The position numbers were made by a program, and so were the translations under genes. The notes under the pieces are model-generated. The model had not been told where the DNA came from and made no database searches. It was given only the letters and a program-made list of their open reading frames with translations. DNA of 64,000 bases. Origin: Acidimicrobiia bacterium. Its GTDB lineage: Bacteria; Actinomycetota; Acidimicrobiia; Spongiisociales; ZC4RG35. Below, one piece after another: positions 1-64,000 of the stretch. The stretch spans positions 1 to 64,000 of the forward strand of contig JANQRA010000003.1 of NCBI GenBank assembly GCA_028284765.1, written 5' to 3'. Each line of letters opens with the position of its first letter. The stretch's first letter is position 1.

Positions 1-212
1 CGGACGACCGCCTCCCAGGCGGTTTCGAAAGCGGGCCTGCTGAGGTCGCCTTTGATCTCAATCAGGTGTTGGACGACATAGAGATCGCTCGAGTCCGAGA
101 GGAGACTCTCGAAGAGCATCGCCTCCTGAAGTGGTGTGAGGGGATATTCCGCTTCGATCGAGCCTTGTTCGCGTAAGAGTTGGATAGAAGTTTGCGGACG
201 CGAATCAGCCAT
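1..212 (-). CDS. Non-ribosomal peptide synthetase, N-terminal fragment (condensation domain)
   Basis: This is the first 70 codons of a large gene leaving the window on the left. The translation starts MADSRPQTS at the ATG at 212. It then carries the opening motif of NRPS condensation domains, YPLTPLQEAMLFESLL, followed by the usual first strand and helix (VQHLIEIKGDLSRPAFETAW). Condensation domains join aminoacyl or peptidyl units held on carrier proteins. An N-terminal C domain suggests a module that receives an upstream acyl or peptidyl chain, or an internal subunit of an assembly line. It is divergent from the phosphopantetheinyl transferase at 407, which could activate its carrier domains. 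No clear Shine-Dalgarno precedes the ATG. The family call is firm; the product is unknown. Confidence 0.85.
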   Translation of the reverse strand, partial: MADSRPQTSIQLLREQGSIEAEYPLTPLQEAMLFESLLSDSSDLYVVQHLIEIKGDLSRPAFETAWEAVV

Positions 213-406
213 CGTTCGTGTATCGGGGAACGATTTCAGATTGGCCATTCCTGCCTCCTCGGCACCTCCGCCCCACATGGCCATGGGTGTCCCGGTTTTC
301 CCAGCCAAACACTAGCCGGACCGCCTCTCAGAGAGACAGCCGGCCACCCAACGTGAACATGTCTGCGGCTTTGTCTTTGTCTATTCGTTCGCGACCTCGG
401 TTTCGG

Positions 407-1147
407 ATGCCTGGTCAGCAAGGTCAGACAGAGAAGTCCTACTGTCTTCCCATCGATGGGCAGAGTGTGACGAGCCGGCTCCGCGGTCTGGACCGATTAC
501 TCCAGGTGCTTCCGGAGACAGTGCATAGCGCTGTGCTGGCTGAGGGCGACCAGCCGCAAGATCAGCTTCACCCGGAAGAAGCGAGTTCGATCAGCGATCG
601 AGCAGTCGCGCGACGTGTCGAGTCTTTCCGTCTCGGCCGGGCTGCAGCGCGCACTGCGTTGGAGAGCTTGGGAGCTGGCAGACCGCCGATACCAGTTGGA
701 GAGAACAGGGAGCCGATCTGGCCTGATGGGATCGTCGGTTCGATCTCTCACGCCGGCGGATATGCAGTCGCAGTTGTCGCACACACCACGGATATCGCGG
801 TGCTGGGCGTCGATCTCGAAGAGAAGCAGACCTTCTCGGGTTTGAAGGAGCGGGTGGCCTTCGGTGAGGAGCTGAAGTGGCTGGAGGGCCTGGATCCTGC
901 CGAGGTCGACTCGGCAACGTTTGAGATCTTCTCTGCCAAGGAGGCGGTCTTTAAGGCCTTCTATCCACGGGTGCGGCGCTACTTCGGGTTCGAAGCGGCC
1001 CATCTCAAGCGAGCCGACTCGGGTGCGTTCTACGTCGCCAGGCTCATCCAGGACCTTGACCCTGACTACCCGCCTTCACGCGGCTTTCAGGTAGATATCG
1101 GTTGGCACGAGAACCTGGTCATGGCCACGGTCTGCCTCGATCGCTGA
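407..1147 (+). CDS. 4'-phosphopantetheinyl transferase (Sfp/EntD type)
   Basis: The enzyme would move phosphopantetheine from CoA to a serine on carrier proteins, switching them to the holo form. It carries the Mg/CoA motifs of the superfamily: GSISHAGGYAVAVVA, VLGVDLEE (metal-binding Asp and Glu) and FEIFSAKEAVFKAFYP. The upstream block ESFRLGRAAARTALESLG matches the EntD-like N-terminal half. The start is uncertain. The frame is open from a GTG at 218, but homology appears to begin near codon 95 of that frame. ATG 407 (246 aa) is a compromise; ATG 359, GTG 467 or GTG 521 are possible, and none has a convincing ribosome site. It is divergent from the NRPS gene and convergent with the ABC exporter, so a shared biosynthetic role is likely. 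Confidence 0.85.
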   Translation: MPGQQGQTEKSYCLPIDGQSVTSRLRGLDRLLQVLPETVHSAVLAEGDQPQDQLHPEEASSISDRAVARRVESFRLGRAAARTALESLGAGRPPIPVGENREPIWPDGIVGSISHAGGYAVAVVAHTTDIAVLGVDLEEKQTFSGLKERVAFGEELKWLEGLDPAEVDSATFEIFSAKEAVFKAFYPRVRRYFGFEAAHLKRADSGAFYVARLIQDLDPDYPPSRGFQVDIGWHENLVMATVCLDR

Positions 1148-1152
1148 CTCGG

Positions 1153-2910
1153 TCAGATACCGACGAGACGTCTGAACTCCGGAACTGAGTCCGCCAGTTC
1201 TTCGTACTTCCCAACTTGAACGACACGTCCGCCGCTGAGCATCACAACTCGATCTGAGGATTCGATCGGTGCGAGGCGATGGGAGACGACAACCGTCGTC
1301 ATGCCGTCCCTCACCGTTTTGAAGTTCGTCAGGAGGGCAGCCTCCGTGGCGGCGTCGACGTCTGATGTCGCCTCGTCGAGGATCAGCAGCTGAGGATCCC
1401 GGAACAGACTCCTCGCAATTGCGATGCGCTGTCGTTGTCCCCCCGAAACCAGCTTTCCGGCTTCACCAACAGGTGTGTCCAGGCCGTCGGTAAGTGACTG
1501 CACCCAGTCGCCCAACTCGGCTTGTTCGAGCGCCAACGTGATCCTGTCGTCCTTCGAGTTGTCGGCTGTGCCGAACGCAACGTTGTCTCGGAGGGTCCCG
1601 TCGATCAGGACCACATGCTGGGAGACCACCCCAACCTGGTCCCTCCAGCCTGCGGGCGTCGACTCGGAGCCGTCGACGAGGATTGACCCTGTGTCTGGAT
1701 CGAGCAGCCGAAGCAGCAGGTCGATCAGCGTGCTTTTGCCGGCTCCCGAGGTTCCAACCACGGCGATCATCTCGCCACGATTGATTCGAAGATCGACATC
1801 CTGCAGCGCAGGTACCTCCGCTCCCGGGTAGGTGAAATTGACCCTCGACAACTCGATGGTCTCCCGGAAGAGATCCCCCTGGCTCGCACCCTGAGTGCCT
1901 GGCTCCGCTGGTATTGCGACGGCCGACAATTTGAGATCTTCAGCGACGTTTTCGACTGACTGCTGCCCGAAGCGGATGCTATTTGCAGAGGACACGATCT
2001 TGTTGGCGGATGGAATGATCCGCAGCGTGGCGTAGGCAAACACCCCGAGGAGGGGTACCAACTCGTTGAAGGATTGGCCTGACTGAACCAGGCCGACCAA
2101 AGCCAGTAGGCCAGCAAGGATCACGAAGTGCAGAAGTCTCGAAGGTATGGCTGCCAGGGTGAAACGAGAGATTCTCAGGCGTGCTTCGGTCTCGCGATCT
2201 GAGGTGAACTTGGCGTCGAAGAAGTCCTCTGCACCGTAGGCCTTGACATCTCTGAGACTCTCAAACGAATCGCGGAGGTTGCCCAGCAACGTCCCCATCA
2301 CTCTTTCGGAACGCCGACCGAGGTTGCGCAACCGGGGCTGGATAAGCCTGAGGATGAGAATCAGGACTGAGGCGGCCACCCCAATGGCCACCAGCGTCAA
2401 CCAGGGCGAAATGATCACCAAAAGAGCCACAAGCGTGATCAGCACCGGGAGCTGGATGACTATCGCCAGGAAAGGCCGGACAACATCGCCCGCAGCTCGG
2501 TCGACGCTCAACACGGCCGTCCTCACTAGTTCGCTCGAATTCCGTGTGAGATGAAAACGATATGGCGCGTACAAGTAGCGACGGTGAAGAAGGGCGGATA
2601 CGTTCGCGGAACTCGTCTGCACCACCTTCTCCTGGTAGTAGAGGGCGGCCAATGTGACGACCTCGCGCAGGAGGAACGCAGATCCGGCAATAACCAGGAG
2701 CCAAACGAGTTCGATATCGGGAACCGGCAGGGGTAGGTCGGTATCTACGGAACCTCCTGAGGCAGCGAAGTCGAGGATGCCGAATATCAGTACGGCAGTG
2801 ATGTATTCGGTCGCTGCCCCCAACAAGGCGAGTCCCACGACCGCGACCCATTTGAGTCTTTCGCCAGCTGGCATGAACACCGCAAGTGCGGTGCGAACAG
2901 TGTCGAGCAT
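1153..2910 (-). CDS. ABC transporter, fused membrane and ATPase domains (exporter type)
   Basis: A 585-residue half-transporter of the MsbA/PglK-like exporter fold. Residues 20-310 form the transmembrane domain, with hydrophobic spans near 22-45, 68-85, 145-190 and 258-295. The ATPase follows: Walker A GTSGAGKST at 386-394, ABC signature LVSGGQRQR from 488, Walker B LLILDEATSDVD from 508 and the H-loop His at 544. It should act as a homodimer, or with another half, and pump a lipid, glycan or peptide out of the cell. Between a PPTase/NRPS pair and a glycosyltransferase group, it could export the peptide product or flip a glycolipid. The substrate cannot be read from the sequence. ATG 2910 is the natural start. 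Confidence 0.9.
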   Translation of the reverse strand: MLDTVRTALAVFMPAGERLKWVAVVGLALLGAATEYITAVLIFGILDFAASGGSVDTDLPLPVPDIELVWLLVIAGSAFLLREVVTLAALYYQEKVVQTSSANVSALLHRRYLYAPYRFHLTRNSSELVRTAVLSVDRAAGDVVRPFLAIVIQLPVLITLVALLVIISPWLTLVAIGVAASVLILILRLIQPRLRNLGRRSERVMGTLLGNLRDSFESLRDVKAYGAEDFFDAKFTSDRETEARLRISRFTLAAIPSRLLHFVILAGLLALVGLVQSGQSFNELVPLLGVFAYATLRIIPSANKIVSSANSIRFGQQSVENVAEDLKLSAVAIPAEPGTQGASQGDLFRETIELSRVNFTYPGAEVPALQDVDLRINRGEMIAVVGTSGAGKSTLIDLLLRLLDPDTGSILVDGSESTPAGWRDQVGVVSQHVVLIDGTLRDNVAFGTADNSKDDRITLALEQAELGDWVQSLTDGLDTPVGEAGKLVSGGQRQRIAIARSLFRDPQLLILDEATSDVDAATEAALLTNFKTVRDGMTTVVVSHRLAPIESSDRVVMLSGGRVVQVGKYEELADSVPEFRRLVGI

Positions 2911-2959
2911 GAGGCTCCCCGCAATGATTCGCCCTTGAGCAAACTAGGACGTTCCCTTT

Positions 2960-2974
2960 ACCTGTCCAACAGGT
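2960..2974. promoter_or_regulatory. Perfect 15-bp inverted repeat in a divergent intergenic region
   Basis: ACCTGT-CCA-ACAGGT lies in the 112-bp gap between the ABC exporter (start 2910) and the divergent gene at 3023. It could be an operator for either gene. Only the symmetry is seen; no regulator is assigned. Confidence 0.35.
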
Positions 2975-3010
2975 TCGCAGGCCACGGGTGGTAATGAGAT
3001 CGGAGGGCGG

Positions 3011-3016
3011 TAGCTT
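3011..3016 (+). promoter_or_regulatory. -10 box of a probable leaderless transcript
   Basis: TAGCTT ends 6 nt before the ATG at 3023 and no Shine-Dalgarno is present, so transcription would start at or next to the start codon. The same layout recurs at many starts in this window. Confidence 0.5.
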
Positions 3017-3022
3017 CTGCGC

Positions 3023-3673
3023 ATGATCCGACTCAAAGGTTCAAATCGGGTCTCGATAGCTCGGGGCCGGCGTCGCGTGACCGTCGCTTATGCCCACTCG
3101 GGTAGTCAGAGCTATGTCTATTTCGTGCTCAACGGCACCCGACTCGTTGGCGCACTCCATCTGCCGGAGGGCGATCTCAGCACGGCGGTGGGGAGTCCGC
3201 TGACTACTAAATCCGACGACTCCGATCTCGACGCAGGCTCAGCTCGAGCGGTCGACGGGTATCTGGTGAACCATTTCCGTGTCCACTCCGGGTCTGGCGA
3301 GGTGACGATTCGTTTTGGCAAGATGGTCAAGCGTCAGACCTCGGCGGGGCCCTACGTGATCGTGGACTATGCCGCCTCAGATCTAGAGGTTGAGCGTCCC
3401 GCTTCGCTCAGAGTCCAATTCGACGCCCTCCACGAAATCGACCACCACGGTGGAGCCTCGATGATCGTGATGGTCTCCCGAGGATGGGCGGGCCTCTATC
3501 GGCACGAGGAGTCGACGATCGATATCGATGGGAGTCAGGACGATGTGGTCGACGTGACGGAGGGCACGTTCATCGTGGATCTTCGGGCAAGTGTCGAGCA
3601 AGTAGGCCGTCTCATCCGGGGCAAGTTCAGGGGCGCTCGCAAACGGTTGAAGGCGGTCCGGGGCAAAGCCTGA
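3023..3673 (+). CDS. Uncharacterised beta-rich protein
   Basis: A 216-residue protein not recognised as a known family. It has no signal peptide or membrane segment. The composition suggests mostly beta strands: alternating stretches such as RRVTVAYAHSGSQSYVYFV and GSGEVTIRFGKMV, then an acidic strand region near 170-190 and a basic tail (GKFRGARKRLKAVRGKA) that could bind nucleic acid or a membrane surface. It is divergent from the ABC exporter and convergent with the glycosyltransferase-like gene at 3677, with only 3 bp between them. A TAGCTT box 6 nt before the ATG supports this start. It may belong to the same accessory cluster; function is unknown. Confidence 0.75.
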   Translation: MIRLKGSNRVSIARGRRRVTVAYAHSGSQSYVYFVLNGTRLVGALHLPEGDLSTAVGSPLTTKSDDSDLDAGSARAVDGYLVNHFRVHSGSGEVTIRFGKMVKRQTSAGPYVIVDYAASDLEVERPASLRVQFDALHEIDHHGGASMIVMVSRGWAGLYRHEESTIDIDGSQDDVVDVTEGTFIVDLRASVEQVGRLIRGKFRGARKRLKAVRGKA

Positions 3674-3676
3674 CCT

Positions 3677-4567
3677 CTACTTGATCGTCCGCCGACGCTC
3701 GGGAAAGAACTCGCCGGGCTGGTCAGGCTCCCATAGGTTGCTGATGCCCTTTTCTGCGAGCAGTACCACTGCCTCTTCTGTGAGCATGCCCATCTCCGAA
3801 GCGTGGACGTAGCTGATGAGGGGGTCCCCTGAGAACGTCGCGATGCGGTATCGCCCATCGGATCCGTTGGAGCTGGTTCGCCACTTGATGTACTCCGAGC
3901 AGAATTGTTCTTGCTGAAGGGGTTTCACTCGGCGAAAGAGTGAGGCGGCTGCGGCCATCTCATATAGAAACGACGTCCTGAAGATGGTGGTGTGGTGACT
4001 GAAGGCGTACGGGCGACAGCCGAACCACCGCACCGCAGACTCGACTGGCCGGTCACCGAGGATGGTGCAGGTTCGCTCCAATTCGTCTGTTGCATCGGGG
4101 GCATCGGCTAGGTCGGCCAGTTTGAGGGCGTCGAGTTCGTGGCGCTCCATCAGCTCCAGGTAGTTGTCGAGCTCGGATCGACTGATCGGGGTGTCGATCC
4201 ACATGTCTTCTTGGAGATAGAGCACGTACTTGAAACCAGACTTCTGGACGTGGCGGACTGCTCTCTTCATCCGGTCCCCGAACCGGCCCGAGCCGGTCAA
4301 TAACGGTGTCACCGGTCCTTGTGTCATCGGAGTCTCTTCGGAAGCGAAGAAGAGCGGAACCCCGAAGGGCAGGTTTTCGGTAGTGAATCGAACCACTGGC
4401 TTCCAGAAGCGTTTGTAGCCATCGAAGCTGTGGATGAGCACTGCCAGTGACCGATCGTCGGGTGGCCGGGTCCTTCCGAGTCTGAGAATTGCTCTGACGA
4501 GAATCCATCCCGATGCTCGCACCAGTCTCTCCAGCGGGTCTCGCCATCTGCTCACTGAATCGCGCAC
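3677..4567 (-). CDS. Putative glycosyltransferase-like protein, paralogue 1
   Basis: A 296-residue protein clearly paralogous to its upstream neighbour at 4568. Shared blocks are LIHSFDGYKRFWKP, PLFFASEETP, KYVLYLQEDMW, a conserved WFGC/SHRxxFSHHTTIFR-type block and RIATFSGDPLISYVHAS. The QED motif after a hydrophobic strand resembles the acidic metal/nucleotide-sugar motif of GT-A glycosyltransferases, but I cannot assign a CAZy family. There is no signal peptide. It starts with GTG directly after the TGA of the upstream paralogue (stop 4568-4570, start 4567), so translation is coupled. It is the last gene of the GT8 operon. Confidence 0.65.
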   Translation of the reverse strand: MRDSVSRWRDPLERLVRASGWILVRAILRLGRTRPPDDRSLAVLIHSFDGYKRFWKPVVRFTTENLPFGVPLFFASEETPMTQGPVTPLLTGSGRFGDRMKRAVRHVQKSGFKYVLYLQEDMWIDTPISRSELDNYLELMERHELDALKLADLADAPDATDELERTCTILGDRPVESAVRWFGCRPYAFSHHTTIFRTSFLYEMAAAASLFRRVKPLQQEQFCSEYIKWRTSSNGSDGRYRIATFSGDPLISYVHASEMGMLTEEAVVLLAEKGISNLWEPDQPGEFFPERRRTIK

Positions 4568-5431
4568 TCAATCATCAGTGAGGAGTAGCCCCATCGGATC
4601 GATCCGGTCAATTTCGGGGTCGTCTGCCAACAGGTTCCGCGCCTCATCGGTGAGGCGTCCCTCAGCGCTGGCGTGAACGTATTCGACTACAGGTTCTCCG
4701 GAGAAGACCGCTATCCGGTAGCGCTTGTTGTCGCCGCTCTCGGTCTTGATGCGCGGTTTCAGGTAGGCGCTCGCGAAGCGCTCCTGGTCGAGTGGTGAGG
4801 TCTTGCCGAACAGCCTGGCGACATACGCACTCTCAAGCAGGAATCTGATTCTGAAGATGCTCACGTGGTGTGACAGAGCGAACCGGTGGCTACCGAACCA
4901 TCTGAAATCCTCCGCAGGCTCTTCGCTCCCGATCGGTCCTGAGTTGAGCCGGATGTCTTCCATGTCGTCTACGAACGGCTGCTTCCCGAGTTTCAGGCAG
5001 TCGATCTCATGGCTTTCGATCATTCCCATCAACTCGTCAATTAGTTCTTGTCGGAGTGGACGAGTGAGCCACATGTCCTCCTGGAGATAGAACACGTATT
5101 CGAAGCCAAAGGACTCGAGTCGTCGGAGAGAGGTGATCAACCGACTCACATATGTGCCGGGTCCCGTCGTCATCGCTTCCACTCGACCGGGGGAGTAGGG
5201 GATCGTCTCGCTGGCGAAGTAGATGGGAACCGATGTAGGCACGCTCGCCATGGTGTAGTGAACCGCTGGCGACCAGAACCTCTGATAGCCATCGAAGCTA
5301 TGGACTAGGACCGCGATCCGCTTGCTCGGGTCGGGTCTTGGGAGGAACCTGAGGCCGCTGCGGGTCAACGACCAAGCCAGAGTTCTAGTTGAGTCCTTTG
5401 CCGAGCGGGCCACGTGGTTGAGGCTCTTCAT
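4568..5431 (-). CDS. Putative glycosyltransferase-like protein, paralogue 2
   Basis: A 287-residue protein with the same order of motifs as the gene at 3677: AVLVHSFDGYQRFWSP, PIYFASETIP, EYVFYLQEDMW, HRFALSHHVSIFR and RIAVFSGEPVVEYVHAS. The pair most simply arose by tandem duplication. The hydrophobic strand ending in QED is compatible with a GT-A-type fold, which is an inference. Its ATG at 5431 overlaps the TGA of the double-GT8 gene (ATGA), so the three genes form one coupled operon that probably builds or decorates a surface glycan, or glycosylates a product of the nearby cluster. Confidence 0.65.
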   Translation of the reverse strand: MKSLNHVARSAKDSTRTLAWSLTRSGLRFLPRPDPSKRIAVLVHSFDGYQRFWSPAVHYTMASVPTSVPIYFASETIPYSPGRVEAMTTGPGTYVSRLITSLRRLESFGFEYVFYLQEDMWLTRPLRQELIDELMGMIESHEIDCLKLGKQPFVDDMEDIRLNSGPIGSEEPAEDFRWFGSHRFALSHHVSIFRIRFLLESAYVARLFGKTSPLDQERFASAYLKPRIKTESGDNKRYRIAVFSGEPVVEYVHASAEGRLTDEARNLLADDPEIDRIDPMGLLLTDD

Positions 5432-7287
5432 TTTCGCCTGAGCGCTTTGCTCAACTTCTTCCTGCGGAGAACAACGGAGTAGGGCGCAAGGGTCTCAATC
5501 AGTGCGGGTCGAAGCCGATACCTGTCGGGCTTGATCTCCCATCCAATGCTCTCGGCCGCCCTCTGATACTCGCGACCAAACGGTGATCCCCAGGGTCGTG
5601 AGGTCCACGGCTTGGTTGGGCCTTTGTAGTGCACGATGTGCGTCTCCCACGAGAGACGATCGAGGCGTAGGCCGGGCCAATTCCATTTGCTCCAGTCCAG
5701 CGGGAGCCATTCCTTCCAGAGCACGACATTGAGTAGGTCCTGGTCGGCCAACACAAAGGAGTCGGGCACATTGTGTGCCATCAGCCTGGTTCCAACAGAA
5801 TCGCTGCGCCAACGCTCCATGTCGATGGCAAGCACGCCGGAGTTGAAGTACGCCACAGCGTCTGGAATCGGAGAGTCGGCGAGAAAGTCATGGCTGGGAG
5901 CCTGGGCCATTCCCCAGGATTGCCTTCCGCGATGAAGCGGGTTGGGCTCTTCGATACACGCCGCGAAGACTCGCCCTTCGAGGTCCAAGCCGAAGAGTGG
6001 GGCGATCGTTTTCCGCGTCAGGGTGTCTGCATCGACATAGACGACTCGGCCGAGATGATCCGGTAGGAGCTCGGCGATGCCGATCCTTGCCCAGGCAGCC
6101 GGGGGCATTTGCGGAGGCAGGTCTCTGGTGAATGCGGTCGCATCGACCACTTCAACCCGCCTTGGCTCGAGCACGCCCTTGATGCGCTCGATTGAGGCTT
6201 TGGAGAGGTCGACACCGAGGACGTACGCCGGGGTGTCCGAAGGCGAGTGCTCCAGGGCCGTCTTGGCCGCCACCAAACCGGGCATCAGGTAGTGCTCATC
6301 GAAGGCAACGACCAGGGCCCTCGCTCCGTCCCCATCGTTGCCAGGACGTGACGTCGCTGGCGGAGCCGATGCGGGACCTCTGCCAACTCTTCTTGCGATC
6401 CTCTTTCTGCGGAGCACCAGCGAGTACGGAGCGAACGTCTCAATCAGTCCACTCTGGACTCGCTCTCTCTTCGGTTCAGGCTCCCATCCAAGACTCTTGG
6501 CTGCCGCGAGGTATTCGCCACGAAACGGGGACCCCAGCGGCTGACTGAGCCAGGGCTTGGGGGAGTCGACGTAGTGGACGACGTGGCTGTCCCAAGCGTC
6601 GGCGTCTTTGAGGTATCCGGGCCAGTTCCAGGTTTGCCATTCGATCGGTAGCCAGTCTTCGGCCAACTCTTGGTTCATCGCATCCTGGTCGAGCAAGAAG
6701 TACGCCTCGGGCAGGTTCGCGGCGATCGAGAACAGCCGACTCTCGACTCCGCTTTCCCGCCACCGCTGGAGGTCGATCGACATGACGCCGGTGTTGAAGT
6801 ACCCGTAGACGTCGGGCACTTGGCTGCTCGCCGCGTAGGAGTGTGTCGAGTCTGGACTCTGTCCCCACTCGTGCCGGGCCCGGTGTGTCGGCATCGGCAC
6901 CTCGAGGCAAGCTGCAAGGGTTCTGCCCTCCAGGTCGAGGTCGAAGAGGGGCTCTAAGTCGCCCCGGGTGAATGTGTCAGCGTCGAGGTAGAGCGCCCGC
7001 TCTATCCGATTGGGGAGCATCGACCCGATCCCGATTCGCGCCCACGCAGCGTTAGATATGTGGCTCCACTCAGGGAAGGCGTCGGCGAAGTCGGCCGCGT
7101 CCAGAATCGTCGTGCGGGACTCGGGGGTTCGCTTCTGGATCTCTCTGATCGCTTCGGGTGAGAGGTCCACGCCCAGAACGAACAACTCCACATCTTCTGG
7201 AGAGTTCTGAAGGCCCGTCACGACCGCCAGGAGTCCCGGCATGAGGTAGTTCTCGTCGAAGGCGGTGACGATGGCGCGTGTTGACAT
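5428..7287 (-). CDS. Glycosyltransferase with two tandem GT8 domains
   Basis: A 619-residue protein made of two homologous GT8 (glycogenin/LgtC-like) domains, about 1-290 and 322-619, joined by a Pro/Ala/Gly-rich linker (about 300-320). Each has the GT8 metal motif DAD (YLDADT, D102/D104; YVDADT, D419/D421), the middle motif (YFNTGVMSIDL; YFNSGVLAIDM), the DQD motif and the C-terminal HYxxxxKPW motif. Both therefore look active and would transfer a sugar from a UDP-sugar with retention. The open frame runs upstream through both tRNA genes, so that extension is rejected. ATG 7287, or GTG 7290 with TACACT just upstream, is the likely start. It leads the three-gene glycosyltransferase operon. 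Confidence 0.85.
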   Translation of the reverse strand: MSTRAIVTAFDENYLMPGLLAVVTGLQNSPEDVELFVLGVDLSPEAIREIQKRTPESRTTILDAADFADAFPEWSHISNAAWARIGIGSMLPNRIERALYLDADTFTRGDLEPLFDLDLEGRTLAACLEVPMPTHRARHEWGQSPDSTHSYAASSQVPDVYGYFNTGVMSIDLQRWRESGVESRLFSIAANLPEAYFLLDQDAMNQELAEDWLPIEWQTWNWPGYLKDADAWDSHVVHYVDSPKPWLSQPLGSPFRGEYLAAAKSLGWEPEPKRERVQSGLIETFAPYSLVLRRKRIARRVGRGPASAPPATSRPGNDGDGARALVVAFDEHYLMPGLVAAKTALEHSPSDTPAYVLGVDLSKASIERIKGVLEPRRVEVVDATAFTRDLPPQMPPAAWARIGIAELLPDHLGRVVYVDADTLTRKTIAPLFGLDLEGRVFAACIEEPNPLHRGRQSWGMAQAPSHDFLADSPIPDAVAYFNSGVLAIDMERWRSDSVGTRLMAHNVPDSFVLADQDLLNVVLWKEWLPLDWSKWNWPGLRLDRLSWETHIVHYKGPTKPWTSRPWGSPFGREYQRAAESIGWEIKPDRYRLRPALIETLAPYSVVLRRKKLSKALRRK

Positions 7288-7352
7288 CACGTTGGAGTGT
7301 ATGGACGCCCGGCGCACGCACCGAATGCTCAGGCCGGGCTCGACTGTTTGGG

Positions 7353-7425
7353 TGGTCAGGGACGGCGTCGATCCGTCGACCTCCGGTTTTTCAGACCGGC
7401 GCTCTACCAACTGAGCTACCTGACC
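7353..7425 (-). tRNA. tRNA-Phe (GAA)
   Basis: On the minus strand a 73-nt cloverleaf is complete. The acceptor GGTCAGG pairs with CCTGACC, the D-arm is GCTC...GAGC, the anticodon stem is CCGGT/ACCGG with loop CTGAAAA (anticodon GAA), and the T-arm is GACGG/CCGTC with an ATCGACG loop. The discriminator is A. CCA is not encoded. Confidence 0.93.
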
Positions 7426-7455
7426 CAACACCGGACCCCTTGTTTGGGGTTCGGT

Positions 7456-7533
7456 TGGCGGGCACGACGGGATTTGAACCCGCGACCTCCGGCTTGACAG
7501 GCCGGCGAACACTCCAGACTGTTCTACGCGCCC
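7456..7533 (-). tRNA. tRNA-Asp (GTC)
   Basis: The acceptor GGGCGCG pairs with CGTGCCC (one G-U), the D-stem is GAAC/GTTC, the anticodon stem is CCGGC/GCCGG with loop CTGTCAA (anticodon GTC), and the T-arm is CGGG/CCCG with loop TTCAAAT. The discriminator G is followed by CCA in the DNA (7456-7458). It lies 30 bp upstream of tRNA-Phe and is probably co-transcribed with it. Confidence 0.93.
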
Positions 7534-7589
7534 TGGAGACTGTCACCAAGTTCGGCGACCGGAGAAGTATATCGGTCGCGCTGGCCTGC

Positions 7590-8384
7590 TCAATATCGAA
7601 AACGGGAGGAGATGCCACGCGTCGCCACAGTGAGGATTGGCACCGATGACAGGAAGTGGCGGTCCTGAATGTCAGCCTCTCCGAGGGACGAGATCCAAGC
7701 GGCCCCTTCTGCGGCGTCAATGGCTCCTGATCCCTCAGCGAAGGCAACCATCAGGCGAGAAACCCCCCAGCCGAAGAGTTCGGGCACGAATCGGCGATTG
7801 ACGATCGTGACGGGGGTCTGTTCAACGCCTTCAAACCCCGCCCGCTGGAGCAGATTCGGAAGTGCAACGGGCAGATTCGGGTGGGGACAGTGCAGGTCCC
7901 ATGCGGCGAGGATCCGTTCGGTCAGGGCTTCGTCCCCACCAGCCCAGAAGAGGGCGCTCCAGTTCGTTGCCACGTTGACGAACCTTCCGCCGGGAGAAGT
8001 CACCCGAGCTAGCTCTTCGAGTGCCGTATCGACGTCGCCTACGTACTCAAGCACCTGGGTGCTAACTGTTGAGTCGAAGCTGGCATCGTCGAGGTCGAGA
8101 TCGACGACATCACCCGTGCTCACCTGAACTTGAGGGAGGTCTGCGCACAATCTCGACGCTGCGTCGACCTGATCGGCAGACAGATCTACGCCGTGAGCCA
8201 GGCCCGTGCCTCCGACTGCGTTCGCCACCTGCTGAAGGAGAAGTCCATGACCGCAGCCGACCTCGAGCACACGATCTCCGGGCTGGGCGTCGAGGGCCTG
8301 CATGACGATCTCCCGTCGATCGTCCATGTCCTGGCAAGCGGCTAGTTGCTGCTGGATGGATGCGAGGTCGCCCGAATAGTCCAT
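7590..8384 (-). CDS. Class I SAM-dependent methyltransferase
   Basis: A 264-residue Rossmann-fold methyltransferase. SAM motif I is VLEVGCGHGLLLQQVA; motif II carries GVDLSADQV (acidic Asp for the ribose); the following strands read VQVSTGDVVDLDL and FDSTVSTQVLEYV. A C-terminal substrate-binding region follows. The family resembles UbiE/ArsM-like and small-molecule methyltransferases; the substrate is unknown. I chose ATG 8384 because the protein family begins near MDYSGDLASIQ and the longer frame would run into the divergent gene at 8443. It stands alone between the tRNA pair and the MDR dehydrogenase. Confidence 0.85.
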   Translation of the reverse strand: MDYSGDLASIQQQLAACQDMDDRREIVMQALDAQPGDRVLEVGCGHGLLLQQVANAVGGTGLAHGVDLSADQVDAASRLCADLPQVQVSTGDVVDLDLDDASFDSTVSTQVLEYVGDVDTALEELARVTSPGGRFVNVATNWSALFWAGGDEALTERILAAWDLHCPHPNLPVALPNLLQRAGFEGVEQTPVTIVNRRFVPELFGWGVSRLMVAFAEGSGAIDAAEGAAWISSLGEADIQDRHFLSSVPILTVATRGISSRFRY

Positions 8385-8442
8385 GCAGTTTGTGAGCCTA
8401 TGCGGCGCGCCGCCGCACCGACCGTTCAGCCACAATGCACCA

Positions 8443-9474
8443 ATGCGAGCTGCCATCTACGACGCATTCTCCGGCCCGGTCGAGGTCGTGGACGTAGGCG
8501 ATCTCATCGCCGCTCCTGACGAGGTCATCGTCCAAGTCAAAGCGACCGGAGTATGCCGCAGCGACTGGTATGGATGGCTCGGAAAGGACCGTGACCTTCG
8601 AGATCTTCCTCATGTTCCCGGTCATGAGTTCTCTGGTGTCGTCCATGAGGTGGGCTCGGATGTCGACGGATGGAGGGTCGGCGAGCGCGTGACTGTTCCT
8701 TTCGTCGCCGGCTGTGGGCAATGCTCGTATTGCCTAGCGGGGGACTCTCAGATATGTCCGAACCAGCTGCAGCCGGGATTCAACTACTGGGGCTCGTTCG
8801 CCGGACTCGTGAGAGTCCACCGTCCCGAACACAATCTGGTCTCTCTGCCTGACGATTTTGGATTCACGGAGACTGCCGCGGTCGGGTGTCGCTTTTCCAC
8901 CGCCTATCGCGCCGTTGTGGAACGCGGACAGGTCGAGCCTGGAGAGTGGGTCGCCGTCTTCGGCTGCGGAGGAGTTGGAATATCTGCGATCGCTGTCGCG
9001 TCGGCTTTGGGAGCGAATGTCGTGGCTGTCGATACCAGTGAGGCCGCCCTCGGGTTCGCTAGGCAGTTCGGCGCCACTGGCACCGTCTCGGCAGGGCCTG
9101 AAGCAGCTGACCAACTCAAGGACATGTCCGATGGAGGTCTTGATGTCGGTGTCGATGCGATCGGACATCCAGATGCCATCGCGTCGTCGATAAACGCTCT
9201 CCGTCCCGGTGGACGCCACGTCCAGGTCGGTCTGCTGGCAGGGGCGGCCGTTCCGCTCTCGGCCGATCTCATCATGTCGAAGGAGATCGACATCCGGGGG
9301 AGTCATGGCGAGTCGGCAAGGTCTTTCCCCGCGATCTTCGACCTGGTCAGAGCCAACGACATCGATCTTGCGGCGATGGTGACACAGGAGCTGTCGTTAG
9401 CGGAGGGTGCCAAGCTGTTGGAGGGCTTTGAGGCCAAGAGCGATCCTGGAATTGCCGTGATCAACCAGTTCTGA
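8443..9474 (+). CDS. Zinc-dependent MDR alcohol dehydrogenase
   Basis: A 343-residue medium-chain dehydrogenase/reductase. The catalytic-zinc region reads GVCRSDWYGW and HVPGHEFSGVV. The structural-zinc loop has four cysteines in CGQCSYCLAGDSQIC. The NAD(P) Rossmann motif is VFGCGGVGISAIAVA. It would oxidise an alcohol or reduce an aldehyde, most likely with NAD. The start at ATG 8443 gives the standard N-terminus MRAAIYDAF. CACAAT lies 6 nt upstream, fitting leaderless initiation. It is divergent from the methyltransferase. Confidence 0.88.
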   Translation: MRAAIYDAFSGPVEVVDVGDLIAAPDEVIVQVKATGVCRSDWYGWLGKDRDLRDLPHVPGHEFSGVVHEVGSDVDGWRVGERVTVPFVAGCGQCSYCLAGDSQICPNQLQPGFNYWGSFAGLVRVHRPEHNLVSLPDDFGFTETAAVGCRFSTAYRAVVERGQVEPGEWVAVFGCGGVGISAIAVASALGANVVAVDTSEAALGFARQFGATGTVSAGPEAADQLKDMSDGGLDVGVDAIGHPDAIASSINALRPGGRHVQVGLLAGAAVPLSADLIMSKEIDIRGSHGESARSFPAIFDLVRANDIDLAAMVTQELSLAEGAKLLEGFEAKSDPGIAVINQF

Positions 9475-9541
9475 TCTTTGACTTGCTCGCCATTACCCTT
9501 ATGTCGTAAGGTAGAAATCGTACAACGTAAGGAAGATGTAG

Positions 9542-10186
9542 ATGACTATCGAAAACAGTGCCTACCCGGCACGTCTGGAAATCGAATACCCGGAGAAGCT
9601 CGACCGGCTGACAACGCTTCTCCGTGTGATCTGGGTGATCCCAATCGCCTTGATTCTTGGTCTCGTGTCGGCCAACGGGAGCGGACAGTCAGTTGTCACA
9701 GAAGGCGGCGAAGAGGTGTGGGTCAGCTCAGGCATAAGCGTGCTGACCGGTCTATGGCTGGCGACCATGTTGATGCTGGTCGTCCGACAGAAGTATCCAA
9801 GGTGGTGGTTCGACTTCGCCAGGGAGCTGACGCGCTTCTCAGCGCGGGTCGGTGCCTATATGGGGCTTCTGACCGACCGGTATCCCTCGACGGACGAAGA
9901 GCAATCCGTCCATCTCGACGTCGACTACCCGGAGGCTGAAACTCTCAGCCGATGGCTGCCACTGTTCAAGTGGTTCCTGGCCTTTCCCCACTACATCGTG
10001 CTCGCGTTCCTCGTGGTCGGCGCAGTTCTGGTGACGATCATCGCCTGGTTCGCAATCCTCTTCACCGGGCGCTATCCCCGAGGTCTCTTCGACTACGTCG
10101 TCGGAGTTGGTCGATGGGCGCTGCGGGTGCAGGCATATGTGAGCCTGCTTGTCACGGACGAATACCCACCGTTCAGCCTGCGCTGA
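9542..10186 (+). CDS. DUF4389 family membrane protein
   Basis: A 214-residue membrane protein with two copies of the DUF4389 pattern. The signature block YPARLEIEYPEKLDRLTTLLR begins near residue 8; the second half starts at about residue 115 with HLDVDYPEAETLSRWLPLFKW. Hydrophobic spans lie near 30-48, 64-82 and 140-172. The repeated FTGRYPRGLFDYV / RQKYPRWWFDFA helix is typical of the family. The role of DUF4389 proteins is not established. A good ribosome site (AAGGA) precedes the ATG. It converges with the small membrane protein at 10200. Confidence 0.78.
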   Translation: MTIENSAYPARLEIEYPEKLDRLTTLLRVIWVIPIALILGLVSANGSGQSVVTEGGEEVWVSSGISVLTGLWLATMLMLVVRQKYPRWWFDFARELTRFSARVGAYMGLLTDRYPSTDEEQSVHLDVDYPEAETLSRWLPLFKWFLAFPHYIVLAFLVVGAVLVTIIAWFAILFTGRYPRGLFDYVVGVGRWALRVQAYVSLLVTDEYPPFSLR

Positions 10187-10199
10187 TCGCTTTGCGCCT

Positions 10200-10508
10200 T
10201 CAGTGGTCGGAGATCGACCAGGCGACCCACCACGAGGCGACCACGTAGGCGCCGAGTATGACCAGTTGCAAGCCTGGAGTGCCGGCGTCCAAACAGTTGG
10301 GGTTGCCGGCCTCGAGACACTGCTCTACCTGGACTTCAGACACGTAGGCCAGCGTTGCGATGAAGAGAACGACAACTGCTCCTCCGATTGCAAAGCTGCG
10401 GATCGTGTCCTTCCGGCCCGTCTTTCTGGCCATGTAGAAGACCGGCGAAGCCAGGACGAAAGTTGCCAGGGGAGCGAGAAATACGGTCGCCCAGAACCCC
10501 CCAAACAT
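10200..10508 (-). CDS. Small hypothetical membrane protein
   Basis: A 102-residue protein with three predicted membrane spans, near 5-25, 38-58 and 78-97. Two cysteines (QCLEAGNPNCLDAG) lie in the loop between the second and third spans and could form a disulphide outside the membrane. The ATG at 10508 lies one base past the stop of the upstream dehydrogenase, so the two are co-transcribed and probably coupled. No family recognised. Confidence 0.6.
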   Translation of the reverse strand: MFGGFWATVFLAPLATFVLASPVFYMARKTGRKDTIRSFAIGGAVVVLFIATLAYVSEVQVEQCLEAGNPNCLDAGTPGLQLVILGAYVVASWWVAWSISDH

Positions 10509-10509
10509 G

Positions 10510-11520
10510 TCAGTGAGCCAGGGCTACTTTGCCGATTTGCTCGCCCGAGTCGAGATACCTCAGAGCGTCCGGCAGCTCTTCAAATGGGAAGACTTTGGCG
10601 ACCGTTGATTGCGCCTTGTCGAGTCGCAACCAATTGAGGGTCCGGGCGAACTGACTGTGAGTTCCCATCGAAGACCCGATCAGCTCCAACTGCTTGAACC
10701 AAAGAACGGGCAGATTCAGCTCGAACCTCGGACCGGTGGTGGCTCCGCAGATAGCGATCCGACCTCCGGGCTTCGCCGCCCGCATCGACTGCTTCAGCGT
10801 GGCCGGGCCGACGTTCTCGATGATGAGATCCGCTCCGCCGAAATCACTCATCTCTTTGCCGAACTCGCCTAATGAGTCGAATCCCCCGGCGGCACCCTGT
10901 GACACGGCCCAGTCGATCTTCTCCTGCGACCGAGAGGTGATGTAGACGCTCGCCCCAAAGGCTTGAGCCAAGCTCATGGCAGCAGCAGAAACTCCGCCAC
11001 CGATTCCTACCACCAAGACAGTCTCGCCCCTTGAGAGTCTGGCCTTCTCGATCATTCGCAGCGCCGTGGTGCCAGCCAATCCGAAGGAACCTGCGACCTC
11101 CCAGGTCAGCGATGCAGGCTTGGGGACGACGTTGATCGTGGGCACGACCACCTTCTCCGCAAATGTCCCGGCTCGGTGCTCGCCGAGGATCCCGAAGTCG
11201 TTGCAGTAGACGATCTCATCGTTCAGGCAGTAGGTGCAATTGCCGCATGACGTGGACGGGTCGATCACGACCTCGTCTCCAACTTCGATTCCAGCTACCC
11301 CCTCCCCAAGCGCATCGACGACGCCCGCCCCGTCCGCACCAGTGGTATGGGGAAGATGTTTCGGTGCCGGCAGGCCCTGCGATACCCAGATATCGAGATG
11401 ATTGAGACCGGAGTTCTTGATCTTGACCCTGACTTCTTTCCGTCCCGGCTCCGGCTCGGGTACGTCATTGAGCACGTACGAGTCGATTCCGTTGGTGTCT
11501 TCTAGCTGCCAGGCCTTCAT
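10510..11520 (-). CDS. Zinc-binding alcohol dehydrogenase / quinone oxidoreductase-like MDR protein
   Basis: A 336-residue MDR protein. It has NSGLNHLDIWVSQG near the N-terminus, the HTTGADGAGVVDALGEGV segment, a four-Cys structural-zinc loop (CGNCTYCLNDEIVYC) and the NADPH Rossmann motif LVVGIGGGVSAAAMSLA. It likely reduces an aldehyde, enoyl or quinone substrate. It is divergent from the thioesterase at 11568 (47-bp gap) and followed directly by a small membrane protein. It is only distantly similar to the dehydrogenase at 8443, so these are not recent duplicates. Confidence 0.85.
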   Translation of the reverse strand: MKAWQLEDTNGIDSYVLNDVPEPEPGRKEVRVKIKNSGLNHLDIWVSQGLPAPKHLPHTTGADGAGVVDALGEGVAGIEVGDEVVIDPSTSCGNCTYCLNDEIVYCNDFGILGEHRAGTFAEKVVVPTINVVPKPASLTWEVAGSFGLAGTTALRMIEKARLSRGETVLVVGIGGGVSAAAMSLAQAFGASVYITSRSQEKIDWAVSQGAAGGFDSLGEFGKEMSDFGGADLIIENVGPATLKQSMRAAKPGGRIAICGATTGPRFELNLPVLWFKQLELIGSSMGTHSQFARTLNWLRLDKAQSTVAKVFPFEELPDALRYLDSGEQIGKVALAH

Positions 11521-11567
11521 GTGAGCGAGGGTAGCGTTGGGGTGCTCAACCCCTGAGGAGAGGGAAC

Positions 11568-11993
11568 TTGGCGACGAACTTGCCCTCCGATCGCGACATC
11601 TACACGACCAACATCAAAGTGCGGTTCTATGAACTCGATCCTTACGACCACGTCAACCACACCAACTACTTCTCGTATTTCGAGACCGCACGGATCGAGT
11701 ACTTGACCACGATGGGGTTCGGCCTCGACGTGATGAAGGAAAAGGGTTGGCAGTTGGTCGTTGTCGAACTCGAGGCAAGCTTCCGGGCTGCTGCTCGCTA
11801 CGGACAGGAACTCACCATTCACACCTGGGTCGAGGAAGTGGGCAGGGTGAAATCGGTGTGGAAGCAGAAGATGTTCCGGGGTGAAGACGAAATCGCTCAG
11901 CTTGCTGTCACCGCTGCATTCACCGACTTGGAAGGTCGGCCGCGCCGCTTGCCCGAGGAGTTCCAAGAACATCTGCAGACTCTGGCCGGGTAG
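11568..11993 (+). CDS. Hotdog-fold acyl-CoA thioesterase (YbgC/FadM type)
   Basis: A 141-residue 4-hydroxybenzoyl-CoA-thioesterase-like protein. The family motif is RFYELDPYDHVNHTNYFSYFE, where the first Asp of the usual D-x-D/H-x-N region is the catalytic carboxylate. It then follows the hotdog helix (TARIEYL) and strands (EASFRAAARYGQELTIHTWV). It would release free acids from acyl-CoA. The start is TTG at 11568, chosen because GAGGAGAGGG sits 3-10 nt upstream. Its length is normal for the family. Confidence 0.87.
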   Translation: MATNLPSDRDIYTTNIKVRFYELDPYDHVNHTNYFSYFETARIEYLTTMGFGLDVMKEKGWQLVVVELEASFRAAARYGQELTIHTWVEEVGRVKSVWKQKMFRGEDEIAQLAVTAAFTDLEGRPRRLPEEFQEHLQTLAG

Positions 11994-12018
11994 ACGGGCC
12001 GCCTTTACGCATTCACCT

Positions 12019-12048
12019 TTGACCTCGGCTTCACCGGTCTCTTACAAA
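12019..12048 (+). promoter_or_regulatory. Probable promoter of the secreted acidic protein gene
   Basis: TTGACC (12019-12024) and TACAAA (12043-12048) are separated by 18 bp. They precede the gene at 12095, which has a true leader with the ribosome site AGAAGGAG. Confidence 0.5.
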
Positions 12049-12094
12049 TGCAGGGGATAGTTGGGTCATAGCTGCCAGGTAGAAGGAGATAGCA

Positions 12095-12724
12095 ATGCGA
12101 AACAAGATCATGGCCGCCCTTGTCGCGGGTGGGCTTCTGATAGGGGCGGGTTTTGTGACCAGTGTTGTGTCGTCACCGGGGACCGCCTCCGCTCAGGAGA
12201 CGACGGACACCGAGGAAGACGAACGCGGTTCCCGCCTGTGGGGCTTCCTCGAGGAAGTATTGAGCGACCTCGTTGGAGAAGGGACGATCGACCAGGGTCA
12301 GGCCGATGCGATCGTGGCTGCCGCCGAAGCAAAGGCCGACGAGATCAAGGCAGAGCGGGAAGCCGCTCGTGACCTCTTTCAAGGGCTGATCGAGGACGGT
12401 GTGCTGACCGAAAACGAGGCGGCCCAACTCCCTGAGGATCACTGGGTCTTCAACGAGGCCTTCGACGAGGCATGGGAAGATGGCGAGTTGACCACTGAGG
12501 AGATTCGAGAGAACCGGCCACACCGCGGCAAGCTTCGCAAGGCCGCTCGCCTAGGTGCGCTGCTCGACGACGGCGGGATCGATCAAGCTGAGTACGACTC
12601 GCTTGGAGAAGACCACCCGCTCAAGCAGATCGATGTCTCTGAGTATCTAGAAGACGGAATCATCACCATCGACGAGCTGCGGGAGATCCGCGAAGCGAAT
12701 CGAGAGGACTCCACCAGCGCCTGA
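12095..12724 (+). CDS. Secreted acidic helical-repeat protein
   Basis: A 209-residue exported protein. The signal peptide is clear: basic MRNK, a hydrophobic core and a TASA-Q cleavage site after residue 33. The mature part is strongly acidic and mostly helical. It repeats a short unit of the type 'L-x(2-3)-DG-x-hydrophobic-T/D-x-x-E/Q' several times: VGEGTIDQGQAD, IEDGVLTENEAA, WEDGELTTEEI, LDDGGIDQAEYD, LEDGIITIDEL. This resembles the short helix-turn-helix units of SHOCT- or EF-hand-like folds but lacks the full calcium loop. Function is unknown; cation binding or a surface role is possible. A strong ribosome site and a terminator just downstream indicate a single-gene transcript. Confidence 0.8.
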   Translation: MRNKIMAALVAGGLLIGAGFVTSVVSSPGTASAQETTDTEEDERGSRLWGFLEEVLSDLVGEGTIDQGQADAIVAAAEAKADEIKAEREAARDLFQGLIEDGVLTENEAAQLPEDHWVFNEAFDEAWEDGELTTEEIRENRPHRGKLRKAARLGALLDDGGIDQAEYDSLGEDHPLKQIDVSEYLEDGIITIDELREIREANREDSTSA

Positions 12725-12746
12725 GCTTCCTCCCGAATCCCAGGCA

Positions 12747-12777
12747 AAGGACCCCCGGCAGTCTGTCGGGGGTCCTT
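12747..12777. terminator. Bidirectional intrinsic terminator hairpin
   Basis: AAGGACCCCCG (12747-12757) pairs perfectly with CGGGGGTCCTT (12767-12777) around a 9-nt loop. It sits between two convergent genes, the secreted protein and the thiamine permease. Confidence 0.85.
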
Positions 12778-12782
12778 CACTT

Positions 12783-14330
12783 TCAGAACGTGCCTGTTTC
12801 GCCTCGCCGGTCGATCGCCATGATGACCGCAGTGCAAAGCCCGGCAAGGATGACTGCCAGCGCCATCGCCATCCCAAATGACTGGCCGCCCGGGCGGGAA
12901 AGGAGCCGGAAGATCATCGTCGGAATGGTTGCGGTGTTGGGCCGAGCGATAAAAGACGTAGCCCCGAACTCTCCAAGTGAGATCACAAATGCGAACGAGG
13001 CTCCAACCAACATCGATCGCCGGGCGAGGGGGAGGTCGACGAAACGCCAAACTTGTAACGATGTGGCACCGAAACTCGAAGCGGCCTCCCGAAGCTCGGA
13101 GGGGATCGCTCGCAATGTGGGCACCGTTGTGCGCACCACGAAAGGCACGGCGACCAAAGCATGTGCGATCGGCACCAACCACAGCGAGGCTCTGAGGTCG
13201 ATAGGCCAACCTAGGGCCACGATGAAGCCGAATCCGATAGTGACCGCTGAGGTACCGAGAGGCAGCATCAGGGTCAGATCGAACCAGCGAGAAAGAGTCC
13301 CCTGTCGCAAAGCGATCACGGTCGATGCCAGCACTCCGATGACCGTCGCCAGTGCCATGGCCACAACCGCAAACAGCAGGCTGTTCGCCACAGAAGCGAT
13401 TGGGGTTCCGATCACTCGATCGTCTTCGAATAGGGCTCTGTAGAAAGAGCCTGAGAGCGACCGGGAAACGAGGACCACCAATGGCACTGCAAGCGCTCCC
13501 AGAGTGATGGAGGTGACTGACCAGAGGTACACGGTTTCCTTGGTTGTTGGAAGTCGGAGGTTGTCGCCGGCTTCCAGGGCCCACTGAACTGTGTGGCGCT
13601 CTTGGTACCGGCTGTACGCATACAGAGCACCGGTCACGCCGGCGATCTGAACGATGGCTAGAGCTGCGGCAAGTGGCAGGTCGAACAACGTCACCGCCTG
13701 TCGATAGATCTCAACCTCGAGAGTGGCGTATTGAAAACCACCAAGAATCAGTACCACGCCGAAGGAGGTGAATGTGAAAAGGAAGACGATGGACGCGGCA
13801 GCTGCCAAGGCTGGCTTGAGGAGAGGGAAGGTCACGTAGCGGAAGACCATCCACTCTGTCGCTCCCGAACTGCGTGCGGTGTCGTACAGGTCGGGATCGA
13901 TGCGTGACCAGACCGCAGAGACCGTCCTGACGACTACTGCCACGTTGAAGAACACATGTGCCGCCAGGATCGACCAGATCGAATCGCTGAAGCCGATCGA
14001 CACGAACGCGGTGCCGACAACGACCGTCGGAAGAACGAACGGAACGGTCACAAGGGCCATCACCAGCGCCCTGCCCTTGAATCTGAAGGTTGACACGGCC
14101 CAGGTCAGCGGTGCTGCGACAAGGAAGGTGAGCAAGGTCGACAAGGCCGCCTGCCACAGCGTGAACCACCCGACTCTGATCAGTCGAGCCTCCAACCCGC
14201 TGAAGCCGAGGCTGAGCTCGGACAGTCCGAGGTAGAGAATGCGGGCCAACGGATACAGAAAGAAGTATCCGATGAAGAAGGTGGGGAGAGCCGCAACCGC
14301 AAGCCAGCCCCAACTGACCCGTTTGGGCAT
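12783..14330 (-). CDS. thiP: Thiamine-type ABC transporter permease (ThiP-like, two permease domains)
   Basis: A 515-residue membrane protein with two binding-protein-dependent permease domains in tandem, as in ThiP and the iron(III) permease FbpB. About twelve hydrophobic spans are visible. Each half has an EAA-like loop that contacts the ATPase (RSSGATEWMVFRYVTFPLL; REAASSFGATSLQVWRFVDL). The ATG at 14330 overlaps the stop of the binding-protein gene (TGATG), so the genes are coupled and share the TPP riboswitch upstream. The expected ATPase (ThiQ) does not follow: the next gene is convergent. Thiamine as substrate is inferred from the riboswitch and the ThiB-like partner. Confidence 0.87.
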   Translation of the reverse strand: MPKRVSWGWLAVAALPTFFIGYFFLYPLARILYLGLSELSLGFSGLEARLIRVGWFTLWQAALSTLLTFLVAAPLTWAVSTFRFKGRALVMALVTVPFVLPTVVVGTAFVSIGFSDSIWSILAAHVFFNVAVVVRTVSAVWSRIDPDLYDTARSSGATEWMVFRYVTFPLLKPALAAAASIVFLFTFTSFGVVLILGGFQYATLEVEIYRQAVTLFDLPLAAALAIVQIAGVTGALYAYSRYQERHTVQWALEAGDNLRLPTTKETVYLWSVTSITLGALAVPLVVLVSRSLSGSFYRALFEDDRVIGTPIASVANSLLFAVVAMALATVIGVLASTVIALRQGTLSRWFDLTLMLPLGTSAVTIGFGFIVALGWPIDLRASLWLVPIAHALVAVPFVVRTTVPTLRAIPSELREAASSFGATSLQVWRFVDLPLARRSMLVGASFAFVISLGEFGATSFIARPNTATIPTMIFRLLSRPGGQSFGMAMALAVILAGLCTAVIMAIDRRGETGTF

Positions 14331-15367
14331 CAGCCCTCCATCACCTCGATCCACTGGTCAATCCACTGTTCTCGGTTCTCTGCGACGACCTCTGGGTCCA
14401 AACGCAATGGTTCAGCGGGGATAATCGTGTGGTCAACGAACTCTTGGGGCAGTTCGGCGTCCTTGTTGACCGGAAAGACAAACCAAGTCAGGGGAATGGT
14501 TTCCTGAAACTCCTTCGAAAGCATGAAATCGATTAGCTGGCCAGCGGCCTCCGGGTATGGCGTGCCATCGAGGATTCCGGCGTATTCGACCTGTCGGTAG
14601 CAGCTCGACTCGATGACACCAGTGGGTGCCTCGGTCAGTGGCTCCTCGCTGAAGATCACCTCAGCTGGAGGTGATGAGGCATAAGACATCACGATGGGAC
14701 TCGACCCGCCATAGCGGGTGAACTCGCCGTAGTAGGCGCTGTCCCAATCGGCCACCACGCTCACGTCCGCGTCTCGCATGCGCTCCCACCATTCGAGCCA
14801 ACCTGCTTCTCGATATCGGGCGATAGTCGCCAGCATGAACGCAAGCCCGGCCGACGACGTCGCGGGGTGCTCGACGGTGACCAAGCCGGCATACTCGCCC
14901 CTCAGCAGAGCGTCAATGTTCTCCGGAATCGGCAGCTGAGCCTCCTCGAAGAAGGCCTTGTCGTAATTGAAACAGACATCGCCGTAACTGATGGGCGTGA
15001 CGGTGTACGTACCTTGTTTGAAGTCGCTGGCGAGGCTGTCGACACCTTCGGACCGGTAGTCGACGAAGACATCGGCCCCTAGCGCTCTAGAGAGAAACGT
15101 GTCATCAACACCAAAGAGGACGTCGGCCAGGGGATTGTCCTTGGTGAGAATCGCTTGATTCACCATCGAACCGGCGTCTCCCGCAGCAATCACTTCGACC
15201 TGGATTCCCGTCTCAGCGGTGAATGACGCAAACGTCTCCTCGTTCACACTTCCAACAAAGGAGTCGTGGCTGATCAGGGTCAGCTGTTGCGGTGTCTCCT
15301 CTTCGGATCCATTGGTGCATGCAGCCAACAACAGGGCAAGTGCAAGGACAGCAAGTGGGCGTTTCAT
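14330..15367 (-). CDS. thiB: Thiamine ABC transporter substrate-binding lipoprotein (ThiB-like)
   Basis: A 345-residue extracellular solute-binding protein. The lipoprotein signal ends in LLLAAC with the modified cysteine at 17. The next part matches TbpA/ThiB: LTLISHDSFVGSVNEETF, ETGIQVEVIAAGDAG, NPLADVLFGVDDTFLSRAL, and the later SYGDVCFNYDKAFF. It would bind thiamine or its phosphates outside the cell and hand them to the permease. ATG 15367 is chosen: GAGGAG sits 3 nt upstream and the signal peptide starts there, whereas a longer frame would read through the riboswitch. It is the first gene of the two-gene transcript. Confidence 0.88.
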   Translation of the reverse strand: MKRPLAVLALALLLAACTNGSEEETPQQLTLISHDSFVGSVNEETFASFTAETGIQVEVIAAGDAGSMVNQAILTKDNPLADVLFGVDDTFLSRALGADVFVDYRSEGVDSLASDFKQGTYTVTPISYGDVCFNYDKAFFEEAQLPIPENIDALLRGEYAGLVTVEHPATSSAGLAFMLATIARYREAGWLEWWERMRDADVSVVADWDSAYYGEFTRYGGSSPIVMSYASSPPAEVIFSEEPLTEAPTGVIESSCYRQVEYAGILDGTPYPEAAGQLIDFMLSKEFQETIPLTWFVFPVNKDAELPQEFVDHTIIPAEPLRLDPEVVAENREQWIDQWIEVMEG

Positions 15368-15404
15368 CGTCTCCTCGTTTCCGTCGGGAGCGATGAGCGT
15401 TCCG

Positions 15405-15490
15405 AGTCCCTGCGCCGGCATTACCCGTATCAGGTTCTAGCGGTCGGAGCCTTCCGAGACTCCCTCTCAGCCCGGTGTCACCGAGCTCCC
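15405..15490 (-). ncRNA. TPP riboswitch (THI element)
   Basis: On the minus strand the aptamer shows the conserved parts in order: CTCGGTGACACCGGG stem, then CTGAGA, then ACCTGAT-ACGGGTAATGCC-GGC-GCAGGGA, which closely follows the THI-box consensus. It lies 38 nt before the ATG of the thiamine-binding protein. TPP binding should switch the transport genes off. No U-tract terminator is obvious between aptamer and gene, so control of ribosome access (GAGGAG) is more likely than termination. Confidence 0.93.
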
Positions 15491-15564
15491 GTTGCGCTGA
15501 ACTCTACCGAGAATGTGCAGCTGTACACGCATATTGTGTTTCCCTGCACACTCTTGGGGGACTG

Positions 15565-16728
15565 TTAGGCGGGTCCGAGGGCAATGACGGTGTTGTGGCC
15601 GCCAAAGCCGAAGGAGTTTGAGATCGCGGGGCCCGGTTCCCAGGCCCTCGGCTCGGTCACGATGTCGTTGACCGGAATGTCGGGATCAGGATTGGTTAGT
15701 CCCGTGTTCGGTGGCAACTCTTTGCGACGGATGGCCTCAACGACGATGGCCGCCTCGATCGATCCGGAGGCCCCGAGACCGTGGCCGGTCGCACCCTTCA
15801 CTGACGAGATTGCCGGTTGGTCGTCGCCGAACACTCTCTGGACGACGTGACCCTCGGTCTTGTCGTTCAACTCGGTGCCCGTTCCGTGGGCGTTGATGTA
15901 CTTCACGTCTCCGGGCTCCATACCCGAGTCCTCCAACGCCAGGCGAATTGCACGCTCCGCACCCTCCCCTTCGGGGTGTGGAGCAGTTATGTGGTGGGCG
16001 TCCGCAGTCGCCGCACCGCCCAGGACTTCGGCGAGCGGCTTCGATCCACGCTTTTCAGCAACGTCGGCGGCTTCCAGAACGAGAATCGCGGCGCCTTCGC
16101 CCATGACGAATCCATCTCGGTCTGAATCGAAGGGTCTCGCATACCCCGACTTGGACAAAGCGCGAGCTGCTCTGAATCCTTCGCGCGCTGATACGCGGGC
16201 GGCGGCTTCAGTACCCCCAACGATGGCGATGTCGGCATAGCCCCACTGGATCTGACGGAGTCCGTCGAGAATCGACTGCGTGCCGGCGGCACATGCGACC
16301 ACCGGAGTGTTGACCGGTCCGCCGAACCCGTACTTGATCGAGATTCCGGCAGCCGCCGCATTGGCCATCATCATCGGGACGAGGAATGGTGAGACTCGTG
16401 GCGAGTCCTTGTCCGATTCTCGGACTAGCTCCTCGAGGCTCTCAAGGCCGCCGATCCCGGTCGCAACTGACACCGTCACCCGGGACGGGTCGATATCGAT
16501 CTCGCCCGATTGAGCGAAAGCTTCCTGTGTGGCGACCAAAGCCAACTGCGTGAACTTGTCGAGCCGTCTGCTCTCACGAAGGGGTAGCCAGGGTTCGGGG
16601 TCCCAGTTCTCAATGATGCGCGGTGCAGGACCGGGTGCGTCGTTGAGTCCCTTCCAAAGGTCGTCCACACCGATTCCGGGCGCTCCCATGGCGCCGACAC
16701 CTGTCACGACCACATTGCGCTTCATCAT
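15565..16728 (-). CDS. fabF: Beta-ketoacyl-ACP synthase II (FabF-like)
   Basis: A 387-residue condensing enzyme with the catalytic triad of the KAS II family: Cys146 in VVACAAGTQS, the first His in YINAHGTGT and the second in KGATGHGLGASGS. GFGGHN lies near the C-terminus as expected. It joins malonyl-ACP to a growing acyl-ACP. It is slightly shorter than the usual 410-residue FabF. It follows an SDR gene 20 bp upstream in the same direction, but the SDR is not a typical FabG, and no acyl carrier protein gene is adjacent. A housekeeping fatty-acid role is most likely. Confidence 0.88.
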   Translation of the reverse strand: MMKRNVVVTGVGAMGAPGIGVDDLWKGLNDAPGPAPRIIENWDPEPWLPLRESRRLDKFTQLALVATQEAFAQSGEIDIDPSRVTVSVATGIGGLESLEELVRESDKDSPRVSPFLVPMMMANAAAAGISIKYGFGGPVNTPVVACAAGTQSILDGLRQIQWGYADIAIVGGTEAAARVSAREGFRAARALSKSGYARPFDSDRDGFVMGEGAAILVLEAADVAEKRGSKPLAEVLGGAATADAHHITAPHPEGEGAERAIRLALEDSGMEPGDVKYINAHGTGTELNDKTEGHVVQRVFGDDQPAISSVKGATGHGLGASGSIEAAIVVEAIRRKELPPNTGLTNPDPDIPVNDIVTEPRAWEPGPAISNSFGFGGHNTVIALGPA

Positions 16729-16747
16729 GGAGTTGATTCTGCCCTAT

Positions 16748-17521
16748 TTATACGTCGGGGAAAACATCTGCTTGCAGCTTTCTCATTCCCGCCAGCCATC
16801 CGTCGTAGTCGTTACCTTTGTACTTGAAGAACTTCTCGACGGTCGGATGGGGGAGTATCAGAAAGCTCTCGGCTGCAAGTCCTTCGACAACGGTATCAGC
16901 AACTTCTTCCGGTTCCAGAGCCCGACCGCCGTCCAGGGCCATGAAGTCATGGTGGTCCGTGAGAAGTGGAGTCTTCACGAACATGGGACACAAGGCGCTC
17001 ACCTTGATGCCTCGGTCGCCATATGTGACTGACAGCCACTCGGAGAAGGACAGTGCTGCGTGTTTGGTCACCGAGTATTGGGCGGCCTTCAGGTTCGTCA
17101 GAAGCCCGGCGGCGGAGACCGTGGATAGGAAGTAACCCTCACCTCTAGCCAGCCAGGCCGGAGTCAAGTACTTGGCCGCGAACACGTGAGACATCACGTT
17201 GACCGACCACATCCTGTCCCATTCGGACGCGTCGGACTGTTCGTCGCCGATGATTGCGTATCCGGCGTTGGCGCAGAAGAGATCGATCGGCCCGAACTCG
17301 TCGTCGATCTCTTCGATCAACTGGCGGTTGGCTTCCTCGCTGGAGACGTCGCAGGTTCTGGCGATGCCACCGACTTCGGAAGCGACGGACTGAGCGGAGT
17401 CTCCGTCGAGATCCGAAACAACCAGGGCTCGAGGACTCTCTCGGGCAAACCGGCGAGCCATGGCGGCTCCTATGCCGCTGCCACCGCCGGTGATGATGAC
17501 GACTTTGTCGTGGAGATCCAT
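16748..17521 (-). CDS. Short-chain dehydrogenase/reductase
   Basis: A 257-residue SDR with the NAD(P)-binding motif TGGGSGIGAAMARRF, NAG in CANAGYAI, the catalytic Ser in STVSAAGLL and the Tyr/Lys pair in YSVTKHAALSFSEWL. The Asp in VSDLDG after the second strand favours NAD. It would oxidise or reduce a hydroxyl/keto group. ATG 17521 gives the family start MDLHDKVVIITGGG; the 19 residues upstream in the frame are not conserved-looking. It lies between the acyl-CoA dehydrogenase and fabF on the same strand, so a lipid substrate is plausible. Confidence 0.85.
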   Translation of the reverse strand: MDLHDKVVIITGGGSGIGAAMARRFARESPRALVVSDLDGDSAQSVASEVGGIARTCDVSSEEANRQLIEEIDDEFGPIDLFCANAGYAIIGDEQSDASEWDRMWSVNVMSHVFAAKYLTPAWLARGEGYFLSTVSAAGLLTNLKAAQYSVTKHAALSFSEWLSVTYGDRGIKVSALCPMFVKTPLLTDHHDFMALDGGRALEPEEVADTVVEGLAAESFLILPHPTVEKFFKYKGNDYDGWLAGMRKLQADVFPDV

Positions 17522-17600
17522 AAGCCTTGACAATAGGTCGCCGCCGACTCCGCAGTCCCGATGGGCGCTGTCGACCAATCAGCTTGATGGATCTGCTGAG

Positions 17601-19388
17601 CTAATCAAGGGAGGCCGCAGCGAGCAGGTCTCCGCCGGCCTTGATGGTCGCAACCAGTCCACGAGCTTGTGGGAGTAGATGCTCGCCGTAGAAACGCGCA
17701 GTGATGACCTTCTCGTGGAGAAACTCCGAGTCATGTTCTGCCGGTTCCGACTTCGCCGCCACGGCAGCTTTGGCCATGAGCCAGCCTCCGAGCACCGTGC
17801 CGAACTGTCTCAGGTACGGGCTAGCTGCGGCTAGGGGATCGTCGAGGTCGCCAGCGGCAAGCTTCGCAGCAAGATACGAAGTGGTGTCGGCCAGGTCTTG
17901 GAGGGCTGATGTCAGTTCATCCCTGAATGCCCCCAAGTCATCGTGGTCACTCATGGCTGAAAGGACCTCCGTCATCTCCGTGATCAGCGATTCGACAACG
18001 GCACCGTTCTCGATCGGAAGCTTGCGGAGAACCAGGTCTATCGCTTGGATTCCGTTGGTTCCTTCGTAAATGGGTGCGATCCGGCTGTCCCGATAGAACT
18101 GTGCGGCACCCGTCTCCTCGACGTAGCCCATTCCGCCGTGGACCTGGAGTCCAAGAGACGCCATTTCCACGCCAAGGTCCGTCATCCATGCCTTCACTAT
18201 GGGGGTCAGCAGACCCAGCAGCTTTGATGCGTCCTCTCGAGCGTCTTCGGGTTCGGCATGGGCGCTGAGGTCTCCGGTTCGAGCTGCGTAGTAGAGGAGA
18301 GCTCGCATGGCTTCAGTGTTGGCCCGGATCGTGAGGAGCATGCGACGAACATCCAGGTGCTCGACGATCGCAACGCTGTCCGGGTCGCTGCCCCCGACAA
18401 GACGGCCCTGGATGCGCTCCTTGGCGTATGTCAAGGCCTGCTGATATGCACCCTCGGACATCGCCAGGCCCTCCATTCCGACGCCGATGCGGGCGGCGTT
18501 CATCATCGTGAACATGTTGCGCATGCCAGCCATCTCTTCGCCGACGAGATATCCGACTGCGCCGTCACCTTCATCGCCGAACGAGATGACACAAGTCGGT
18601 GAAGCATGGATTCCCAGCTTGTGCTCCAGCGACACGATCTTGAGGTCGTTCATCTCACCTGGCGTGCCGTCTTCATTGAGGACATGCTTGGGGACCAGAA
18701 ACATCGAGATACCTCGGGTCCCTTCAGGTGCGCCTTCGGTGCGTGCGAGAACGAGGTGGATCACATTGTCGGTCAGGTCCTGATCACCCCAGGTGATGAA
18801 GATCTTGGTCCCGAAGATTCGATAGGAGCCGTCGTCCTGCTTGATCGCCTTGGATCGAAGTGCGCCGACATCAGACCCAGCCTCCGGTTCGGTGAGGTTC
18901 ATCGTGCCGGTCCACTCGCCGGACACGAGCTTTTCCAAATAGCCCTCTTTCAGTTCGTCGGAACCGTGCTTTTCGATGGCTTCCACCGCTCCCTGCGTCA
19001 ACATCCCGCAGAGTGAGAACGCCATGTTCGAAGTCTTGAACATCTCTTGGATGACCGAGCCGACGAGATAGGGAAGACCGCCCCCGCCCCATTCAGCACT
19101 CAGATGAGCCCCGGGCCAGCCAGACTCGACGAGTTTGTTGTATGCGTCGTCAAAGCCGTCGGGGGTGTTGACTACTCCGTCTTCTCCCAGGCTCGAGCCT
19201 TGTTCATCTCCCACTCGGTTGAGCGGCGCCATTACCTCCGAGAAGAAGCGCCCCGCCTCTTCGAGGATCGTCGAGACGGTGGCCGGGTCGGCGTGCTGAT
19301 ATCCGTTGAGTTTCGAAACCGATTCCAGGTCGGCCACATGGTTGAGGACGAAGTTGTGTTCCTGCAGCGGCGGGACGTACGTGGTCAT
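17601..19388 (-). CDS. Acyl-CoA dehydrogenase, long form
   Basis: A 595-residue flavoenzyme performing the first step of acyl-CoA beta-oxidation. Visible features are the FAD/substrate block MNLTEPEAGSDVGALRSKA, the central strand domain and the catalytic-Glu block IYEGTNGIQAIDLVLRKL (about residue 440). The roughly 120-residue C-terminal extension after it is typical of the long ACAD subfamily that forms dimers. TACGAT ends 7 nt before ATG 19388, supporting this start over the upstream in-frame ATG at 19415. It follows the sirtuin gene closely (27 bp). Confidence 0.9.
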   Translation of the reverse strand: MTTYVPPLQEHNFVLNHVADLESVSKLNGYQHADPATVSTILEEAGRFFSEVMAPLNRVGDEQGSSLGEDGVVNTPDGFDDAYNKLVESGWPGAHLSAEWGGGGLPYLVGSVIQEMFKTSNMAFSLCGMLTQGAVEAIEKHGSDELKEGYLEKLVSGEWTGTMNLTEPEAGSDVGALRSKAIKQDDGSYRIFGTKIFITWGDQDLTDNVIHLVLARTEGAPEGTRGISMFLVPKHVLNEDGTPGEMNDLKIVSLEHKLGIHASPTCVISFGDEGDGAVGYLVGEEMAGMRNMFTMMNAARIGVGMEGLAMSEGAYQQALTYAKERIQGRLVGGSDPDSVAIVEHLDVRRMLLTIRANTEAMRALLYYAARTGDLSAHAEPEDAREDASKLLGLLTPIVKAWMTDLGVEMASLGLQVHGGMGYVEETGAAQFYRDSRIAPIYEGTNGIQAIDLVLRKLPIENGAVVESLITEMTEVLSAMSDHDDLGAFRDELTSALQDLADTTSYLAAKLAAGDLDDPLAAASPYLRQFGTVLGGWLMAKAAVAAKSEPAEHDSEFLHEKVITARFYGEHLLPQARGLVATIKAGGDLLAAASLD

Positions 19389-19415
19389 GCCCGGAATCGT
19401 AGTTTGAGCGATCAC

Positions 19416-20201
19416 TCAACCGTTCTGTGAGGTTTCACCTTGGGCGAGCAGCCGATCCACCAGCCCAGGAAGCACTTCCCCGATTGCGGCATCGAGCTTG
19501 ACCGCTGCGACCCGATCGGCCTCGGTTTCGCCACGGTTGATCACGACGATGGGTTTCAGACTCTCAGCAGCGGCGAATACGACTTCAGACGCCGGCCAAA
19601 CCGACACCGTCGAGCCGACGACCAGGACGGAGTCGCAGGCTTCCAAGAATCTCCGGGCCTGTTGGACTTCGACCTCTGTCAGTTGCTCTCCAAACATGAT
19701 CGTGTCCGTCTTCACCACTCCACCGCACTGTGGGCAGCGGGGATCCTCTTCTCCAGCTTCAACCCAAACAAGGACGGTCTCGGTAGGCCAGCGTGAAAGA
19801 CAGGTGACGCAATGACTGTTGCGGACGTTCCCATGGAGCTCGGCTACCTGATCGTCGGGTAGACCCGACTTGAAGTGGAGTCCATCGACGTTCTGCGTTA
19901 CGACACCAGCGAGCCTCCCCGCTTCGGCCAAACGTGCGATTGCCTTGTGGCCCTCGTTGGGCTGCACCGTTGAGCGAGCCCCCCACAGGGAGCCCTCCAG
20001 GTGCATTCTCCATCCCTGTACCCGCAGGTCCCTATTGGTCAGGTATCTGTTGATATTGAAGTTGTCAGGGTCGACTTTGGTCCAAAGCCCGTCAGGTCCC
20101 CGGAAGTCGGGAATTCCTGACTCCGTGCTCAGGCCGGCGCCACTGAAAACGAGAAGCCGCTCAGTTGGCCCGAGGACCTCCAGAGCCTTTTCTACGATCA
20201 C
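19416..20201 (-). CDS. cobB: NAD-dependent protein deacylase, Sir2 family
   Basis: A 261-residue sirtuin. The NAD motif is FSGAGLSTESGIPDFRG, followed by TQNVDGLH, the catalytic His in AELHGN, and a zinc site of two Cys pairs (CVTC...CPQCGG). It would remove acetyl or other acyl groups from lysines while consuming NAD. Acyl-CoA ligases and dehydrogenases are frequent targets in bacteria, and it sits directly upstream of an acyl-CoA dehydrogenase. Its ATG overlaps the stop of the MscS gene (ATGA), so the genes are coupled. Confidence 0.9.
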   Translation of the reverse strand: MIVEKALEVLGPTERLLVFSGAGLSTESGIPDFRGPDGLWTKVDPDNFNINRYLTNRDLRVQGWRMHLEGSLWGARSTVQPNEGHKAIARLAEAGRLAGVVTQNVDGLHFKSGLPDDQVAELHGNVRNSHCVTCLSRWPTETVLVWVEAGEEDPRCPQCGGVVKTDTIMFGEQLTEVEVQQARRFLEACDSVLVVGSTVSVWPASEVVFAAAESLKPIVVINRGETEADRVAAVKLDAAIGEVLPGLVDRLLAQGETSQNG

Positions 20202-21106
20202 TTCGGTTGCTGAAGGTTGAGGCCGTCAGGCAGGTATGCCCTGATAGTCGGGTATGCCAGGTCGATCGTGTCGTGCTGACCGAACGCCTCAAGGATCCCA
20301 CGCCAGACACGATCCTCTCGCCCTCGACGGGTGCGACCCTCGACGAGGTAGCGGGCGGTCAAGAGCACTCCGCTGTCCTTTACCGTTAGATATACGGTGG
20401 GGGTCAGTGTCCCGACGCGGATGTTGTAGCCCTGTGCCGTAGCCCGGATTCGCTGTCCCGCAGCTCCGGACACGTCAGGGGCGCACTCCTCGAGCGCCTG
20501 CCGGATGAGCTGCTCGGCGAGCTTCCAATCCGATTCGAAGGTGATGAGCACCGGCAGTTCATGCCAGATGTAGGCAAAGCCCTCTGTGTAGTTGGCCACG
20601 TCGTAGTTGAAGAGCAGTCCGTTTGGCACGTGGATCAGTCGACCAGTCGATTGCTCAGCGTCGACCCAACCGCCGATCTCCATGATGGTGAACCTGAAGA
20701 GGCGTATGTCAACCACGTCACCCTTCAGGTTGTTGATCTCTATGCGGTCGCCGACCTGGAAGGGTCTTCTCCCCAGGATGTAGACCCAACCTGCCATGTT
20801 CTTCAGGACATCGGAGAGGGCAATGGCGATACCTGCAGACACGAGGCCGAGATATGTCGGGAGGTTGTCAAATGCGTCGACCCAGATGAACGCGACCCAA
20901 ACGATGATGGTGACGGTTGTGAGGTAGTTGATGATCTTGTTGGCCCGATAGACCGTCTCGCTGTTCTCGGTGTTTCGCCGAACCACCCTTCTCGAGACTC
21001 GACGTAGCAAGAAGACGGAGATCAGAGCAATCAGCGTCCAGATGATGTTGTCGAGGGTCACTCGTTGGAGGTCGAGGGCCTCGGCCAGATCGTCGAGCCA
21101 GGTCAC
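20198..21106 (-). CDS. mscS: Small-conductance mechanosensitive channel (MscS family)
   Basis: A 302-residue channel with three membrane segments: about 18-37, 62-82 and the pore helix near 85-115 (LGLVSAGIAIALSDVLKNMAGW). The MscS beta domain follows (RRPFQVGDRIEINNLKGDVVDI). Its C-terminal alpha/beta cage is shorter than in E. coli MscS, and no extra sensing domain is present. It should release ions when membrane tension rises. The start is GTG 21106, with GATAAT 6 nt upstream, so the transcript is probably leaderless. It heads the mscS-sir2-ACD run. Confidence 0.87.
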   Translation of the reverse strand: MTWLDDLAEALDLQRVTLDNIIWTLIALISVFLLRRVSRRVVRRNTENSETVYRANKIINYLTTVTIIVWVAFIWVDAFDNLPTYLGLVSAGIAIALSDVLKNMAGWVYILGRRPFQVGDRIEINNLKGDVVDIRLFRFTIMEIGGWVDAEQSTGRLIHVPNGLLFNYDVANYTEGFAYIWHELPVLITFESDWKLAEQLIRQALEECAPDVSGAAGQRIRATAQGYNIRVGTLTPTVYLTVKDSGVLLTARYLVEGRTRRGREDRVWRGILEAFGQHDTIDLAYPTIRAYLPDGLNLQQPK

Positions 21107-21154
21107 GTGTCGATTATCGGGTCGCTACCTGTGTTTCCCCGGCATATCGCCTTG

Positions 21155-21160
21155 TAGTCT
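21155..21160 (+). promoter_or_regulatory. -10 box of a probable leaderless transcript
   Basis: TAGTCT ends 6 nt before the GTG at 21167; no ribosome site is seen. Confidence 0.5.
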
Positions 21161-21166
21161 CGGACT

Positions 21167-22381
21167 GTGAGTCACAGTCACTACAAGCCTGACACCCAGT
21201 CGATCACTGGCGGGCACGATCCGGCCGAGCATCAAGGTTCGCTCAAACCCCCCATCTACGAGACGTCGACCTTTGTGTTCGAAACTGCGGAGGACGCCAA
21301 GTCTTACTTCAAGAGTGTCTACGCACTCGACGAGTCGGCGCCGAAGGAAGCGGCTGGGTACATCTACAGCAGGCTCGACTCACCAAACCTCAAACCGGCA
21401 GAGCATCGTCTCGCGATGTGGGAGGGCGCCGAGGATGCCCTCATCTTCAACAGCGGAATGTCTGCGATCAGCACTGTCATGCTGGAGTTTCTCCGCCCAG
21501 GCGACACTCTTCTCTACTCGGCTCCTTTGTACGGAGGCACCGAAACGCTGATCAAGAAGGTGGTGGCACCTCTGAATGTCGAGACTCGCTCCTTCGGCCC
21601 GGCAGACACCGCCGACGATATCGCCGTGGACGAGCGGGTTGCCCTTGTCTACGTGGAGACGCCATCCAACCCAACGAACGATCTCTTCGATCTGGAAATT
21701 GCGGCCTCGATTGCAAAAGGTTGCGGCGCCCCTCTCGCAGTAGACAACACGTTTCTGTCGCCGATCGGCCAACAACCGCTCGCTCATGGAGCTGACATCT
21801 CAATCCACTCTGCTACCAAGTACCTCGGTGGTCACAGCGACCTGACAGCTGGTGCGGTGGCGGCCAGCGCCGATCTGATCGACTCGCTCCGACACCTGAG
21901 GTACCGAATCGGCACAACAGCCAGTCCCCAGACTGGCTGGTTGCTGGCTCGAAGCATGGAGACCCTTCGACTCAGAGTCGATCGCCAGACCGAGAATGCG
22001 ACAAAGCTGGCGGCGTATCTCGATGAACACCCCAAGGTCGCTGAGGTGCGCCACCTCAGTCTGCTGAACCCCGGTGATCCTGGCTTCGACATCTACAAAC
22101 GCCAGTGCCTGAGCCCCGGTGCAATGATCTCGTTCGCACTCGAGGGTGGCGAGCCCGAGGTGTTTCGGTTCCTCAACGAGATGGACATCATCCAGCTGTC
22201 GGTGTCGCTCGGCGGTACGGAGTCTCTTGCTTCCCATCCCTGGTCGACCACTCACAGCACTGTGAGTCCTGATGACAAGCGCGCCTTGGGCATTGGTCCC
22301 GGATTGGTCAGATTTTCCGTTGGAATCGAAGATTCCGGCGATCTGACCAACGACCTCGAAAAGGCCCTGACCGCCGTCTGA
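21167..22381 (+). CDS. Cys/Met metabolism PLP-dependent enzyme (cystathionine synthase/lyase or methionine gamma-lyase type)
   Basis: A 404-residue fold-type I PLP enzyme. The PLP lysine is in SIHSATKYLGGHSD. Other family blocks are FNSGMSAIST, YVETPSNPTNDL and AVDNTFLSP, and the C-terminus has VSLGGTESLASHPWSTTHS. It cleaves or forms C-S bonds in cysteine, homocysteine or methionine metabolism. The sequence does not separate cystathionine gamma-synthase, cystathionine gamma-lyase and methionine gamma-lyase. An insertion around residues 45-60 (SVYALDESAPKEAAG) compared with typical members is noticeable. It starts at GTG 21167, probably on a leaderless mRNA, and is divergent from mscS. Confidence 0.87.
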   Translation: MSHSHYKPDTQSITGGHDPAEHQGSLKPPIYETSTFVFETAEDAKSYFKSVYALDESAPKEAAGYIYSRLDSPNLKPAEHRLAMWEGAEDALIFNSGMSAISTVMLEFLRPGDTLLYSAPLYGGTETLIKKVVAPLNVETRSFGPADTADDIAVDERVALVYVETPSNPTNDLFDLEIAASIAKGCGAPLAVDNTFLSPIGQQPLAHGADISIHSATKYLGGHSDLTAGAVAASADLIDSLRHLRYRIGTTASPQTGWLLARSMETLRLRVDRQTENATKLAAYLDEHPKVAEVRHLSLLNPGDPGFDIYKRQCLSPGAMISFALEGGEPEVFRFLNEMDIIQLSVSLGGTESLASHPWSTTHSTVSPDDKRALGIGPGLVRFSVGIEDSGDLTNDLEKALTAV

Positions 22382-22435
22382 TCATTAGGTCGTTGTACCC
22401 ATACTTGACCACTCTCTGCGCGAGATAGTCTGTCA

Positions 22436-22640
22436 CTGCGGGGACGAGCAGGGAGGCGCTACTTAGAGGGAGATGTGAGTGGACACAGCGCTGGTGTTCA
22501 AAGCCACCTGCGGGCTCTATGGCCCAATCGCTACTTGTCCCTGGCTCCGAAGGTCGTCCGACCTCTATTGATCGAGATGTAACAGGTGCTCCCTACCCGG
22601 AGCTGAGAGGGCGGCCTGATCCCGGGTCGCCCTCTCCTTT
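22436..22640 (+). ncRNA. Candidate structured small RNA, about 200 nt
   Basis: The 274-bp gap between two convergent genes contains more structure than needed to end them. On the plus strand TTGACC (22405) and TAGTCT (22426) could be a promoter, with 15-16 bp spacing. A hairpin terminator ends at 22636. Between them lie several pairings: GAGCAGGGA (22445) with TCCCTGGCTC; AGGGAG-G-CGC with GTGCTCCCT; TAGAGG (22465) with CCTCTA (22561); a local stem CGC-T-GGTG/CACC-T-GCG; and GGGC/GCCC. Size and closing stem recall 6S RNA, but I cannot recognise a known family. No open frame of note is present. Confidence 0.4.
22605..22636. terminator. Intrinsic terminator hairpin
   Basis: GAGAGGGCG (22605-22613) pairs perfectly with CGCCCTCTC (22628-22636), followed on the plus strand by CTTTG. 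It ends plus-strand transcripts from 21167 or the candidate RNA and may also act on the convergent HAD gene. Confidence 0.75.
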
Positions 22641-22655
22641 GTCGAGGGCAGACGA

Positions 22656-23621
22656 TCAGTCGACGAGGTGTCCCGGCGGCAACCCCATCCGCTCGTTGAG
22701 GGCGTCGTTGCGGTCGGAGACGATGCGGTTGGCTATCTCTTGCGCGGCATGCGTCAACCACATTGCCGTGTGCGAACCTTCTCGGTAGTCGGCTTCGCCG
22801 AAGGCGTCGACACGGTTCTGCTCCAGAAGTCGGGCCGCTTGCTGAAACTCTCGCTCTGATCCTGGGCGATATACGGCGTACGTTCTTCCTCCGTTGCCCG
22901 ACACAACCGAGAACACAGGCACGTCGGAAGGGCCATCGGCAACGTAGATCATGTTGGGGAATGGGACGCGGCGATCCTCTTGGGCGATCTTTGCGTTGAC
23001 GTCTATCGAGGGGTTCTTGTTGGTGCCCTTGTTTATCTCGAAGAGGGCACGCGTCTTCGAGGTGTTATCGATTGTGTAGATCAACTGCCGGATCTCGCCC
23101 TCGGGTGAGAAGAGCTGGTCCTGGGCCTCGGCATAGCCAGGAGGTGCCACCAATTCGGTGAACTCGCAGGCCCAGACATATTCCAGCTGAGGTGCCAGTG
23201 ACGAACCGAGGATCATCTGCCTTAGCCCAGTAGAGACGACGTAGTGCTCAACCTTTATCTGATGCTCTGAGAACCGAGGCTGGCTCTCGATCGACTTGCG
23301 CAGGCTCTCCATCAGGTCCGGCATCCCCGGATAGAACTCGATCTCAGCGCCGAGTTGGCGAAGTAGGTGATTCGAAAGGCCCGGCATTCGACCTTCACGC
23401 ACGTAGGTCAAGATGTGGTTGAGGTAGAGATGGTCCTTTTGGATCAGCTTCGATCCGTGGGTGCGGTAGAACTCCTCGAGACCGTCGACCTCCTGCCAGA
23501 AGTCCGACTCGTCCATGTCGTAGTGACGAAAGAGGGGACCCTGCATGTTTCCTGGAATCAGGGTCTTGTCGAAGTCCCAGATGATGGCGATGACGTTTTG
23601 GGGGAAGAGCTGACGGCTCAT
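22656..23621 (-). CDS. HAD-superfamily hydrolase
   Basis: A 321-residue phosphatase-like protein. HAD motif I is WDFDKTLIPG (nucleophile D16, general acid D18), motif II lies in HYVVSTGLRQMI, and motif IV is YVADGPSDVPVF. A large cap is inserted between motifs I and II. It would hydrolyse a phosphate ester; the substrate is unknown. The conserved segment AIIWDFDKTLIPGNMQGPLF is typical of uncharacterised bacterial HAD proteins that show the same 'haloacid dehalogenase-like' label. It is a single gene upstream of the RNA/terminator region. Confidence 0.8.
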   Translation of the reverse strand: MSRQLFPQNVIAIIWDFDKTLIPGNMQGPLFRHYDMDESDFWQEVDGLEEFYRTHGSKLIQKDHLYLNHILTYVREGRMPGLSNHLLRQLGAEIEFYPGMPDLMESLRKSIESQPRFSEHQIKVEHYVVSTGLRQMILGSSLAPQLEYVWACEFTELVAPPGYAEAQDQLFSPEGEIRQLIYTIDNTSKTRALFEINKGTNKNPSIDVNAKIAQEDRRVPFPNMIYVADGPSDVPVFSVVSGNGGRTYAVYRPGSEREFQQAARLLEQNRVDAFGEADYREGSHTAMWLTHAAQEIANRIVSDRNDALNERMGLPPGHLVD

Positions 23622-23656
23622 ACGTCTGAAGAAGGCTATTCAGTTATCCACAGGGT

Positions 23657-24064
23657 TCAACCTGGGATGAAACTGAGACGGACGTTCCTGGTCCGATTGT
23701 CGACGTTGGTATCGACCAGGCAGATCGACTGCCAGGTCCCAAGGGTCAGCAATCCGTCGACGACGGGGACTGTCACCGATGGTGAGATGAAAGCAGGGAG
23801 GACATGGTCCCGGCCGTGGCCTGGAGTTCCATGTTCGTGGCGCCAGAGCGAAGGATCTCGAGGCAGGATGCGATCGATGGCGTTGAGTGTGTCGGAGTCC
23901 GATCCCGCCCCGACCTCGAAGATTCCGAGTCCCGCCGTGGCGTGAGGCACGAAGACAGACACGAGTCCATCTCCCTGCCCTCGGCAGAAATCCGAGACCC
24001 GATTGGTGAGATCGACAACGTTGGACGTGGCGCCGGTATCGACTGTCAGGACTTCTGTGATCAC
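23657..24064 (-). CDS. YjbQ family (UPF0047) protein, secondary thiamine-phosphate synthase type
   Basis: A 135-residue protein with the full family pattern: VSVFVPHATAGLGIFE near the N-terminus, HGTPGHGRDHVLPAF in the middle and TLGTWQSICLVDTN near the end. E. coli YjbQ has weak thiamine-phosphate synthase activity, but the true role of the family is unsettled. The start is GTG 24064, with CACAAT 6 nt upstream. It lies 17 bp upstream of nothing coding on its strand except the HAD gene, so it may be monocistronic. Its presence near a TPP-regulated uptake pair 8 kb away may be chance. Confidence 0.85.
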   Translation of the reverse strand: MITEVLTVDTGATSNVVDLTNRVSDFCRGQGDGLVSVFVPHATAGLGIFEVGAGSDSDTLNAIDRILPRDPSLWRHEHGTPGHGRDHVLPAFISPSVTVPVVDGLLTLGTWQSICLVDTNVDNRTRNVRLSFIPG

Positions 24065-24093
24065 CCACCGATTGTGCCAGAACCTTTCAACGC

Positions 24094-24134
24094 AAAAGAG
24101 GGCAGTCCCAGCAAGCCAGGGACCGCCCTCTTTG
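24094..24134 (-). terminator. Intrinsic terminator of the fasciclin gene
   Basis: On the minus strand AAAGAGGGCGGTCC pairs with the matching arm GGACTGCCCTCTTT (one G-U type mismatch), followed by a short T run. It lies just after the stop at 24147. Confidence 0.85.
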
Positions 24135-24146
24135 GTTGGGTGTCGA

Positions 24147-24722
24147 TCAGCTGCTCGGAGGAAGCAGGACTGCGTCGATCACGTGGATGACACCGTTGTC
24201 GGCCTCAACGTCGGCCTGGGTGACAGTTGCTGTCTGGTCGGCGAAGCCGACAGATCCGTCGTCGCCGACGACAACCACCAGTTCTTCCCCGCCAAGGGTC
24301 GTCACCGGGATTTCCTCCGTGCCGGCTGCGGCGATGTCACCGGAGGTGACAACTTCGCCCAACACGTGGTAGTTGAGGATGGCGGTGAGGGTCTCGGTGT
24401 CGGCCAGCAGTTCCTCTGCTGTGATGCCTAGAGCTTCGAACGCGGCCTCGAAGGCGGCGTTGGTCGGAGCAAACACCGTCAGGGTGGCGTCAGCGTCGGC
24501 CAGGGCGTCCGTCAGGCCTGCGGCCTCGACCGCAGCAAGAAGGGTGCTGAAGTCGTCGTTGTTGACGACGACATCGGCGATTGTGTTCATCGACTCAGAT
24601 GCCTGGGTCGTTGCTACCTCTTCAGCCTCGGTTGTCGTAGTCGACTCTGTCTCACTCGAGCAGGCGGCGACCACAAGGGCTAGAAGGCCAATAAGGGTGA
24701 AAAGCTTGAACGTGCGTTTCAT
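24147..24722 (-). CDS. Fasciclin-domain lipoprotein
   Basis: A 191-residue exported protein. The lipoprotein signal ends LVVAAC with Cys21. A Thr/Glu-rich linker (about 22-45) follows, then one complete fasciclin (FAS1) domain: TIADVVVNNDDFSTLLAAVEAAG, the H1 box LTVFAPTNAAFEAAF, YHVLGEVV and the H2 box NGVIHVIDAVLLPP. FAS1 domains mediate adhesion at the cell surface. It lies after the PEP-utilising enzyme gene on the same strand, separated by 48 bp, and has its own terminator. Confidence 0.9.
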   Translation of the reverse strand: MKRTFKLFTLIGLLALVVAACSSETESTTTTEAEEVATTQASESMNTIADVVVNNDDFSTLLAAVEAAGLTDALADADATLTVFAPTNAAFEAAFEALGITAEELLADTETLTAILNYHVLGEVVTSGDIAAAGTEEIPVTTLGGEELVVVVGDDGSVGFADQTATVTQADVEADNGVIHVIDAVLLPPSS

Positions 24723-24770
24723 TGGGTTCCTTTCGTTGTAGGACCCATTCGGTGCCGCAACGCCCTCGGA

Positions 24771-26948
24771 TCATTCTTTTTCGGATTCGACGAATACTTC
24801 GCCTGTGTACCCGTCGACCAGAACCTGGGATCCGTCCAAGAGTCGTGCGTTCGCCACGGATGCCACACAAGGAATGCCCATCTCTCGGGCCGTGATCGAT
24901 GAGTGCGCAAGCATTCCACCTGCGGCGGTGACCACCGCCCCGGCCCTACCGAAGAGGGGAGTCCATGCGACATCGGAGTATTCGACGACTAACACCTCGC
25001 CGTCGTCGAGAAGGTCCGCGTCGCTCAGCGAACTGACGAATCTCGCGGTCCCTCTATGTCTGCCCTTGCTGGCCCCAACCCCGACCAACCGCTCGGCGAC
25101 GTTATCCGACTGCGGGAGCCACTCATCGCCGACGATGAGGTCTGGCATGAGCAGGTCTTCCACGGCCTCCATCTCCTCGATGACCCCTTGGACCCTTTCG
25201 GAAAGGTCGGTTGGTTTGACCAACGCTTGGGCTGCCGTTGGGTGGTCGACGTAGAACACATGCTCTGGGTTGGGTATTGCCCCATTCCTCACGAGCCGGT
25301 CTCCCAACTCCAAGTACAGGGGCCTCAGCAGGCCATATCCGTAGGCAAATGTCGCACCGGTTGAATCCCTCAGCTGCTCGTATGTCTGAGCCTTCCGGCG
25401 TTTGCGGGCAAGGCTTGAAGGAAGATCTGTGTGGAACGGCCTTTCGGTGGACGGGTCTGTCGATTCTGTGACAGAGGCCAACGCCAGCTTCAAGACGATC
25501 GTCGGGTCGTCTCTCCATCGTGGAGTTGACAGGTCGTTGGCGTTCTCGCTCAGGTAACCGAACTCTTCGAGCGTGCGGTCGAGTTGCTTGCGTGCTTTGC
25601 CACCGAGCGACTCGAGGCGTCCTGAAGCAGCTGATTCTCGCGACTGTCTAGGCAACTCCATGAGGCTCTGCCCCAAGGCACGAATGTTCGGCCCCGGGTC
25701 GTAGGTCCCGGTGGTGGACAACGAGATCGGGTGAGAGTCGAAGCCTTCCTTCTCTAGCGCTTTGTCGAAGCGTGATGCATGAGCATTGGCAAGGAGTGGG
25801 GCGACGATGTTGAGGTAGGCAGCCTCCTTGCAGAGCTCGGTCAGGTCAGAGATCGCCGTTGTCAGTTCATCGTCGGTCAAGCCAGCGGTCTCCAGTCCGT
25901 CGAACCGGTTGAGCTGTTCCTGCAGCGACTGACGCTCCATTCCTACCCACCGATGTGCTCTCTGCAGTTTCAGAGCGACAGGGAGCATCCGCGGCAGCTT
26001 CAGGAAGGTCTTTGCACCGGGTCGCATCCTGCCTTTGGCGCCAGGGAGACCAAGCAAGTTCTCCAGAGCGTCCCGAGGCATTCCCATCAACTCGAAGATG
26101 TCGCCGATGGCTCGCATGTCGAAGTAAGACCGGTAGGCAAAAGACTTGGCCAGCGCCTCCGGGTCGAGGTCATTCGGTCCTATGGCCTCGGTGAATAGCC
26201 GGACCCAGGCCGAGTTGACCATCGGCACGTTCACCGACCAGACCAGAGGTTTGATCATGCCGGGCATCACGTCCTTGGCGATCCGTCTCGAGTAGATAGG
26301 GACGTCGCTGATGGTGGTTATGGGCCGAATCTGAACGATGTAGAGCTGGCTGCCGTCCCATACCCACTCAAGGTCCGCGGGACCAAACTCGTCCGCGAGT
26401 CGTTGCGTCTCGGCAACGACTTGCTCGATCAACGCCAGATGCGGCGTCTCGATTTGCGGAGTGTTCACGAATTCGTCGTTGCGGTAGGTCCAGCGCATCG
26501 GGTCGGCGCCGTCTTGTAGTAGGGCGTCGCCTCTTCCTTCGATCGCCTCAACGACGATGTCTGAGAGTCCAGTCACAGGGTTTCTGGAAAAGGCGACGCC
26601 CGAAACCACTGGATCGACCATCTCTTGGACGATCACCGTCATTTCGTTTTGGTCTCCTGCAAATTGCCGAACTCGTTCGACTGAATGGGCAACTTCATCG
26701 GCAGGTACCTCGAGTTCGGTGAGATAGGCGCCAGCGGCTGCGGATGTCTCGGTGTCTTCGTCGGCGGCGGAGGAGCGAACGGCGAACTTCGAGTTCTTGT
26801 CCAGGAGTAGCGCTTTGGCGGCCTCTCCGTCCTTCACGATCCAGGTCGTCGGGACCAGCGCACCATTGTTGGCGAGCCAGTCGAGACCCGCAGCTTTGTT
26901 CCCGATCGAGCGAGAACCGGTGGTGTTGGTGACGGCTCGAATGCTCAT
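24771..26948 (-). CDS. PEP-synthase-like / rifampin-phosphotransferase-like enzyme
   Basis: A 725-residue protein with the three-part layout of rifampin phosphotransferase. Residues 1-220 form a PPDK-type ATP-grasp domain (IGNKAAGLDWLANNGALVP; VAFSRNPVTGLSDIVVEAIEG). Residues 230-630 form a large helical substrate region (KPLVWSVNVPMVNSAWVRLF). The C-terminus is a swivelling phosphohistidine domain with GGMLAHSSITAREMGIPCV, where His682 is the expected phospho-carrier. It lacks the C-terminal TIM barrel of PEP synthase. It would move the beta-phosphate of ATP to an unknown acceptor. Its ATG overlaps the DUF6512 gene (ATGA), which in turn overlaps hupE, so it acts with membrane proteins. Confidence 0.78.
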   Translation of the reverse strand: MSIRAVTNTTGSRSIGNKAAGLDWLANNGALVPTTWIVKDGEAAKALLLDKNSKFAVRSSAADEDTETSAAAGAYLTELEVPADEVAHSVERVRQFAGDQNEMTVIVQEMVDPVVSGVAFSRNPVTGLSDIVVEAIEGRGDALLQDGADPMRWTYRNDEFVNTPQIETPHLALIEQVVAETQRLADEFGPADLEWVWDGSQLYIVQIRPITTISDVPIYSRRIAKDVMPGMIKPLVWSVNVPMVNSAWVRLFTEAIGPNDLDPEALAKSFAYRSYFDMRAIGDIFELMGMPRDALENLLGLPGAKGRMRPGAKTFLKLPRMLPVALKLQRAHRWVGMERQSLQEQLNRFDGLETAGLTDDELTTAISDLTELCKEAAYLNIVAPLLANAHASRFDKALEKEGFDSHPISLSTTGTYDPGPNIRALGQSLMELPRQSRESAASGRLESLGGKARKQLDRTLEEFGYLSENANDLSTPRWRDDPTIVLKLALASVTESTDPSTERPFHTDLPSSLARKRRKAQTYEQLRDSTGATFAYGYGLLRPLYLELGDRLVRNGAIPNPEHVFYVDHPTAAQALVKPTDLSERVQGVIEEMEAVEDLLMPDLIVGDEWLPQSDNVAERLVGVGASKGRHRGTARFVSSLSDADLLDDGEVLVVEYSDVAWTPLFGRAGAVVTAAGGMLAHSSITAREMGIPCVASVANARLLDGSQVLVDGYTGEVFVESEKE

Positions 26949-27595
26949 CGATCCGGGAAAACGAGGTAGTCGGAATAGTCGTCGAGAATTCCGTACTCGC
27001 CGGTGTACTCGTAGCCGAAGAAGTTCTCGTACAGGAAGAACTCAGGCGGGTACCAGGCGGCTGTCGCCATGAGAACGGCGAGCACGCCGACGATGACCAA
27101 GCCGGCCGTGTTGTAGCGCTTCGGCTTTGGGTCGGCGGTGAGTATCCGGTAAGACACGATGTTCCCAGCGAGTACTCCGAGAACCCCGGTCCCTATGTCG
27201 AAAACGAGAAGCCCGTTGCCGAGGATGGGGAGAGCAATCCCCAGGTAGAAGTAGAAGGCGAAGATGATGGTGAGCGGTGTCACCAGCATGGCCAGGCCTT
27301 TGCCCCACCAGTAGTTGTTGACGCTGTTGCGCATGTATGCGTGCTGAACCAACGCGTAGACGAGGGCCGGCCAGAAGTAGAGCTTGAGATGCTCGAAGGT
27401 GCTTTCGTTCACTGAGCCGAATACAGCTACCACTTGGTTGAAGTCGGACAATTCGAAGGCGAAGTGGAGGCTGCCGGCAACGACGTTGATGACACCGAAG
27501 GCGCCTATCTCCCAGGCGAGGACTCTCCGTTTGTCGATTTTGAGGGGCCCACTTCGATCGACCTTTGCGTCGGCTGAGCTATCTACGGAGGTCAC
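26945..27595 (-). CDS. DUF6512-like membrane protein
   Basis: A 216-residue protein with about six membrane spans. It contains the block RVLAWEIGAFGVINVVAGSLHF, the conserved VFGSVNESTFEHLKLYFWP and a C-terminal block WYPPEFFLYENFFG, which I associate with DUF6512. Function is unknown. The start is GTG 27595, overlapping the hupE stop (GTGA), and its stop overlaps the start of the PEP-utilising enzyme. The conserved Glu/His in NESTFEHLK inside the membrane could bind a metal; that is inference. Confidence 0.62.
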   Translation of the reverse strand: MTSVDSSADAKVDRSGPLKIDKRRVLAWEIGAFGVINVVAGSLHFAFELSDFNQVVAVFGSVNESTFEHLKLYFWPALVYALVQHAYMRNSVNNYWWGKGLAMLVTPLTIIFAFYFYLGIALPILGNGLLVFDIGTGVLGVLAGNIVSYRILTADPKPKRYNTAGLVIVGVLAVLMATAAWYPPEFFLYENFFGYEYTGEYGILDDYSDYLVFPDR

Positions 27596-28200
27596 AGCAC
27601 ACCAACGATGAACAGGATTCCAATGACCACAAAGATCCCGCCGATCGCTCGCAGGACCGGTCGTCCCGCCGGGTACCTGCGTGAGATGTCGCCGATCAAG
27701 ACTCCTAGAAGGTGGATTAGGGCTGTCCCGAGTAGGAAGCCTCCTGCGTAGACGAATGGCTCGGCGATGTCCGGAATCTCCAGTCCGTGGGCATATCCGT
27801 GAAAGAAGCCAAAGAACGCAACTGCCCCCATGGCGACTGAGGTCTGCAGAGTTCGATCAAGTGCGATCACCGCACCGAGAGCTATCACCGACAAGGCGAT
27901 CGCCAATTCGACGAAACCAACCGTGATCCCAAGGTCATTGGCACCGGCGACGCCTCCGACTGCCATCGCGACCACGAACGTCGTAGGAACTGTCCAGATC
28001 GCTCGACCCCCGATGAACGCGGAGACGATACCGACAGCCACCATCGCCAAGAAGTGGTCCAATCCAAGGACCGGATGGAGAAAGCCTCCCAGGAAAGAGC
28101 CAAACTCGATGACTTGGTCTTCATGGGCTAAGGCCGGAAGCGGTACGACCATGAACAGGGCTGTAAGCGCGGCAAGCCGCGCAGTTCTAAGGACTCTCAT
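27592..28200 (-). CDS. HupE/UreJ family membrane protein
   Basis: A 202-residue protein with a signal-like first segment (LPALAHEDQ after residue 25) and five to six further spans. The family signatures are FLHPVLGLDHFLAMVAVG, with the HPxxGxDH metal motif, and FFGFFHGYAHGLEIP. HupE/UreJ proteins take up nickel or cobalt for hydrogenases and ureases. No such metalloenzyme is encoded in the window. It heads the operon hupE-DUF6512-PEP-utilising enzyme, so the metal may serve another purpose here. Confidence 0.85.
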   Translation of the reverse strand: MRVLRTARLAALTALFMVVPLPALAHEDQVIEFGSFLGGFLHPVLGLDHFLAMVAVGIVSAFIGGRAIWTVPTTFVVAMAVGGVAGANDLGITVGFVELAIALSVIALGAVIALDRTLQTSVAMGAVAFFGFFHGYAHGLEIPDIAEPFVYAGGFLLGTALIHLLGVLIGDISRRYPAGRPVLRAIGGIFVVIGILFIVGVL

Positions 28201-28285
28201 TGGCAGGCATTCGTAGGGCTAGTGGCTATCGGATGACCCTGCTCGCCTCGCAACCGTTTCCACTGCTGGCTACGAATATGGGTTC

Positions 28286-29014
28286 ATGACCGCAAACCTC
28301 ATCGCTCTCGGCGCTGGATACCTCATCGGCTCGATCTCCTTTGCCCGAGTGCTCGCCCGGCTCTTCGTGCCGCAGGACAAGCTGAAGGGAACCAGTCTCA
28401 GCTGGGGTGAGGAGGAGGCTTTCACTTCGACGAATGTGAGTGCAATGACCCTCCGGGAAGTCGCTCCGAAGCTGGGTCCGTGGGCCGGGGTCTTGGACAT
28501 CCTCAAAGCTCTCGTCCCAGTGCTGGTACTGAGGCTTGTCTTCCCGGACGAGGCCTACGCCGTCATCTATGCCGCGGCGGCGACCGTGGGTCACGTGTTC
28601 CCGATCTACTACAGATTCAAAGGGGGGCGGGGCACATCGACGATTCTCGGTGCGGTGATGGTGCTCGACCCGTTGGCCTTTCCGATCACGCTCGTCGCTG
28701 GCTACTTGATCGGCCTTTACATCTTCAAGGATGTCTTGTTGGCGCACCACGCAGGATGGATCGTTCTGCTGCCTGTGTACTTTGCGATCACTGGCCAGTG
28801 GGATTTGGTGGTCTACGCCTTGGTGATCAACGTCGCTCGATGGAGCGTTTCCGGGCCTGAAATCAAGGAGTGGCTTGGATACCGCAAGGCTGGGGCTTTG
28901 CAGAGCGAGGCGTTTCACGATGAGATCGAGAAGGTCCACATCGGATACATCCACCGCTTTCTCCGCCTCCGAGGCTGGATTCACTACCCGTACATGGATT
29001 CGGAGCCCGGCTGA
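28286..29014 (+). CDS. PlsY-like membrane acyltransferase, divergent paralogue
   Basis: A 242-residue membrane protein of the glycerol-3-phosphate acyltransferase PlsY fold. It keeps LIGSISFARVLARL at the first span, a variant of the first active motif (STNVSAMTLRE), GVLDILKALVPVLVLRL, and the phosphate motif KGGRGTSTILG. PlsY moves an acyl chain from acyl-phosphate to glycerol-3-phosphate. The usual GSGNVGATN motif is altered here, and a polar C-terminal tail of about 50 residues (KEWLGYRKAGAL onward) is extra. A canonical PlsY lies at 45789, so this copy may use another acceptor. GAATAT lies 6 nt before the ATG. Confidence 0.75.
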   Translation: MTANLIALGAGYLIGSISFARVLARLFVPQDKLKGTSLSWGEEEAFTSTNVSAMTLREVAPKLGPWAGVLDILKALVPVLVLRLVFPDEAYAVIYAAAATVGHVFPIYYRFKGGRGTSTILGAVMVLDPLAFPITLVAGYLIGLYIFKDVLLAHHAGWIVLLPVYFAITGQWDLVVYALVINVARWSVSGPEIKEWLGYRKAGALQSEAFHDEIEKVHIGYIHRFLRLRGWIHYPYMDSEPG

Positions 29015-29031
29015 ACTGCCACTCTTTTGCG

Positions 29032-30255
29032 TTACCCATGATCGGTCTTGGCTGACTCCAATGGTTCTACCTGTCCGACCGCCCACCAACCGACCAGGAG
29101 CGGAACAGCTGCTGCGAGTACACCGGCACGTGGGGAGACGAGGTCGGCGACCACACCATCGATGATCCCGGCCAGGGGTCGAGATCCGAGGAAAGCCATG
29201 CTCCAGAGAGCCATTACGCGCCCCCGCATGTCTTCGTCGAGCCTTTGCTGGAGATTTGAGTTCGTCGTGGTTACCCCAAGGAGGAAACCGACGCCGGAGA
29301 CGAAGAGGGCGATGAGAACGACGGCCTCGTTCGGTGCCGCGGCCATGGCGATTAGCCCAACCGCCAATACGACTATGCCGGCTCTCGTAGTCGTCTCAAG
29401 ACTGATTCGCCGTCGGAGACGACCGACGAGAAACGACATGGTCGCCGCACCGGCTCCGAATGCCGCTACCTGGAGTCCCACGAACCACTCGCCCTGGCCG
29501 AAAAGGTCGGCATAGGCAGGGGACAGAGTGTTGGCGGGGTCGCCCGCCCAGCCGACGGTGAGGGTGACGACGACCAGCCAGATCATCGACTTCCTTTCCT
29601 TTACGTATGTCAGCCCGGCTCTTACTGACCGATCGCCGCTGGAACGAGTGACTTCACGCGGACGAATCACGACCAGCACGACGATGAGAGGAAGGAACGT
29701 GAGAACATTGATTCCGAAAGCCCACGCGGCACCGGCGGCCGCGACCACCAGTCCCGCCAGAGCAGGTCCGACTGCCCGGGCCAACGTGAAACTCGACGAG
29801 TTCAACGCAATGGCCTCCTCGAGATCCTCCGGTTCGACGAGGGCGGGAACCAAAGCGTTCATCGCGGAGATGCCAAGCGCATATCCGATGCCGATGACCC
29901 CGCTGGCCGCCAGGACCGGCCAGACTCCGGGGAGCCCATCGACACCAGCCAATCCAACCCAGATCGCAAGCCCGGTCGCCCCGGCGGCAGAAATCGCCGA
30001 GGCAGCGACGAGAAGTCGGCGCCGGTCGTATTGATCTGCCAATGAGCCAGACAGCGGGCTCAGGACAAGGGTTCCTAGGAACTGCAGGACACTCACCATT
30101 CCGACGAGCGTGTTGGACCCAGTCAGTTGAAAGACGACGATCCCCGCAGCAACGTTCTGAAACCAGTTCCCGATGTTCGACGTGAAGTTGCCCGCGAGAT
30201 ACGGGCCGAATCGACGGTCTCTCAACACTCGGAGCGGACTCTTGCCTTTGGTCAC
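29032..30255 (-). CDS. MFS transporter (EntS/MacB-like drug or siderophore exporter family)
   Basis: A 407-residue carrier with twelve hydrophobic spans. The N-terminus (RRFGPYLAGNFTSNIGNWFQNVAAGIVVFQLTG, in two overlapping pieces) and the loop GSLADQYDRRRLLV, the MFS motif A, place it in the MFS_3/EntS-like group. Such proteins export siderophores or drugs by proton antiport. The start is taken as GTG 30255 (VTKGKSPLRVLRDRRF), because the longer frame overlaps the divergent promoter region. It converges with the PlsY paralogue. Confidence 0.82.
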   Translation of the reverse strand: MTKGKSPLRVLRDRRFGPYLAGNFTSNIGNWFQNVAAGIVVFQLTGSNTLVGMVSVLQFLGTLVLSPLSGSLADQYDRRRLLVAASAISAAGATGLAIWVGLAGVDGLPGVWPVLAASGVIGIGYALGISAMNALVPALVEPEDLEEAIALNSSSFTLARAVGPALAGLVVAAAGAAWAFGINVLTFLPLIVVLVVIRPREVTRSSGDRSVRAGLTYVKERKSMIWLVVVTLTVGWAGDPANTLSPAYADLFGQGEWFVGLQVAAFGAGAATMSFLVGRLRRRISLETTTRAGIVVLAVGLIAMAAAPNEAVVLIALFVSGVGFLLGVTTTNSNLQQRLDEDMRGRVMALWSMAFLGSRPLAGIIDGVVADLVSPRAGVLAAAVPLLVGWWAVGQVEPLESAKTDHG

Positions 30256-30322
30256 CTCAGTTGCTGCTCCGACACGCCAAGCGGCCACCCTATGGCACTC
30301 CAGGTCGGCGACCAAGACGGCC

Positions 30323-30328
30323 TAGTGT
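30323..30328 (+). promoter_or_regulatory. -10 box of a probable leaderless transcript
   Basis: TAGTGT ends 7 nt before the GTG at 30336. Confidence 0.45.
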
Positions 30329-30335
30329 CGACGAG

Positions 30336-31211
30336 GTGACCTCTCTTGATCGCACCCACCTCCGAACCAGAGTCAATGAGATGTATGCCAGAGAGCTCAA
30401 CGAGCTGGGCGATCGAACATTCAAGATGCTCGACGAGGCAAGAAGGTGGGACCTGGCACCAGCTCTCGCGTCAGGAGGTGTCGTGACATTCGCTCATGTG
30501 AACGTCGCTGACTGCGGTGTACACGTGGCCGCTGCTGTGAACGCAGCGTTGGACACAGGTGCGGAAACGGTGCTGGCCATAAGCGTCCTCCACGCCTTCA
30601 CCGAGGAGATGGAACTTGCCCGGCGCGACGTTTCCAGCGCCGGAGGAAGCCCCTCTTCACACTCGTTGTGGGGGATTCAGGGCCCCGGGCTCGACTTCAG
30701 AGACGAATGGAAGGGTGACCACGCCGTCCGTGGACTGCGTCACTTCTGGCAAGCCGAGACGAAGCGACGTGGAATCACTGATCGACGGTTGGTCGAGCGC
30801 TATCCGTTCCTCGTGGGCGGACGTCCAGAGGACCTCCCCAACATCGAGGAAACGGCAGAAATCGCCGAAGACGCCGTTGTGCTTGCAACCGGCGACCAGG
30901 TCCATCACGGGATCGCCTACGGCACACCTGGGAATGAGGCTCTGGAAATCGAGCCACTCGGTCTGTCCATGGCCCGTAACTCAATGGAAGTGGGAATCGG
31001 CTTTCTTGAGATGGGGGACTACGCCGGGTACGACCGTCACTGTGTGGACGCCAAGAGCGACGATCGGGATGCCGCCCAGCTCTATCGATTCCTACGTGGG
31101 CCGATGCGAGGGACCTTGATCGATGTCGGCGTGTCTGACGCTTCGGAGCTCTATGGCGCCCCGTCACCCTCGTGGGCTGCAGGCGGCTTCATCGTCTTCG
31201 ATTCGGTTTGA
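30336..31211 (+). CDS. Uncharacterised cytoplasmic protein, His/Asp-rich
   Basis: A 291-residue soluble protein that I do not recognise. It has well-formed blocks that look catalytic: VVTFAHVNVADCGVHVAAAVN, LAISVLHAFTEEME, GPGLDFRDEWKGDHAVRGLRHFW and LATGDQVHHGIAYG. Several conserved-looking His and Asp residues suggest a metal-dependent enzyme. The overall pattern recalls MEMO/LigB-like folds, but similarity is too weak to claim. The start is GTG 30336, with a TAGTGT box 7 nt upstream. It is divergent from the MFS exporter and 48 bp upstream of the lipoprotein at 31260 on the same strand, so the two may be co-expressed. Confidence 0.7.
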   Translation: MTSLDRTHLRTRVNEMYARELNELGDRTFKMLDEARRWDLAPALASGGVVTFAHVNVADCGVHVAAAVNAALDTGAETVLAISVLHAFTEEMELARRDVSSAGGSPSSHSLWGIQGPGLDFRDEWKGDHAVRGLRHFWQAETKRRGITDRRLVERYPFLVGGRPEDLPNIEETAEIAEDAVVLATGDQVHHGIAYGTPGNEALEIEPLGLSMARNSMEVGIGFLEMGDYAGYDRHCVDAKSDDRDAAQLYRFLRGPMRGTLIDVGVSDASELYGAPSPSWAAGGFIVFDSV

Positions 31212-31259
31212 TGATCTGACCCGCCACTGCAAGGGCGACGCTCGTGCCACACTGAGGTA

Positions 31260-33014
31260 GTGGTGACACTCCACCGCTTCAACCGTTCAACACTCTTCCT
31301 GCTCGTCGCCGGCGCTCTCGTTCTCGCTGGTTGCTCGACCTTCCTTGGAGAGACTCCAGTCGAGACCACAACCCAGGGGACACTCGCTCCGACCAGCACT
31401 ACCTCCACGACAACAGCCGCTGCTTCTGCGTGCATCGAGACTTCGACCGCCGTCTCACCAATCGACACCGGTGGAGCGGGAACTGACGCCATTGCCCTCT
31501 CCGAGCAGTACTTCAGTTGCTCGCCTGATGTCGTTCTGGTGGGTGAAACCAATCTGAGCGAAGTGGCGGCTGCCGCTCAGTTGGCAGCAGCGTTGAAGGT
31601 CCCCCTCCTCATTCCTGACCCATTTCTGGCCGCTGAGCTCGCTCGTCTCGAACCGGAGCGCTTGCACATCGTGGGGTCAGCGGTTGTCAACGCCTCCGAG
31701 GAAGTCGAGGTGAATCGACTCGACGTGGCAGGGGCGATGCAAGCAGTTGGAGAGGCTCTCGGCGTATCACCTGAAGACCCCGATGATCCGACCTCTGTCG
31801 TCGCCGATACGGTCCTTGCGATCGAGGGTGGCGAGGGTGCTGTCGATCCAAGTTCCTGGCCGCCGTCCGTCTCCGATCCCGATGCCCTTGCGAGTGGTCT
31901 CGCACGCGACACACAAGGTCAGATTGTTTGGCTGGTTGATGCGGATGACCCGCTTTCAGCTCTCCTGGCGTCGGTATATGCGAAAACGGTCGAAGCGTCC
32001 TTGGTTGCCGTGGCGGCCGATGATCTCTTCCACTACCCGCAGGTTGGTGCAGCGATCGCTGGATACCCGGAACAGGTGCTCAGACCGGTGGGTTTCTCAT
32101 CTGAGTTGGACGACTGGAAGCTGAGAACCCTTGTCCGGGGTTTGGAACTTCCTGGCGGTGGATTCGAACTGTTCAAAGGCCCGGTCCAGCGTCGGCTTGT
32201 CGGTTTCTATGGCAATCCGATCTCACCGGCTTTGGGTGCGATGGGTCAAGTGCGCCCCGAGGAGGCCCTTCGGCTGATGCGCGAAGGCGGAATCCTCGAT
32301 GGATACCTTCAAACGGGTTGTTTCCCTTCGCCATGCGTCGGCACCGTCCAACCAGGTCTGCTCGACGGATTTGCAGTTGACGGCTCCCACGTCGTCCCGA
32401 TGTTCAACTACATCGGGAGCGTCGCTCAGCCCAGATGTGGCACTGCACTGTTCCCGATCGACGAATTCCAGGACGGAATCAATGTCGCAGGAGAAGAAGG
32501 TGGATACGTCCTGTTTGACCTTCAGCCGGGCAGCGACGACTTCCTCAGTCAGGTCCAGTTCTACGAAGAGGCGCTCCGGCTGCCCTATGTGGGTGTGGGC
32601 CTCGACCCTGAGTGGCGCTGTTCATGGCCAGGTATGACCGACTTCAACCGCAGAGGCACCGTGGATGCTGCCGAAGTGAACGAGGTGATTGATTGGCTGG
32701 CCGATCTGGTCAACGAAGAAGCGCTGCCCCAGAAGCTCCTAGTCATTCAGCAGTTTCGACTGGACATGATCCAGAACCGAGAGCTACTCATCGAGCGTCC
32801 TGAAGTGCAGGTAGTGATTCAGATGGACGGGGAGGGGCAAGGCAGCCTGGCCAGCAAAGACGGGACTTGGAACAGGATCACCGAGGGCACCGAAGACGAC
32901 CATTGGACGTGGGGATGGAAGAACTTCTTCGTCAGGGACCATCCCAACGGCCCTTACACGCCCCAGCAAACGATCGATCGCCTACCGAACCCGGTCTACA
33001 TCACTTATCAGTAG
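31260..33014 (+). CDS. Large lipoprotein with cell-wall-binding-repeat-like N-terminal region
   Basis: A 584-residue surface lipoprotein. The signal ends LVLAGC with Cys25, followed by a Thr/Ser-rich linker (about 30-55). Residues 65-260 alternate strand and helix in a way that resembles cell wall-binding repeat 2 proteins (DVVLVGETNLSEVAAAAQLAAAL; LHIVGSAVVNASEEV). Residues 290-584 look like a TIM-barrel-type domain, with strands YVGVGLDPEWRC, LVIQQFRLDM and VQVVIQMDGE. It is not assigned to an enzyme family. Its 3' end overlaps the convergent SRPBCC gene by 14 bp. Confidence 0.72.
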   Translation: MVTLHRFNRSTLFLLVAGALVLAGCSTFLGETPVETTTQGTLAPTSTTSTTTAAASACIETSTAVSPIDTGGAGTDAIALSEQYFSCSPDVVLVGETNLSEVAAAAQLAAALKVPLLIPDPFLAAELARLEPERLHIVGSAVVNASEEVEVNRLDVAGAMQAVGEALGVSPEDPDDPTSVVADTVLAIEGGEGAVDPSSWPPSVSDPDALASGLARDTQGQIVWLVDADDPLSALLASVYAKTVEASLVAVAADDLFHYPQVGAAIAGYPEQVLRPVGFSSELDDWKLRTLVRGLELPGGGFELFKGPVQRRLVGFYGNPISPALGAMGQVRPEEALRLMREGGILDGYLQTGCFPSPCVGTVQPGLLDGFAVDGSHVVPMFNYIGSVAQPRCGTALFPIDEFQDGINVAGEEGGYVLFDLQPGSDDFLSQVQFYEEALRLPYVGVGLDPEWRCSWPGMTDFNRRGTVDAAEVNEVIDWLADLVNEEALPQKLLVIQQFRLDMIQNRELLIERPEVQVVIQMDGEGQGSLASKDGTWNRITEGTEDDHWTWGWKNFFVRDHPNGPYTPQQTIDRLPNPVYITYQ

Positions 33015-33459
33015 CCGAGTCCAGGTGGCCTGAGGTCGTCGCTTGAGATTCGCAGAACTGCTTGAACTTTCGATGTTGGGTCCTGAGATCGCGCTTGATG
33101 AGAGGCTTGAGAAAGGGGAAAAGGGCCTTCATCACACCTTTCGGATGAGGCTCGAATTCGATGACCAATTCCGTACCGGACGGTGCCGCCCCAAAGTGGA
33201 ATGAGGCGTCCACGTCTAGTGCCTTGTTGGCGACTGAGAACTCGAGCAGTCCGGGTCGGTCGAAGGTGGTGATGGTGGACGTCATCTCCTGGCCTCGGTT
33301 GATGGCAACGAATTCTGTTCCAAGCGCAATAGGACCGTCGGTCTTCATCTCTGCTCTCGAGGCGGCGTCATTCCACTCGGGCAACTTGCGGACATCGGCC
33401 ATCAGGTCGAACGCCAGTGCTGGGGGGCACTCGATCGTCATGTGTTCTCTGATGGGCAT
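33001..33459 (-). CDS. SRPBCC (START/polyketide-cyclase-like) family protein
   Basis: A 152-residue ligand-binding protein. The pattern is that of small SRPBCC proteins: I-x-CPPALAFDLMADVRKLPEWN, LGTEFVAINRG, then the antiparallel sheet (LEFSVANKALDVDASFHFG; TELVIEFEPHPKG) and a long C-terminal helix (LIKRDLRTQHRKFKQFCESQ). It would hold a hydrophobic compound or act in its turnover. Its promoter overlaps the palindromic operator shared with the divergent TetR regulator, so it is probably derepressed by a small ligand. GAGGAAAC precedes the ATG. Confidence 0.82.
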   Translation of the reverse strand: MPIREHMTIECPPALAFDLMADVRKLPEWNDAASRAEMKTDGPIALGTEFVAINRGQEMTSTITTFDRPGLLEFSVANKALDVDASFHFGAAPSGTELVIEFEPHPKGVMKALFPFLKPLIKRDLRTQHRKFKQFCESQATTSGHLDSATDK

Positions 33460-33477
33460 CTCTGTTTCCTCGCCTAA

Positions 33478-33507
33478 ATGATAGTAATACTATCATAAAG
33501 ATAGTAA
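33478..33507. promoter_or_regulatory. Operator for the TetR regulator: 19-bp palindrome plus a third half-site
   Basis: ATGATAGT-AAT-ACTATCAT at 33478-33496 is a perfect inverted repeat. A further half-site GATAGTAAC follows at 33500. The site lies in the 81-bp gap between the SRPBCC gene and the divergent tetR gene and covers the -10 region of the former. Confidence 0.8.
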
Positions 33508-33519
33508 CGCTCTTGTCAA
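33492..33519 (-). promoter_or_regulatory. Promoter of the SRPBCC gene
   Basis: On the minus strand TTGACA (33519-33514) and TATGAT (33497-33492) are 16 bp apart. The -10 box lies within the palindromic operator, so repressor binding would exclude RNA polymerase. On the plus strand TATACT at 33524 may serve tetR. Confidence 0.7.
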
Positions 33520-33540
33520 GCTGTATACTTGACTGGGCCA

Positions 33541-34122
33541 ATGCCTTCAGATCGGATCACGCCAGACGAGACACAAAAGATGTCGCTCAGGGACCAACAG
33601 AGCGCACTCACCCGGAGTCGTATCACCGCAGCCTTGAGTGAGCTGATCGAGTCGAGGCATCCGTTGGAGGTGACGATGGCTGCCGTTGCAGAGGCGGCAG
33701 GAGTGTCTGAGCCGACGCTCTATCGCCACTTTCCGACCAAGCGGGACTTGTTCGCTTCACTCGGGTCGGACCTATATGCAAAGACCACCTCTGGGGTTGC
33801 TCTGAAGGATGTTGACGATCTGGTCGAGTTCATTCCCGCTCTGTATCGCCAGTTCGCCGAAATGGAGGCCACCACCCGCTGGAATCTGGCTGCACCTAAG
33901 GACGAGGTCGTCCGCCCTGAAGTTGCTGAGCGACTTCCGATACTCGAGAGAGCTCTCCAGCCGTCGCACGAGGATCTGAGCGACGAGGACGGTCAGGCGC
34001 TTCTGCGCGGAATACTCCTCTTGACCTCGCCGACCGCACTTTTGTACTGGCAGGACTACCTCGAGCTCTCAGTGGAGGAGGCGGCTGCTACGGCCAGTTG
34101 GTTGATCCGACGGCTCGCGTAG
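33541..34122 (+). CDS. TetR family transcriptional regulator
   Basis: A 193-residue repressor. The N-terminal helix-turn-helix is standard for TetR: MAAVAEAAGVSEPTLYRHFPTKRDLFASLG, split here as AAVAEAAGVSEPTLYRHF and PTKRDLFASLG. The C-terminal part is helical and would bind the inducing ligand and dimerise (LSVEEAAATASWLIRRLA). It is divergent from the SRPBCC gene with the shared 33478 palindrome, so it likely represses both itself and that gene. The ATG at 33541 is 11 nt after TATACT; an upstream TTG at 33529 is possible but less likely. Confidence 0.87.
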   Translation: MPSDRITPDETQKMSLRDQQSALTRSRITAALSELIESRHPLEVTMAAVAEAAGVSEPTLYRHFPTKRDLFASLGSDLYAKTTSGVALKDVDDLVEFIPALYRQFAEMEATTRWNLAAPKDEVVRPEVAERLPILERALQPSHEDLSDEDGQALLRGILLLTSPTALLYWQDYLELSVEEAAATASWLIRRLA

Positions 34123-34387
34123 ATGTGAGTCGCGTTTCGAGGGCTTACCGGTGCCATGAGGACCGCCCACGATCTTGGTTCGAGATCACTCGGATCCGCG
34201 AGATTTCTTGAATGATTAGCCACTTCGACATTGTATTTGTGACCACGCGTCCCACCTTGTGGCTCACAAAGACCCCTTCTCTCAGGCCCTTTAGGCTGGA
34301 TGACTAGTCACTACGCGTAATTTGGGTCGCTGGACCTATGGCGCTCGACCCATACATCATTCCTGAGAGGAGGCCGACGAATGAGAC
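34123..34387. other. 265-bp intergenic region with two inverted repeats
   Basis: No gene is seen between tetR and the surface-protein gene. TTTGTGACCAC (34236-34246) pairs with GTGGCTCACAAA (34259-34270), and GGGTCG (34323) pairs with CGACCC (34345). TGACTAGTCA at 34300 is a further perfect palindrome. The first hairpin may end tetR; the others may control the surface-protein gene. Confidence 0.45.
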
Positions 34388-37072
34388 ATGACATTTTTTG
34401 CACGACAGTTCGGCCGCCGCACGATTGCGTTGCCGCTTGCCGCCGCACTTCTCCTGGGCCCGACGGCAGCAGTGTTCGCGGCGCAACTTCCACACCCCGG
34501 CTCCAATCTGTTCATCCAGACTTCGGGGCCTGGTGCTGGGCTCAACATTGGCGACTACCACACATCGCCGGCGGGCGGGAACACCGATCACCGGTTCATA
34601 GTGCGAGTGCCCTCGAACTGGCCAGCCGGTGAACTCGTAACTGTCTCGCTCTACGACCCAGAGCTCGCGGGGCCCGACCCATCGTCTCCAGCCGCGAGGG
34701 ACGAGGTTCGTGGTGGAGCCGATTCTGCGAGTTTCACACTCGCGGCGCCCGCCGGAGCCGTCATCGCAGCCGCCACTTACGCGGACGCTTCGACCAATGG
34801 TGCCTGGGCCCATCTCGCCACGTTCGATCCAGGCACACATGGCACCGGCACTTACGAGCTCCGCGTGACCGTGTCGGACAACGATGACAACTCGTGGCGG
34901 CTGGATGCTTCGTACGATCCTGACTGCGTCGTCGGTGGCCCCGGAACATGCACGGGCGTTGTCGATGGAGACGAGAGTGACACTGCGCCGTCCGGCTCGA
35001 GCCGCATTGGCCTAGCCGTGCTCCGCACTAGCTACCAGCACGGAACCGGTGGAAGCCAATGCCAGGACCATGTTTTCTATGTCAGTTCTGCCACACCCCG
35101 ACCTCTCCGCGCCCACAACTTCGACATGGACAACAGCGGGTCGGTCACCTACACCGATCCAAATGGTGTCGATCATGCAGGCACGGTTTCGGCCAACGGT
35201 CGTTGGAACAACTCACCGGACGCCAACCGAGTTGGTGATGTTCTGGCTGATGTGAGCGGGTGGTGGAACGCACAGGTCTGCATTTCGAGCAACAACCAAT
35301 ATGTCTTCGAGGCGCCCGGGGCGAGCCCGACTTTCGCCGAGCCGCAACCAGAACCACGCCTGACGATCACCAAGTCTGACGGGGTAGAGACCGCTGTCGT
35401 CGGCGACTCCCTCACCTATGACGTCGTCGTCACGAACGTCTCGGACACGGATCCCCTTCCGGACGAAGCGTTCAACGTTGTCGTAACCGACACGCTTCCG
35501 GCTGGTCTGGTGTTCGTCAGTTGCTCGGGTGCCGGCTTCACTTGCACCGAGGCTGCTGGGGTTGTGACTGCCGAGCTCAACGATGAGCTCGCCCCGGCCG
35601 GTTCGGCGACGATCTCGATCGAGACCGAGATCGACCCCAACGCGACCCCGACCGTCACCAATGAAGCGACCGTTTCTTATGAGGATCGGCTCGGCTTCGC
35701 TCTTCCCCATGAGACGGCTTCGGATTCGGTCGACATCGACTTCATGCCGGAGATCCGTGTCGTCCCGACCGGACCTAGCGCAGTTCTCAGGGGCGATCTC
35801 ATCGTGACCACTTTCGTCGTGTCACATGCTGAAGCCTCGGACCTTTCGCCGGTCTACTCGCCCGAATTCAGCTGTGTCGCATGCGACACGGTCGGATATG
35901 TGGATGGGGATGCCAACTCCAACGGTGTTCTCGACGCTGGGGAAGCATGGACATACGAGACCTCCGTTTCGACCGATGGCTCGACACCCGATCCGCTGTC
36001 GGTCGTTGGAGAGGCGAGCGGTCTCGACGGCAACGATGAGGCGGTAGACGCCACCGCAGAGCACGTCGTGGACATCGTCGAGCCCGGCACTGTCACCGGA
36101 AACGTATTCGAAGACCTGAACGGCAACGGTTTCCTCGATGCGGGCGAGCCTGGAATAGATGACGCCGAGTTGACCCTCTCTGACGGAGTCGGCACGCTCG
36201 GGACGACTCTCCCCACCGATGGTGGCTACGTCTTTGACCACCTGTTCCCAGGGGTTTACGCAGTCACCATCGATGAGAGCGCCCTTCCGATAGGCCTCTC
36301 TAACACCGCGGCGCCTTTACCGGCGACGCTGGCAGAGGGCGGTGCCGTCACTGGCCTCGACTTTGGATACGCCTACCCAGCGACGATCGCCGGGAGCGTC
36401 TTCGAGGATGGTGACTTCAGCGGCTCACTCGACGCTGCCGAGCTTGGTCTCCAGTCAATCGAAGTGACGCTGTTCGACGGCAATGGCCATCCAATGGCCA
36501 CGACGATGACCGATGCCCTGGGCAACTTCTCATTCATGACCATGCCCGGCAACGTCTCGGTTGGCGTGACCGGAGGAATGCCCGACGGATGGGCCTTCAC
36601 TACCGACGACGTGCTCTCACTCGGCTTGATCACCTCCGGTAGTTCGGTCGCCGCTGCACCGATCGGCCTCGCGAATCGCCCGCCGGAGATCCTCGAATCT
36701 TCACAAACGATTGACCGGGGTACACCGCCGGATCGGATTCCTGCCGCAGATCCCGAGGGTGAGGACGTCACTTTCAGACTCTCAGCCGGCGAGCTCCCCC
36801 TGGGTCTGACACTGGAGGCTGACGGGACTTTCAGCGGCGATGCCACGACCACCGGTGTCTACAACCTTCAGCTCGAGCTTTGCGACACCGGAGACCCGAC
36901 GGCATGCGCCACATACGACTGGCAGTTGAACGTCGTCGAGCCACCGCCATCGGTTCAAGGTGTTGATTCGCTCCCCTTCACAGGAGCAGAGTCCGGTCCA
37001 CTTGCCGCCACTGCGATCCTTCTTCTAGCGGCGGGCGCAGGAGTGGTGTGGACGGCTCAGCGGGCTGATTGA
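34388..37072 (+). CDS. LPxTG-anchored surface protein with DUF11 and SdrD B-like domains
   Basis: An 894-residue exported protein. The signal peptide (AAVFAAQLP) would be cut near residue 31. Residues 35-320 form an undefined region with a Cys-rich loop. A DUF11 repeat covers about 324-435 (LTITKSDGVETAVVGDSLTY...ETEIDPNATP), with a second beta domain to about 555. Two SdrD B-like domains follow (VTGNVFEDLNGNGFLDAGEPG; IAGSVFEDGDFSGSLDAAEL). A putative Ig/He_PIG domain covers about 765-850. The end has LPFTG at 862-866, a hydrophobic span and a short basic tail, the sortase signal. No sortase gene is in the window. The GGAGG at 34369 is better placed for an out-of-frame ATG at 34381. Confidence 0.87.
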   Translation: MTFFARQFGRRTIALPLAAALLLGPTAAVFAAQLPHPGSNLFIQTSGPGAGLNIGDYHTSPAGGNTDHRFIVRVPSNWPAGELVTVSLYDPELAGPDPSSPAARDEVRGGADSASFTLAAPAGAVIAAATYADASTNGAWAHLATFDPGTHGTGTYELRVTVSDNDDNSWRLDASYDPDCVVGGPGTCTGVVDGDESDTAPSGSSRIGLAVLRTSYQHGTGGSQCQDHVFYVSSATPRPLRAHNFDMDNSGSVTYTDPNGVDHAGTVSANGRWNNSPDANRVGDVLADVSGWWNAQVCISSNNQYVFEAPGASPTFAEPQPEPRLTITKSDGVETAVVGDSLTYDVVVTNVSDTDPLPDEAFNVVVTDTLPAGLVFVSCSGAGFTCTEAAGVVTAELNDELAPAGSATISIETEIDPNATPTVTNEATVSYEDRLGFALPHETASDSVDIDFMPEIRVVPTGPSAVLRGDLIVTTFVVSHAEASDLSPVYSPEFSCVACDTVGYVDGDANSNGVLDAGEAWTYETSVSTDGSTPDPLSVVGEASGLDGNDEAVDATAEHVVDIVEPGTVTGNVFEDLNGNGFLDAGEPGIDDAELTLSDGVGTLGTTLPTDGGYVFDHLFPGVYAVTIDESALPIGLSNTAAPLPATLAEGGAVTGLDFGYAYPATIAGSVFEDGDFSGSLDAAELGLQSIEVTLFDGNGHPMATTMTDALGNFSFMTMPGNVSVGVTGGMPDGWAFTTDDVLSLGLITSGSSVAAAPIGLANRPPEILESSQTIDRGTPPDRIPAADPEGEDVTFRLSAGELPLGLTLEADGTFSGDATTTGVYNLQLELCDTGDPTACATYDWQLNVVEPPPSVQGVDSLPFTGAESGPLAATAILLLAAGAGVVWTAQRAD

Positions 37073-37092
37073 AGGCCAGCTTGCACCACAGC

Positions 37093-37132
37093 AAGAAGAG
37101 GACGGTCCGACGGGGGTCGTCCTCTTCTCTTG
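37093..37132 (+). terminator. Intrinsic terminator of the surface-protein gene
   Basis: AAGAAGAGGACG (37093-37104) pairs with CGTCCTCTTCT (from 37118), followed by CTTG. It lies 20 bp after the stop codon. Confidence 0.85.
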
Positions 37133-37164
37133 TTGGTCAAACCTGGGGAGTGGCCGGAAGAGCG

Positions 37165-37237
37165 TGGGTCCCCGGGGAATCGAACCCCGAACCTTCGGGT
37201 TAAAAGCCCGCTGCTCTGCCAATTGAGCTAGAGACCC
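37165..37237 (-). tRNA. tRNA-Lys (TTT)
   Basis: The acceptor GGGTCTC pairs with GGGACCC (one G-U), the D-stem is GCTC/GAGC, the anticodon stem is GCGGG/CCCGA (one outer mismatch) with loop CTTTTAA (anticodon TTT), and the T-arm is CGGGG/CCCCG with TTCGATT. The discriminator is A; CCA is not encoded. Confidence 0.93.
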
Positions 37238-37262
37238 GGCAACTTCAGAGATTACTGGCGAC

Positions 37263-37994
37263 TCAACTGCGGGAGGAATCCAACTCTGAGGTCAATCCCG
37301 CTTTGATGAGGCCAACATCCGAGGCGACAGCCATCATTCGGAACCCCCGCTCTGCAGCAACGCGCGCCTCTTCAGCACTGTCGCAGTGATAGCCGGCGAT
37401 CATGCCGTGGGCCTCAGCTGTCGCGACCACACTCTCCAAGGCAGAGGCAACGGTCTCGTTCTCAAAGGCCGCCAAACCGGGCTTCGGTTCGCCCACGAGG
37501 GACAAGCCAAGATCAGCCGGTCCGACGTACAACGCATCGACTCCATCGACTTTGCAGATGTCGGACAGGTTCTCGACGGCAGCGGCTGTCTCTACCTGTA
37601 TCACCACGAAGGGCTCTTCGTCGAACGGCCCAACACGGTTCGTCTGCATGCCGTACGAGCGAGTCCCGTCCGGGGCGTGTCTGGTGGCGGAAAGAGCGAG
37701 TGCGGCATCTTCTGAGGTGTCGACCAGTGGAACCACGATCCCGTTGGCGCCGAGGTCCAACGAGCGGCCGATCAATGAAGCGTTGATAGACGCGACCCTC
37801 ACGAGGGAAGGGACTCCGTAGTTGGCCAAGATTGCGAAGGTCGCGTTGCTCAGGGTCGAGAGAGCAGCTCCATGCTGTGTGTCGATGCAGACCCAGTCCG
37901 GCCCGGCAGCTGCCGCGGCGTCCAGGATCAGCGGATCTGCCGACTGGCACCACACACCCAACGAGATTGGCCTGTCTCGAAGCTCCTGGGACAT
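37263..37994 (-). CDS. HpcH/HpaI family aldolase (class II, metal-dependent)
   Basis: A 243-residue TIM-barrel aldolase of the 2-keto-3-deoxy-acid / 2,4-dihydroxyhept-2-ene-1,7-dioate type. The family motifs are LGVWCQSADPLILDAAAAAG, CIDTQHGA, GANGIVVPLVDTSEDA, VIQVETAAAVENL (metal-binding Glu) and YVGPADLGLSL (metal-binding Asp). It would split a 2-keto-4-hydroxy acid into pyruvate and an aldehyde. No pathway partner is adjacent. ATG 37994 is chosen because the longer frame adds 57 residues unlike the family and TATCCT lies 6 nt upstream. Confidence 0.85.
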   Translation of the reverse strand: MSQELRDRPISLGVWCQSADPLILDAAAAAGPDWVCIDTQHGAALSTLSNATFAILANYGVPSLVRVASINASLIGRSLDLGANGIVVPLVDTSEDAALALSATRHAPDGTRSYGMQTNRVGPFDEEPFVVIQVETAAAVENLSDICKVDGVDALYVGPADLGLSLVGEPKPGLAAFENETVASALESVVATAEAHGMIAGYHCDSAEEARVAAERGFRMMAVASDVGLIKAGLTSELDSSRS

Positions 37995-38039
37995 ACGGCG
38001 AGGATACGACGCTGCTCCACGAAGGTCGTGCCAGGATCG

Positions 38040-38633
38040 ATGGCAATGAGTGACCTCTGGGGACTTGCGATTCTCTCCTTCGTGAGCGCCGTGACTCCCG
38101 GGCCCAACAACGTGATGCTCTGGGCATCGGGTCTCCGATTCGGAATGCGAAGAACTTTGCCCCACCTGACTGGGATCGTTGTCGGCGTCGGTGTGATGGT
38201 GGTGGTCGTTGGCGCGGGATTCGGGCTGCTGATCACCGAGGTGCCGGCCATCGAGACCACTTTCAAGGTGACTGGATCCGGCTACCTCCTATACCTCGCC
38301 TATCAGATTGCCGGTGGAGGTGGCGCCGAGGAGGCCGAAATCGCCCGCCCATTGACTATCTTCCAGGCCGCCGCGTTCCAGTTTGTGAACCCCAAAGCGT
38401 GGGTCTTCGTGCTGGCGGCTGTCTCTACGTTTCGTCCTACCGACCTGAATGTGGTGGTCGGGTCCCTCGCTATGGCTCTGGTGATGATGCTGGTGATCAT
38501 CCCGTGTGCCGGTCTTTGGGCGGGAGCCGGATCGATCTTGAGTCGATACCTCGACGACCAAGCCGAATCACGATTCGTGAGGGTTCTTCTCGGTCTCCTT
38601 CTTGCAGCCACCGTCGTATTCATCTGGATCTGA
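38040..38633 (+). CDS. LysE family amino-acid exporter
   Basis: A 197-residue membrane protein with six spans. The LysE/RhtB signature near the N-terminus is SFVSAVTPGPNNVMLWASGLRFG, and the third span contains GYLLYLAYQIAG. FVNPKAWVFVLAAV is the second conserved block. It would export an amino acid or related compound. Two in-frame ATGs (38040, 38046) are equally possible. It is divergent from the aldolase, with 45 bp between them, and 16 bp before the hydrolase gene. Confidence 0.85.
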   Translation: MAMSDLWGLAILSFVSAVTPGPNNVMLWASGLRFGMRRTLPHLTGIVVGVGVMVVVVGAGFGLLITEVPAIETTFKVTGSGYLLYLAYQIAGGGGAEEAEIARPLTIFQAAAFQFVNPKAWVFVLAAVSTFRPTDLNVVVGSLAMALVMMLVIIPCAGLWAGAGSILSRYLDDQAESRFVRVLLGLLLAATVVFIWI

Positions 38634-38637
38634 GCGG

Positions 38638-38643
38638 TAGCTT
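38638..38643 (+). promoter_or_regulatory. -10 box of a probable leaderless transcript
   Basis: TAGCTT ends 6 nt before the GTG at 38650, directly after the LysE stop codon. Confidence 0.45.
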
Positions 38644-38649
38644 GGACCC

Positions 38650-39498
38650 GTGACGGATCTGTACGCAGGAGCCCACAGCATCTCCAACCAAGGGGTGGAC
38701 ACTGTTGTCACCGACCATGGGCCGCCCGACGGTGAGCCGGTCCTCCTCATCCATGGCTTCCCAGACTCCGCTGCCCTCTGGCGGCATCAAATCCCGGTCC
38801 TGGCGGATGCCGGGTATCGAGTGCTTGCACCCGATATCCGTGGCTACGGCCGCTCGGACAAACCGATTGGTACAGAGAACTATCGGATGTCGAACTATGC
38901 GTCAGATGTGAAACAGGTTCTTTCGGCGCTTGAGATCGATCAGCTCAATGTCGTCGGCCACGATTGGGGTGCCGCCGTTTGTTGGTACCTGGCATTGACC
39001 ATGCCGGAGATGGTGAAGACTCTCACGGCTGTCTCGGTGGGTCATCCGATGGCTTTCAAAGACGCGGGGATGCGTCAGCTCGCCAGGAGTTGGTACATGA
39101 TCCTGTTCCAGTTCGAAGGGGTTGCCGAGGAGTGGCTGCAGAGGAACGACTGGGAGGCGTTTCGTCAATGGTCTGGGAACGCCACCGACTTCGACATGTG
39201 GGTCGATGATCTTGGGAAGCCAGGGGCCCTTACCGCAGCCCTCAACATGTACCGGGCAAACATGTCTCCAGAGATCATGACCGCTCCCGTCCGTGATCTC
39301 CCTCAGGTCACCGCTCCTGTCATGGGTGTCTGGAGCTCTGGCGATCTTGCCCTCGTCGAAGCCCAGATGACTGAGTCAGCCAAGTATGTCGGCGGAGACT
39401 TTCGCTACGAGAGGATCGACGGGGTGTCACATTGGGTTCCGGTGGACGGAGCCGAAGCTCTGAACCGTCTCCTTCTCGATTGGCTCCCGGGGGCCTGA
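38650..39498 (+). CDS. Alpha/beta hydrolase, epoxide-hydrolase-like
   Basis: A 282-residue alpha/beta hydrolase. The oxyanion motif is HGFPDS (from 35), the nucleophile elbow is VVGHDWGAAV with Asp105 instead of Ser, and the catalytic His is 261 (GVSHWVPVDG). An Asp nucleophile in this context points to epoxide hydrolases or haloalkane dehalogenases; DIRGYGRSDKP is typical of the former. It would open an epoxide to a diol. It starts at GTG 38650 and is followed after 3 bp by the endonuclease IV-LigD fusion gene, so the two are likely co-transcribed. Confidence 0.85.
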   Translation: MTDLYAGAHSISNQGVDTVVTDHGPPDGEPVLLIHGFPDSAALWRHQIPVLADAGYRVLAPDIRGYGRSDKPIGTENYRMSNYASDVKQVLSALEIDQLNVVGHDWGAAVCWYLALTMPEMVKTLTAVSVGHPMAFKDAGMRQLARSWYMILFQFEGVAEEWLQRNDWEAFRQWSGNATDFDMWVDDLGKPGALTAALNMYRANMSPEIMTAPVRDLPQVTAPVMGVWSSGDLALVEAQMTESAKYVGGDFRYERIDGVSHWVPVDGAEALNRLLLDWLPGA

Positions 39499-39501
39499 CC
39501 G

Positions 39502-41307
39502 GTGTCGAACATCCGGTTTGGAATCAGCCATCTACCTCCCGATGACGGGGACGACGCTGAGTTCCTCGACGGGTTGGTAGCCGACGGACACAGGGCGTTG
39601 GAACTGCCGTTCACCGATGGGTTTCCGTGGAAGCAGAAGCGATGTGAGTCCTTTGCGGCTCTCGCCACAGAACGTGACATCCGGCTCTCGGTACACGCCC
39701 CGTACTTCGCTGGTCTCACCATTCCGGACGAAGACCGTGGGAAGCAATCGGTCTATGCCATGGAACACACCATGAAACTGGGGAACTGGTTGGGTGCCCC
39801 CGTCATCGTCGCCCACTTTGGGGCCACCTATGACGAGGACCCGTCCGTGCTCATGGACCGAATCCGATCACGTCTCGACTTCATTGGCCCAAAGGTCGAG
39901 CATCTGGGCGTCGGACTTGGGCTCGAGACTGCAGGAAAGAAGAGTGCGTTTGGATCACTCGGTGACATCGCCCAACTCGCCTCTGAGTTCACGTTCGTCC
40001 GTCCCGTGGTCGATTGGGCTCACGTTCACGCCATGACCGGCGGGGCTCTGACCTCCAAAGACGCTTTTGCCTCTGTCCTGGCTTTCATCACGGACAGCTT
40101 CCCCGGATGGATGATTCAACCCCTCCAGGTTCAGTTCTCCGACAACCAGTTCAGCGATGCGGGCGAGATTCGGCATGTCGCATATGGCGAGGGGACATTG
40201 CGGGTCGGCCCTCTGGTCGAGGCAACCCTCGAGGCGGAGATGTCGATGGTCTTGATTTCGGAAGCCAGAGATATGGACAGTCATGGACTGATCTGGGATG
40301 AAGTCCAGGAGATCCTTGCCACGACACCTGCCTCAGCTGAGAGTCGTCCTTTGAGCAATCGAGACTCATATCCATCTCCGGTTCGGGTGATCAAAGACGG
40401 AGATCGCTTCTCACCCGTAAAGGTGGACAGACCAATCACGTTCTCGAACATCGACAAGGTGTTCTTCCCTGATGAGGGGTTCACCAAGGGTGACCTGATT
40501 CAGTACTACACGTCGGTTGGCCCGATGCTGTTGCCGCACTTGGAGGGCCGACCTCTATCCATGTCCCGCTACCCGGATGGCATCGATGGTCAGTCTTTCT
40601 ACGAGAAGAGGGCTCCAGGGCATCAGCCCGATTGGATGCGGACAACCTCTGTCGTCTCGGACAGTCAGGGTGGAACGGTTGACTTCCTAATGGCTGACTC
40701 GGTCGAGTCGCTCATGTGGTTCGCCAATATGGGGTGTATAGAAGTGCATCCGTTTCACTCGACCGTGCGGAGTCTCGAATCGCCCACGTATGCCATCTTC
40801 GATTTCGACCCGGCTGAAGGCTCAACCTGGGACCAGGTGTGTGGTGCCGCCCAACTCTTGAATGTGGCGCTCAAGCAGCTTGGCCTCGAGGGGTATCCCA
40901 AGTTGTCTGGTTCGAAAGGCCTGCACGTCTACGTACCGCTCGAACCGGTTCACGACTTCGCACGAGTTCGCCGGTTCGTCGGAGAAGTAGGTGAATATCT
41001 GGCCGCAGCCAACCCGGGCGACGTCACGATGGAGTGGGACAAGCCCAAGAGGAAGGGGAAGGTGTTCGTCGATCACAACCGAAACGCCTCGGGCCAAACC
41101 GTGGCCTCGGTCTACTCAGTCCGCCCCCGACCCGGGGCCCCTGTCGCAATCCCGCTGTTGTGGGACGAGGTTGGTTCTGTTGCAAACAGCGATTTCACGA
41201 TCAACAACGTTTGGGGACGACTGCAGCGCTACGGAGATCTTTTCGCTCCGGTTCTAAAGGGTGGGCAGACGCTCGACGCCGCTGAGTCGGCGTTGGGAAT
41301 CTCGTAA
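39502..41307 (+). CDS. Endonuclease IV-like / LigD polymerase-domain fusion protein
   Basis: A 601-residue protein with two DNA-repair-type domains. Residues 1-275 form an endonuclease IV-like TIM barrel; metal ligands H65 (VHAPYF), H105 (VAHFGA), E142 (LGLETAG), D171 and H174 (DWAHVHA), H225 (IRHVAYG) and E254 (ISEARD) can be matched, while two usual ligands appear replaced by Q211 and I223. Residues 305-601 form a LigD-type primase-polymerase domain with FSNIDKVFFP, NMGCIEVHPFHS, the DxD pair D434/D436 (IFDFDPAEG), SGSKGLHVYVPL and D524 (VFVDHNRNASG). No ligase or nuclease domain of LigD and no Ku gene is seen. GTG 39502 follows the hydrolase stop by 3 bp. Confidence 0.88.
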   Translation: MSNIRFGISHLPPDDGDDAEFLDGLVADGHRALELPFTDGFPWKQKRCESFAALATERDIRLSVHAPYFAGLTIPDEDRGKQSVYAMEHTMKLGNWLGAPVIVAHFGATYDEDPSVLMDRIRSRLDFIGPKVEHLGVGLGLETAGKKSAFGSLGDIAQLASEFTFVRPVVDWAHVHAMTGGALTSKDAFASVLAFITDSFPGWMIQPLQVQFSDNQFSDAGEIRHVAYGEGTLRVGPLVEATLEAEMSMVLISEARDMDSHGLIWDEVQEILATTPASAESRPLSNRDSYPSPVRVIKDGDRFSPVKVDRPITFSNIDKVFFPDEGFTKGDLIQYYTSVGPMLLPHLEGRPLSMSRYPDGIDGQSFYEKRAPGHQPDWMRTTSVVSDSQGGTVDFLMADSVESLMWFANMGCIEVHPFHSTVRSLESPTYAIFDFDPAEGSTWDQVCGAAQLLNVALKQLGLEGYPKLSGSKGLHVYVPLEPVHDFARVRRFVGEVGEYLAAANPGDVTMEWDKPKRKGKVFVDHNRNASGQTVASVYSVRPRPGAPVAIPLLWDEVGSVANSDFTINNVWGRLQRYGDLFAPVLKGGQTLDAAESALGIS

Positions 41308-41329
41308 TTCGCCGTTAACTCGACTTCTG

Positions 41330-41335
41330 TAGGGT
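41330..41335 (+). promoter_or_regulatory. -10 box of a probable leaderless transcript
   Basis: TAGGGT ends 6 nt before the ATG at 41342. Confidence 0.5.
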
Positions 41336-41341
41336 TGATCT

Positions 41342-42412
41342 ATGGACATTTATGCCCGCATCAACATTCTCGGCGGGCTTTCGGTCCGTCTACCGCATGG
41401 CGGACTCGATGAGGCGATAGCTCTCGACAACGACCCCATCGGACGTGCCAAGGGATGGGCCAAGCAGGGCGTCGACTACATGCACATCGTCGATCTCGAT
41501 GCCGCCGCTTACGGCGACTACCAAAATCGTGGCCTAATCAACGAGCTGATCGAGGAACTCAGGATCCCTGTCCAGGTTGCTGGTGGTATCAGGTCGGAAG
41601 GCGAAGCCGAGCGGCTGATTCAGGCTGGAGCCTGGCGAATTGTCATGGGTACGGCAGCCATTGAGAACCAGCTAATGGTCTGGGATCTCTGTCGTGAGTT
41701 TCCCGAGAAGATCGTGGTTGAGCTCGACGTGACTCCTGAGGAGGAGATCGCGACCAGGGGTTGGACGTACAACAGCGGGCGTTTCCTCGAAGAAGTGCTC
41801 ATCGAGATGTCTGCTGCCGGGGCGGTTGCTTTCTTCGTTGGCGAGGTCGGTCGGGATGCACTCGAAGAACCGCCGAACTTCGGAATCCTTGCCGAGTCGC
41901 TGAGCACGGTCGATGACCCGGTGATTGCAGCGGGTGGGGTCCGCAATCTGGAGGATCTGAGGAGACTGGTCCAACTCGAAGCCGCGGGCCGTCGTCTCAG
42001 CGGTGTTGTAGTAGGACGAGAAGTCACCGCAGGGCGATTTACCGTCGAGGAAGCGAGACAGGTGCTCGACGGTGGTGGTCCCATGCAGGCACCCGGCGGC
42101 GTGACCGCGACACGAACCTCGGTCGGAGTCTCTTCTCTTGAAGCGGCGCTCGAGTTCTATCGGGATGCGCTCGGGTTTTCACATCTCCGTTCGGCTTCTG
42201 ATGGCGTGAGCGCAGCCGTGGTCGAAGCGGGGCCGGGTCAGCATCTCGAGTTGGTCGAGGGCGGAACCTCACGACCCGATTCCCTTGCTTTCAGCGTCGA
42301 GGAGCCAGATCGCTGGAAAGACCACCTGGCAAACCTAGGGATACCCTCCTCGGCCGACGAGGACGGATTGGTTGTCGTCGATCCGGACGGCCTCCGGATC
42401 GTTCTTGAATAG
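41342..42412 (+). CDS. HisA-like isomerase fused to a VOC (glyoxalase-like) domain
   Basis: A 356-residue protein. Residues 1-243 form a HisA/PriA-type barrel: VDLDAAAYGDYQNR, VQVAGGIRSEGEAERL, WRIVMGTAAIEN, ELDVTPEEEIATRGW and IAAGGVRNLEDL, with phosphate-binding VVVGREVTAGRF. HisA isomerises ProFAR in histidine synthesis using two aspartates. The second (D129) is present. At the first, the expected Asp is Asn8 (YARINILGG). Residues 250-356 form a VOC half-barrel domain (TSVGVSSLEAALEFYRDALG; VVVDPDGLRIVLE). It is therefore a divergent, possibly re-purposed HisA. No other his gene is near. Confidence 0.8.
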   Translation: MDIYARINILGGLSVRLPHGGLDEAIALDNDPIGRAKGWAKQGVDYMHIVDLDAAAYGDYQNRGLINELIEELRIPVQVAGGIRSEGEAERLIQAGAWRIVMGTAAIENQLMVWDLCREFPEKIVVELDVTPEEEIATRGWTYNSGRFLEEVLIEMSAAGAVAFFVGEVGRDALEEPPNFGILAESLSTVDDPVIAAGGVRNLEDLRRLVQLEAAGRRLSGVVVGREVTAGRFTVEEARQVLDGGGPMQAPGGVTATRTSVGVSSLEAALEFYRDALGFSHLRSASDGVSAAVVEAGPGQHLELVEGGTSRPDSLAFSVEEPDRWKDHLANLGIPSSADEDGLVVVDPDGLRIVLE

Positions 42413-42417
42413 CCTCG

Positions 42418-43977
42418 TCAGTCGCGAATGAGGGTTCGTGACTGTTCTTTGAGGAATTGCCTCAGGTAGTAGGGGCCTCCGCCTCCCGCACCCGACGTGC
42501 CTGAGTCTTTCCAGCCGCCAAAGGATTGGATGTCGGGCCATGCGCCAGTTGTCGCACCTGCAGCTCGGTTCACGTAGGTGACTCCGGCCTGGATCCTCGA
42601 GAACCATTGGTCGATCTCCCCGTCGTCCCCGGAGAACAAACCGGCCGTTAGGCCGTACTCGGAGTCGTTCGAGCGTCTGAGACCCTCGTCGAGGTCTGCG
42701 ATCTTGGTGACTGCGACGAATGGGACGAAGAGCTCGCGATCCCAAACCCATGATTCGTCGGGTGCAGCCACGACGGTCGGCTCTACATAGTGGCCCCGGG
42801 CCATATCGCCTTCGTTCAAGACCTCGCCACCGGACAAGACCTCACCGCCGCTTGACTTGACTTCGGCAACAGCTTCCTTGAATCGCTCGACGGCCGCCTC
42901 GTCGATCACCGGTCCCATGAAGGTCTCGGACTCAGCTGGATCGCCAACTGTGATCTGCTCTGTCTTCGCCACCAATTTGTCGACAAACGCGTCGTACACC
43001 GGCTCCTCAACGAACACCCTTGATGTGGCTGAGCACTTCTGACCGCTCAGGCCGAAGGCCCCACGCAGAACTCCTTCCGCAGCGACATCGAGGTCAGCGG
43101 ACGCAGTGACGATGGCCGGGTTCTTTCCGCCCATCTCCGCGGCCACCGGCTTCGGGCGCTTCTCATTGACTGTCCGATAGAGATACATGCCGACCTTGTA
43201 CGAGCCAGTGAACGTCAACCCGTCGAGATCGTGGTGGTGGGCCATGTAGTCGCCCGCATCGTCTCCGCCGGTGAGCACATGGAGAGCCTCAGTCGGAAGC
43301 CCCGCTTCCCGCATCACTCGATAGAACTCCAGCGCCATGAGGGCTCCGGTGTTGGAAGGCTTCAGAACGACAGTGTTCCCAGTGAGGAGAGCGCCAATCG
43401 ACGGCCCTCCTGATAGGGCGAGTGGGAAGTTGAAAGGCGAAATGACACCCCAGACGCCATATGGCCTCGAAACGGACGTGTTCTTCTCTTGCGCGCTGAG
43501 AGAACTCAGAGGCTTCACAAAGCCCTCGTGTTTGGTCATCTGATCTGCGTAGTAGCGGAGGAATGCCACCGTCTCCGCAGCGTCACCCAGGGCCTCCAGC
43601 CGGTTCTTGCCGATCTCATATGTCATCAGAGCGGCCAGATCGAACTGCTGGGCCTCCATCACCTCAGCCGCATGCATCATCAGGTCGCGTCGTGATTCCC
43701 ACCCCGTCGCCTCCCACTCGGGCTGGAAGGCCTTGGCTACGGCGATCGCGTCGTCGACGTCGTCGGTGGTGGCCTGGGCATAGCGGCCAACCACGATCTC
43801 CCGATCGACGGGGGAGTATTCGACGTACTGGGGACGGTCGGTGCGGACTTCGCCGTTGACGATGACTCCGTGATCCTGGTCCAGCCTGTCCTTTACGTTC
43901 TCAACCGCAGCTTCGTAGGCCTCGTTGAGTTCCTGGTTGTCGGCTGACATGGTGGCGTAGGTGATCTTCACCGCCAT
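42418..43977 (-). CDS. 1-pyrroline-5-carboxylate dehydrogenase (aldehyde dehydrogenase family)
   Basis: A 519-residue aldehyde dehydrogenase. The N-terminal half matches P5C dehydrogenases (YVEYSPVDREIVVGRYAQAT). Catalytic blocks are GVISPFNFPLALSGGPS, LTFTGSYKVG, AAEMGGKNPAIV with the general-base Glu, and GLSGQKCSATSRVF with the nucleophile Cys. It would oxidise glutamate semialdehyde to glutamate with NAD. The start ATG 43977 has GGAGGG upstream, unlike the longer frame. Its probable partner, proline dehydrogenase, is 20 kb away at the right edge. It is divergent from the sensor kinase and convergent with the HisA-VOC gene. Confidence 0.87.
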   Translation of the reverse strand: MAVKITYATMSADNQELNEAYEAAVENVKDRLDQDHGVIVNGEVRTDRPQYVEYSPVDREIVVGRYAQATTDDVDDAIAVAKAFQPEWEATGWESRRDLMMHAAEVMEAQQFDLAALMTYEIGKNRLEALGDAAETVAFLRYYADQMTKHEGFVKPLSSLSAQEKNTSVSRPYGVWGVISPFNFPLALSGGPSIGALLTGNTVVLKPSNTGALMALEFYRVMREAGLPTEALHVLTGGDDAGDYMAHHHDLDGLTFTGSYKVGMYLYRTVNEKRPKPVAAEMGGKNPAIVTASADLDVAAEGVLRGAFGLSGQKCSATSRVFVEEPVYDAFVDKLVAKTEQITVGDPAESETFMGPVIDEAAVERFKEAVAEVKSSGGEVLSGGEVLNEGDMARGHYVEPTVVAAPDESWVWDRELFVPFVAVTKIADLDEGLRRSNDSEYGLTAGLFSGDDGEIDQWFSRIQAGVTYVNRAAGATTGAWPDIQSFGGWKDSGTSGAGGGGPYYLRQFLKEQSRTLIRD

Positions 43978-44089
43978 CGTGGGTTCCCTCCGTGGAGTGG
44001 TTCTTGGTCGGGCCTCGACGATACATGGCGGCAATGGAATAGGTCTATCGGCCCTGGTAGCTGGCCGAAATCGCCACCGATAGAGAGAT

Positions 44090-45772
44090 ATGGCACTTCG
44101 AGCCACTCATTCATTGCTCGCGTCGCAAGACGAGATGGCCAACCTCCACCGAATCGTCGTGAGAATCGGGGCGGTGGCCTCGTGGTTTGCCGCTGGTGTC
44201 TATCTGGCAATCGGAATCGTCAGCGGAGAGGGCCGGCTGATCGAAGCGACCGGACCGCTGCTTGCGGCCGTACTGATGACCACTCAGATCATGCTTCGTC
44301 GCGAAGACGGCGGGATTGCTCTTCTCGGCTCGGGCCTGATCGTCGCTCTCTGGTACACCATCTTCGGCAACGAGACGACGATCGTCCCCGCTGCTGTTTC
44401 CCTCGTGGTCATCGCTGCGCTCGGAATGGTCTTTGTGGATCGCCACCGGCACATCGTCTCGGCTTCACTAGCGATCGCCCTCGGGCTGATTCCGGTCCTC
44501 TGGCAGCAAATGATCGGGAGCGGTCTCGTGATCGGGTTGATCATGGCCGGGACGTTCCTCATGACCGACTTCATCCTCAACGCGGTCAAGAATGGCGCGC
44601 AAGCGCTCAATCGCAGATACGAGGTCCTGTTCCGTGACTCACCGACCGCTGCCTTGGAGGAGGACTGGTCAGAAGCGATCGCCTACGTGAAAAGCGAGTA
44701 CACCGGTAAGCGCACCCGGATCAGGGAGTTCCTGCACGCCTATCCGGCAGTCGTCCGAAATGCAGTTGCCCGGGCCAAGGTGATTCGAGTCAACGATGCG
44801 GCACTGGAGATTCTCGAAATCGATGATGCAGCCAAGCTGCTCGGCTACCGCAAGCCAGACTTCATCTCGGAAGAGAACTTCGAAACCTTCGTCAGCGCAC
44901 TGGCCAGCCTCTATGAAGGGAAGCGGCAGTGGGAGCAGGAGGTACCCATGACCAGCAAGATGGGCAAGACCAAATGGATACATGCCCGAGCCGTCGACAG
45001 CTCGGTTGCTCCCGACTCCGGGGCAATGGTCGTTGCCCTGGCTGACGTCACCCACATCCGCGAGAAGAACAATGCGATGGAGGGTCTGGTCCGCGCCAAA
45101 GACGACTTCATCGCCAGCGTCTCGCATGAGATTCGCACACCGCTCACTGCAGTCATCGGTCTCACCTCCGAGTTGAGCGAGAACCCAAACATGGACCCCA
45201 AGGAGCGAGCAGAGTTGACTGAACTGGTTGCCGACCAGGCCGCTGAGATCGGCAACATCGTTGATGATCTTTTGGTTGCTGCACGCCTCGACCGTGGCAC
45301 CGTGTCAGTAGAGAAGGGCTCCGTCGAGCTGAGTCTTGAACTTCAGGCAACTGCAGAGAGCCTTGGGGTGCGCGTCGACCTCCCCGCATTCCGTGCTCCC
45401 CAGGTTGCGGCCGACCCCAGACGCGTTCGTCAGATCTTCCGCAATCTGCTGACCAACGCAGTCCGGTACGGCGGTCCAAGGGTTCGTGCCCTGACCGGGA
45501 CAGCCGGAAGCCTGGCCTGGATCGAGATTCGGGACAATGGTGACGGGGTCCCACCCGAACAGGCTGCGCAGATATTCGAGCCCTACTCGACAGGGACAAA
45601 CGGCGTGCAAGGTTCGGTTGGTTTGGGGTTGGCAGTTGCCCGACAGCTAGCGGAGCTGATGGACGGATCGCTCAGCTATGAGCGCAACGGATCGGAGTCG
45701 GTCTTCAAACTCGCACTCCCACTGACCGAGAGCCCGGCCCGCCCGTTGGCTTCACAAGCGCTCAGGCCCTAA
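44090..45772 (+). CDS. Membrane sensor histidine kinase with PAS domain
   Basis: A 560-residue kinase. Residues 22-165 contain about six membrane spans forming the sensor. A PAS-like domain covers about 225-325. The phospho-acceptor box is SVSHEIRTPLTAVIGL with His346. The ATPase part has NLLTNAVRYGG, DNGDGVPP and GSVGLGLAVARQLAEL. It would sense a membrane or cell-envelope signal and phosphorylate a response regulator, but no regulator gene lies next to it. Starts at 44090, with ATG 44135 (MANLHRIVV) as an alternative. It is followed by plsY after 16 bp. Confidence 0.85.
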   Translation: MALRATHSLLASQDEMANLHRIVVRIGAVASWFAAGVYLAIGIVSGEGRLIEATGPLLAAVLMTTQIMLRREDGGIALLGSGLIVALWYTIFGNETTIVPAAVSLVVIAALGMVFVDRHRHIVSASLAIALGLIPVLWQQMIGSGLVIGLIMAGTFLMTDFILNAVKNGAQALNRRYEVLFRDSPTAALEEDWSEAIAYVKSEYTGKRTRIREFLHAYPAVVRNAVARAKVIRVNDAALEILEIDDAAKLLGYRKPDFISEENFETFVSALASLYEGKRQWEQEVPMTSKMGKTKWIHARAVDSSVAPDSGAMVVALADVTHIREKNNAMEGLVRAKDDFIASVSHEIRTPLTAVIGLTSELSENPNMDPKERAELTELVADQAAEIGNIVDDLLVAARLDRGTVSVEKGSVELSLELQATAESLGVRVDLPAFRAPQVAADPRRVRQIFRNLLTNAVRYGGPRVRALTGTAGSLAWIEIRDNGDGVPPEQAAQIFEPYSTGTNGVQGSVGLGLAVARQLAELMDGSLSYERNGSESVFKLALPLTESPARPLASQALRP

Positions 45773-45788
45773 CTACCTTGTTGGGGGC

Positions 45789-46454
45789 ATGCCGGGCCCC
45801 CTTCTCACAATCACCTACTGGCCGCTTCTGTTGGCTGCCGCGTTCCTTGTCGGCTCGATTCCGTTTGCCCAGATTCTCGCTCGGCTGAAAGGAGTCGATC
45901 TTCGCGAGGTCGGGTCGGGAAACGTGGGTGCCGGCAACCTCACGAGAAACGTAGGTTTGCCCTGGGGAGTAGCCGCGGCGGTCCTGGATGGTCTGAAAGG
46001 GTTGGTGCCTGTTCTCATCGCCACGAGGAGTGGGTTGGGTCCTGGTGCTGCGGGTCTTGCCGGTGTCGCCGCCGTCATCGGCCACAACTGGTCGGTATTC
46101 ATGAAAGGCAGGTCGGGTAGAGGACTTGCCACTGCCTTTGGTATGACCCTCGCCCTCAATCCTCCTCTCGTTATCTGGTCAACCGGTTGGGCAATTGCCG
46201 GATGGCGAATTGGTGGGGGCCTCGGTGGTTTGATCGGGTGGGGACTGCTTCCGGCGGTGGCTGTGTTCTTGGGATCCCCCATAACCGAGACACTGGTTCT
46301 CTTCCTCCTGTCGGTGATCATCATCGGACGTCGGATGCAGGGAAACCCGGGCGACGCGATGGATATGTCGTCGATGGTCAGACGCGCGATCTTCGACACG
46401 GATCCGGTGGACCGAAGGGAAACCGATCCATTGGACGATCCGGTAATGCCTTGA
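45789..46454 (+). CDS. plsY: Glycerol-3-phosphate acyltransferase PlsY
   Basis: A 221-residue enzyme with about five membrane spans. The canonical motifs are present: LREVGSGNVGAGNLTRNVG (first active motif), VLDGLKGLVPVLIA, HNWSVFMKGRSGRGLATAFG (phosphate-binding) and the later loop. It moves an acyl chain from acyl-phosphate to glycerol-3-phosphate, the first step of phospholipid synthesis. The last 35 residues form a polar tail. It overlaps the next gene by four bases (TTGA), so the products are made together. A second, divergent PlsY lies at 28286. Confidence 0.88.
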   Translation: MPGPLLTITYWPLLLAAAFLVGSIPFAQILARLKGVDLREVGSGNVGAGNLTRNVGLPWGVAAAVLDGLKGLVPVLIATRSGLGPGAAGLAGVAAVIGHNWSVFMKGRSGRGLATAFGMTLALNPPLVIWSTGWAIAGWRIGGGLGGLIGWGLLPAVAVFLGSPITETLVLFLLSVIIIGRRMQGNPGDAMDMSSMVRRAIFDTDPVDRRETDPLDDPVMP

Positions 46455-47395
46455 ACCCCAAACGCGTCTTCTGGATCGCCGGGCTCGCTTTGGTCCTCTA
46501 TGCGGGATTTGCGATCTGGGTCATCAACACCTTTGAGATACCCCCGATCCGTGGTGCGGCGCTGGGGATAGTGATAGCCGCTGCGCTGATCCAGATTGCA
46601 GCCAAGTGGTTCTTCGGGAAGCTCTTCCAGGAGTCGATCGAAGAGACCGGAAACACAGTTTCCTCGTGGTCGGCGTTCAAGGCAGCTCTCGTCGGAGCCG
46701 GCGTGGCTCGCCTCATTCCGGCCGGAGGTGCCATCACGCCAGTGGCTCTTTCGTGGACCGTTCGCGACGAAGTGGAGGAGAGCACGGTCGGGCCTGCCAT
46801 TCGCACGGTGATGTTGATGTACGCCGCTCTACTCATCATGGCAGGAGGAGGGATCCTCCTGGAGAGACCAGAAGAGGCCATCCCGGTCTTCTCTACCTCG
46901 CTGTTTGTCATCGCGCCGATCGTGTTGATCATCGGACTGGGGGTTATGTTCGGATCGGGTCGGCTCGGCAGCATCTCCAGGTATCTGCCGAGGTTCATCC
47001 GGAAGAGGGTCGAAGACTCAATGATCAACCACCTTCCGGGATGGAAGTCGCAGTTTTTCATCTGGATGCGTCAGCTCTTGGAGGCAGCAGCGTTCTGGCT
47101 GGTGATGGAGGCCTTCGGCATCTCCCTCACTCCAATTGAAGCGATAGCAGTTTTTGCGGGAGCCCAGTTCGTCGGTGGACTGCTGCCCGGCACACCTGGC
47201 GGTCTTGGTGTCACAGAGGGCACCCTCGCTGTACTCCTAGCGGCCTACGGGTTTCCTTTCTCCGCCACGGCAGCTCCGATAATCGTGTTTCGTGTCGTTT
47301 CCTACTGGTTGCCCGCAGGTCTCAGTTTCCTCGCTGGCGGCTCGACTTTCCTCAGGTCGGACGAGGCTAAAGCTGCCGCTGAAGCCAATCAGTAA
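46451..47395 (+). CDS. Flippase-like membrane protein (LPG synthase TM / UPF0104 family)
   Basis: A 314-residue protein with about eight membrane spans. The family marker is GGLLPGTPGGLGVTEGTLAVLL near the C-terminus, with FRVVSYWLPAG after it. Proteins of this family include the membrane part of lysyl-phosphatidylglycerol synthase and putative lipid flippases. Coupling to plsY supports a lipid role. The start is TTG 46451, overlapping the plsY stop; the longer frame is the plsY gene in another phase and is rejected. Confidence 0.82.
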   Translation: MNPKRVFWIAGLALVLYAGFAIWVINTFEIPPIRGAALGIVIAAALIQIAAKWFFGKLFQESIEETGNTVSSWSAFKAALVGAGVARLIPAGGAITPVALSWTVRDEVEESTVGPAIRTVMLMYAALLIMAGGGILLERPEEAIPVFSTSLFVIAPIVLIIGLGVMFGSGRLGSISRYLPRFIRKRVEDSMINHLPGWKSQFFIWMRQLLEAAAFWLVMEAFGISLTPIEAIAVFAGAQFVGGLLPGTPGGLGVTEGTLAVLLAAYGFPFSATAAPIIVFRVVSYWLPAGLSFLAGGSTFLRSDEAKAAAEANQ

Positions 47396-47398
47396 CGT
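47393..47398 (+). promoter_or_regulatory. -10 box of a probable leaderless transcript
   Basis: TAACGT ends 6 nt before the ATG at 47405 and includes the stop codon of the flippase gene. Confidence 0.4.
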
Positions 47399-47404
47399 CG
47401 CAGG

Positions 47405-47851
47405 ATGTCACAGAGAGTCACTTTCGAACTCAAGAACCAGGACGGCGAAGTCGTCAGCTCCGATGATCTGGCTGGAAGAAAGTACGTGATGTTCTTCTAT
47501 CCAAAGGCGATGACGCCGGGTTGCACGGCAGAGTCTTGCGACTTCCGCGACAGCTACGCGGAGTTCGGCGAAGCCGGCTATGAGGTTGTCGGAGTGAGCC
47601 CGGACCCCCCTGAGCGGAATCTGAAATTCAAGGAGAAGGAGGGTCTGAACTTCGACCTGCTGTCCGACGAGTCTCACACGTTGGCAGAGGCGCTGGGAGC
47701 GTGGGGTGAGAAGAAGAACTATGGCAAGGTCTACGAGGGGTTGATCAGATCGACGTTCGTGGTCGATGAGTCAGGTCAGCTGGAGAACGCCTATCGGAGT
47801 GTCCGAGCGAAAGGCCACGTTGCTCGGGTGAAGCAAGACCTACTCGGTTAG
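47405..47851 (+). CDS. bcp: Thioredoxin-dependent peroxiredoxin (BCP/PrxQ type)
   Basis: A 148-residue peroxidase. The active motif AMTPGCTAESCDFRD contains the peroxidatic Cys40 and the resolving Cys45 of the BCP/PrxQ class. FFYPKA before it and STFVVDESGQ near the end are standard. It reduces hydrogen and organic peroxides with thioredoxin. The length is normal. It overlaps the 3' end of the convergent dehydrogenase by 12 bp. Confidence 0.92.
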   Translation: MSQRVTFELKNQDGEVVSSDDLAGRKYVMFFYPKAMTPGCTAESCDFRDSYAEFGEAGYEVVGVSPDPPERNLKFKEKEGLNFDLLSDESHTLAEALGAWGEKKNYGKVYEGLIRSTFVVDESGQLENAYRSVRAKGHVARVKQDLLG

Positions 47852-48727
47852 CCCTATCTCGGAGCCTCGTAGGTTCTCGAGGGCTTTGACCAGGGCGTGG
47901 TTGCCTTCGCCGCCGAGCCCCCGGGTCTGAAGGGAACGGTAGAGCTGATAGACAAGCGCTACTCCCGGCATCGGAACTCCCAACTCGTCAGCTGCCTCCA
48001 GGACTAGACGCAGATCTTTCTGCTGCAGGTCGATGGTGAAACCGGGTGACCAATCCCGCTCGATCATCTGGGGTCCCCGATTGGAGAGCATCCATGAGCC
48101 CGCTGCGCCACCTTGGACTGCTGCAAGGGTTGTCTCCAGATTGAGGCCAGCCGCATCCGCCAGCATCAATGCCTCGGAAGCCGCCAGCTGGTTGAGGACG
48201 ACAAGCACCTGGTTGACGGCCTTGACGGTCTGGCCGCCGCCGGGCTCGGTGCCAACGTGAACGATGGAACTCGAATAGGCCTCCATCAGATGTCGAACTC
48301 GCTCCAGAGCGTCGGGGTCACCTCCGGCCATCACCGCGAGGGTTCCGTTGGCAGCGCCTTCTGACCCTCCAGATACCGGAGCATCTATCCAAGTGACGCC
48401 CATCTGTTCGGCCTGAGTCGCAAAGTCCCGGGTGGCGCCAGGTGAGATGGTCGAGTGGTCAACCAGCAGGTCCCCGTCGGTCATACCGTGGATCACTCCG
48501 AAGTCACCGAAGACCACTTCTTCGACATCGGGTGTGTCCGAGACGCAGACGAACACGACATCTGATGCGGTTCCAACCTCACGAGGGCTCGAGACGACCG
48601 ACGCGTTGAGTCCCTCGGTCCTGCCAGGTGTTCGGTTCCAAACGGTCAGGCCATGGCCAGCGCGTTCGAGGTTGAGAGCCATGCCGCGACCCATGATTCC
48701 CAAACCGATGTAGCCAACTCGTGTCAT
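47840..48727 (-). CDS. 3-hydroxyisobutyrate dehydrogenase-like NAD(P)-dependent oxidoreductase
   Basis: A 295-residue beta-hydroxyacid dehydrogenase. The N-terminal Rossmann motif is VGYIGLGIMGRGMALNLERAG. The substrate motif is DAPVSGGSEGAANGTLAVMAGG. The catalytic Lys block is GGGQTVKAVNQVLVVLN. It would oxidise 3-hydroxyisobutyrate, tartronate semialdehyde or a relative; valine breakdown is one option given the acyl-CoA genes nearby. The ATG at 48727 has TAGTGT 6 nt upstream. It is divergent from the KBL/BioF-type gene, 32 bp apart. Confidence 0.87.
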   Translation of the reverse strand: MTRVGYIGLGIMGRGMALNLERAGHGLTVWNRTPGRTEGLNASVVSSPREVGTASDVVFVCVSDTPDVEEVVFGDFGVIHGMTDGDLLVDHSTISPGATRDFATQAEQMGVTWIDAPVSGGSEGAANGTLAVMAGGDPDALERVRHLMEAYSSSIVHVGTEPGGGQTVKAVNQVLVVLNQLAASEALMLADAAGLNLETTLAAVQGGAAGSWMLSNRGPQMIERDWSPGFTIDLQQKDLRLVLEAADELGVPMPGVALVYQLYRSLQTRGLGGEGNHALVKALENLRGSEIGLTE

Positions 48728-48759
48728 ACGCGAACACTAGGGGTGCTAAAACCGTCTCC

Positions 48760-49968
48760 ATGTCTACCAGTCGTCTTGACCAATCGCTTGCCCATGAGAT
48801 CGAGTCACTCGAGAGCAGCGGAACAGCCAAAGGAAGTGAGCTGGTTATCACCGACGTGATGCCTCCCCAGGCTGGTTTGGGACCTCGATATCGGGTGGCC
48901 GGATCGGATACTGAGTTTCTGAAGATGAACTCCAACTCGTATCTGGGGCTCTCGAACCATCCGGCTGTCTTAGACGCGGAAGAGGCAGCGACTCGGAAGT
49001 TCGGTGCCGGGCCAGGTGCAGTCCGATTCATCTCCGGGACCTACCAGACCCATCTCGATCTTGAGGGCCGGCTCGCGTCTTTCCACGATCGTGAAGACTC
49101 CGTCATCTACTCCTCGGCGTATGCGGCCGTGGTGTCGACGATCGGCTCTCTGGTGACCTCGGAGACTCTGGTTCTTTCCGATGAGCTGAATCACAACTGC
49201 ATCATCAACGCCATCCGGATGACCCGGCCCGCTGACCGGGCCGTGTATCCCCACCTCGACTACGAAGCCCTCGATAGCGCACTTGCTGGCGCGGAAGCTC
49301 GGCGTGCCTTGGTCATCACGGACGGAGTCTTCTCCATGCGAGGAGACTTCGCAGACTTGTCGGCAATCCGAGCCGTCATCGAGTCTCACCAAGACAGGTT
49401 CGAAGAAGGTGTTGTGCTGGTGGTCGACGACTCACATGGGGTTGGTGCGTACGGCGCCACCGGAAGAGGGACCGAAGAGGTGACCGAAGCGGTTGCGGAT
49501 GTATTGATCGGAACCCTGGGTAAGGCGTTCGGAGTCAACGGCGGCTATGTCACCGGTTCTGAGGTTCTCACGCGGTATCTCCGGGAGAAGGGCCCGATGT
49601 ATATCTACTCCAACCCCATCACCGCTGGCGAGGCGGCCGCCGCGGACATGTCACTATCGATTCTCGATTCGCCCGAGGGTCAGGAGCTACTACGCCATCT
49701 CGGGGAGTTGACCGCCAAATTCGAGGAAGGACTCGTTGACAGAGGATGGGAGACCATTCCGGGCCCACATCCGGTTGTTCCGTTGATGGTGCGTGACACC
49801 GACAGGACAGCTGCACTAGTTGACCATCTCTTTGACAACGGAGTGCTGGCGACGGGACTCAACTATCCCGTTGTCCCCAAGGGAGACGAAGAGATCCGGT
49901 TCCAGGTGAACGCTGACCATACGAACGCGGACATCGAATACGTCCTCGAGGTACTTGGCGAAGGCTAA
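48760..49968 (+). CDS. Alpha-oxoamine synthase (2-amino-3-ketobutyrate CoA ligase or KAPA synthase type)
   Basis: A 402-residue PLP enzyme that joins glycine or alanine to an acyl-CoA, or runs in reverse. Family blocks are NSNSYLGLSNHPAV, GPGAVRFISGTYQTHLDLE, DELNHNCIINAIRMT, VVDDSHGVGAYGATGRGTEE and the PLP-lysine block GTLGKAFGVNGGY. It is closer in pattern to glycine C-acetyltransferase (KBL) than to BioF, because of GPGAVRFISGT. No threonine dehydrogenase gene is near, so the pathway is unconfirmed. ATG 48760 is chosen over an upstream in-frame GTG at 48721 inside the divergent promoter region. Confidence 0.85.
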   Translation: MSTSRLDQSLAHEIESLESSGTAKGSELVITDVMPPQAGLGPRYRVAGSDTEFLKMNSNSYLGLSNHPAVLDAEEAATRKFGAGPGAVRFISGTYQTHLDLEGRLASFHDREDSVIYSSAYAAVVSTIGSLVTSETLVLSDELNHNCIINAIRMTRPADRAVYPHLDYEALDSALAGAEARRALVITDGVFSMRGDFADLSAIRAVIESHQDRFEEGVVLVVDDSHGVGAYGATGRGTEEVTEAVADVLIGTLGKAFGVNGGYVTGSEVLTRYLREKGPMYIYSNPITAGEAAAADMSLSILDSPEGQELLRHLGELTAKFEEGLVDRGWETIPGPHPVVPLMVRDTDRTAALVDHLFDNGVLATGLNYPVVPKGDEEIRFQVNADHTNADIEYVLEVLGEG

Positions 49969-51869
49969 GACTCGTCGACGACGATAAGAACGGAGCCCCC
50001 CTCGACCTGGTCTCCAGCAGCACAGCGAACCTGGCTGACTGTTCCGTCGTGGGGCGAGCGGAGTGTGTGTTCCATCTTCATCGCCTCCATGACCACGAGG
50101 ATGTCGCCTTCGCTGACCAAGGCTCCCTCAGAGACTTCTACTTTGATGACCTTGCCGGGCATTGGGGCGTGTAGCGACCCTTCATCGTCTTCGCCCTCAG
50201 TGTCCGGGAAGCGGCGAACCGCTGTGAGTAGAACTGACCCCGACGCGGTGGTCACATACCGGTGGTCTCCATACCTGAACGTCTCGAAATCGGTCAACTC
50301 GGTCGACAGGTCGACCGTGCGGCCCGCGACTTCTGCTTCGCCCTTGGCGATCGAGTATTCGACTGCGTGCGTGCCAGAGGGACCCTCGTAGGTGCGGTGC
50401 TGCGCCTGGGCGCCGAAGTTCCTCCATCCCGAAGGGATTGACCCCAGGACGGTGGAGGTTGCGCGTGTCTCCTCCTGGTCGGACACTGCTGCAGCCACTG
50501 CAGCTAGTGCTTCAGACTCGCCGCCAAGTAGGGGAGCGCTGAGGTTGTTGACGCCGTGACGTTCAAGGAATCCGGTGTCCGTCTCCCCAGCCAGAAACTC
50601 CTCGGACTCCAAAACCCGGACCAGGAGTGCGAGGTTTGTGGTCGAGCCGTGAACTCTGCTGGCTCGAAGTGCGGCGGCCAACCCCAGAGCAGCCTGCTGG
50701 CGGGTTGGGGCGTGATAGATCACTTTGGCGATCATCGGGTCGTAGTCGACGCCAACCACAGAGCCTGACCCAATACCGGCGTCCACCCGTAGACCGTCGA
50801 CCTGATCGAACTCGAAGCGATGAAACTTGCCGGTGACCGGGAGAAAGTCGTTTTGGGGGTCTTCGGCATAGAGCCTCACCTCGATGGCGTGTCCGTCGAT
50901 GGACGGTGCCGGAGGTACCGACCCGCCGGTGGCGACCTCGATTTGGAGGCGAACGAGATCGAGACCCGTGACCATCTCGGTCACCGGGTGCTCCACTTGG
51001 AGTCGGGTGTTCATCTCGAGGAAGTAGAAGTCTCCGTCCTGGAAGAGGAACTCGACAGTGCCTGCGCCGGTGTAGTTCACAGCCTTTGCGGCATCGACAG
51101 CTGCTTCGCCCATCGCTGACCTGGTTGCCTCGTCGATGGCCGGTGACGGGGCTTCCTCAACGATCTTCTGATGCCTCCTTTGGATTGAGCACTCACGCTC
51201 GTGAAACGAAACGACAGCTCCGTGTGAGTCACCAAACACCTGTATCTCGATGTGGCGAGGTGCTTCGAGGTACTTCTCGATGAATACCGTGCCGTCGCCG
51301 AAGGCCGACTCCGCTTCGCGTCGGGCTGAATCCACTGCTGTGCTCAACTCTTCTGCGGTTTCGACGATTCGCATGCCCTTGCCGCCTCCTCCGGCTGAGG
51401 CTTTGATCAACACCGGGAAACCGATTGCCGTCGCCTCAGCCGCGAGGTCGGTTTTGTCGTTGATCTCGACGCTGTCGAGCGTCGGTACGCCGGCTTTCTT
51501 CATCAACTCCTTGGAGGCGAGTTTGGACCCCATGACCTCGATCGCCTCCGGCGACGGACCTATCCAGACGAGACCGGCGCCTGACACGCGACGTGCGAAC
51601 TCGGCGTTTTCTGACAGGAACCCGTAGCCGGGATGGATGGCATCCGCCCCTGAGGCTTTGGCGGCTTCGAGGACCTTGTCGATGTTGAGGTAGGTCTCGA
51701 TGGGGGTTGAGCCCGCTAGACGCACCACCTCGTCGGCTTCCCTTGCGTGGGGCTCGTACATGTCGGGGTCGGATGCGATTGCGACTGTCTTGATTCCCAT
51801 GCCACGACATGTCCTGAAGACGCGTCTGGCGATTTCACCGCGGTTGGCCACGAGGAGCTTTGAGATCAT
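49965..51869 (-). CDS. Acyl-CoA carboxylase alpha subunit (biotin carboxylase plus biotin carrier)
   Basis: A 634-residue protein. Residues 1-445 form the biotin carboxylase (LLVANRGEIARRVFRTCRGM; KASAGGGGKGMRIV; HERECSIQRRHQKIVEEAPSP; FLEMNTRLQVEHPVTEMVTG). The C-terminal biotinyl domain has VMEAMKMEH, with Lys598 as the biotin site. A linker of about 100 residues joins them. It carboxylates biotin with ATP and bicarbonate for transfer to acetyl-, propionyl- or methylcrotonyl-CoA by the beta subunit, probably the protein at 52771, 900 bp away on the same strand. Its ATG has TAGATT 8 nt upstream. It converges with and overlaps the KBL-type gene at the stop codons. Confidence 0.9.
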   Translation of the reverse strand: MISKLLVANRGEIARRVFRTCRGMGIKTVAIASDPDMYEPHAREADEVVRLAGSTPIETYLNIDKVLEAAKASGADAIHPGYGFLSENAEFARRVSGAGLVWIGPSPEAIEVMGSKLASKELMKKAGVPTLDSVEINDKTDLAAEATAIGFPVLIKASAGGGGKGMRIVETAEELSTAVDSARREAESAFGDGTVFIEKYLEAPRHIEIQVFGDSHGAVVSFHERECSIQRRHQKIVEEAPSPAIDEATRSAMGEAAVDAAKAVNYTGAGTVEFLFQDGDFYFLEMNTRLQVEHPVTEMVTGLDLVRLQIEVATGGSVPPAPSIDGHAIEVRLYAEDPQNDFLPVTGKFHRFEFDQVDGLRVDAGIGSGSVVGVDYDPMIAKVIYHAPTRQQAALGLAAALRASRVHGSTTNLALLVRVLESEEFLAGETDTGFLERHGVNNLSAPLLGGESEALAAVAAAVSDQEETRATSTVLGSIPSGWRNFGAQAQHRTYEGPSGTHAVEYSIAKGEAEVAGRTVDLSTELTDFETFRYGDHRYVTTASGSVLLTAVRRFPDTEGEDDEGSLHAPMPGKVIKVEVSEGALVSEGDILVVMEAMKMEHTLRSPHDGTVSQVRCAAGDQVEGGSVLIVVDES

Positions 51870-51944
51870 CGGTCGGCAATCTACCGGCGCCGCCCGTCAT
51901 AGCTCCAGGGAACCTCGTTGGTGTTCCGGCACGTCATACTGTGC

Positions 51945-52655
51945 GTGACCCTCGACCAGAAGCCGACATTGGCTGAAACCACAGAAGAAACTCCGAATCA
52001 AGCTCCGAAACGTCCGAAGCTGGGATCGATTCCGCTGGCCGTACTCATTTTCATGCTCGCAGGCGGCATGCTGATTGCTTTTTGGGGTGTGCGGACCGTT
52101 CTCAACGCTATTCCGAGCACCGAAGACATTGCAGCTGTTTTCGAGCCGGAGCCTTATGAGGAAATCGGTCCGGTGACGATTACCGCAATCAGGGATCTCG
52201 CACAGCTGACAACCGTCGAGAGTGTCCAGTACACCGTGGTCGAAAAGGGAACAGACGCGGGTTGGCTGGCATGGGCCAGGGGCGACTCTCTTCGCATGTT
52301 CGCCGTGGCTCGTATCGGAGCTGGAGTCGACCTGAGCGAACTGACTGTCCGGGATGTTTCAGTCGATGAGCAGGGAGTTGTCGACATCGAGATCCCTGCC
52401 GCCGAGATCCAATTTGTCGATCCCGACGAGGAAGCAACCCAAGTCCTCGAGCGGGATGTGGGCATTTTCACCAGCGGTGACCCCGGTCTCGAGTCGGACG
52501 TGCGTCGTATCGCCGACGAGGTTCTCGTACAGAATGCGATAGATGCTGGAATCCTCGTCCGGGCCGAGTCCAATGCTCGGTCGGTCCTCACAGATTTTCT
52601 TCTGAGTGTTGGCTACACCGACGTCAACGTCACCTTCGCCGAACCCACCCCCTAA
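51945..52655 (+). CDS. DUF4230 family membrane-anchored protein
   Basis: A 236-residue protein with one N-terminal membrane anchor (LAVLIFMLAGGMLIAFWGV, about 30-48) and an exported DUF4230 domain: VTITAIRDLAQLTTVESVQY, ARIGAGVDLSEL, VDIEIPAAEIQFVDPDEE and LLSVGYTDVNVTF. The role of DUF4230 is not known. It sits between the two carboxylase subunit genes on the opposite strand, divergent from the alpha subunit, which suggests an insertion between partners. The start GTG 51945 is inferred; the frame opens further upstream. Confidence 0.8.
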   Translation: MTLDQKPTLAETTEETPNQAPKRPKLGSIPLAVLIFMLAGGMLIAFWGVRTVLNAIPSTEDIAAVFEPEPYEEIGPVTITAIRDLAQLTTVESVQYTVVEKGTDAGWLAWARGDSLRMFAVARIGAGVDLSELTVRDVSVDEQGVVDIEIPAAEIQFVDPDEEATQVLERDVGIFTSGDPGLESDVRRIADEVLVQNAIDAGILVRAESNARSVLTDFLLSVGYTDVNVTFAEPTP

Positions 52656-52745
52656 CAAATCCGCAAACCCGGGGTTCATATCGCCGGATGTGGCGGATAT
52701 TGGATCAACTAGGGGCAGCGTCTGCGTCGAACTGGTACGGGCAGC

Positions 52746-52770
52746 GCGTCTCGGGCGAAGCCCGAGACGC
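52746..52770. terminator. Strong GC hairpin after the carboxyltransferase gene
   Basis: GCGTCTCGGGC (52746-52756) pairs perfectly with GCCCGAGACGC (52760-52770) around a GAA loop, directly next to the stop codon of the gene at 52771. It has no T run on either strand. It lies between convergent genes. Confidence 0.65.
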
Positions 52771-54366
52771 CTACATACGGAATACGCCGAACCGGTCTGT
52801 GCCCTTGACCGGAGCGGAGTGAATCGCTGATAGCGCGATTCCCAGGAAAGTCCTCGTGTCACGGGGGTCAAACAGACCGTCGTCTTTGACTCTCGACGTG
52901 GAGAAGTAGGCCTGCTCCGAGTACTCCATCTCTTCCATCAGCGCCTTCGTACGCTCGGCATCGGCCTCTTGGTCGAACTCGATTCCACGGGACTTGGCCG
53001 ACTGGCGGGCAACAATCGACATGACACCGGAGAGCTGTTTCGGGCCCATCACGGCCACCTTGTGATTTGGATAACCGAATATGAAGCGCGGCTCGTATGC
53101 GTGACCGCTCATTCCGTAGTTGCCGGCTCCGTACGAGACACCTGCCATCAATGCGATGTGTGGCACCTCGGAGTTGGCCACCGCGTTGATCATCTTCGCC
53201 CCGTCTTTGATGATCCCTGCCTGCTCGTACTCCTTGCCGACCATGTATCCGGTGGTGTTGTGCATGAAAAGGATCGGCGTGTCATAACGATTGCACAGCT
53301 GGATGAACTCTGTCGTCTTCTTGGCCTCTTCCATGAAGATCACGCCCTGCTGGTTGGCTATGACCCCGATCGGATATCCGTGGATCGAGCCCCAGCCGTT
53401 GAGGATCGAGGTTCCGTATACGGCCTTGTATTCCTCGAACTCCGACCCGTCGAGGGTCCGGGCGAGGATCTCTTTCATGTCAAACGGGACTCTGAGGTCC
53501 GATGGGATCACGCCGAGGATCTCGTCCGTGTCGTACAGCGGATCGGCCACCGGCTTCGTCGGCCCGTATCCCAGCTTCCTCCAGTTTAAGTGGCCCACGA
53601 TGTCGCGACCCATCCGAATCGCCTCGTGTTCATCATCGGCGAAGTAGTCCGAAAGGCCTGACACTTTGGAGTGCATCTCTGCCCCGCCAAGTTCCTCGTC
53701 GGTGGACTCCTCACCCGTGGCCATCTTGACCAGCGGAGGGCCGCCCAGGAACACTTTGGCCTGTTCCCGGACCATCACGGTGTAGTCGCACATTGCAGGG
53801 AAGTAGGCGCCCCCGGCGGTCGAGCTACCGAAAACGATGGCCACCGTGGGGATCCCGGCCTTGGAGAGGCGTGTCAGATTGCGGAACCACTTCCCACCTG
53901 TGAGGAAGACATCCGCTTGATCGGGCAGGTCGGCACCGCCGGACTCGACGAGGTTGATCAGGGGAAGGCGGTTCTGCATTGCGATGTCCATGATCCGCAA
54001 CGACTTGGCCAGCGTGTACCGGTTGAAGACACCGGCCTGTGAGATCGGGTTGTTGGCGAGGATGGCGCATTCGACTCCATTGATCACGCCGATGCCGGTG
54101 ATCACGTTGGCTCCGAGCGGCTTCTCGGTTCCCCACGCGGCAAGTGTCGACAGCTCGAGGAAGGGGCTGTCTCGGTCGACCAGAAGCTCTATCCGTTCAC
54201 GGGCTAGGAGCTTTCCCCGATCCCGATGCCGGTCCACGTATTTCTCACCGACGTTGGCGGCTTCCGCCTGGAGAGCTTCGAATTCTTCGAGCTTCGCCTC
54301 CATGGCGGCGCGGTTTTCGGCGTAGGTGTCCGACCGGGTGTCGAGGCGCGACTTCAGGACTGGCAT
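52771..54366 (-). CDS. Acyl-CoA carboxylase beta subunit (carboxyltransferase)
   Basis: A 531-residue carboxyltransferase. Features include LVESGGADLPDQADVF, FGSSTAGGAYFPAMCDYTVMV, VFLGGPPLVKMATGEE and, in the second half, NNTTGYMVG-like NTTGYMVGKEYEQAG, YGAGNYGMSGHAYEPRFIFG. The overall match is best with methylcrotonyl- or other branched acyl-CoA carboxylases rather than propionyl-CoA carboxylase. It would transfer carboxyl from biotin to the acyl-CoA. Leucine or isoprenoid breakdown is suggested. A ferredoxin gene lies 30 bp upstream on the same strand. Confidence 0.9.
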   Translation of the reverse strand: MPVLKSRLDTRSDTYAENRAAMEAKLEEFEALQAEAANVGEKYVDRHRDRGKLLARERIELLVDRDSPFLELSTLAAWGTEKPLGANVITGIGVINGVECAILANNPISQAGVFNRYTLAKSLRIMDIAMQNRLPLINLVESGGADLPDQADVFLTGGKWFRNLTRLSKAGIPTVAIVFGSSTAGGAYFPAMCDYTVMVREQAKVFLGGPPLVKMATGEESTDEELGGAEMHSKVSGLSDYFADDEHEAIRMGRDIVGHLNWRKLGYGPTKPVADPLYDTDEILGVIPSDLRVPFDMKEILARTLDGSEFEEYKAVYGTSILNGWGSIHGYPIGVIANQQGVIFMEEAKKTTEFIQLCNRYDTPILFMHNTTGYMVGKEYEQAGIIKDGAKMINAVANSEVPHIALMAGVSYGAGNYGMSGHAYEPRFIFGYPNHKVAVMGPKQLSGVMSIVARQSAKSRGIEFDQEADAERTKALMEEMEYSEQAYFSTSRVKDDGLFDPRDTRTFLGIALSAIHSAPVKGTDRFGVFRM

Positions 54367-54396
54367 GTCCGGTCAGAGTAGAGGGTGTGAGGGGCG

Positions 54397-54702
54397 CTAG
54401 CCGGTGTGGACAGCGGACTCCTGGTACGGCTCGAGCATGATGCACTCACCGGGGCACTCCTCAGCCGACTCGATTACATCCTCGATCAGAGAGTCGGGGA
54501 CACGAGCAAGTCCGCGGGCACCGTCTGGTGCCTCTTCACCGTCGAACACGACACTGTTGCCGAAATGCTTCGCGTCTTCTTTGACGACCCACAGTCCGTC
54601 GTCGCGCCCGACGAAGACGTCGGGGGAGATTTCCTCGCATATCCCGTCACCGGTGCAGAGGTCTTGATCGATCCAAACCATTAGCTTGGTTGCGTCGGCC
54701 AT
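54397..54702 (-). CDS. Ferredoxin (mycobacterial 3Fe-4S/4Fe-4S type)
   Basis: A 101-residue acidic ferredoxin. The cluster ligands lie in DLCTGDGICEEISPDVF (Cys-x5-Cys, missing the central Cys of a 4Fe-4S site) and EECPGECIML (Cys-x3-Cys). This layout is seen in the small ferredoxins that serve cytochrome P450s and acyl-CoA-linked enzymes in actinobacteria. A charged insert of about 40 residues lies between the two halves. It probably carries electrons for a nearby oxidoreductase. It heads the unit with the carboxyltransferase. Confidence 0.85.
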   Translation of the reverse strand: MADATKLMVWIDQDLCTGDGICEEISPDVFVGRDDGLWVVKEDAKHFGNSVVFDGEEAPDGARGLARVPDSLIEDVIESAEECPGECIMLEPYQESAVHTG

Positions 54703-54715
54703 GCCCCCAAGTTAG

Positions 54716-55204
54716 ATGACCGGCGCCAGTGACCCAACTCAGACAGGAATCAAAGTGCAAGAAGTACTCGACAAGCTGCAGTCTCAGATCGGCCAAGAGA
54801 CCGGAATGAGCGATTGGTGGGAGATAACTCAGGAGCGAGTCAACGATTTTGCCGAGGCTACGGGCGATCACCAGTTCATTCACGTGAATCCTGAACTAGC
54901 CGCACAAACCCCGTTCGGCGGGACCATCGCTCATGGCTTTCTGACGCTGTCCTTATCTGTGGCCATGGGTGCGGAGGTCGTCCGCGACGTTGGGAGCCCG
55001 CTCATGGGTGTCAACTATGGAATCGACAAGCTTCGATTTCCGGCACCCGTGCCTGTTGGCTCGCGGATAAGGGTCCGGATCACCCTCGAGGAAGCATCAG
55101 AAGTGGCGGGTGGAATCCAGATCAAGGAGACCTACCTCACCGAGATCGAGGGCGAGGAGAAGCCTGCCATGGTCGCGGAAAGGCTCACCCGCCTCTACTA
55201 CTGA
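54716..55204 (+). CDS. MaoC-family (R)-specific enoyl-CoA hydratase
   Basis: A hotdog-fold dehydratase of up to 162 residues. The hydratase motif is VNDFAEATGDHQFIHVNPE, with the catalytic Asp and His, followed by TPFGGTIAHGFLTLSLSV. It would hydrate enoyl-CoA to (R)-3-hydroxyacyl-CoA, a route toward storage polymers or odd lipids. The start is uncertain: ATG 54716 overlaps the divergent ferredoxin promoter, whereas GTG 54755 (VQEVLDKLQSQIG) has AGGA 7 nt upstream and is plausible. Confidence 0.88.
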   Translation: MTGASDPTQTGIKVQEVLDKLQSQIGQETGMSDWWEITQERVNDFAEATGDHQFIHVNPELAAQTPFGGTIAHGFLTLSLSVAMGAEVVRDVGSPLMGVNYGIDKLRFPAPVPVGSRIRVRITLEEASEVAGGIQIKETYLTEIEGEEKPAMVAERLTRLYY

Positions 55205-55214
55205 CGATTTCAAT

Positions 55215-55338
55215 CCTCAGGTTGTAGGTCCCATATACGGGACCGTGTGCAGGAGGTTCGTGCTTGTGAAAAACCGGCAGAAATCCTGATCCCTTTCTGT
55301 CGGCTCAGAGTTTCATATACGGGACCTTGAACCTGAGG
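55215..55338. repeat. Inverted/direct repeat element between convergent genes
   Basis: The outer arms CCTCAGGTTGTAGGTCCC (55215-55232) and GGGACCTTGAACCTGAGG (55321-55338) pair except for a 3-nt internal loop. CATATACGGGACC occurs twice directly (55232-55244 and 55314-55326), and the left copy forms GGTCCC-ATATAC-GGGACC. A central hairpin pairs CCGGCAGAAA (55274) with TTTCTGTCGG. It has no open frame. It may be a bidirectional terminator, a small mobile repeat or an RNA. Confidence 0.65.
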
Positions 55339-55345
55339 AACGCAT

Positions 55346-56047
55346 TTAGGAGAGGGAGCGACCGCCGCCGACTACGACGACGTGGCCGGTGATGTAAGAC
55401 GACAGTGGGGTCAGCAGGAACCAAACGACATTTGCGATCTCCTCAGGGGTGCCCATCCGCTCCAGGGGGATCGCAGAAACCATCTTGTCCAAGACGTCTT
55501 CGGGGATGGCCATCGCCATCTCGGTTCCGATCAGGCCGGGAGCGATTGCATTGACCCGGACATGCGGTGCCAGCGAGAGTGCCATGGCTCTGGTCAGCCC
55601 GACGACACCACCTTTCGACATCGAGTAGTTGAACTGACCGAAGTTCCCGAGATACGCCCGCGAGGCGATGTTCACGATCGAACCGCCTTCGGTGATGTGA
55701 TCAGCCAGCCCGGTCGACAAGCGGTAGGCGGCGCCGAGATTGACGTCGAGTACTGCACGGAAGTCCTCCTCACTCATGTTGATGAGGCGGGAGTCCCTTG
55801 TGATCCCGGCGTTGTTGACGACGCCCATGAGCGGCACCCCGGCGGCTTCGACAGCAGCGACAACTGTCTGCACCCCGTCGTCGGTGGTGAGGTCGACTTG
55901 CACCGGGACTATGTCGGCGTTGGCCAGTCCCAGCTCCGGAGCGAGATCGACACCAATGACTGTGAACGAAGGATTGGCAGCGAGGCGCTCGGCGATGGAG
56001 CGCCCGATGCCTCGGGCGGCACCGGTGACAACGATGGATCCGTTCAT
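55346..56047 (-). CDS. Short-chain dehydrogenase/reductase (FabG-like)
   Basis: A 233-residue SDR with intact catalytic parts: TGAARGIGRSIAERLA for NAD(P), VNNAGITRD, the Ser in VNIASRAYLG and the Tyr-x3-Lys in YSMSKGGVVGLTRAMA. The Asp at the end of the second strand (VIGVDLAPE) favours NAD. It would act on a 3-hydroxyacyl-CoA or similar. Its ATG overlaps the stop of the upstream half-length SDR (ATGA), so the two are made in step, and the pair may form a mixed complex. Confidence 0.87.
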   Translation of the reverse strand: MNGSIVVTGAARGIGRSIAERLAANPSFTVIGVDLAPELGLANADIVPVQVDLTTDDGVQTVVAAVEAAGVPLMGVVNNAGITRDSRLINMSEEDFRAVLDVNLGAAYRLSTGLADHITEGGSIVNIASRAYLGNFGQFNYSMSKGGVVGLTRAMALSLAPHVRVNAIAPGLIGTEMAMAIPEDVLDKMVSAIPLERMGTPEEIANVVWFLLTPLSSYITGHVVVVGGGRSLS

Positions 56048-56418
56048 GGAAGCGCCTTTCCCAGGTGGCTTGACCCGATCCGGATCAGCTCACCAGTGAC
56101 ACCTTCCGAATCGGTAGCTAAGCGCTCCGCCCAGCCGCTTATCAGGTCTTCGTCAGACGAGTCGTCGTAGGCGAGGACGTTCGCCGACCAGCCCTTGCGG
56201 GAACCTTCGATCGCAGCCGTGCGGGCTCCCGACAGCAACCCGGTGGCAACCATTGCGTTGCCCGCACCGCGTCTGCCGAGAAGGTCGTCGTGATGGACTA
56301 CGAAAACAAAGCTCTCTTCCGCCGTCGCAGCGGCCCCCGCCATCTCGAAAGCGCGCTCTAGCTCACCACGCACCTCGGCCCAGTCATCCGAGACGTGCGG
56401 AGCTCGATAGATGTTCAT
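56044..56418 (-). CDS. Half-length, catalytically dead SDR-like protein
   Basis: A 124-residue protein that reads like the second half of an SDR. VFVVHHDDLLGRRGAG and GNAMVATGLLSGARTAAIEG match the strand and helix around the active site, and WSANVLAYDD matches the following VNVV strand. The glycine-rich NAD motif is absent, and neither the catalytic Tyr nor Lys is kept. The length is about half a normal SDR. It overlaps the CoA-transferase stop and the intact SDR start (ATGA at both ends), so it is not a decaying remnant but a conserved-looking operon member. It may be a non-catalytic partner. Confidence 0.65.
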   Translation of the reverse strand: MNIYRAPHVSDDWAEVRGELERAFEMAGAAATAEESFVFVVHHDDLLGRRGAGNAMVATGLLSGARTAAIEGSRKGWSANVLAYDDSSDEDLISGWAERLATDSEGVTGELIRIGSSHLGKALP

Positions 56419-57596
56419 GATGAGATAGCTCGTCCTTCTTCGATCATCTTCTCGATGGTCTCGCCGTCAACGCCCATTTCTTTCAGTATGCCTCTCGTGT
56501 GCTGGCCCAACATCGGCGGCACAGATTCGGCTCGGGCCTGCTCGTTGTCGATTCTGAGTGGAGAGCCTGTCGTAGAGACGGTGCCGGCCTTGGGATGGTC
56601 GATGTCAACCCTCATGCCGTGATGCCTCGCCTGTGGGTCCTCGAAGGCCTCGGAGATCGTGAGAATCCGACCCACGGGCAGACCGGTGCTTTCGAGGACG
56701 CCGATCCAGTACTCGGACTTCTCGGTCTTGAAAACTCTGGCCAGTTTCCGGATGAGAGATTCCTGGTTGGCCTTCCGGTCCTCGTTCGTCGGGTATTGGT
56801 CAGCCAAGTCCGGGCGCTCGATCGCATCGCACAACAGCTCGAAGTGACGATCGGAGACGATTGCAAGTGTGAACGGTCCGTCCTCAGCTTGGAACACCTG
56901 ATTGGGAGCGAGAAAGGGGCTGGCGGTGCCGGTCCGGCGTGGTTGCTGTCCCTCGGCGAAGTTGATGGCGTTCCAGCCAGATTGGACTGCCATCAATCCA
57001 TCCCGGAGGGAGACATCGATGCGACGGCCGGTACGCGGTTGTTCCGTCAGGGCGGCGCTGATCGCCAATGCCATGTTCGTGCCCGCCACATAGTCCCCGA
57101 TCGTTGTTGCCGTCTTCCTCGGCCCGTCTTTGGCGTCGCCAGTGATGGAGACCATTCCGGACTCGCCCTGGAAAATGATGTCGATTCCCGGTCGTTTCGC
57201 ATACGGCCCATCCGATCCGAATGCAGAGACCACTGCGTAGATCACTCCGGGGTTCAGCTCCCTGCACCTGGCTTCGTCGAGCCCCAGTCTTTCCATGGCC
57301 CCATGACGCAGATTGTGAAGAACGACGTCCGCCTTCTTGACGAGGTTGTCGAGCACCCGCTTCGAGACCCAGTCCTTCGTATCCAGTGCAACCGATTCTT
57401 TCCCGCGATTGACCGCCATGAAGAAGGCAGACTCCTCCTCGATATATGGGCCGAACTGACGTCCGAGATCGCCAGAGCGTGGCTCAACCTTGATGACCCT
57501 GGCTCCGAGATCTGCGAGGAGCATCCCGGCGTAGGGGGCAGCGATCAGATTGCCGAACTCAACGACGAGGTTTCCGTGAAGTGGGCCCCTAGACAC
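56415..57596 (-). CDS. Class III CoA-transferase (CaiB/BaiF family)
   Basis: A 393-residue formyl-CoA-transferase-like enzyme. Blocks are VVEFGNLIAAPYAGMLLADLG, VIKVEPRSGDLGRQFGP, AVNRGKESVALDTKD, and YAKRPGIDIIFQGESGMVSI around the catalytic Asp (PGIDIIFQ). It moves CoA from one acid to another, activating a carboxylic substrate. GTG 57596 is taken as the start: it overlaps the thiolase stop by 8 bp (GTGTCTAG) and gives the expected N-terminus. It is the second gene of the four-gene operon. Confidence 0.87.
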   Translation of the reverse strand: MSRGPLHGNLVVEFGNLIAAPYAGMLLADLGARVIKVEPRSGDLGRQFGPYIEEESAFFMAVNRGKESVALDTKDWVSKRVLDNLVKKADVVLHNLRHGAMERLGLDEARCRELNPGVIYAVVSAFGSDGPYAKRPGIDIIFQGESGMVSITGDAKDGPRKTATTIGDYVAGTNMALAISAALTEQPRTGRRIDVSLRDGLMAVQSGWNAINFAEGQQPRRTGTASPFLAPNQVFQAEDGPFTLAIVSDRHFELLCDAIERPDLADQYPTNEDRKANQESLIRKLARVFKTEKSEYWIGVLESTGLPVGRILTISEAFEDPQARHHGMRVDIDHPKAGTVSTTGSPLRIDNEQARAESVPPMLGQHTRGILKEMGVDGETIEKMIEEGRAISS

Positions 57597-58797
57597 GTTC
57601 GACGACAGTACTGATCCCCTGGCCGACACCGATGCACATCGTTGCCATGCCCCTGTGGGCTCCGCGACGCACCATCTCGTGAACCAGGGTTACGAGGATG
57701 CGTGCTCCCGATGCGCCCAGAGGATGGCCGATGGCGATTGCCCCACCATTCACGTTCACCTTTGTGGGGTCGATCTCCAGAAGACGCATGCTGGCGAGAG
57801 ACTGGCTAGCGAAGGCTTCATTCAATTCAACGAGGTCGAGGTCGTCGACGGTGAGCTCAGCACGTTGCAGCGCCTTCTCCGAAGCGGGCACTGGGCCGAT
57901 GCCCATGATGTCGGGATGCACTCCTGCCGCAGCTGAGGCGACGATTCGAGCTAAGGGAGTGAGGCCATGTCGTTCGAGGCCAGCCTCCGTGGCCAGCAAC
58001 AGGGCTGCGGACCCATCGTTCATTGGAGATGAGTTGCCGGCGGTCACCGAACCCCCCTCCTTGAATACCGGGCGTAGTTTCGCCAGAACCTCTAGAGACG
58101 TGTCTTCTCTCGGGCCGTCGTCGCGTCCTATCACGACGTGGTTGCGCCGTTTCGGATCGGTGGGCGCCTCGATGGGCGCCACTTCAGCGTCGAATCGACC
58201 GGCCGCCACTGCCGCGAGCGCCTTCTGATGGCTCGAGAGGGCAAAGCCATCCTGGTCCTCGCGTGAGATGTCGTACTTCTCGGCGACTACTTCGGCGGTC
58301 ATGCCCAGAGTGATTGGCGGGTAGAGGCGTTCCATTTCCGGGTTCACGAGCCGCCAACCCAGAACGGTGTCCGCTGACTCTGGCATCCCCGTGGCAAAGC
58401 CCTTCTCGGCTTTCGCCATAACCAGCGGAGCCCGGCTCATCGATTCGGATCCTCCAGCGATCATCACGTCACCCCACCCGTCGTTGAGTGCGTGGGCTGC
58501 CGACACAACGGCCTGCATGCCTGACCCACAGAGTCTGTTGACGGTCACCCCTGGGACTTCGATGGGAAGGCCGGCCAGCAGCACAGCCATTCGGGCGACG
58601 TTGCGATTGTCCTCTCCCGCCTGGTTGGCGGCGCCCCATTGAACATCCTCGATGGCCATGGGGTCGAGGTCGGGATTTCGAGATAAGAGAGCCTTGACCG
58701 CATGGGCCGCGAGATCGTCGGGCCGGACGAGCGCCAGTTGGCCGCCCAACTTCCCCATCGGACTCCGGACGGCGTCGACGATGTAGACATCGCTCAT
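57589..58797 (-). CDS. Acetyl-CoA acetyltransferase (thiolase)
   Basis: A 402-residue degradative-type thiolase. The nucleophile Cys90 is in VNRLCGSGMQAVV, the His in GGAIAIGHPLGASGAR and the second Cys in MCIGVGQGIS. It would cleave a 3-ketoacyl-CoA with CoA to release acetyl-CoA. ATG 58797 gives the family start (MSDVYIVDAVRSPMG). It leads the operon thiolase, CoA-transferase, half SDR, SDR, in which all joins overlap. Confidence 0.9.
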   Translation of the reverse strand: MSDVYIVDAVRSPMGKLGGQLALVRPDDLAAHAVKALLSRNPDLDPMAIEDVQWGAANQAGEDNRNVARMAVLLAGLPIEVPGVTVNRLCGSGMQAVVSAAHALNDGWGDVMIAGGSESMSRAPLVMAKAEKGFATGMPESADTVLGWRLVNPEMERLYPPITLGMTAEVVAEKYDISREDQDGFALSSHQKALAAVAAGRFDAEVAPIEAPTDPKRRNHVVIGRDDGPREDTSLEVLAKLRPVFKEGGSVTAGNSSPMNDGSAALLLATEAGLERHGLTPLARIVASAAAGVHPDIMGIGPVPASEKALQRAELTVDDLDLVELNEAFASQSLASMRLLEIDPTKVNVNGGAIAIGHPLGASGARILVTLVHEMVRRGAHRGMATMCIGVGQGISTVVERV

Positions 58798-58852
58798 AGG
58801 CCTCAGTCTGGTCGAATCAACTGTGCCGTGTGTCCAACTACGGTTTTGGACG

Positions 58853-59413
58853 ATGGACAAACCGGAACAACTTCACTTCACGGAATCCGAAGAGGCCAAC
58901 CGCTACCTAGCTTCGGATGGGCTCGCAGTTCTCATCGGCATGCTCTTGGACCAACAGTTCCCGATGGAGCGGGCTTTCTACGGCCCGCAGTTGCTTAGGG
59001 AGCGTCTCGGTGAGGATCTGGACGCGGATCGTCTGGCCAGTTGGGATCCCGATGACCTCGCTTCGCACTTTCAAGGACCTCCTGCGGTTCATCGGTACTG
59101 GGGATCGATGGCGAAGAGGACGCAAGCGCTCTGTCAAGTGGTCGTCGACGAGTACGACGGCAAAGCCGAGAACATCTGGGAGACGGCTGAGTCTGGAGCT
59201 GACCTCTTGAAGCGTCTGAAGGCGCTTCCAGGGTTTGGCGACGCCAAGTCCCGGGTGTTCGTTGGGGTGCTGGGCAAGCGGCTCGGTGTCCAGCCCGAAG
59301 GCTGGGACGAGAAGGCAGCCGATTGGCCTTCGATCGCTGATGTCGCCGGCTTTGAGGACGTCGCAACCCTGCGTGAGCAGAAGCGAGCCATGAAGGCGGC
59401 AAAAAAGAACTGA
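58853..59413 (+). CDS. HhH-GPD family DNA glycosylase-like protein
   Basis: A 186-residue protein of the uncharacterised HhH-GPD group (TIGR03252 type). It has LAVLIGMLLDQQFPMERAFYG and the helix-hairpin-helix LKALPGFGDAKSRVFVGVLG. The catalytic Asp of base-excision glycosylases is not clearly seen: after the HhH the region reads ADWPSIADVAGF. It may be a diverged repair protein. ATG 58853 is the better start; 10 residues upstream in the frame look foreign. It is divergent from the thiolase gene. Confidence 0.8.
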   Translation: MDKPEQLHFTESEEANRYLASDGLAVLIGMLLDQQFPMERAFYGPQLLRERLGEDLDADRLASWDPDDLASHFQGPPAVHRYWGSMAKRTQALCQVVVDEYDGKAENIWETAESGADLLKRLKALPGFGDAKSRVFVGVLGKRLGVQPEGWDEKAADWPSIADVAGFEDVATLREQKRAMKAAKKN

Positions 59414-59472
59414 AGTCCTCTCAATTCTGTGTCGATCTCTGCCGATACGAGTAGTGCAGAGAGGGACACACC

Positions 59473-60321
59473 TTGGACGGACAAAACCTTTCGGGCCAGC
59501 TGTCTGACTGGAGCATCAACGATCTCCTTCAGATCATGCAGGTCACCAAAAAGACCGGGTCACTCGACATCGAGGGTTCCCGGCGCGGTCGCGTCCATTT
59601 CCGTTCTGGGTCGGTCACCGGTGCCGAGCTGTCAGGGGAGCGCGGTGCATACCAAGGAAGCGACAGAGGAGCCATCGCTGACATCCTTTACGTGCTGTCC
59701 ACTCTCGAAGAAGGTTCCTTCTCAGTCGGTGCCGCCGACGGGCCCGAAACCGATGGTTTTGGTGTCGAAGAAGTCCTGGGCGAAGTCGACGCCCTCCGCT
59801 CCCTCGAGGGAGAGGTTGTCGACGCGGGGTTGTTCGAATCAGCAGGGGTTCGGCTTGTTAGCGAGATGGACAAGCCGATAACGCTCGAGCCGACAGACTG
59901 GCAGGTCCTCGTAGGGCTTGTTCAGCCGTTCACTTTTGATTTCTTGGAAGCCAAGGTCGGCCGTGGAGGCGCCGTCCGAATCTTTCACACGCTGCACCGC
60001 CTAGGTGTTGCAGAAGCGATATCGGGAGACGAGGAGACAGAGTTCCTCGATCAACTAGCAGGCGACCTTTCGGATTCGAGTGAGCCCACATGGCTGGAGG
60101 AAGCTGCTGCCGAGGAGAACGGCGCCAAGCATGTCGCCGAAGATGTGGTGGAAGTCGAACCAGCCAAGGCGGAGGTTGCTGAGCCCGAGCCCGAGCCCGA
60201 GGTCGAAGTCGAGCCGGAGCCCGAGGGAGTGAAGGGTGTTGCAGCCCCAGCTTCCACGACCCTCACCGACGGCGTGTACGACGAGATCCGACGCCTTCGC
60301 AGCAAAGTCGCTGACAAGTAA
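59473..60321 (+). CDS. DUF4388 domain protein
   Basis: A 282-residue protein. Residues 1-95 form the DUF4388 domain, with the characteristic LSDWSINDLLQIMQVTKKTG, LDIEGSRRGRVHFRSGSVTG and a helix (AIADILYVLSTLEEGSF). DUF4388 proteins are linked to signalling and motility in several phyla; their activity is unknown. Residues about 100-205 form a winged-helix-like part (DWQVLVGLVQPFTFDFLEAKV). The rest is acidic Pro/Glu repeat, then a short basic end. The start is TTG 59473, with GAGAGGG upstream. Confidence 0.78.
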   Translation: MDGQNLSGQLSDWSINDLLQIMQVTKKTGSLDIEGSRRGRVHFRSGSVTGAELSGERGAYQGSDRGAIADILYVLSTLEEGSFSVGAADGPETDGFGVEEVLGEVDALRSLEGEVVDAGLFESAGVRLVSEMDKPITLEPTDWQVLVGLVQPFTFDFLEAKVGRGGAVRIFHTLHRLGVAEAISGDEETEFLDQLAGDLSDSSEPTWLEEAAAEENGAKHVAEDVVEVEPAKAEVAEPEPEPEVEVEPEPEGVKGVAAPASTTLTDGVYDEIRRLRSKVADK

Positions 60322-60324
60322 CTG

Positions 60325-60344
60325 CCTCTCCCTTCCGGGAGAGG
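60325..60344 (+). terminator. Hairpin after the DUF4388 gene
   Basis: CCTCTCCC (60325-60332) pairs with GGGAGAGG (60337-60344) around TTCC, three bases after the stop. It lacks a T run, so termination is only probable. Confidence 0.5.
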
Positions 60345-60438
60345 ATGGAGATTCTTCGAATCTTCAGGTGGGTGCTCCGAGCCCTAGGAGTTCCTTCGGA
60401 TCTCCACACTCCACATCCCACAGTTAGCCTCGCCTGCC

Positions 60439-61074
60439 ATGCAAGAGCTTGCACCCTGGCAACCGCATCGCCCTCTCTTCATTGGGCTCGCCGGAGGGTC
60501 GGGCTCAGGTAAGACGACCATTGCTGAAGAAGTCGTCGATCGACTCGAAGGGAAGGTCGCTCTCTTCCGTCACGACGCCTACTACCGACACCGAACCGAC
60601 CTCTCGTTCGATGAGAGAACTCGTGTCAACTACGACCATCCCGACTCTCTCGAGACGGAACTATTGGTCGAACATCTGGACCGCCTCAGGTCAGGTGTCG
60701 CCGTCGAGCATCCTGTTTACGACTTCGCCGAGCACCTACGCTCAGACAACACCATTCGGATTGAGCCGGCCCGGGTGGTGATCGTTGAGGGGATCCTCGT
60801 CCTGTCCGAGCCGACGTTGAGATCAGAATTGGATCTCAAGATCTTCGTCGACACCGACCCCGACATCCGTCTGGCCCGTCGCCTCGAGCGAGACATCGCC
60901 GAACGGGGACGGTCAGTGGATTCGGTGATCAATCAGTATTTCGCAACGGTGCGCCCGATGCACCTCGAGTTTGTCGAACCCTCGCGTCGCTACGCCGACC
61001 TGATCATCCCCGAGGGATACAACCCGGCCGCCGTGGCAACTGTTGTTGAATTGATCAGGAGTCGGCTGACCTGA
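60439..61074 (+). CDS. udk: Uridine kinase
   Basis: A 211-residue P-loop kinase. Walker A is GLAGGSGSGKTTIAEEV; the family block LFRHDAYYRHRTDL and NYDHPDSLETELLVEHL follow, then VEGILVL and RRLERDIAERGRSVDSVINQY. It phosphorylates uridine and cytidine to the monophosphates. TAGCCT lies 8 nt before the ATG. It converges with the M24 peptidase, 12 bp apart. Confidence 0.92.
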   Translation: MQELAPWQPHRPLFIGLAGGSGSGKTTIAEEVVDRLEGKVALFRHDAYYRHRTDLSFDERTRVNYDHPDSLETELLVEHLDRLRSGVAVEHPVYDFAEHLRSDNTIRIEPARVVIVEGILVLSEPTLRSELDLKIFVDTDPDIRLARRLERDIAERGRSVDSVINQYFATVRPMHLEFVEPSRRYADLIIPEGYNPAAVATVVELIRSRLT

Positions 61075-61086
61075 GCGTGTGGTTGG

Positions 61087-62307
61087 TCACTCGACCAGCC
61101 ACAACTCCTCCTGCCGGCCATCTAGAAACTCGGCTCCGTCATCGACGAGGAACGCATCTTCTTCGAACATGATCTTCGCGGGCTGCCCGTCCCACTCTTC
61201 CACCTCGAAGTCAACAGACAATTCAATGGACCAGCCGGTCGACTCCCCAAGCGGATAGTCCCCGGCACCTGGAATGCCGTTTTGGTTGTCCCACATGCCG
61301 ATCGTTGAGCCGGCGGCGTGGCCGTGGAGACCGATGGGGTGGGTATAGATCGTGGTCCGGACGCCTTCGTCGCGAGCTTGGTTGAGAGAATTCGCCAGGA
61401 CCTCGTTGCCGCTCAGATCCGCAGTCATATTCATCATGAGGATGTCCTGAGCACGATTTCCGCTGGCTAACCCTCGGACCATTGAGTCGGGGGCGGCCGT
61501 CTCACCATCCTTCAGCACATAGGCATGCTGTTGCTGATCGGTGTGGTACCCGTGGCGGACGATGCCAAAATCGATGTGGACCAGATCGCCACGCTCGATC
61601 GTCCTATTGGCAAGCGCGTCTGCGGGAGTGCTTTCTGAGTCGCCTTTTCTTTGAACGCTGACGCCGGGGTGGAACCAGATAATCATTCCGTCGTCGTTCA
61701 CCTGTTGGGCCAGCCACCATGCGACGTCTTCGGTTGTGGTGAACCCCGGTTTGATCACTTCACTCGACAACGCTCGCCGTAGATAGTTGTGAGCGATCCG
61801 ACATGCCTCTGCCATGTGTTGGCGCTCTCCTTCGATGCGAGTTTCGAGCCAGCCGATCGCCAACGGCATTGCTGACACGAGGTTGTGACCCCCAAGGGCG
61901 GTTGCCATCTGCCTCTCTTCAGTCGAGGTGATTCCGTCTGCCAGAGCGAAGTCCTCTGAGAAGTCGATACCGATAGGACCGGTCACGTGAGATAGATACT
62001 CGGCAAGTGCCTGCCATTGATCGGGCTGACTCTCCGGTTGCCAGACGGGAGCAAAAGAGCCAACCGGATATCGCGACATAGCTGCACGGCTGTCTCCATG
62101 ATCGGTGAAGACGAGGATGGTTCGCCGCCTCGCCGATCCGTACCAGTTGGCAGGAAGCATCGTGCGAGCGACCGGATCCTCGTTGTATTCGCGGGACGCG
62201 ATGACCCAGGCTTCGAATCCATGCCTCTTCATTAGGGCCGGGACGAGGTTGTCTAAGCGTTCTTCGAGAACTCGATCTCGCAGGTCGGCCGATTGGCGAA
62301 CGTCCAT
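61087..62307 (-). CDS. M24 family metallopeptidase (Xaa-Pro aminopeptidase-like)
   Basis: A 406-residue creatinase/aminopeptidase-fold protein. The metal ligands can be matched: Asp in VHIDFGIVRHGYHTDQQ (two), His in HPIGLHGHAAGSTIG, and Glu in IELSVDFEVEEWDG and MFEEDAFLVDDG. It would remove an N-terminal residue before proline or a related bond. The first 60 residues of the longer frame are not family-like; ATG 62307 has TACGTT 6 nt upstream, fitting leaderless initiation. Confidence 0.87.
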   Translation of the reverse strand: MDVRQSADLRDRVLEERLDNLVPALMKRHGFEAWVIASREYNEDPVARTMLPANWYGSARRRTILVFTDHGDSRAAMSRYPVGSFAPVWQPESQPDQWQALAEYLSHVTGPIGIDFSEDFALADGITSTEERQMATALGGHNLVSAMPLAIGWLETRIEGERQHMAEACRIAHNYLRRALSSEVIKPGFTTTEDVAWWLAQQVNDDGMIIWFHPGVSVQRKGDSESTPADALANRTIERGDLVHIDFGIVRHGYHTDQQQHAYVLKDGETAAPDSMVRGLASGNRAQDILMMNMTADLSGNEVLANSLNQARDEGVRTTIYTHPIGLHGHAAGSTIGMWDNQNGIPGAGDYPLGESTGWSIELSVDFEVEEWDGQPAKIMFEEDAFLVDDGAEFLDGRQEELWLVE

Positions 62308-62313
62308 GGGACG

Positions 62314-62336
62314 AACGTAACAGCGCTCTCTAGAAT
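62314..62336. promoter_or_regulatory. Divergent pair of -10 boxes for two leaderless genes
   Basis: On the minus strand TACGTT (62319-62314) ends 6 nt before ATG 62307. On the plus strand TAGAAT (62331-62336) ends 7 nt before GTG 62344. The 36-bp gap leaves no room for a ribosome site on both sides. Confidence 0.5.
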
Positions 62337-62343
62337 CGGCCCC

Positions 62344-63156
62344 GTGACAGATCGTTCCTCTGTAGCTGTTGTCGGGGTCGGCGCGATGGGTGAGGCGCTG
62401 GTCTCTGGTCTGCTGTCGGCAGCATGGGAGCCCGCCGAAATATCTCTGTGTGTCCGTCGCATGGACCGCGGAGATGAGCTGGCTCACAAGACCTCATGTG
62501 TTGTGAGCCTTGATCCAGTGGAAGCGGTCGCTTCCAAAGACGTGGTTGTGGTGGCGGTGAAGCCCCGCGACGTTGAGGGCCTCCTCAAGACGTTGTCTGG
62601 CGGAATCGCCGAGGGTCAGACTGTGGTGTCGCTGGCCGCAGGGGTCACGACTGGTCAATACGAAGCCCTCCTCGGAGCTGTGCCAGTCGTCAGGGCGATG
62701 CCGAACACACCGGCTCTAGTGCTGGAGAGCGTCACCGGCCTCGCTGCTGGAAGCTACGCGGGCGCCGAGCACCTCGATCGGGCTCGGGAGGTCATGGGCG
62801 CGGTCGGCAATGTGCGGATCATGGAAGAGTCGCTGATCGATGCCGTGACCGCGGTATCTGGCACGGGACCTGCATATGTGTTTTTGCTTGCGGAGGCGTT
62901 GACCGAGGCTGCTATGCGTGAAGGGCTGCCCCGGGACGTCGCCGAACAGTTCGTCAATCAGACCATTCGGGGCGCGGGGCATCTTTTGACCGATACGTCG
63001 AAGAGCCCGGCCCGCCTTCGCTACGAGGTCACGTCTCCGGGAGGAACCACTGCAGCAGCCATGCATGTACTGGAGGAGAAAGGCTTCAGGGCTGTGGTCG
63101 AAGATGCGGTAAGGGCTGCAGCCATCAGGGCTCGAGAACTGGGAGGGGACTCCTGA
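62344..63156 (+). CDS. proC: Pyrroline-5-carboxylate reductase
   Basis: A 270-residue enzyme. The Rossmann motif is VAVVGVGAMGEALVSGLL, followed by VVVVAVKPRDVEGLL, SLAAGVTTGQYEALL, RAMPNTPALV and the C-terminal family block SGTGPAYVFLLAEAL, ending VTSPGGTTAAAMHVLE. It reduces P5C to proline with NAD(P)H, the last step of proline synthesis. GTG 62344 has TAGAAT 7 nt upstream. Its TGA overlaps the CTG of the next gene, proline dehydrogenase. Confidence 0.9.
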   Translation: MTDRSSVAVVGVGAMGEALVSGLLSAAWEPAEISLCVRRMDRGDELAHKTSCVVSLDPVEAVASKDVVVVAVKPRDVEGLLKTLSGGIAEGQTVVSLAAGVTTGQYEALLGAVPVVRAMPNTPALVLESVTGLAAGSYAGAEHLDRAREVMGAVGNVRIMEESLIDAVTAVSGTGPAYVFLLAEALTEAAMREGLPRDVAEQFVNQTIRGAGHLLTDTSKSPARLRYEVTSPGGTTAAAMHVLEEKGFRAVVEDAVRAAAIRARELGGDS

Positions 63157-64000
63157 GTCTGTTCTCGCGGGCGACCGTTGCCGTCACCCATGCCAAACCC
63201 GTAGAGAAGATGGTGACGGAGACCAGACCGGGGCGCGCAGTTGCTCGACGTTTCGTTGCAGGTGACACTCTCGACGAGGCGGCCGCAGTGGCTTCCCAAC
63301 TGAATGCTGAGGGTTTTCTTGTTTCCCTCGATCTCCTGGGTGAGGAGGTCCACGATGAAGCGTCGGCGCAGGCCGCGACTCTCGAGTACATCAACTCGTT
63401 GCAGCGCATCAAAGAAGAGGGCCTCAACGCCAACATATCTGTGAAACCGACCCAACTCGGGCTCGCAATCAACGAATCCATCGCCTTCGAGGCCATTGAT
63501 CGCCTCGGAGAGAAGGCATCTGAGGTTGGTACCACTGTCACCATCGACATGGAGGACTCTCGCTATACCGAAGCGACGATCCGTCTGTTCGAGAAGGGGC
63601 AGTCGTCGCACGGCAACTATGGGATCGCCATCCAGTCCTATCTCCATCGAACTCCGCGAGATCTCGAGCAACTGGTTGCGCTCGGGGGTCACATCAGGCT
63701 GTGCAAAGGCGCATACGTAGAGACTTCCGATGTTGCCTTGACCTCGGGCGAAGAAATCGACGAAGCGTTTGCGCGGCAACTCGAGACACTTATGGCTTCT
63801 CCAACCACAAAGCCGGCGATAGCTACCCACGACTCGAAGCTCCTCGACCTGGGCTTGGAGCTCGCCAAGACCCGGGAACAGGAATTCGAGTTCCAGATGC
63901 TCTACGGAGTCAGGACCGATGTTCAACGACAGTTGGTGGCCGACGGCCATCCTTTGAGGATCTACTTGCCTTTCGGCTCGCAGTGGTACCCGTATCTCAC
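63153..64000 (+). CDS. putA: Proline dehydrogenase, 5' part (runs off the window)
   Basis: An open frame from 63153 to the right edge gives 282 residues of a proline dehydrogenase. Visible blocks are RRFVAGDTLDEAAAVASQLNAEG, VSLDLLGEEVHDEA, YINSLQRI, NISVKPTQLGL, TIDMEDSRYTEATIRLF, RLCKGAYVE and, at the edge, ATHDSK and EFQMLYGVR. It oxidises proline to P5C with FAD. No ATG, GTG or TTG fits the expected N-terminus. CTG 63153 overlaps the proC stop (CTGA) and has GGGAGGGG 5 nt upstream, so a CTG start is proposed; ATG 63210 would lose conserved-looking residues. Confidence 0.85.
   Translation, partial: MSLFSRATVAVTHAKPVEKMVTETRPGRAVARRFVAGDTLDEAAAVASQLNAEGFLVSLDLLGEEVHDEASAQAATLEYINSLQRIKEEGLNANISVKPTQLGLAINESIAFEAIDRLGEKASEVGTTVTIDMEDSRYTEATIRLFEKGQSSHGNYGIAIQSYLHRTPRDLEQLVALGGHIRLCKGAYVETSDVALTSGEEIDEAFARQLETLMASPTTKPAIATHDSKLLDLGLELAKTREQEFEFQMLYGVRTDVQRQLVADGHPLRIYLPFGSQWYPYL

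Follow-up and report, generated by a model that had tools for sequence, protein, structure and literature searches.

A natural fusion of an Endonuclease IV-like barrel with a LigD-type primase-polymerase in Actinomycetota and its association with Ku

Known pairings of end processing and gap filling

Bacterial PolX combines AP-endonuclease activity with gap filling in one protein, and the DNA end passes from one molecule to another (PMC6616362). In a review, the modules of LigD are given as a polymerase (POL), a phosphoesterase (PE) and a ligase (LIG) (PMC8656161). Cooperation between separate proteins has also been described. When mycobacterial LigC, Prim-PolC and Endonuclease IV (Endo IV) were combined in a reconstitution, Endo IV performed best among the nucleases (PMC5663958). 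In B. subtilis, LigD and the Endo IV enzyme Nfo both help spores to survive vacuum desiccation (PMC4770248).

The protein described here is encoded in a stretch of 64,000 nucleotides from an Acidimicrobiia bacterium (assembly GCA_028284765.1, contig JANQRA010000003.1, positions 1 to 64,000; hereafter the window). It joins an Endo IV-like barrel to a LigD-type POL and resembles each of the above systems in part. As in PolX, a gap-filling polymerase is predicted to be combined with a multi-metal domain of the AP-endonuclease/3'-phosphatase type, and a separate ligase would be needed (PMC6616362). However, PolX consists of a Pol beta-like core and a PHP domain, whereas in the fusion an Endo IV-type barrel is linked to an AEP primase-polymerase. 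For the mechanism proposed below, PolX is the nearest working analogue. With LigD, the fusion shares the POL family, the joining of a 3'-end-healing type of domain to POL and the presence of Ku in nearly all carriers. It differs in containing neither LIG nor PE, and the Endo IV-like barrel sits where the PE would be. In the mycobacterial complex, Endo IV and a LigD-family POL likewise work on one gap, as is proposed for the fusion (PMC5663958), but there the proteins are separate and the POL belongs to the Prim-PolC clade, outside of which the fused POL falls. The genome of the window has its own Prim-PolC and LigC-like genes besides the fusion. Both parts of the fusion belong to, or stand beside, known families. 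Their combination is unreported in the literature searched (subscription papers were outside its scope), where no earlier description of an Endo IV-POL fusion was found.

Gene and domain layout

The gene (39502..41307, + strand, stop included) is read in one open frame of 601 codons without an internal stop. Its GTG start lies 3 bases past the point where an upstream alpha/beta hydrolase gene ends. The first domain of the 601-aa protein is the Endo IV-like TIM barrel (residues 3-276; 39508..40329, +), supported by Pfam AP_endonuc_2 and the AlphaFold2 (AF2) model. A poorly conserved linker (residues 277-309; 40330..40428, +) leads to the LigD-type primase-polymerase (residues 310-585; 40429..41256, +), which is supported by Pfam LigD_Prim-Pol and by structural matches in VIA. 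Both domains pass their Pfam cut-offs: AP_endonuc_2 (PF01261) matches residues 29-270 with E 3.4e-24 (86.3 bits, cut-off 31.1) and LigD_Prim-Pol (PF21686) residues 328-581 with E 1.5e-90 (303.7 bits, cut-off 27.4). Among the NCBIfam models, ligD_pol (TIGR02778) is matched above its cut-off (256 versus 214.7 bits) and the model for whole LigD (TIGR02776) below it. Neither a LigD phosphoesterase (LigD_N) nor a ligase domain was found in the protein with Pfam. The full-length AF2 model, built from 35 natural fusions, has a mean pLDDT of 89.8 and a pTM of 0.83.

The first-pass annotation, made from the letters of the window, had already read the two domains in one frame and had noted the absence of the ligase and phosphoesterase domains; both readings hold. 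A missed frameshift or stop between the domains and a chimeric assembly are ruled out. All 37 other loci that were long enough to check are free of stops within the matched stretch, and the genome itself is 98% complete.

The next gene downstream (41342-42412, +) codes for an isomerase of the HisA type (PF00977, 3-228) that carries a glyoxalase/VOC domain at its C terminus (259-353, a weak match). Homologues of this hisA-VOC gene adjoin the fusion in eight loci of the order, seven of them from the window's own family. An aldehyde dehydrogenase gene is found near the fusion in seven loci. A gene for a 5'-3' exonuclease of the FEN type (PF02739/PF01367) is located within a few kb of the fusion in seven other loci (L145, L148, L149, L153, L154, L157 and L161), and in at least two of these a rhodanese-like gene stands between exonuclease and fusion. 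These shared neighbours are too weak a signal to build a functional case on. Elsewhere in the window, the gene at 34388-37072 (+) encodes a secreted-looking protein of 894 aa with repeated stretches of the surface-protein type and a C-terminal LPFTG followed by a hydrophobic tail, by which it resembles a sortase substrate.

The barrel is a relative of Endonuclease IV

The superfamily of the barrel holds both Endo IV and sugar enzymes, and the barrel is nearer to the former. With an HMM built from the barrel, all 16 proteins with Nfo motifs outscored every other AP_endonuc_2 protein (30 loci compared), and the profile of the barrel matched that of Nfo with E 3e-15 in a profile-profile comparison (hhalign). 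The AF2 model of the isolated barrel (pLDDT 90.9) was used for the structural searches. In VIA, 14 of the top 15 rows were Endo IV-type AP endonucleases (Z 23.8-25.7), and the remaining row was the uncharacterised MJ1311 (Z 24.3). The named sugar isomerases reached a Z of at most 22.9, as against up to 25.7 for Endo IV, though the Endo IV of M. tuberculosis and the AP endonuclease of African swine fever virus scored lower as well (Z about 22). In Foldseek, most Endo IV chains had a TM-score of 0.76-0.79, the best matches 0.77-0.79, and the epimerases mostly of 0.56-0.68; Foldseek E-values by themselves fail to part Endo IV from the sugar isomerases. For this model, the structural margin of Endo IV over the sugar isomerases is real, if not large. 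A barrel of the sugar-isomerase type, which the first reading had named as an alternative, is ruled out by the HMM ranking together with the Z values and TM-scores.

With Nfo, the barrel shares the fold, the HAPY, HxG, DxxH and H..xGxG motifs and most of the metal ligands. It differs in its fusion to POL, in an identity of about 15-22% and in matching the nfo model (TIGR00587) weakly, at 33.6 bits and thus far below the cut-off of 129.65. In the tree, the barrel family, with its fused, reversed and stand-alone members, is split from Nfo by long branches (100/100). Judged from these sequence comparisons, the barrel belongs to a family that is sister to Endo IV; it is no orthologue of Nfo, though it might function as Nfo does. 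A canonical Nfo (contig C18) and an ExoIII-type protein (C10) are also encoded in the genome of the window. In close pairs of sequences, dN/dS ranges from 0.03 to 0.31 in the barrel and from 0.04 to 0.18 in POL, low values that indicate purifying selection on both halves; in most pairs, the barrel evolves faster than POL.

The metal ligands were assigned from MAFFT and hhalign alignments of 43 family sequences. Nine residues are invariant in all 43, namely H65, H105, E142, D171, H174, H176, E222, H225 and E254. H65 (39694..39696, +), H105 (39814..39816, +) and E142 (39925..39927, +) are the equivalents of H69, H109 and E145 of Endo IV. D171 and H174 (40012..40023, +) make up the DxxH motif and correspond to D179 and H182. 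In the stretch E222-I-R-H225 (40165..40176, +), H225 corresponds to H231. E254 (40261..40263, +) is a plausible counterpart of E261, from which it is offset by two positions when the sequences are aligned.

These seven residues had been recognised as ligands in the first-pass annotation, and they stand. The two positions that it had taken as altered, Q211 and I223, were placed in the wrong register. Both alignments put residue 209 (40126..40128, +), and not residue 211, in the column of Endo IV H216. Residue 209 is Gln in this copy; among the 26 other members from the order it is His in 15 and Gln in 11, and it is His in all outgroup members (families f70, f74, f77 and f78). Residue 211 is Gln or His across the family. 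Endo IV D229 aligns with E222 in MAFFT, by way of a one-residue insertion, and with I223 in hhalign. Since E222 never varies whereas position 223 may be I, V, L, T or K in the 43 sequences, E222 is the likelier ligand. It probably replaces D229, and the loss of an acid at this site is doubtful. Seven ligands therefore lie at matching or near-matching positions, with an ambiguous register at E222 and E254, and eight of the nine Endo IV ligand positions probably have a conserved counterpart, the eighth being E222. The earlier suggestion that the barrel holds two metals instead of three is left unsupported, because it rested on misregistered positions, E222 is invariant and the H216 column is mostly His.

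The polymerase domain

The catalytic residues of POL are complete. The DxD motif (D434/D436; 40801..40809, +), H475 (40924..40926, +) and the third catalytic Asp, D524 (41071..41073, +), are unchanged in all 38 sequences compared, which bears out the impression of an intact domain gained from the window. N316, K319 and K329 align with N13, K16 and K26 of the 5'-phosphate pocket of the M. tuberculosis LigD POL, in which the lysines bind the 5'-phosphate. Both lysines of the fusion (K319 to K329; 40456..40488, +) are invariant.

The structures of LigD POLs and Prim-PolC match the fused POL with VIA Z values of 33-37 overall. The nearest are the NHEJ polymerase of Methanocella (36.9) and the Prim-PolC of M. 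smegmatis (36.1), which are tied, followed by the M. tuberculosis LigD POL (34.8). The POL tree rules out that the domain is a Prim-PolC orthologue: fused POLs from the order and from families f74/f77 form one group (92/86) that lies outside the Prim-PolC clade, and the M. smegmatis Prim-PolC falls beside the stand-alone POL that this genome encodes on contig C7 (100/99), apart from the fusion. One loop of Prim-PolC, Loop 3 (residues 313-333), suits it to short gaps (PMC7442782). The structural match ends at chain residue 308, short of this loop, and the fused POL seems to have no counterpart. The top-scoring non-fused relative of the fused POL is a LigD POL from an f78 genome (L188).

Distribution and origin of the fusion

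A scan of genome contigs returned 46 loci with relatives in public genomes, mostly in records named Acidimicrobiia. The full-length fusion is present in 27 of the 36 sampled genomes of the window's order. Elsewhere in the class it was found in none of the genomes among the 148 sampled, where matches are confined to the POL part. In a second class, families f74 and f77 carry the fusion in the same domain order in seven of eight genomes, and family f42 of that class in none of 16. In family f70, whose genomes measure about 1.5 Mb, the domains are arranged the other way round: POL (30-281) precedes the barrel (347-593) in a protein of 600 aa. In family f78, the barrel occurs as a stand-alone protein; these copies (L099-L105) have HAPL or HAPI instead of HAPY and keep the ligand-type residues.

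One reversed gene, in the f70 genome G354 (L098:5393-7194, +), consists of two frames that overlap (5393-6160 and 6157-7194). Two sister genomes have the gene whole, and the split may be a sequencing error or real. No viral copies of the fusion were confirmed, and the best matches among those listed for plasmids are of the LigD type.

The pairing of the two domains is thus conserved in relatives, a point that the first reading had left to be checked. Because it recurs in three separate actinobacterial lineages and in both domain orders, it is very likely that barrel and POL cooperate in repairing DNA. A single origin of all fused POLs, including those of f70, is compatible with the tree test (p-AU 0.215). 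From the sequences, one fusion followed by a reversal and separate fusions are both possible.

Ku, ligases and LigD parts in the carrier genomes

A search of the genome of the window for Ku and a separate ATP-dependent ligase, as had been suggested at first reading, found both. One Ku (C5) and three ATP-dependent ligases (C5, C7 and C22) are encoded, together with two further stand-alone POLs (C7 and C22); neither a LigD phosphoesterase domain nor a complete LigD was found in this genome. On C22 (L052:1812-3308 and 5824-6726), the very divergent stand-alone POL (300 aa) and an ATP-dependent ligase of LigB size are about 2.5 kb apart. In genomes G062 and G074, a POL is also found near a ligase of similar size.

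Across the 36 genomes of the order, Ku is present in 25 of the 27 with the fusion versus two of the nine without it (Fisher p 1.4e-4). Shared ancestry was handled by a count per genus only, in which 18 of 19 genera with the fusion have Ku versus two of eight without (p 6e-4). All nine carriers outside the order have Ku as well. The two genomes of the order with Ku and without the fusion have LigD genes with PE and POL in one frame, one of them PE-LIG-POL by Pfam. In three carriers (G001, G109 and G125), Ku is accompanied by one ligase, no POL other than the fusion was found, and a search for PE domains found none. Altogether, 21 of the 27 carriers in the order are without any PE domain. The carriers in f70, f74 and f77 mostly have PE domains as well, and a strict replacement of PE by the barrel is unsupported outside the order. 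The two exceptions to the association with Ku are sister genomes of family f5 (G034 and G058), which retain an intact fusion; searches of both for Ku, ATP-dependent ligases, PE and further POLs found none. The fusion gene is not adjacent to Ku or a ligase, and no operon with either was found.

Proposed function and alternatives

On balance, the fusion is probably a repair enzyme with two active sites that cleans a DNA end and fills in, relies on a separate ligase and serves mainly Ku-dependent end joining, possibly also excision repair. We infer both activities, the substrate, the order of the steps and the nucleotide preference as follows. The Endo IV-like metallo-barrel would cut 5' of an abasic site and generate a clean 3'-OH. 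Alternatively, it would strip a 3'-blocking remnant (a phosphate, a phosphoglycolate or a damaged nucleotide) to yield the 3'-OH. The 3' end would then be handed to POL, which would grip the downstream 5'-phosphate across the gap and insert one or a few nucleotides, probably with a preference for ribonucleotides. Sealing would be left to a separate ligase. In most carriers, the enzyme would thereby combine the roles of the PE and POL of LigD in one protein; a role in short-patch excision repair may exist as well. End joining is the more likely main role because the fusion is associated with Ku. It counts against this reading that the fusion is not the sole provider in the window's genome, which has the two stand-alone POLs and the canonical Nfo. 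The distance of the gene from Ku and ligase genes, the f5 genomes, the PE domains of most carriers outside the order, the Gln at the H216 column of this copy and the ambiguous register at two other ligand positions also weigh against it. Excision repair stays possible because of the f5 exception and the precedents of LigC/Prim-PolC/Endo IV and of LigD with Nfo.

A bolder version of the end-joining reading can be put forward tentatively. Ku, a stand-alone ligase and the fusion may replace LigD and so represent a third bacterial design of end joining, with the barrel in place of PE, that arose as members of these two families were joined repeatedly, in either order. If this were true, Ku, ligase and fusion would form the entire pathway in G001, G109 and G125.

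The enzyme could instead work mainly in base-excision repair, where it would incise abasic sites and fill in a single nucleotide in the manner of PolX, with LigA or LigC as the ligase and the co-occurrence with Ku reflecting only a shared lifestyle. This is rather unlikely but has several observations on its side. PolX unites AP-endonuclease/3'-phosphatase and gap filling in one protein (PMC6616362), Endo IV was the best nuclease for gap filling by Prim-PolC in vitro (PMC5663958), the conserved 5'-phosphate lysines fit gaps, and two genomes with an intact fusion lack both Ku and an ATP-dependent ligase. However, the association with Ku is strong in the order and all other carriers have Ku. Furthermore, with a canonical Nfo and an ExoIII-type protein in the genome, the incision of AP sites needs no second enzyme, and Loop 3, which suits Prim-PolC to short gaps, seemingly has no counterpart in the fusion.

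It is improbable that the barrel is no longer a nuclease and merely positions POL as a DNA- or protein-binding module, its residues being kept for a metal-dependent structure. The Gln at one ligand column in this copy, the faster evolution of the barrel relative to POL in most pairs and its deep branching apart from Nfo would fit such a role. Against it, eight ligand-type positions are invariant in 43 sequences with identities down to 30%, the stand-alone and reversed members included.

That the substrate of the barrel is a non-DNA phosphodiester or a sugar, as with CbiR or the sugar epimerases of the superfamily, and that it was joined to POL incidentally is hardly credible: 10 of 25 family members do match the model of CbiR (a cobamide phosphodiesterase) weakly, AP_endonuc_2 includes many sugar isomerases and f78 has the barrel by itself, but the pairing with POL is found in three lineages and two domain orders, and Endo IV is the nearest family by HMM and by structure.

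Implications for bacterial DNA repair

So far, cooperation of Endo IV with a LigD-type polymerase has been suggested for separate proteins only, in the mycobacterial LigC complex and for the LigD of B. subtilis with Nfo. A natural fusion that occurs in both orders and tracks Ku provides independent evolutionary evidence for this link between Endo IV and POL. As one small protein, it also allows end cleaning and fill-in to be tested jointly. If the barrel stands in for the phosphoesterase of LigD, unrelated enzymes would have solved the problem of end healing in bacterial end joining.
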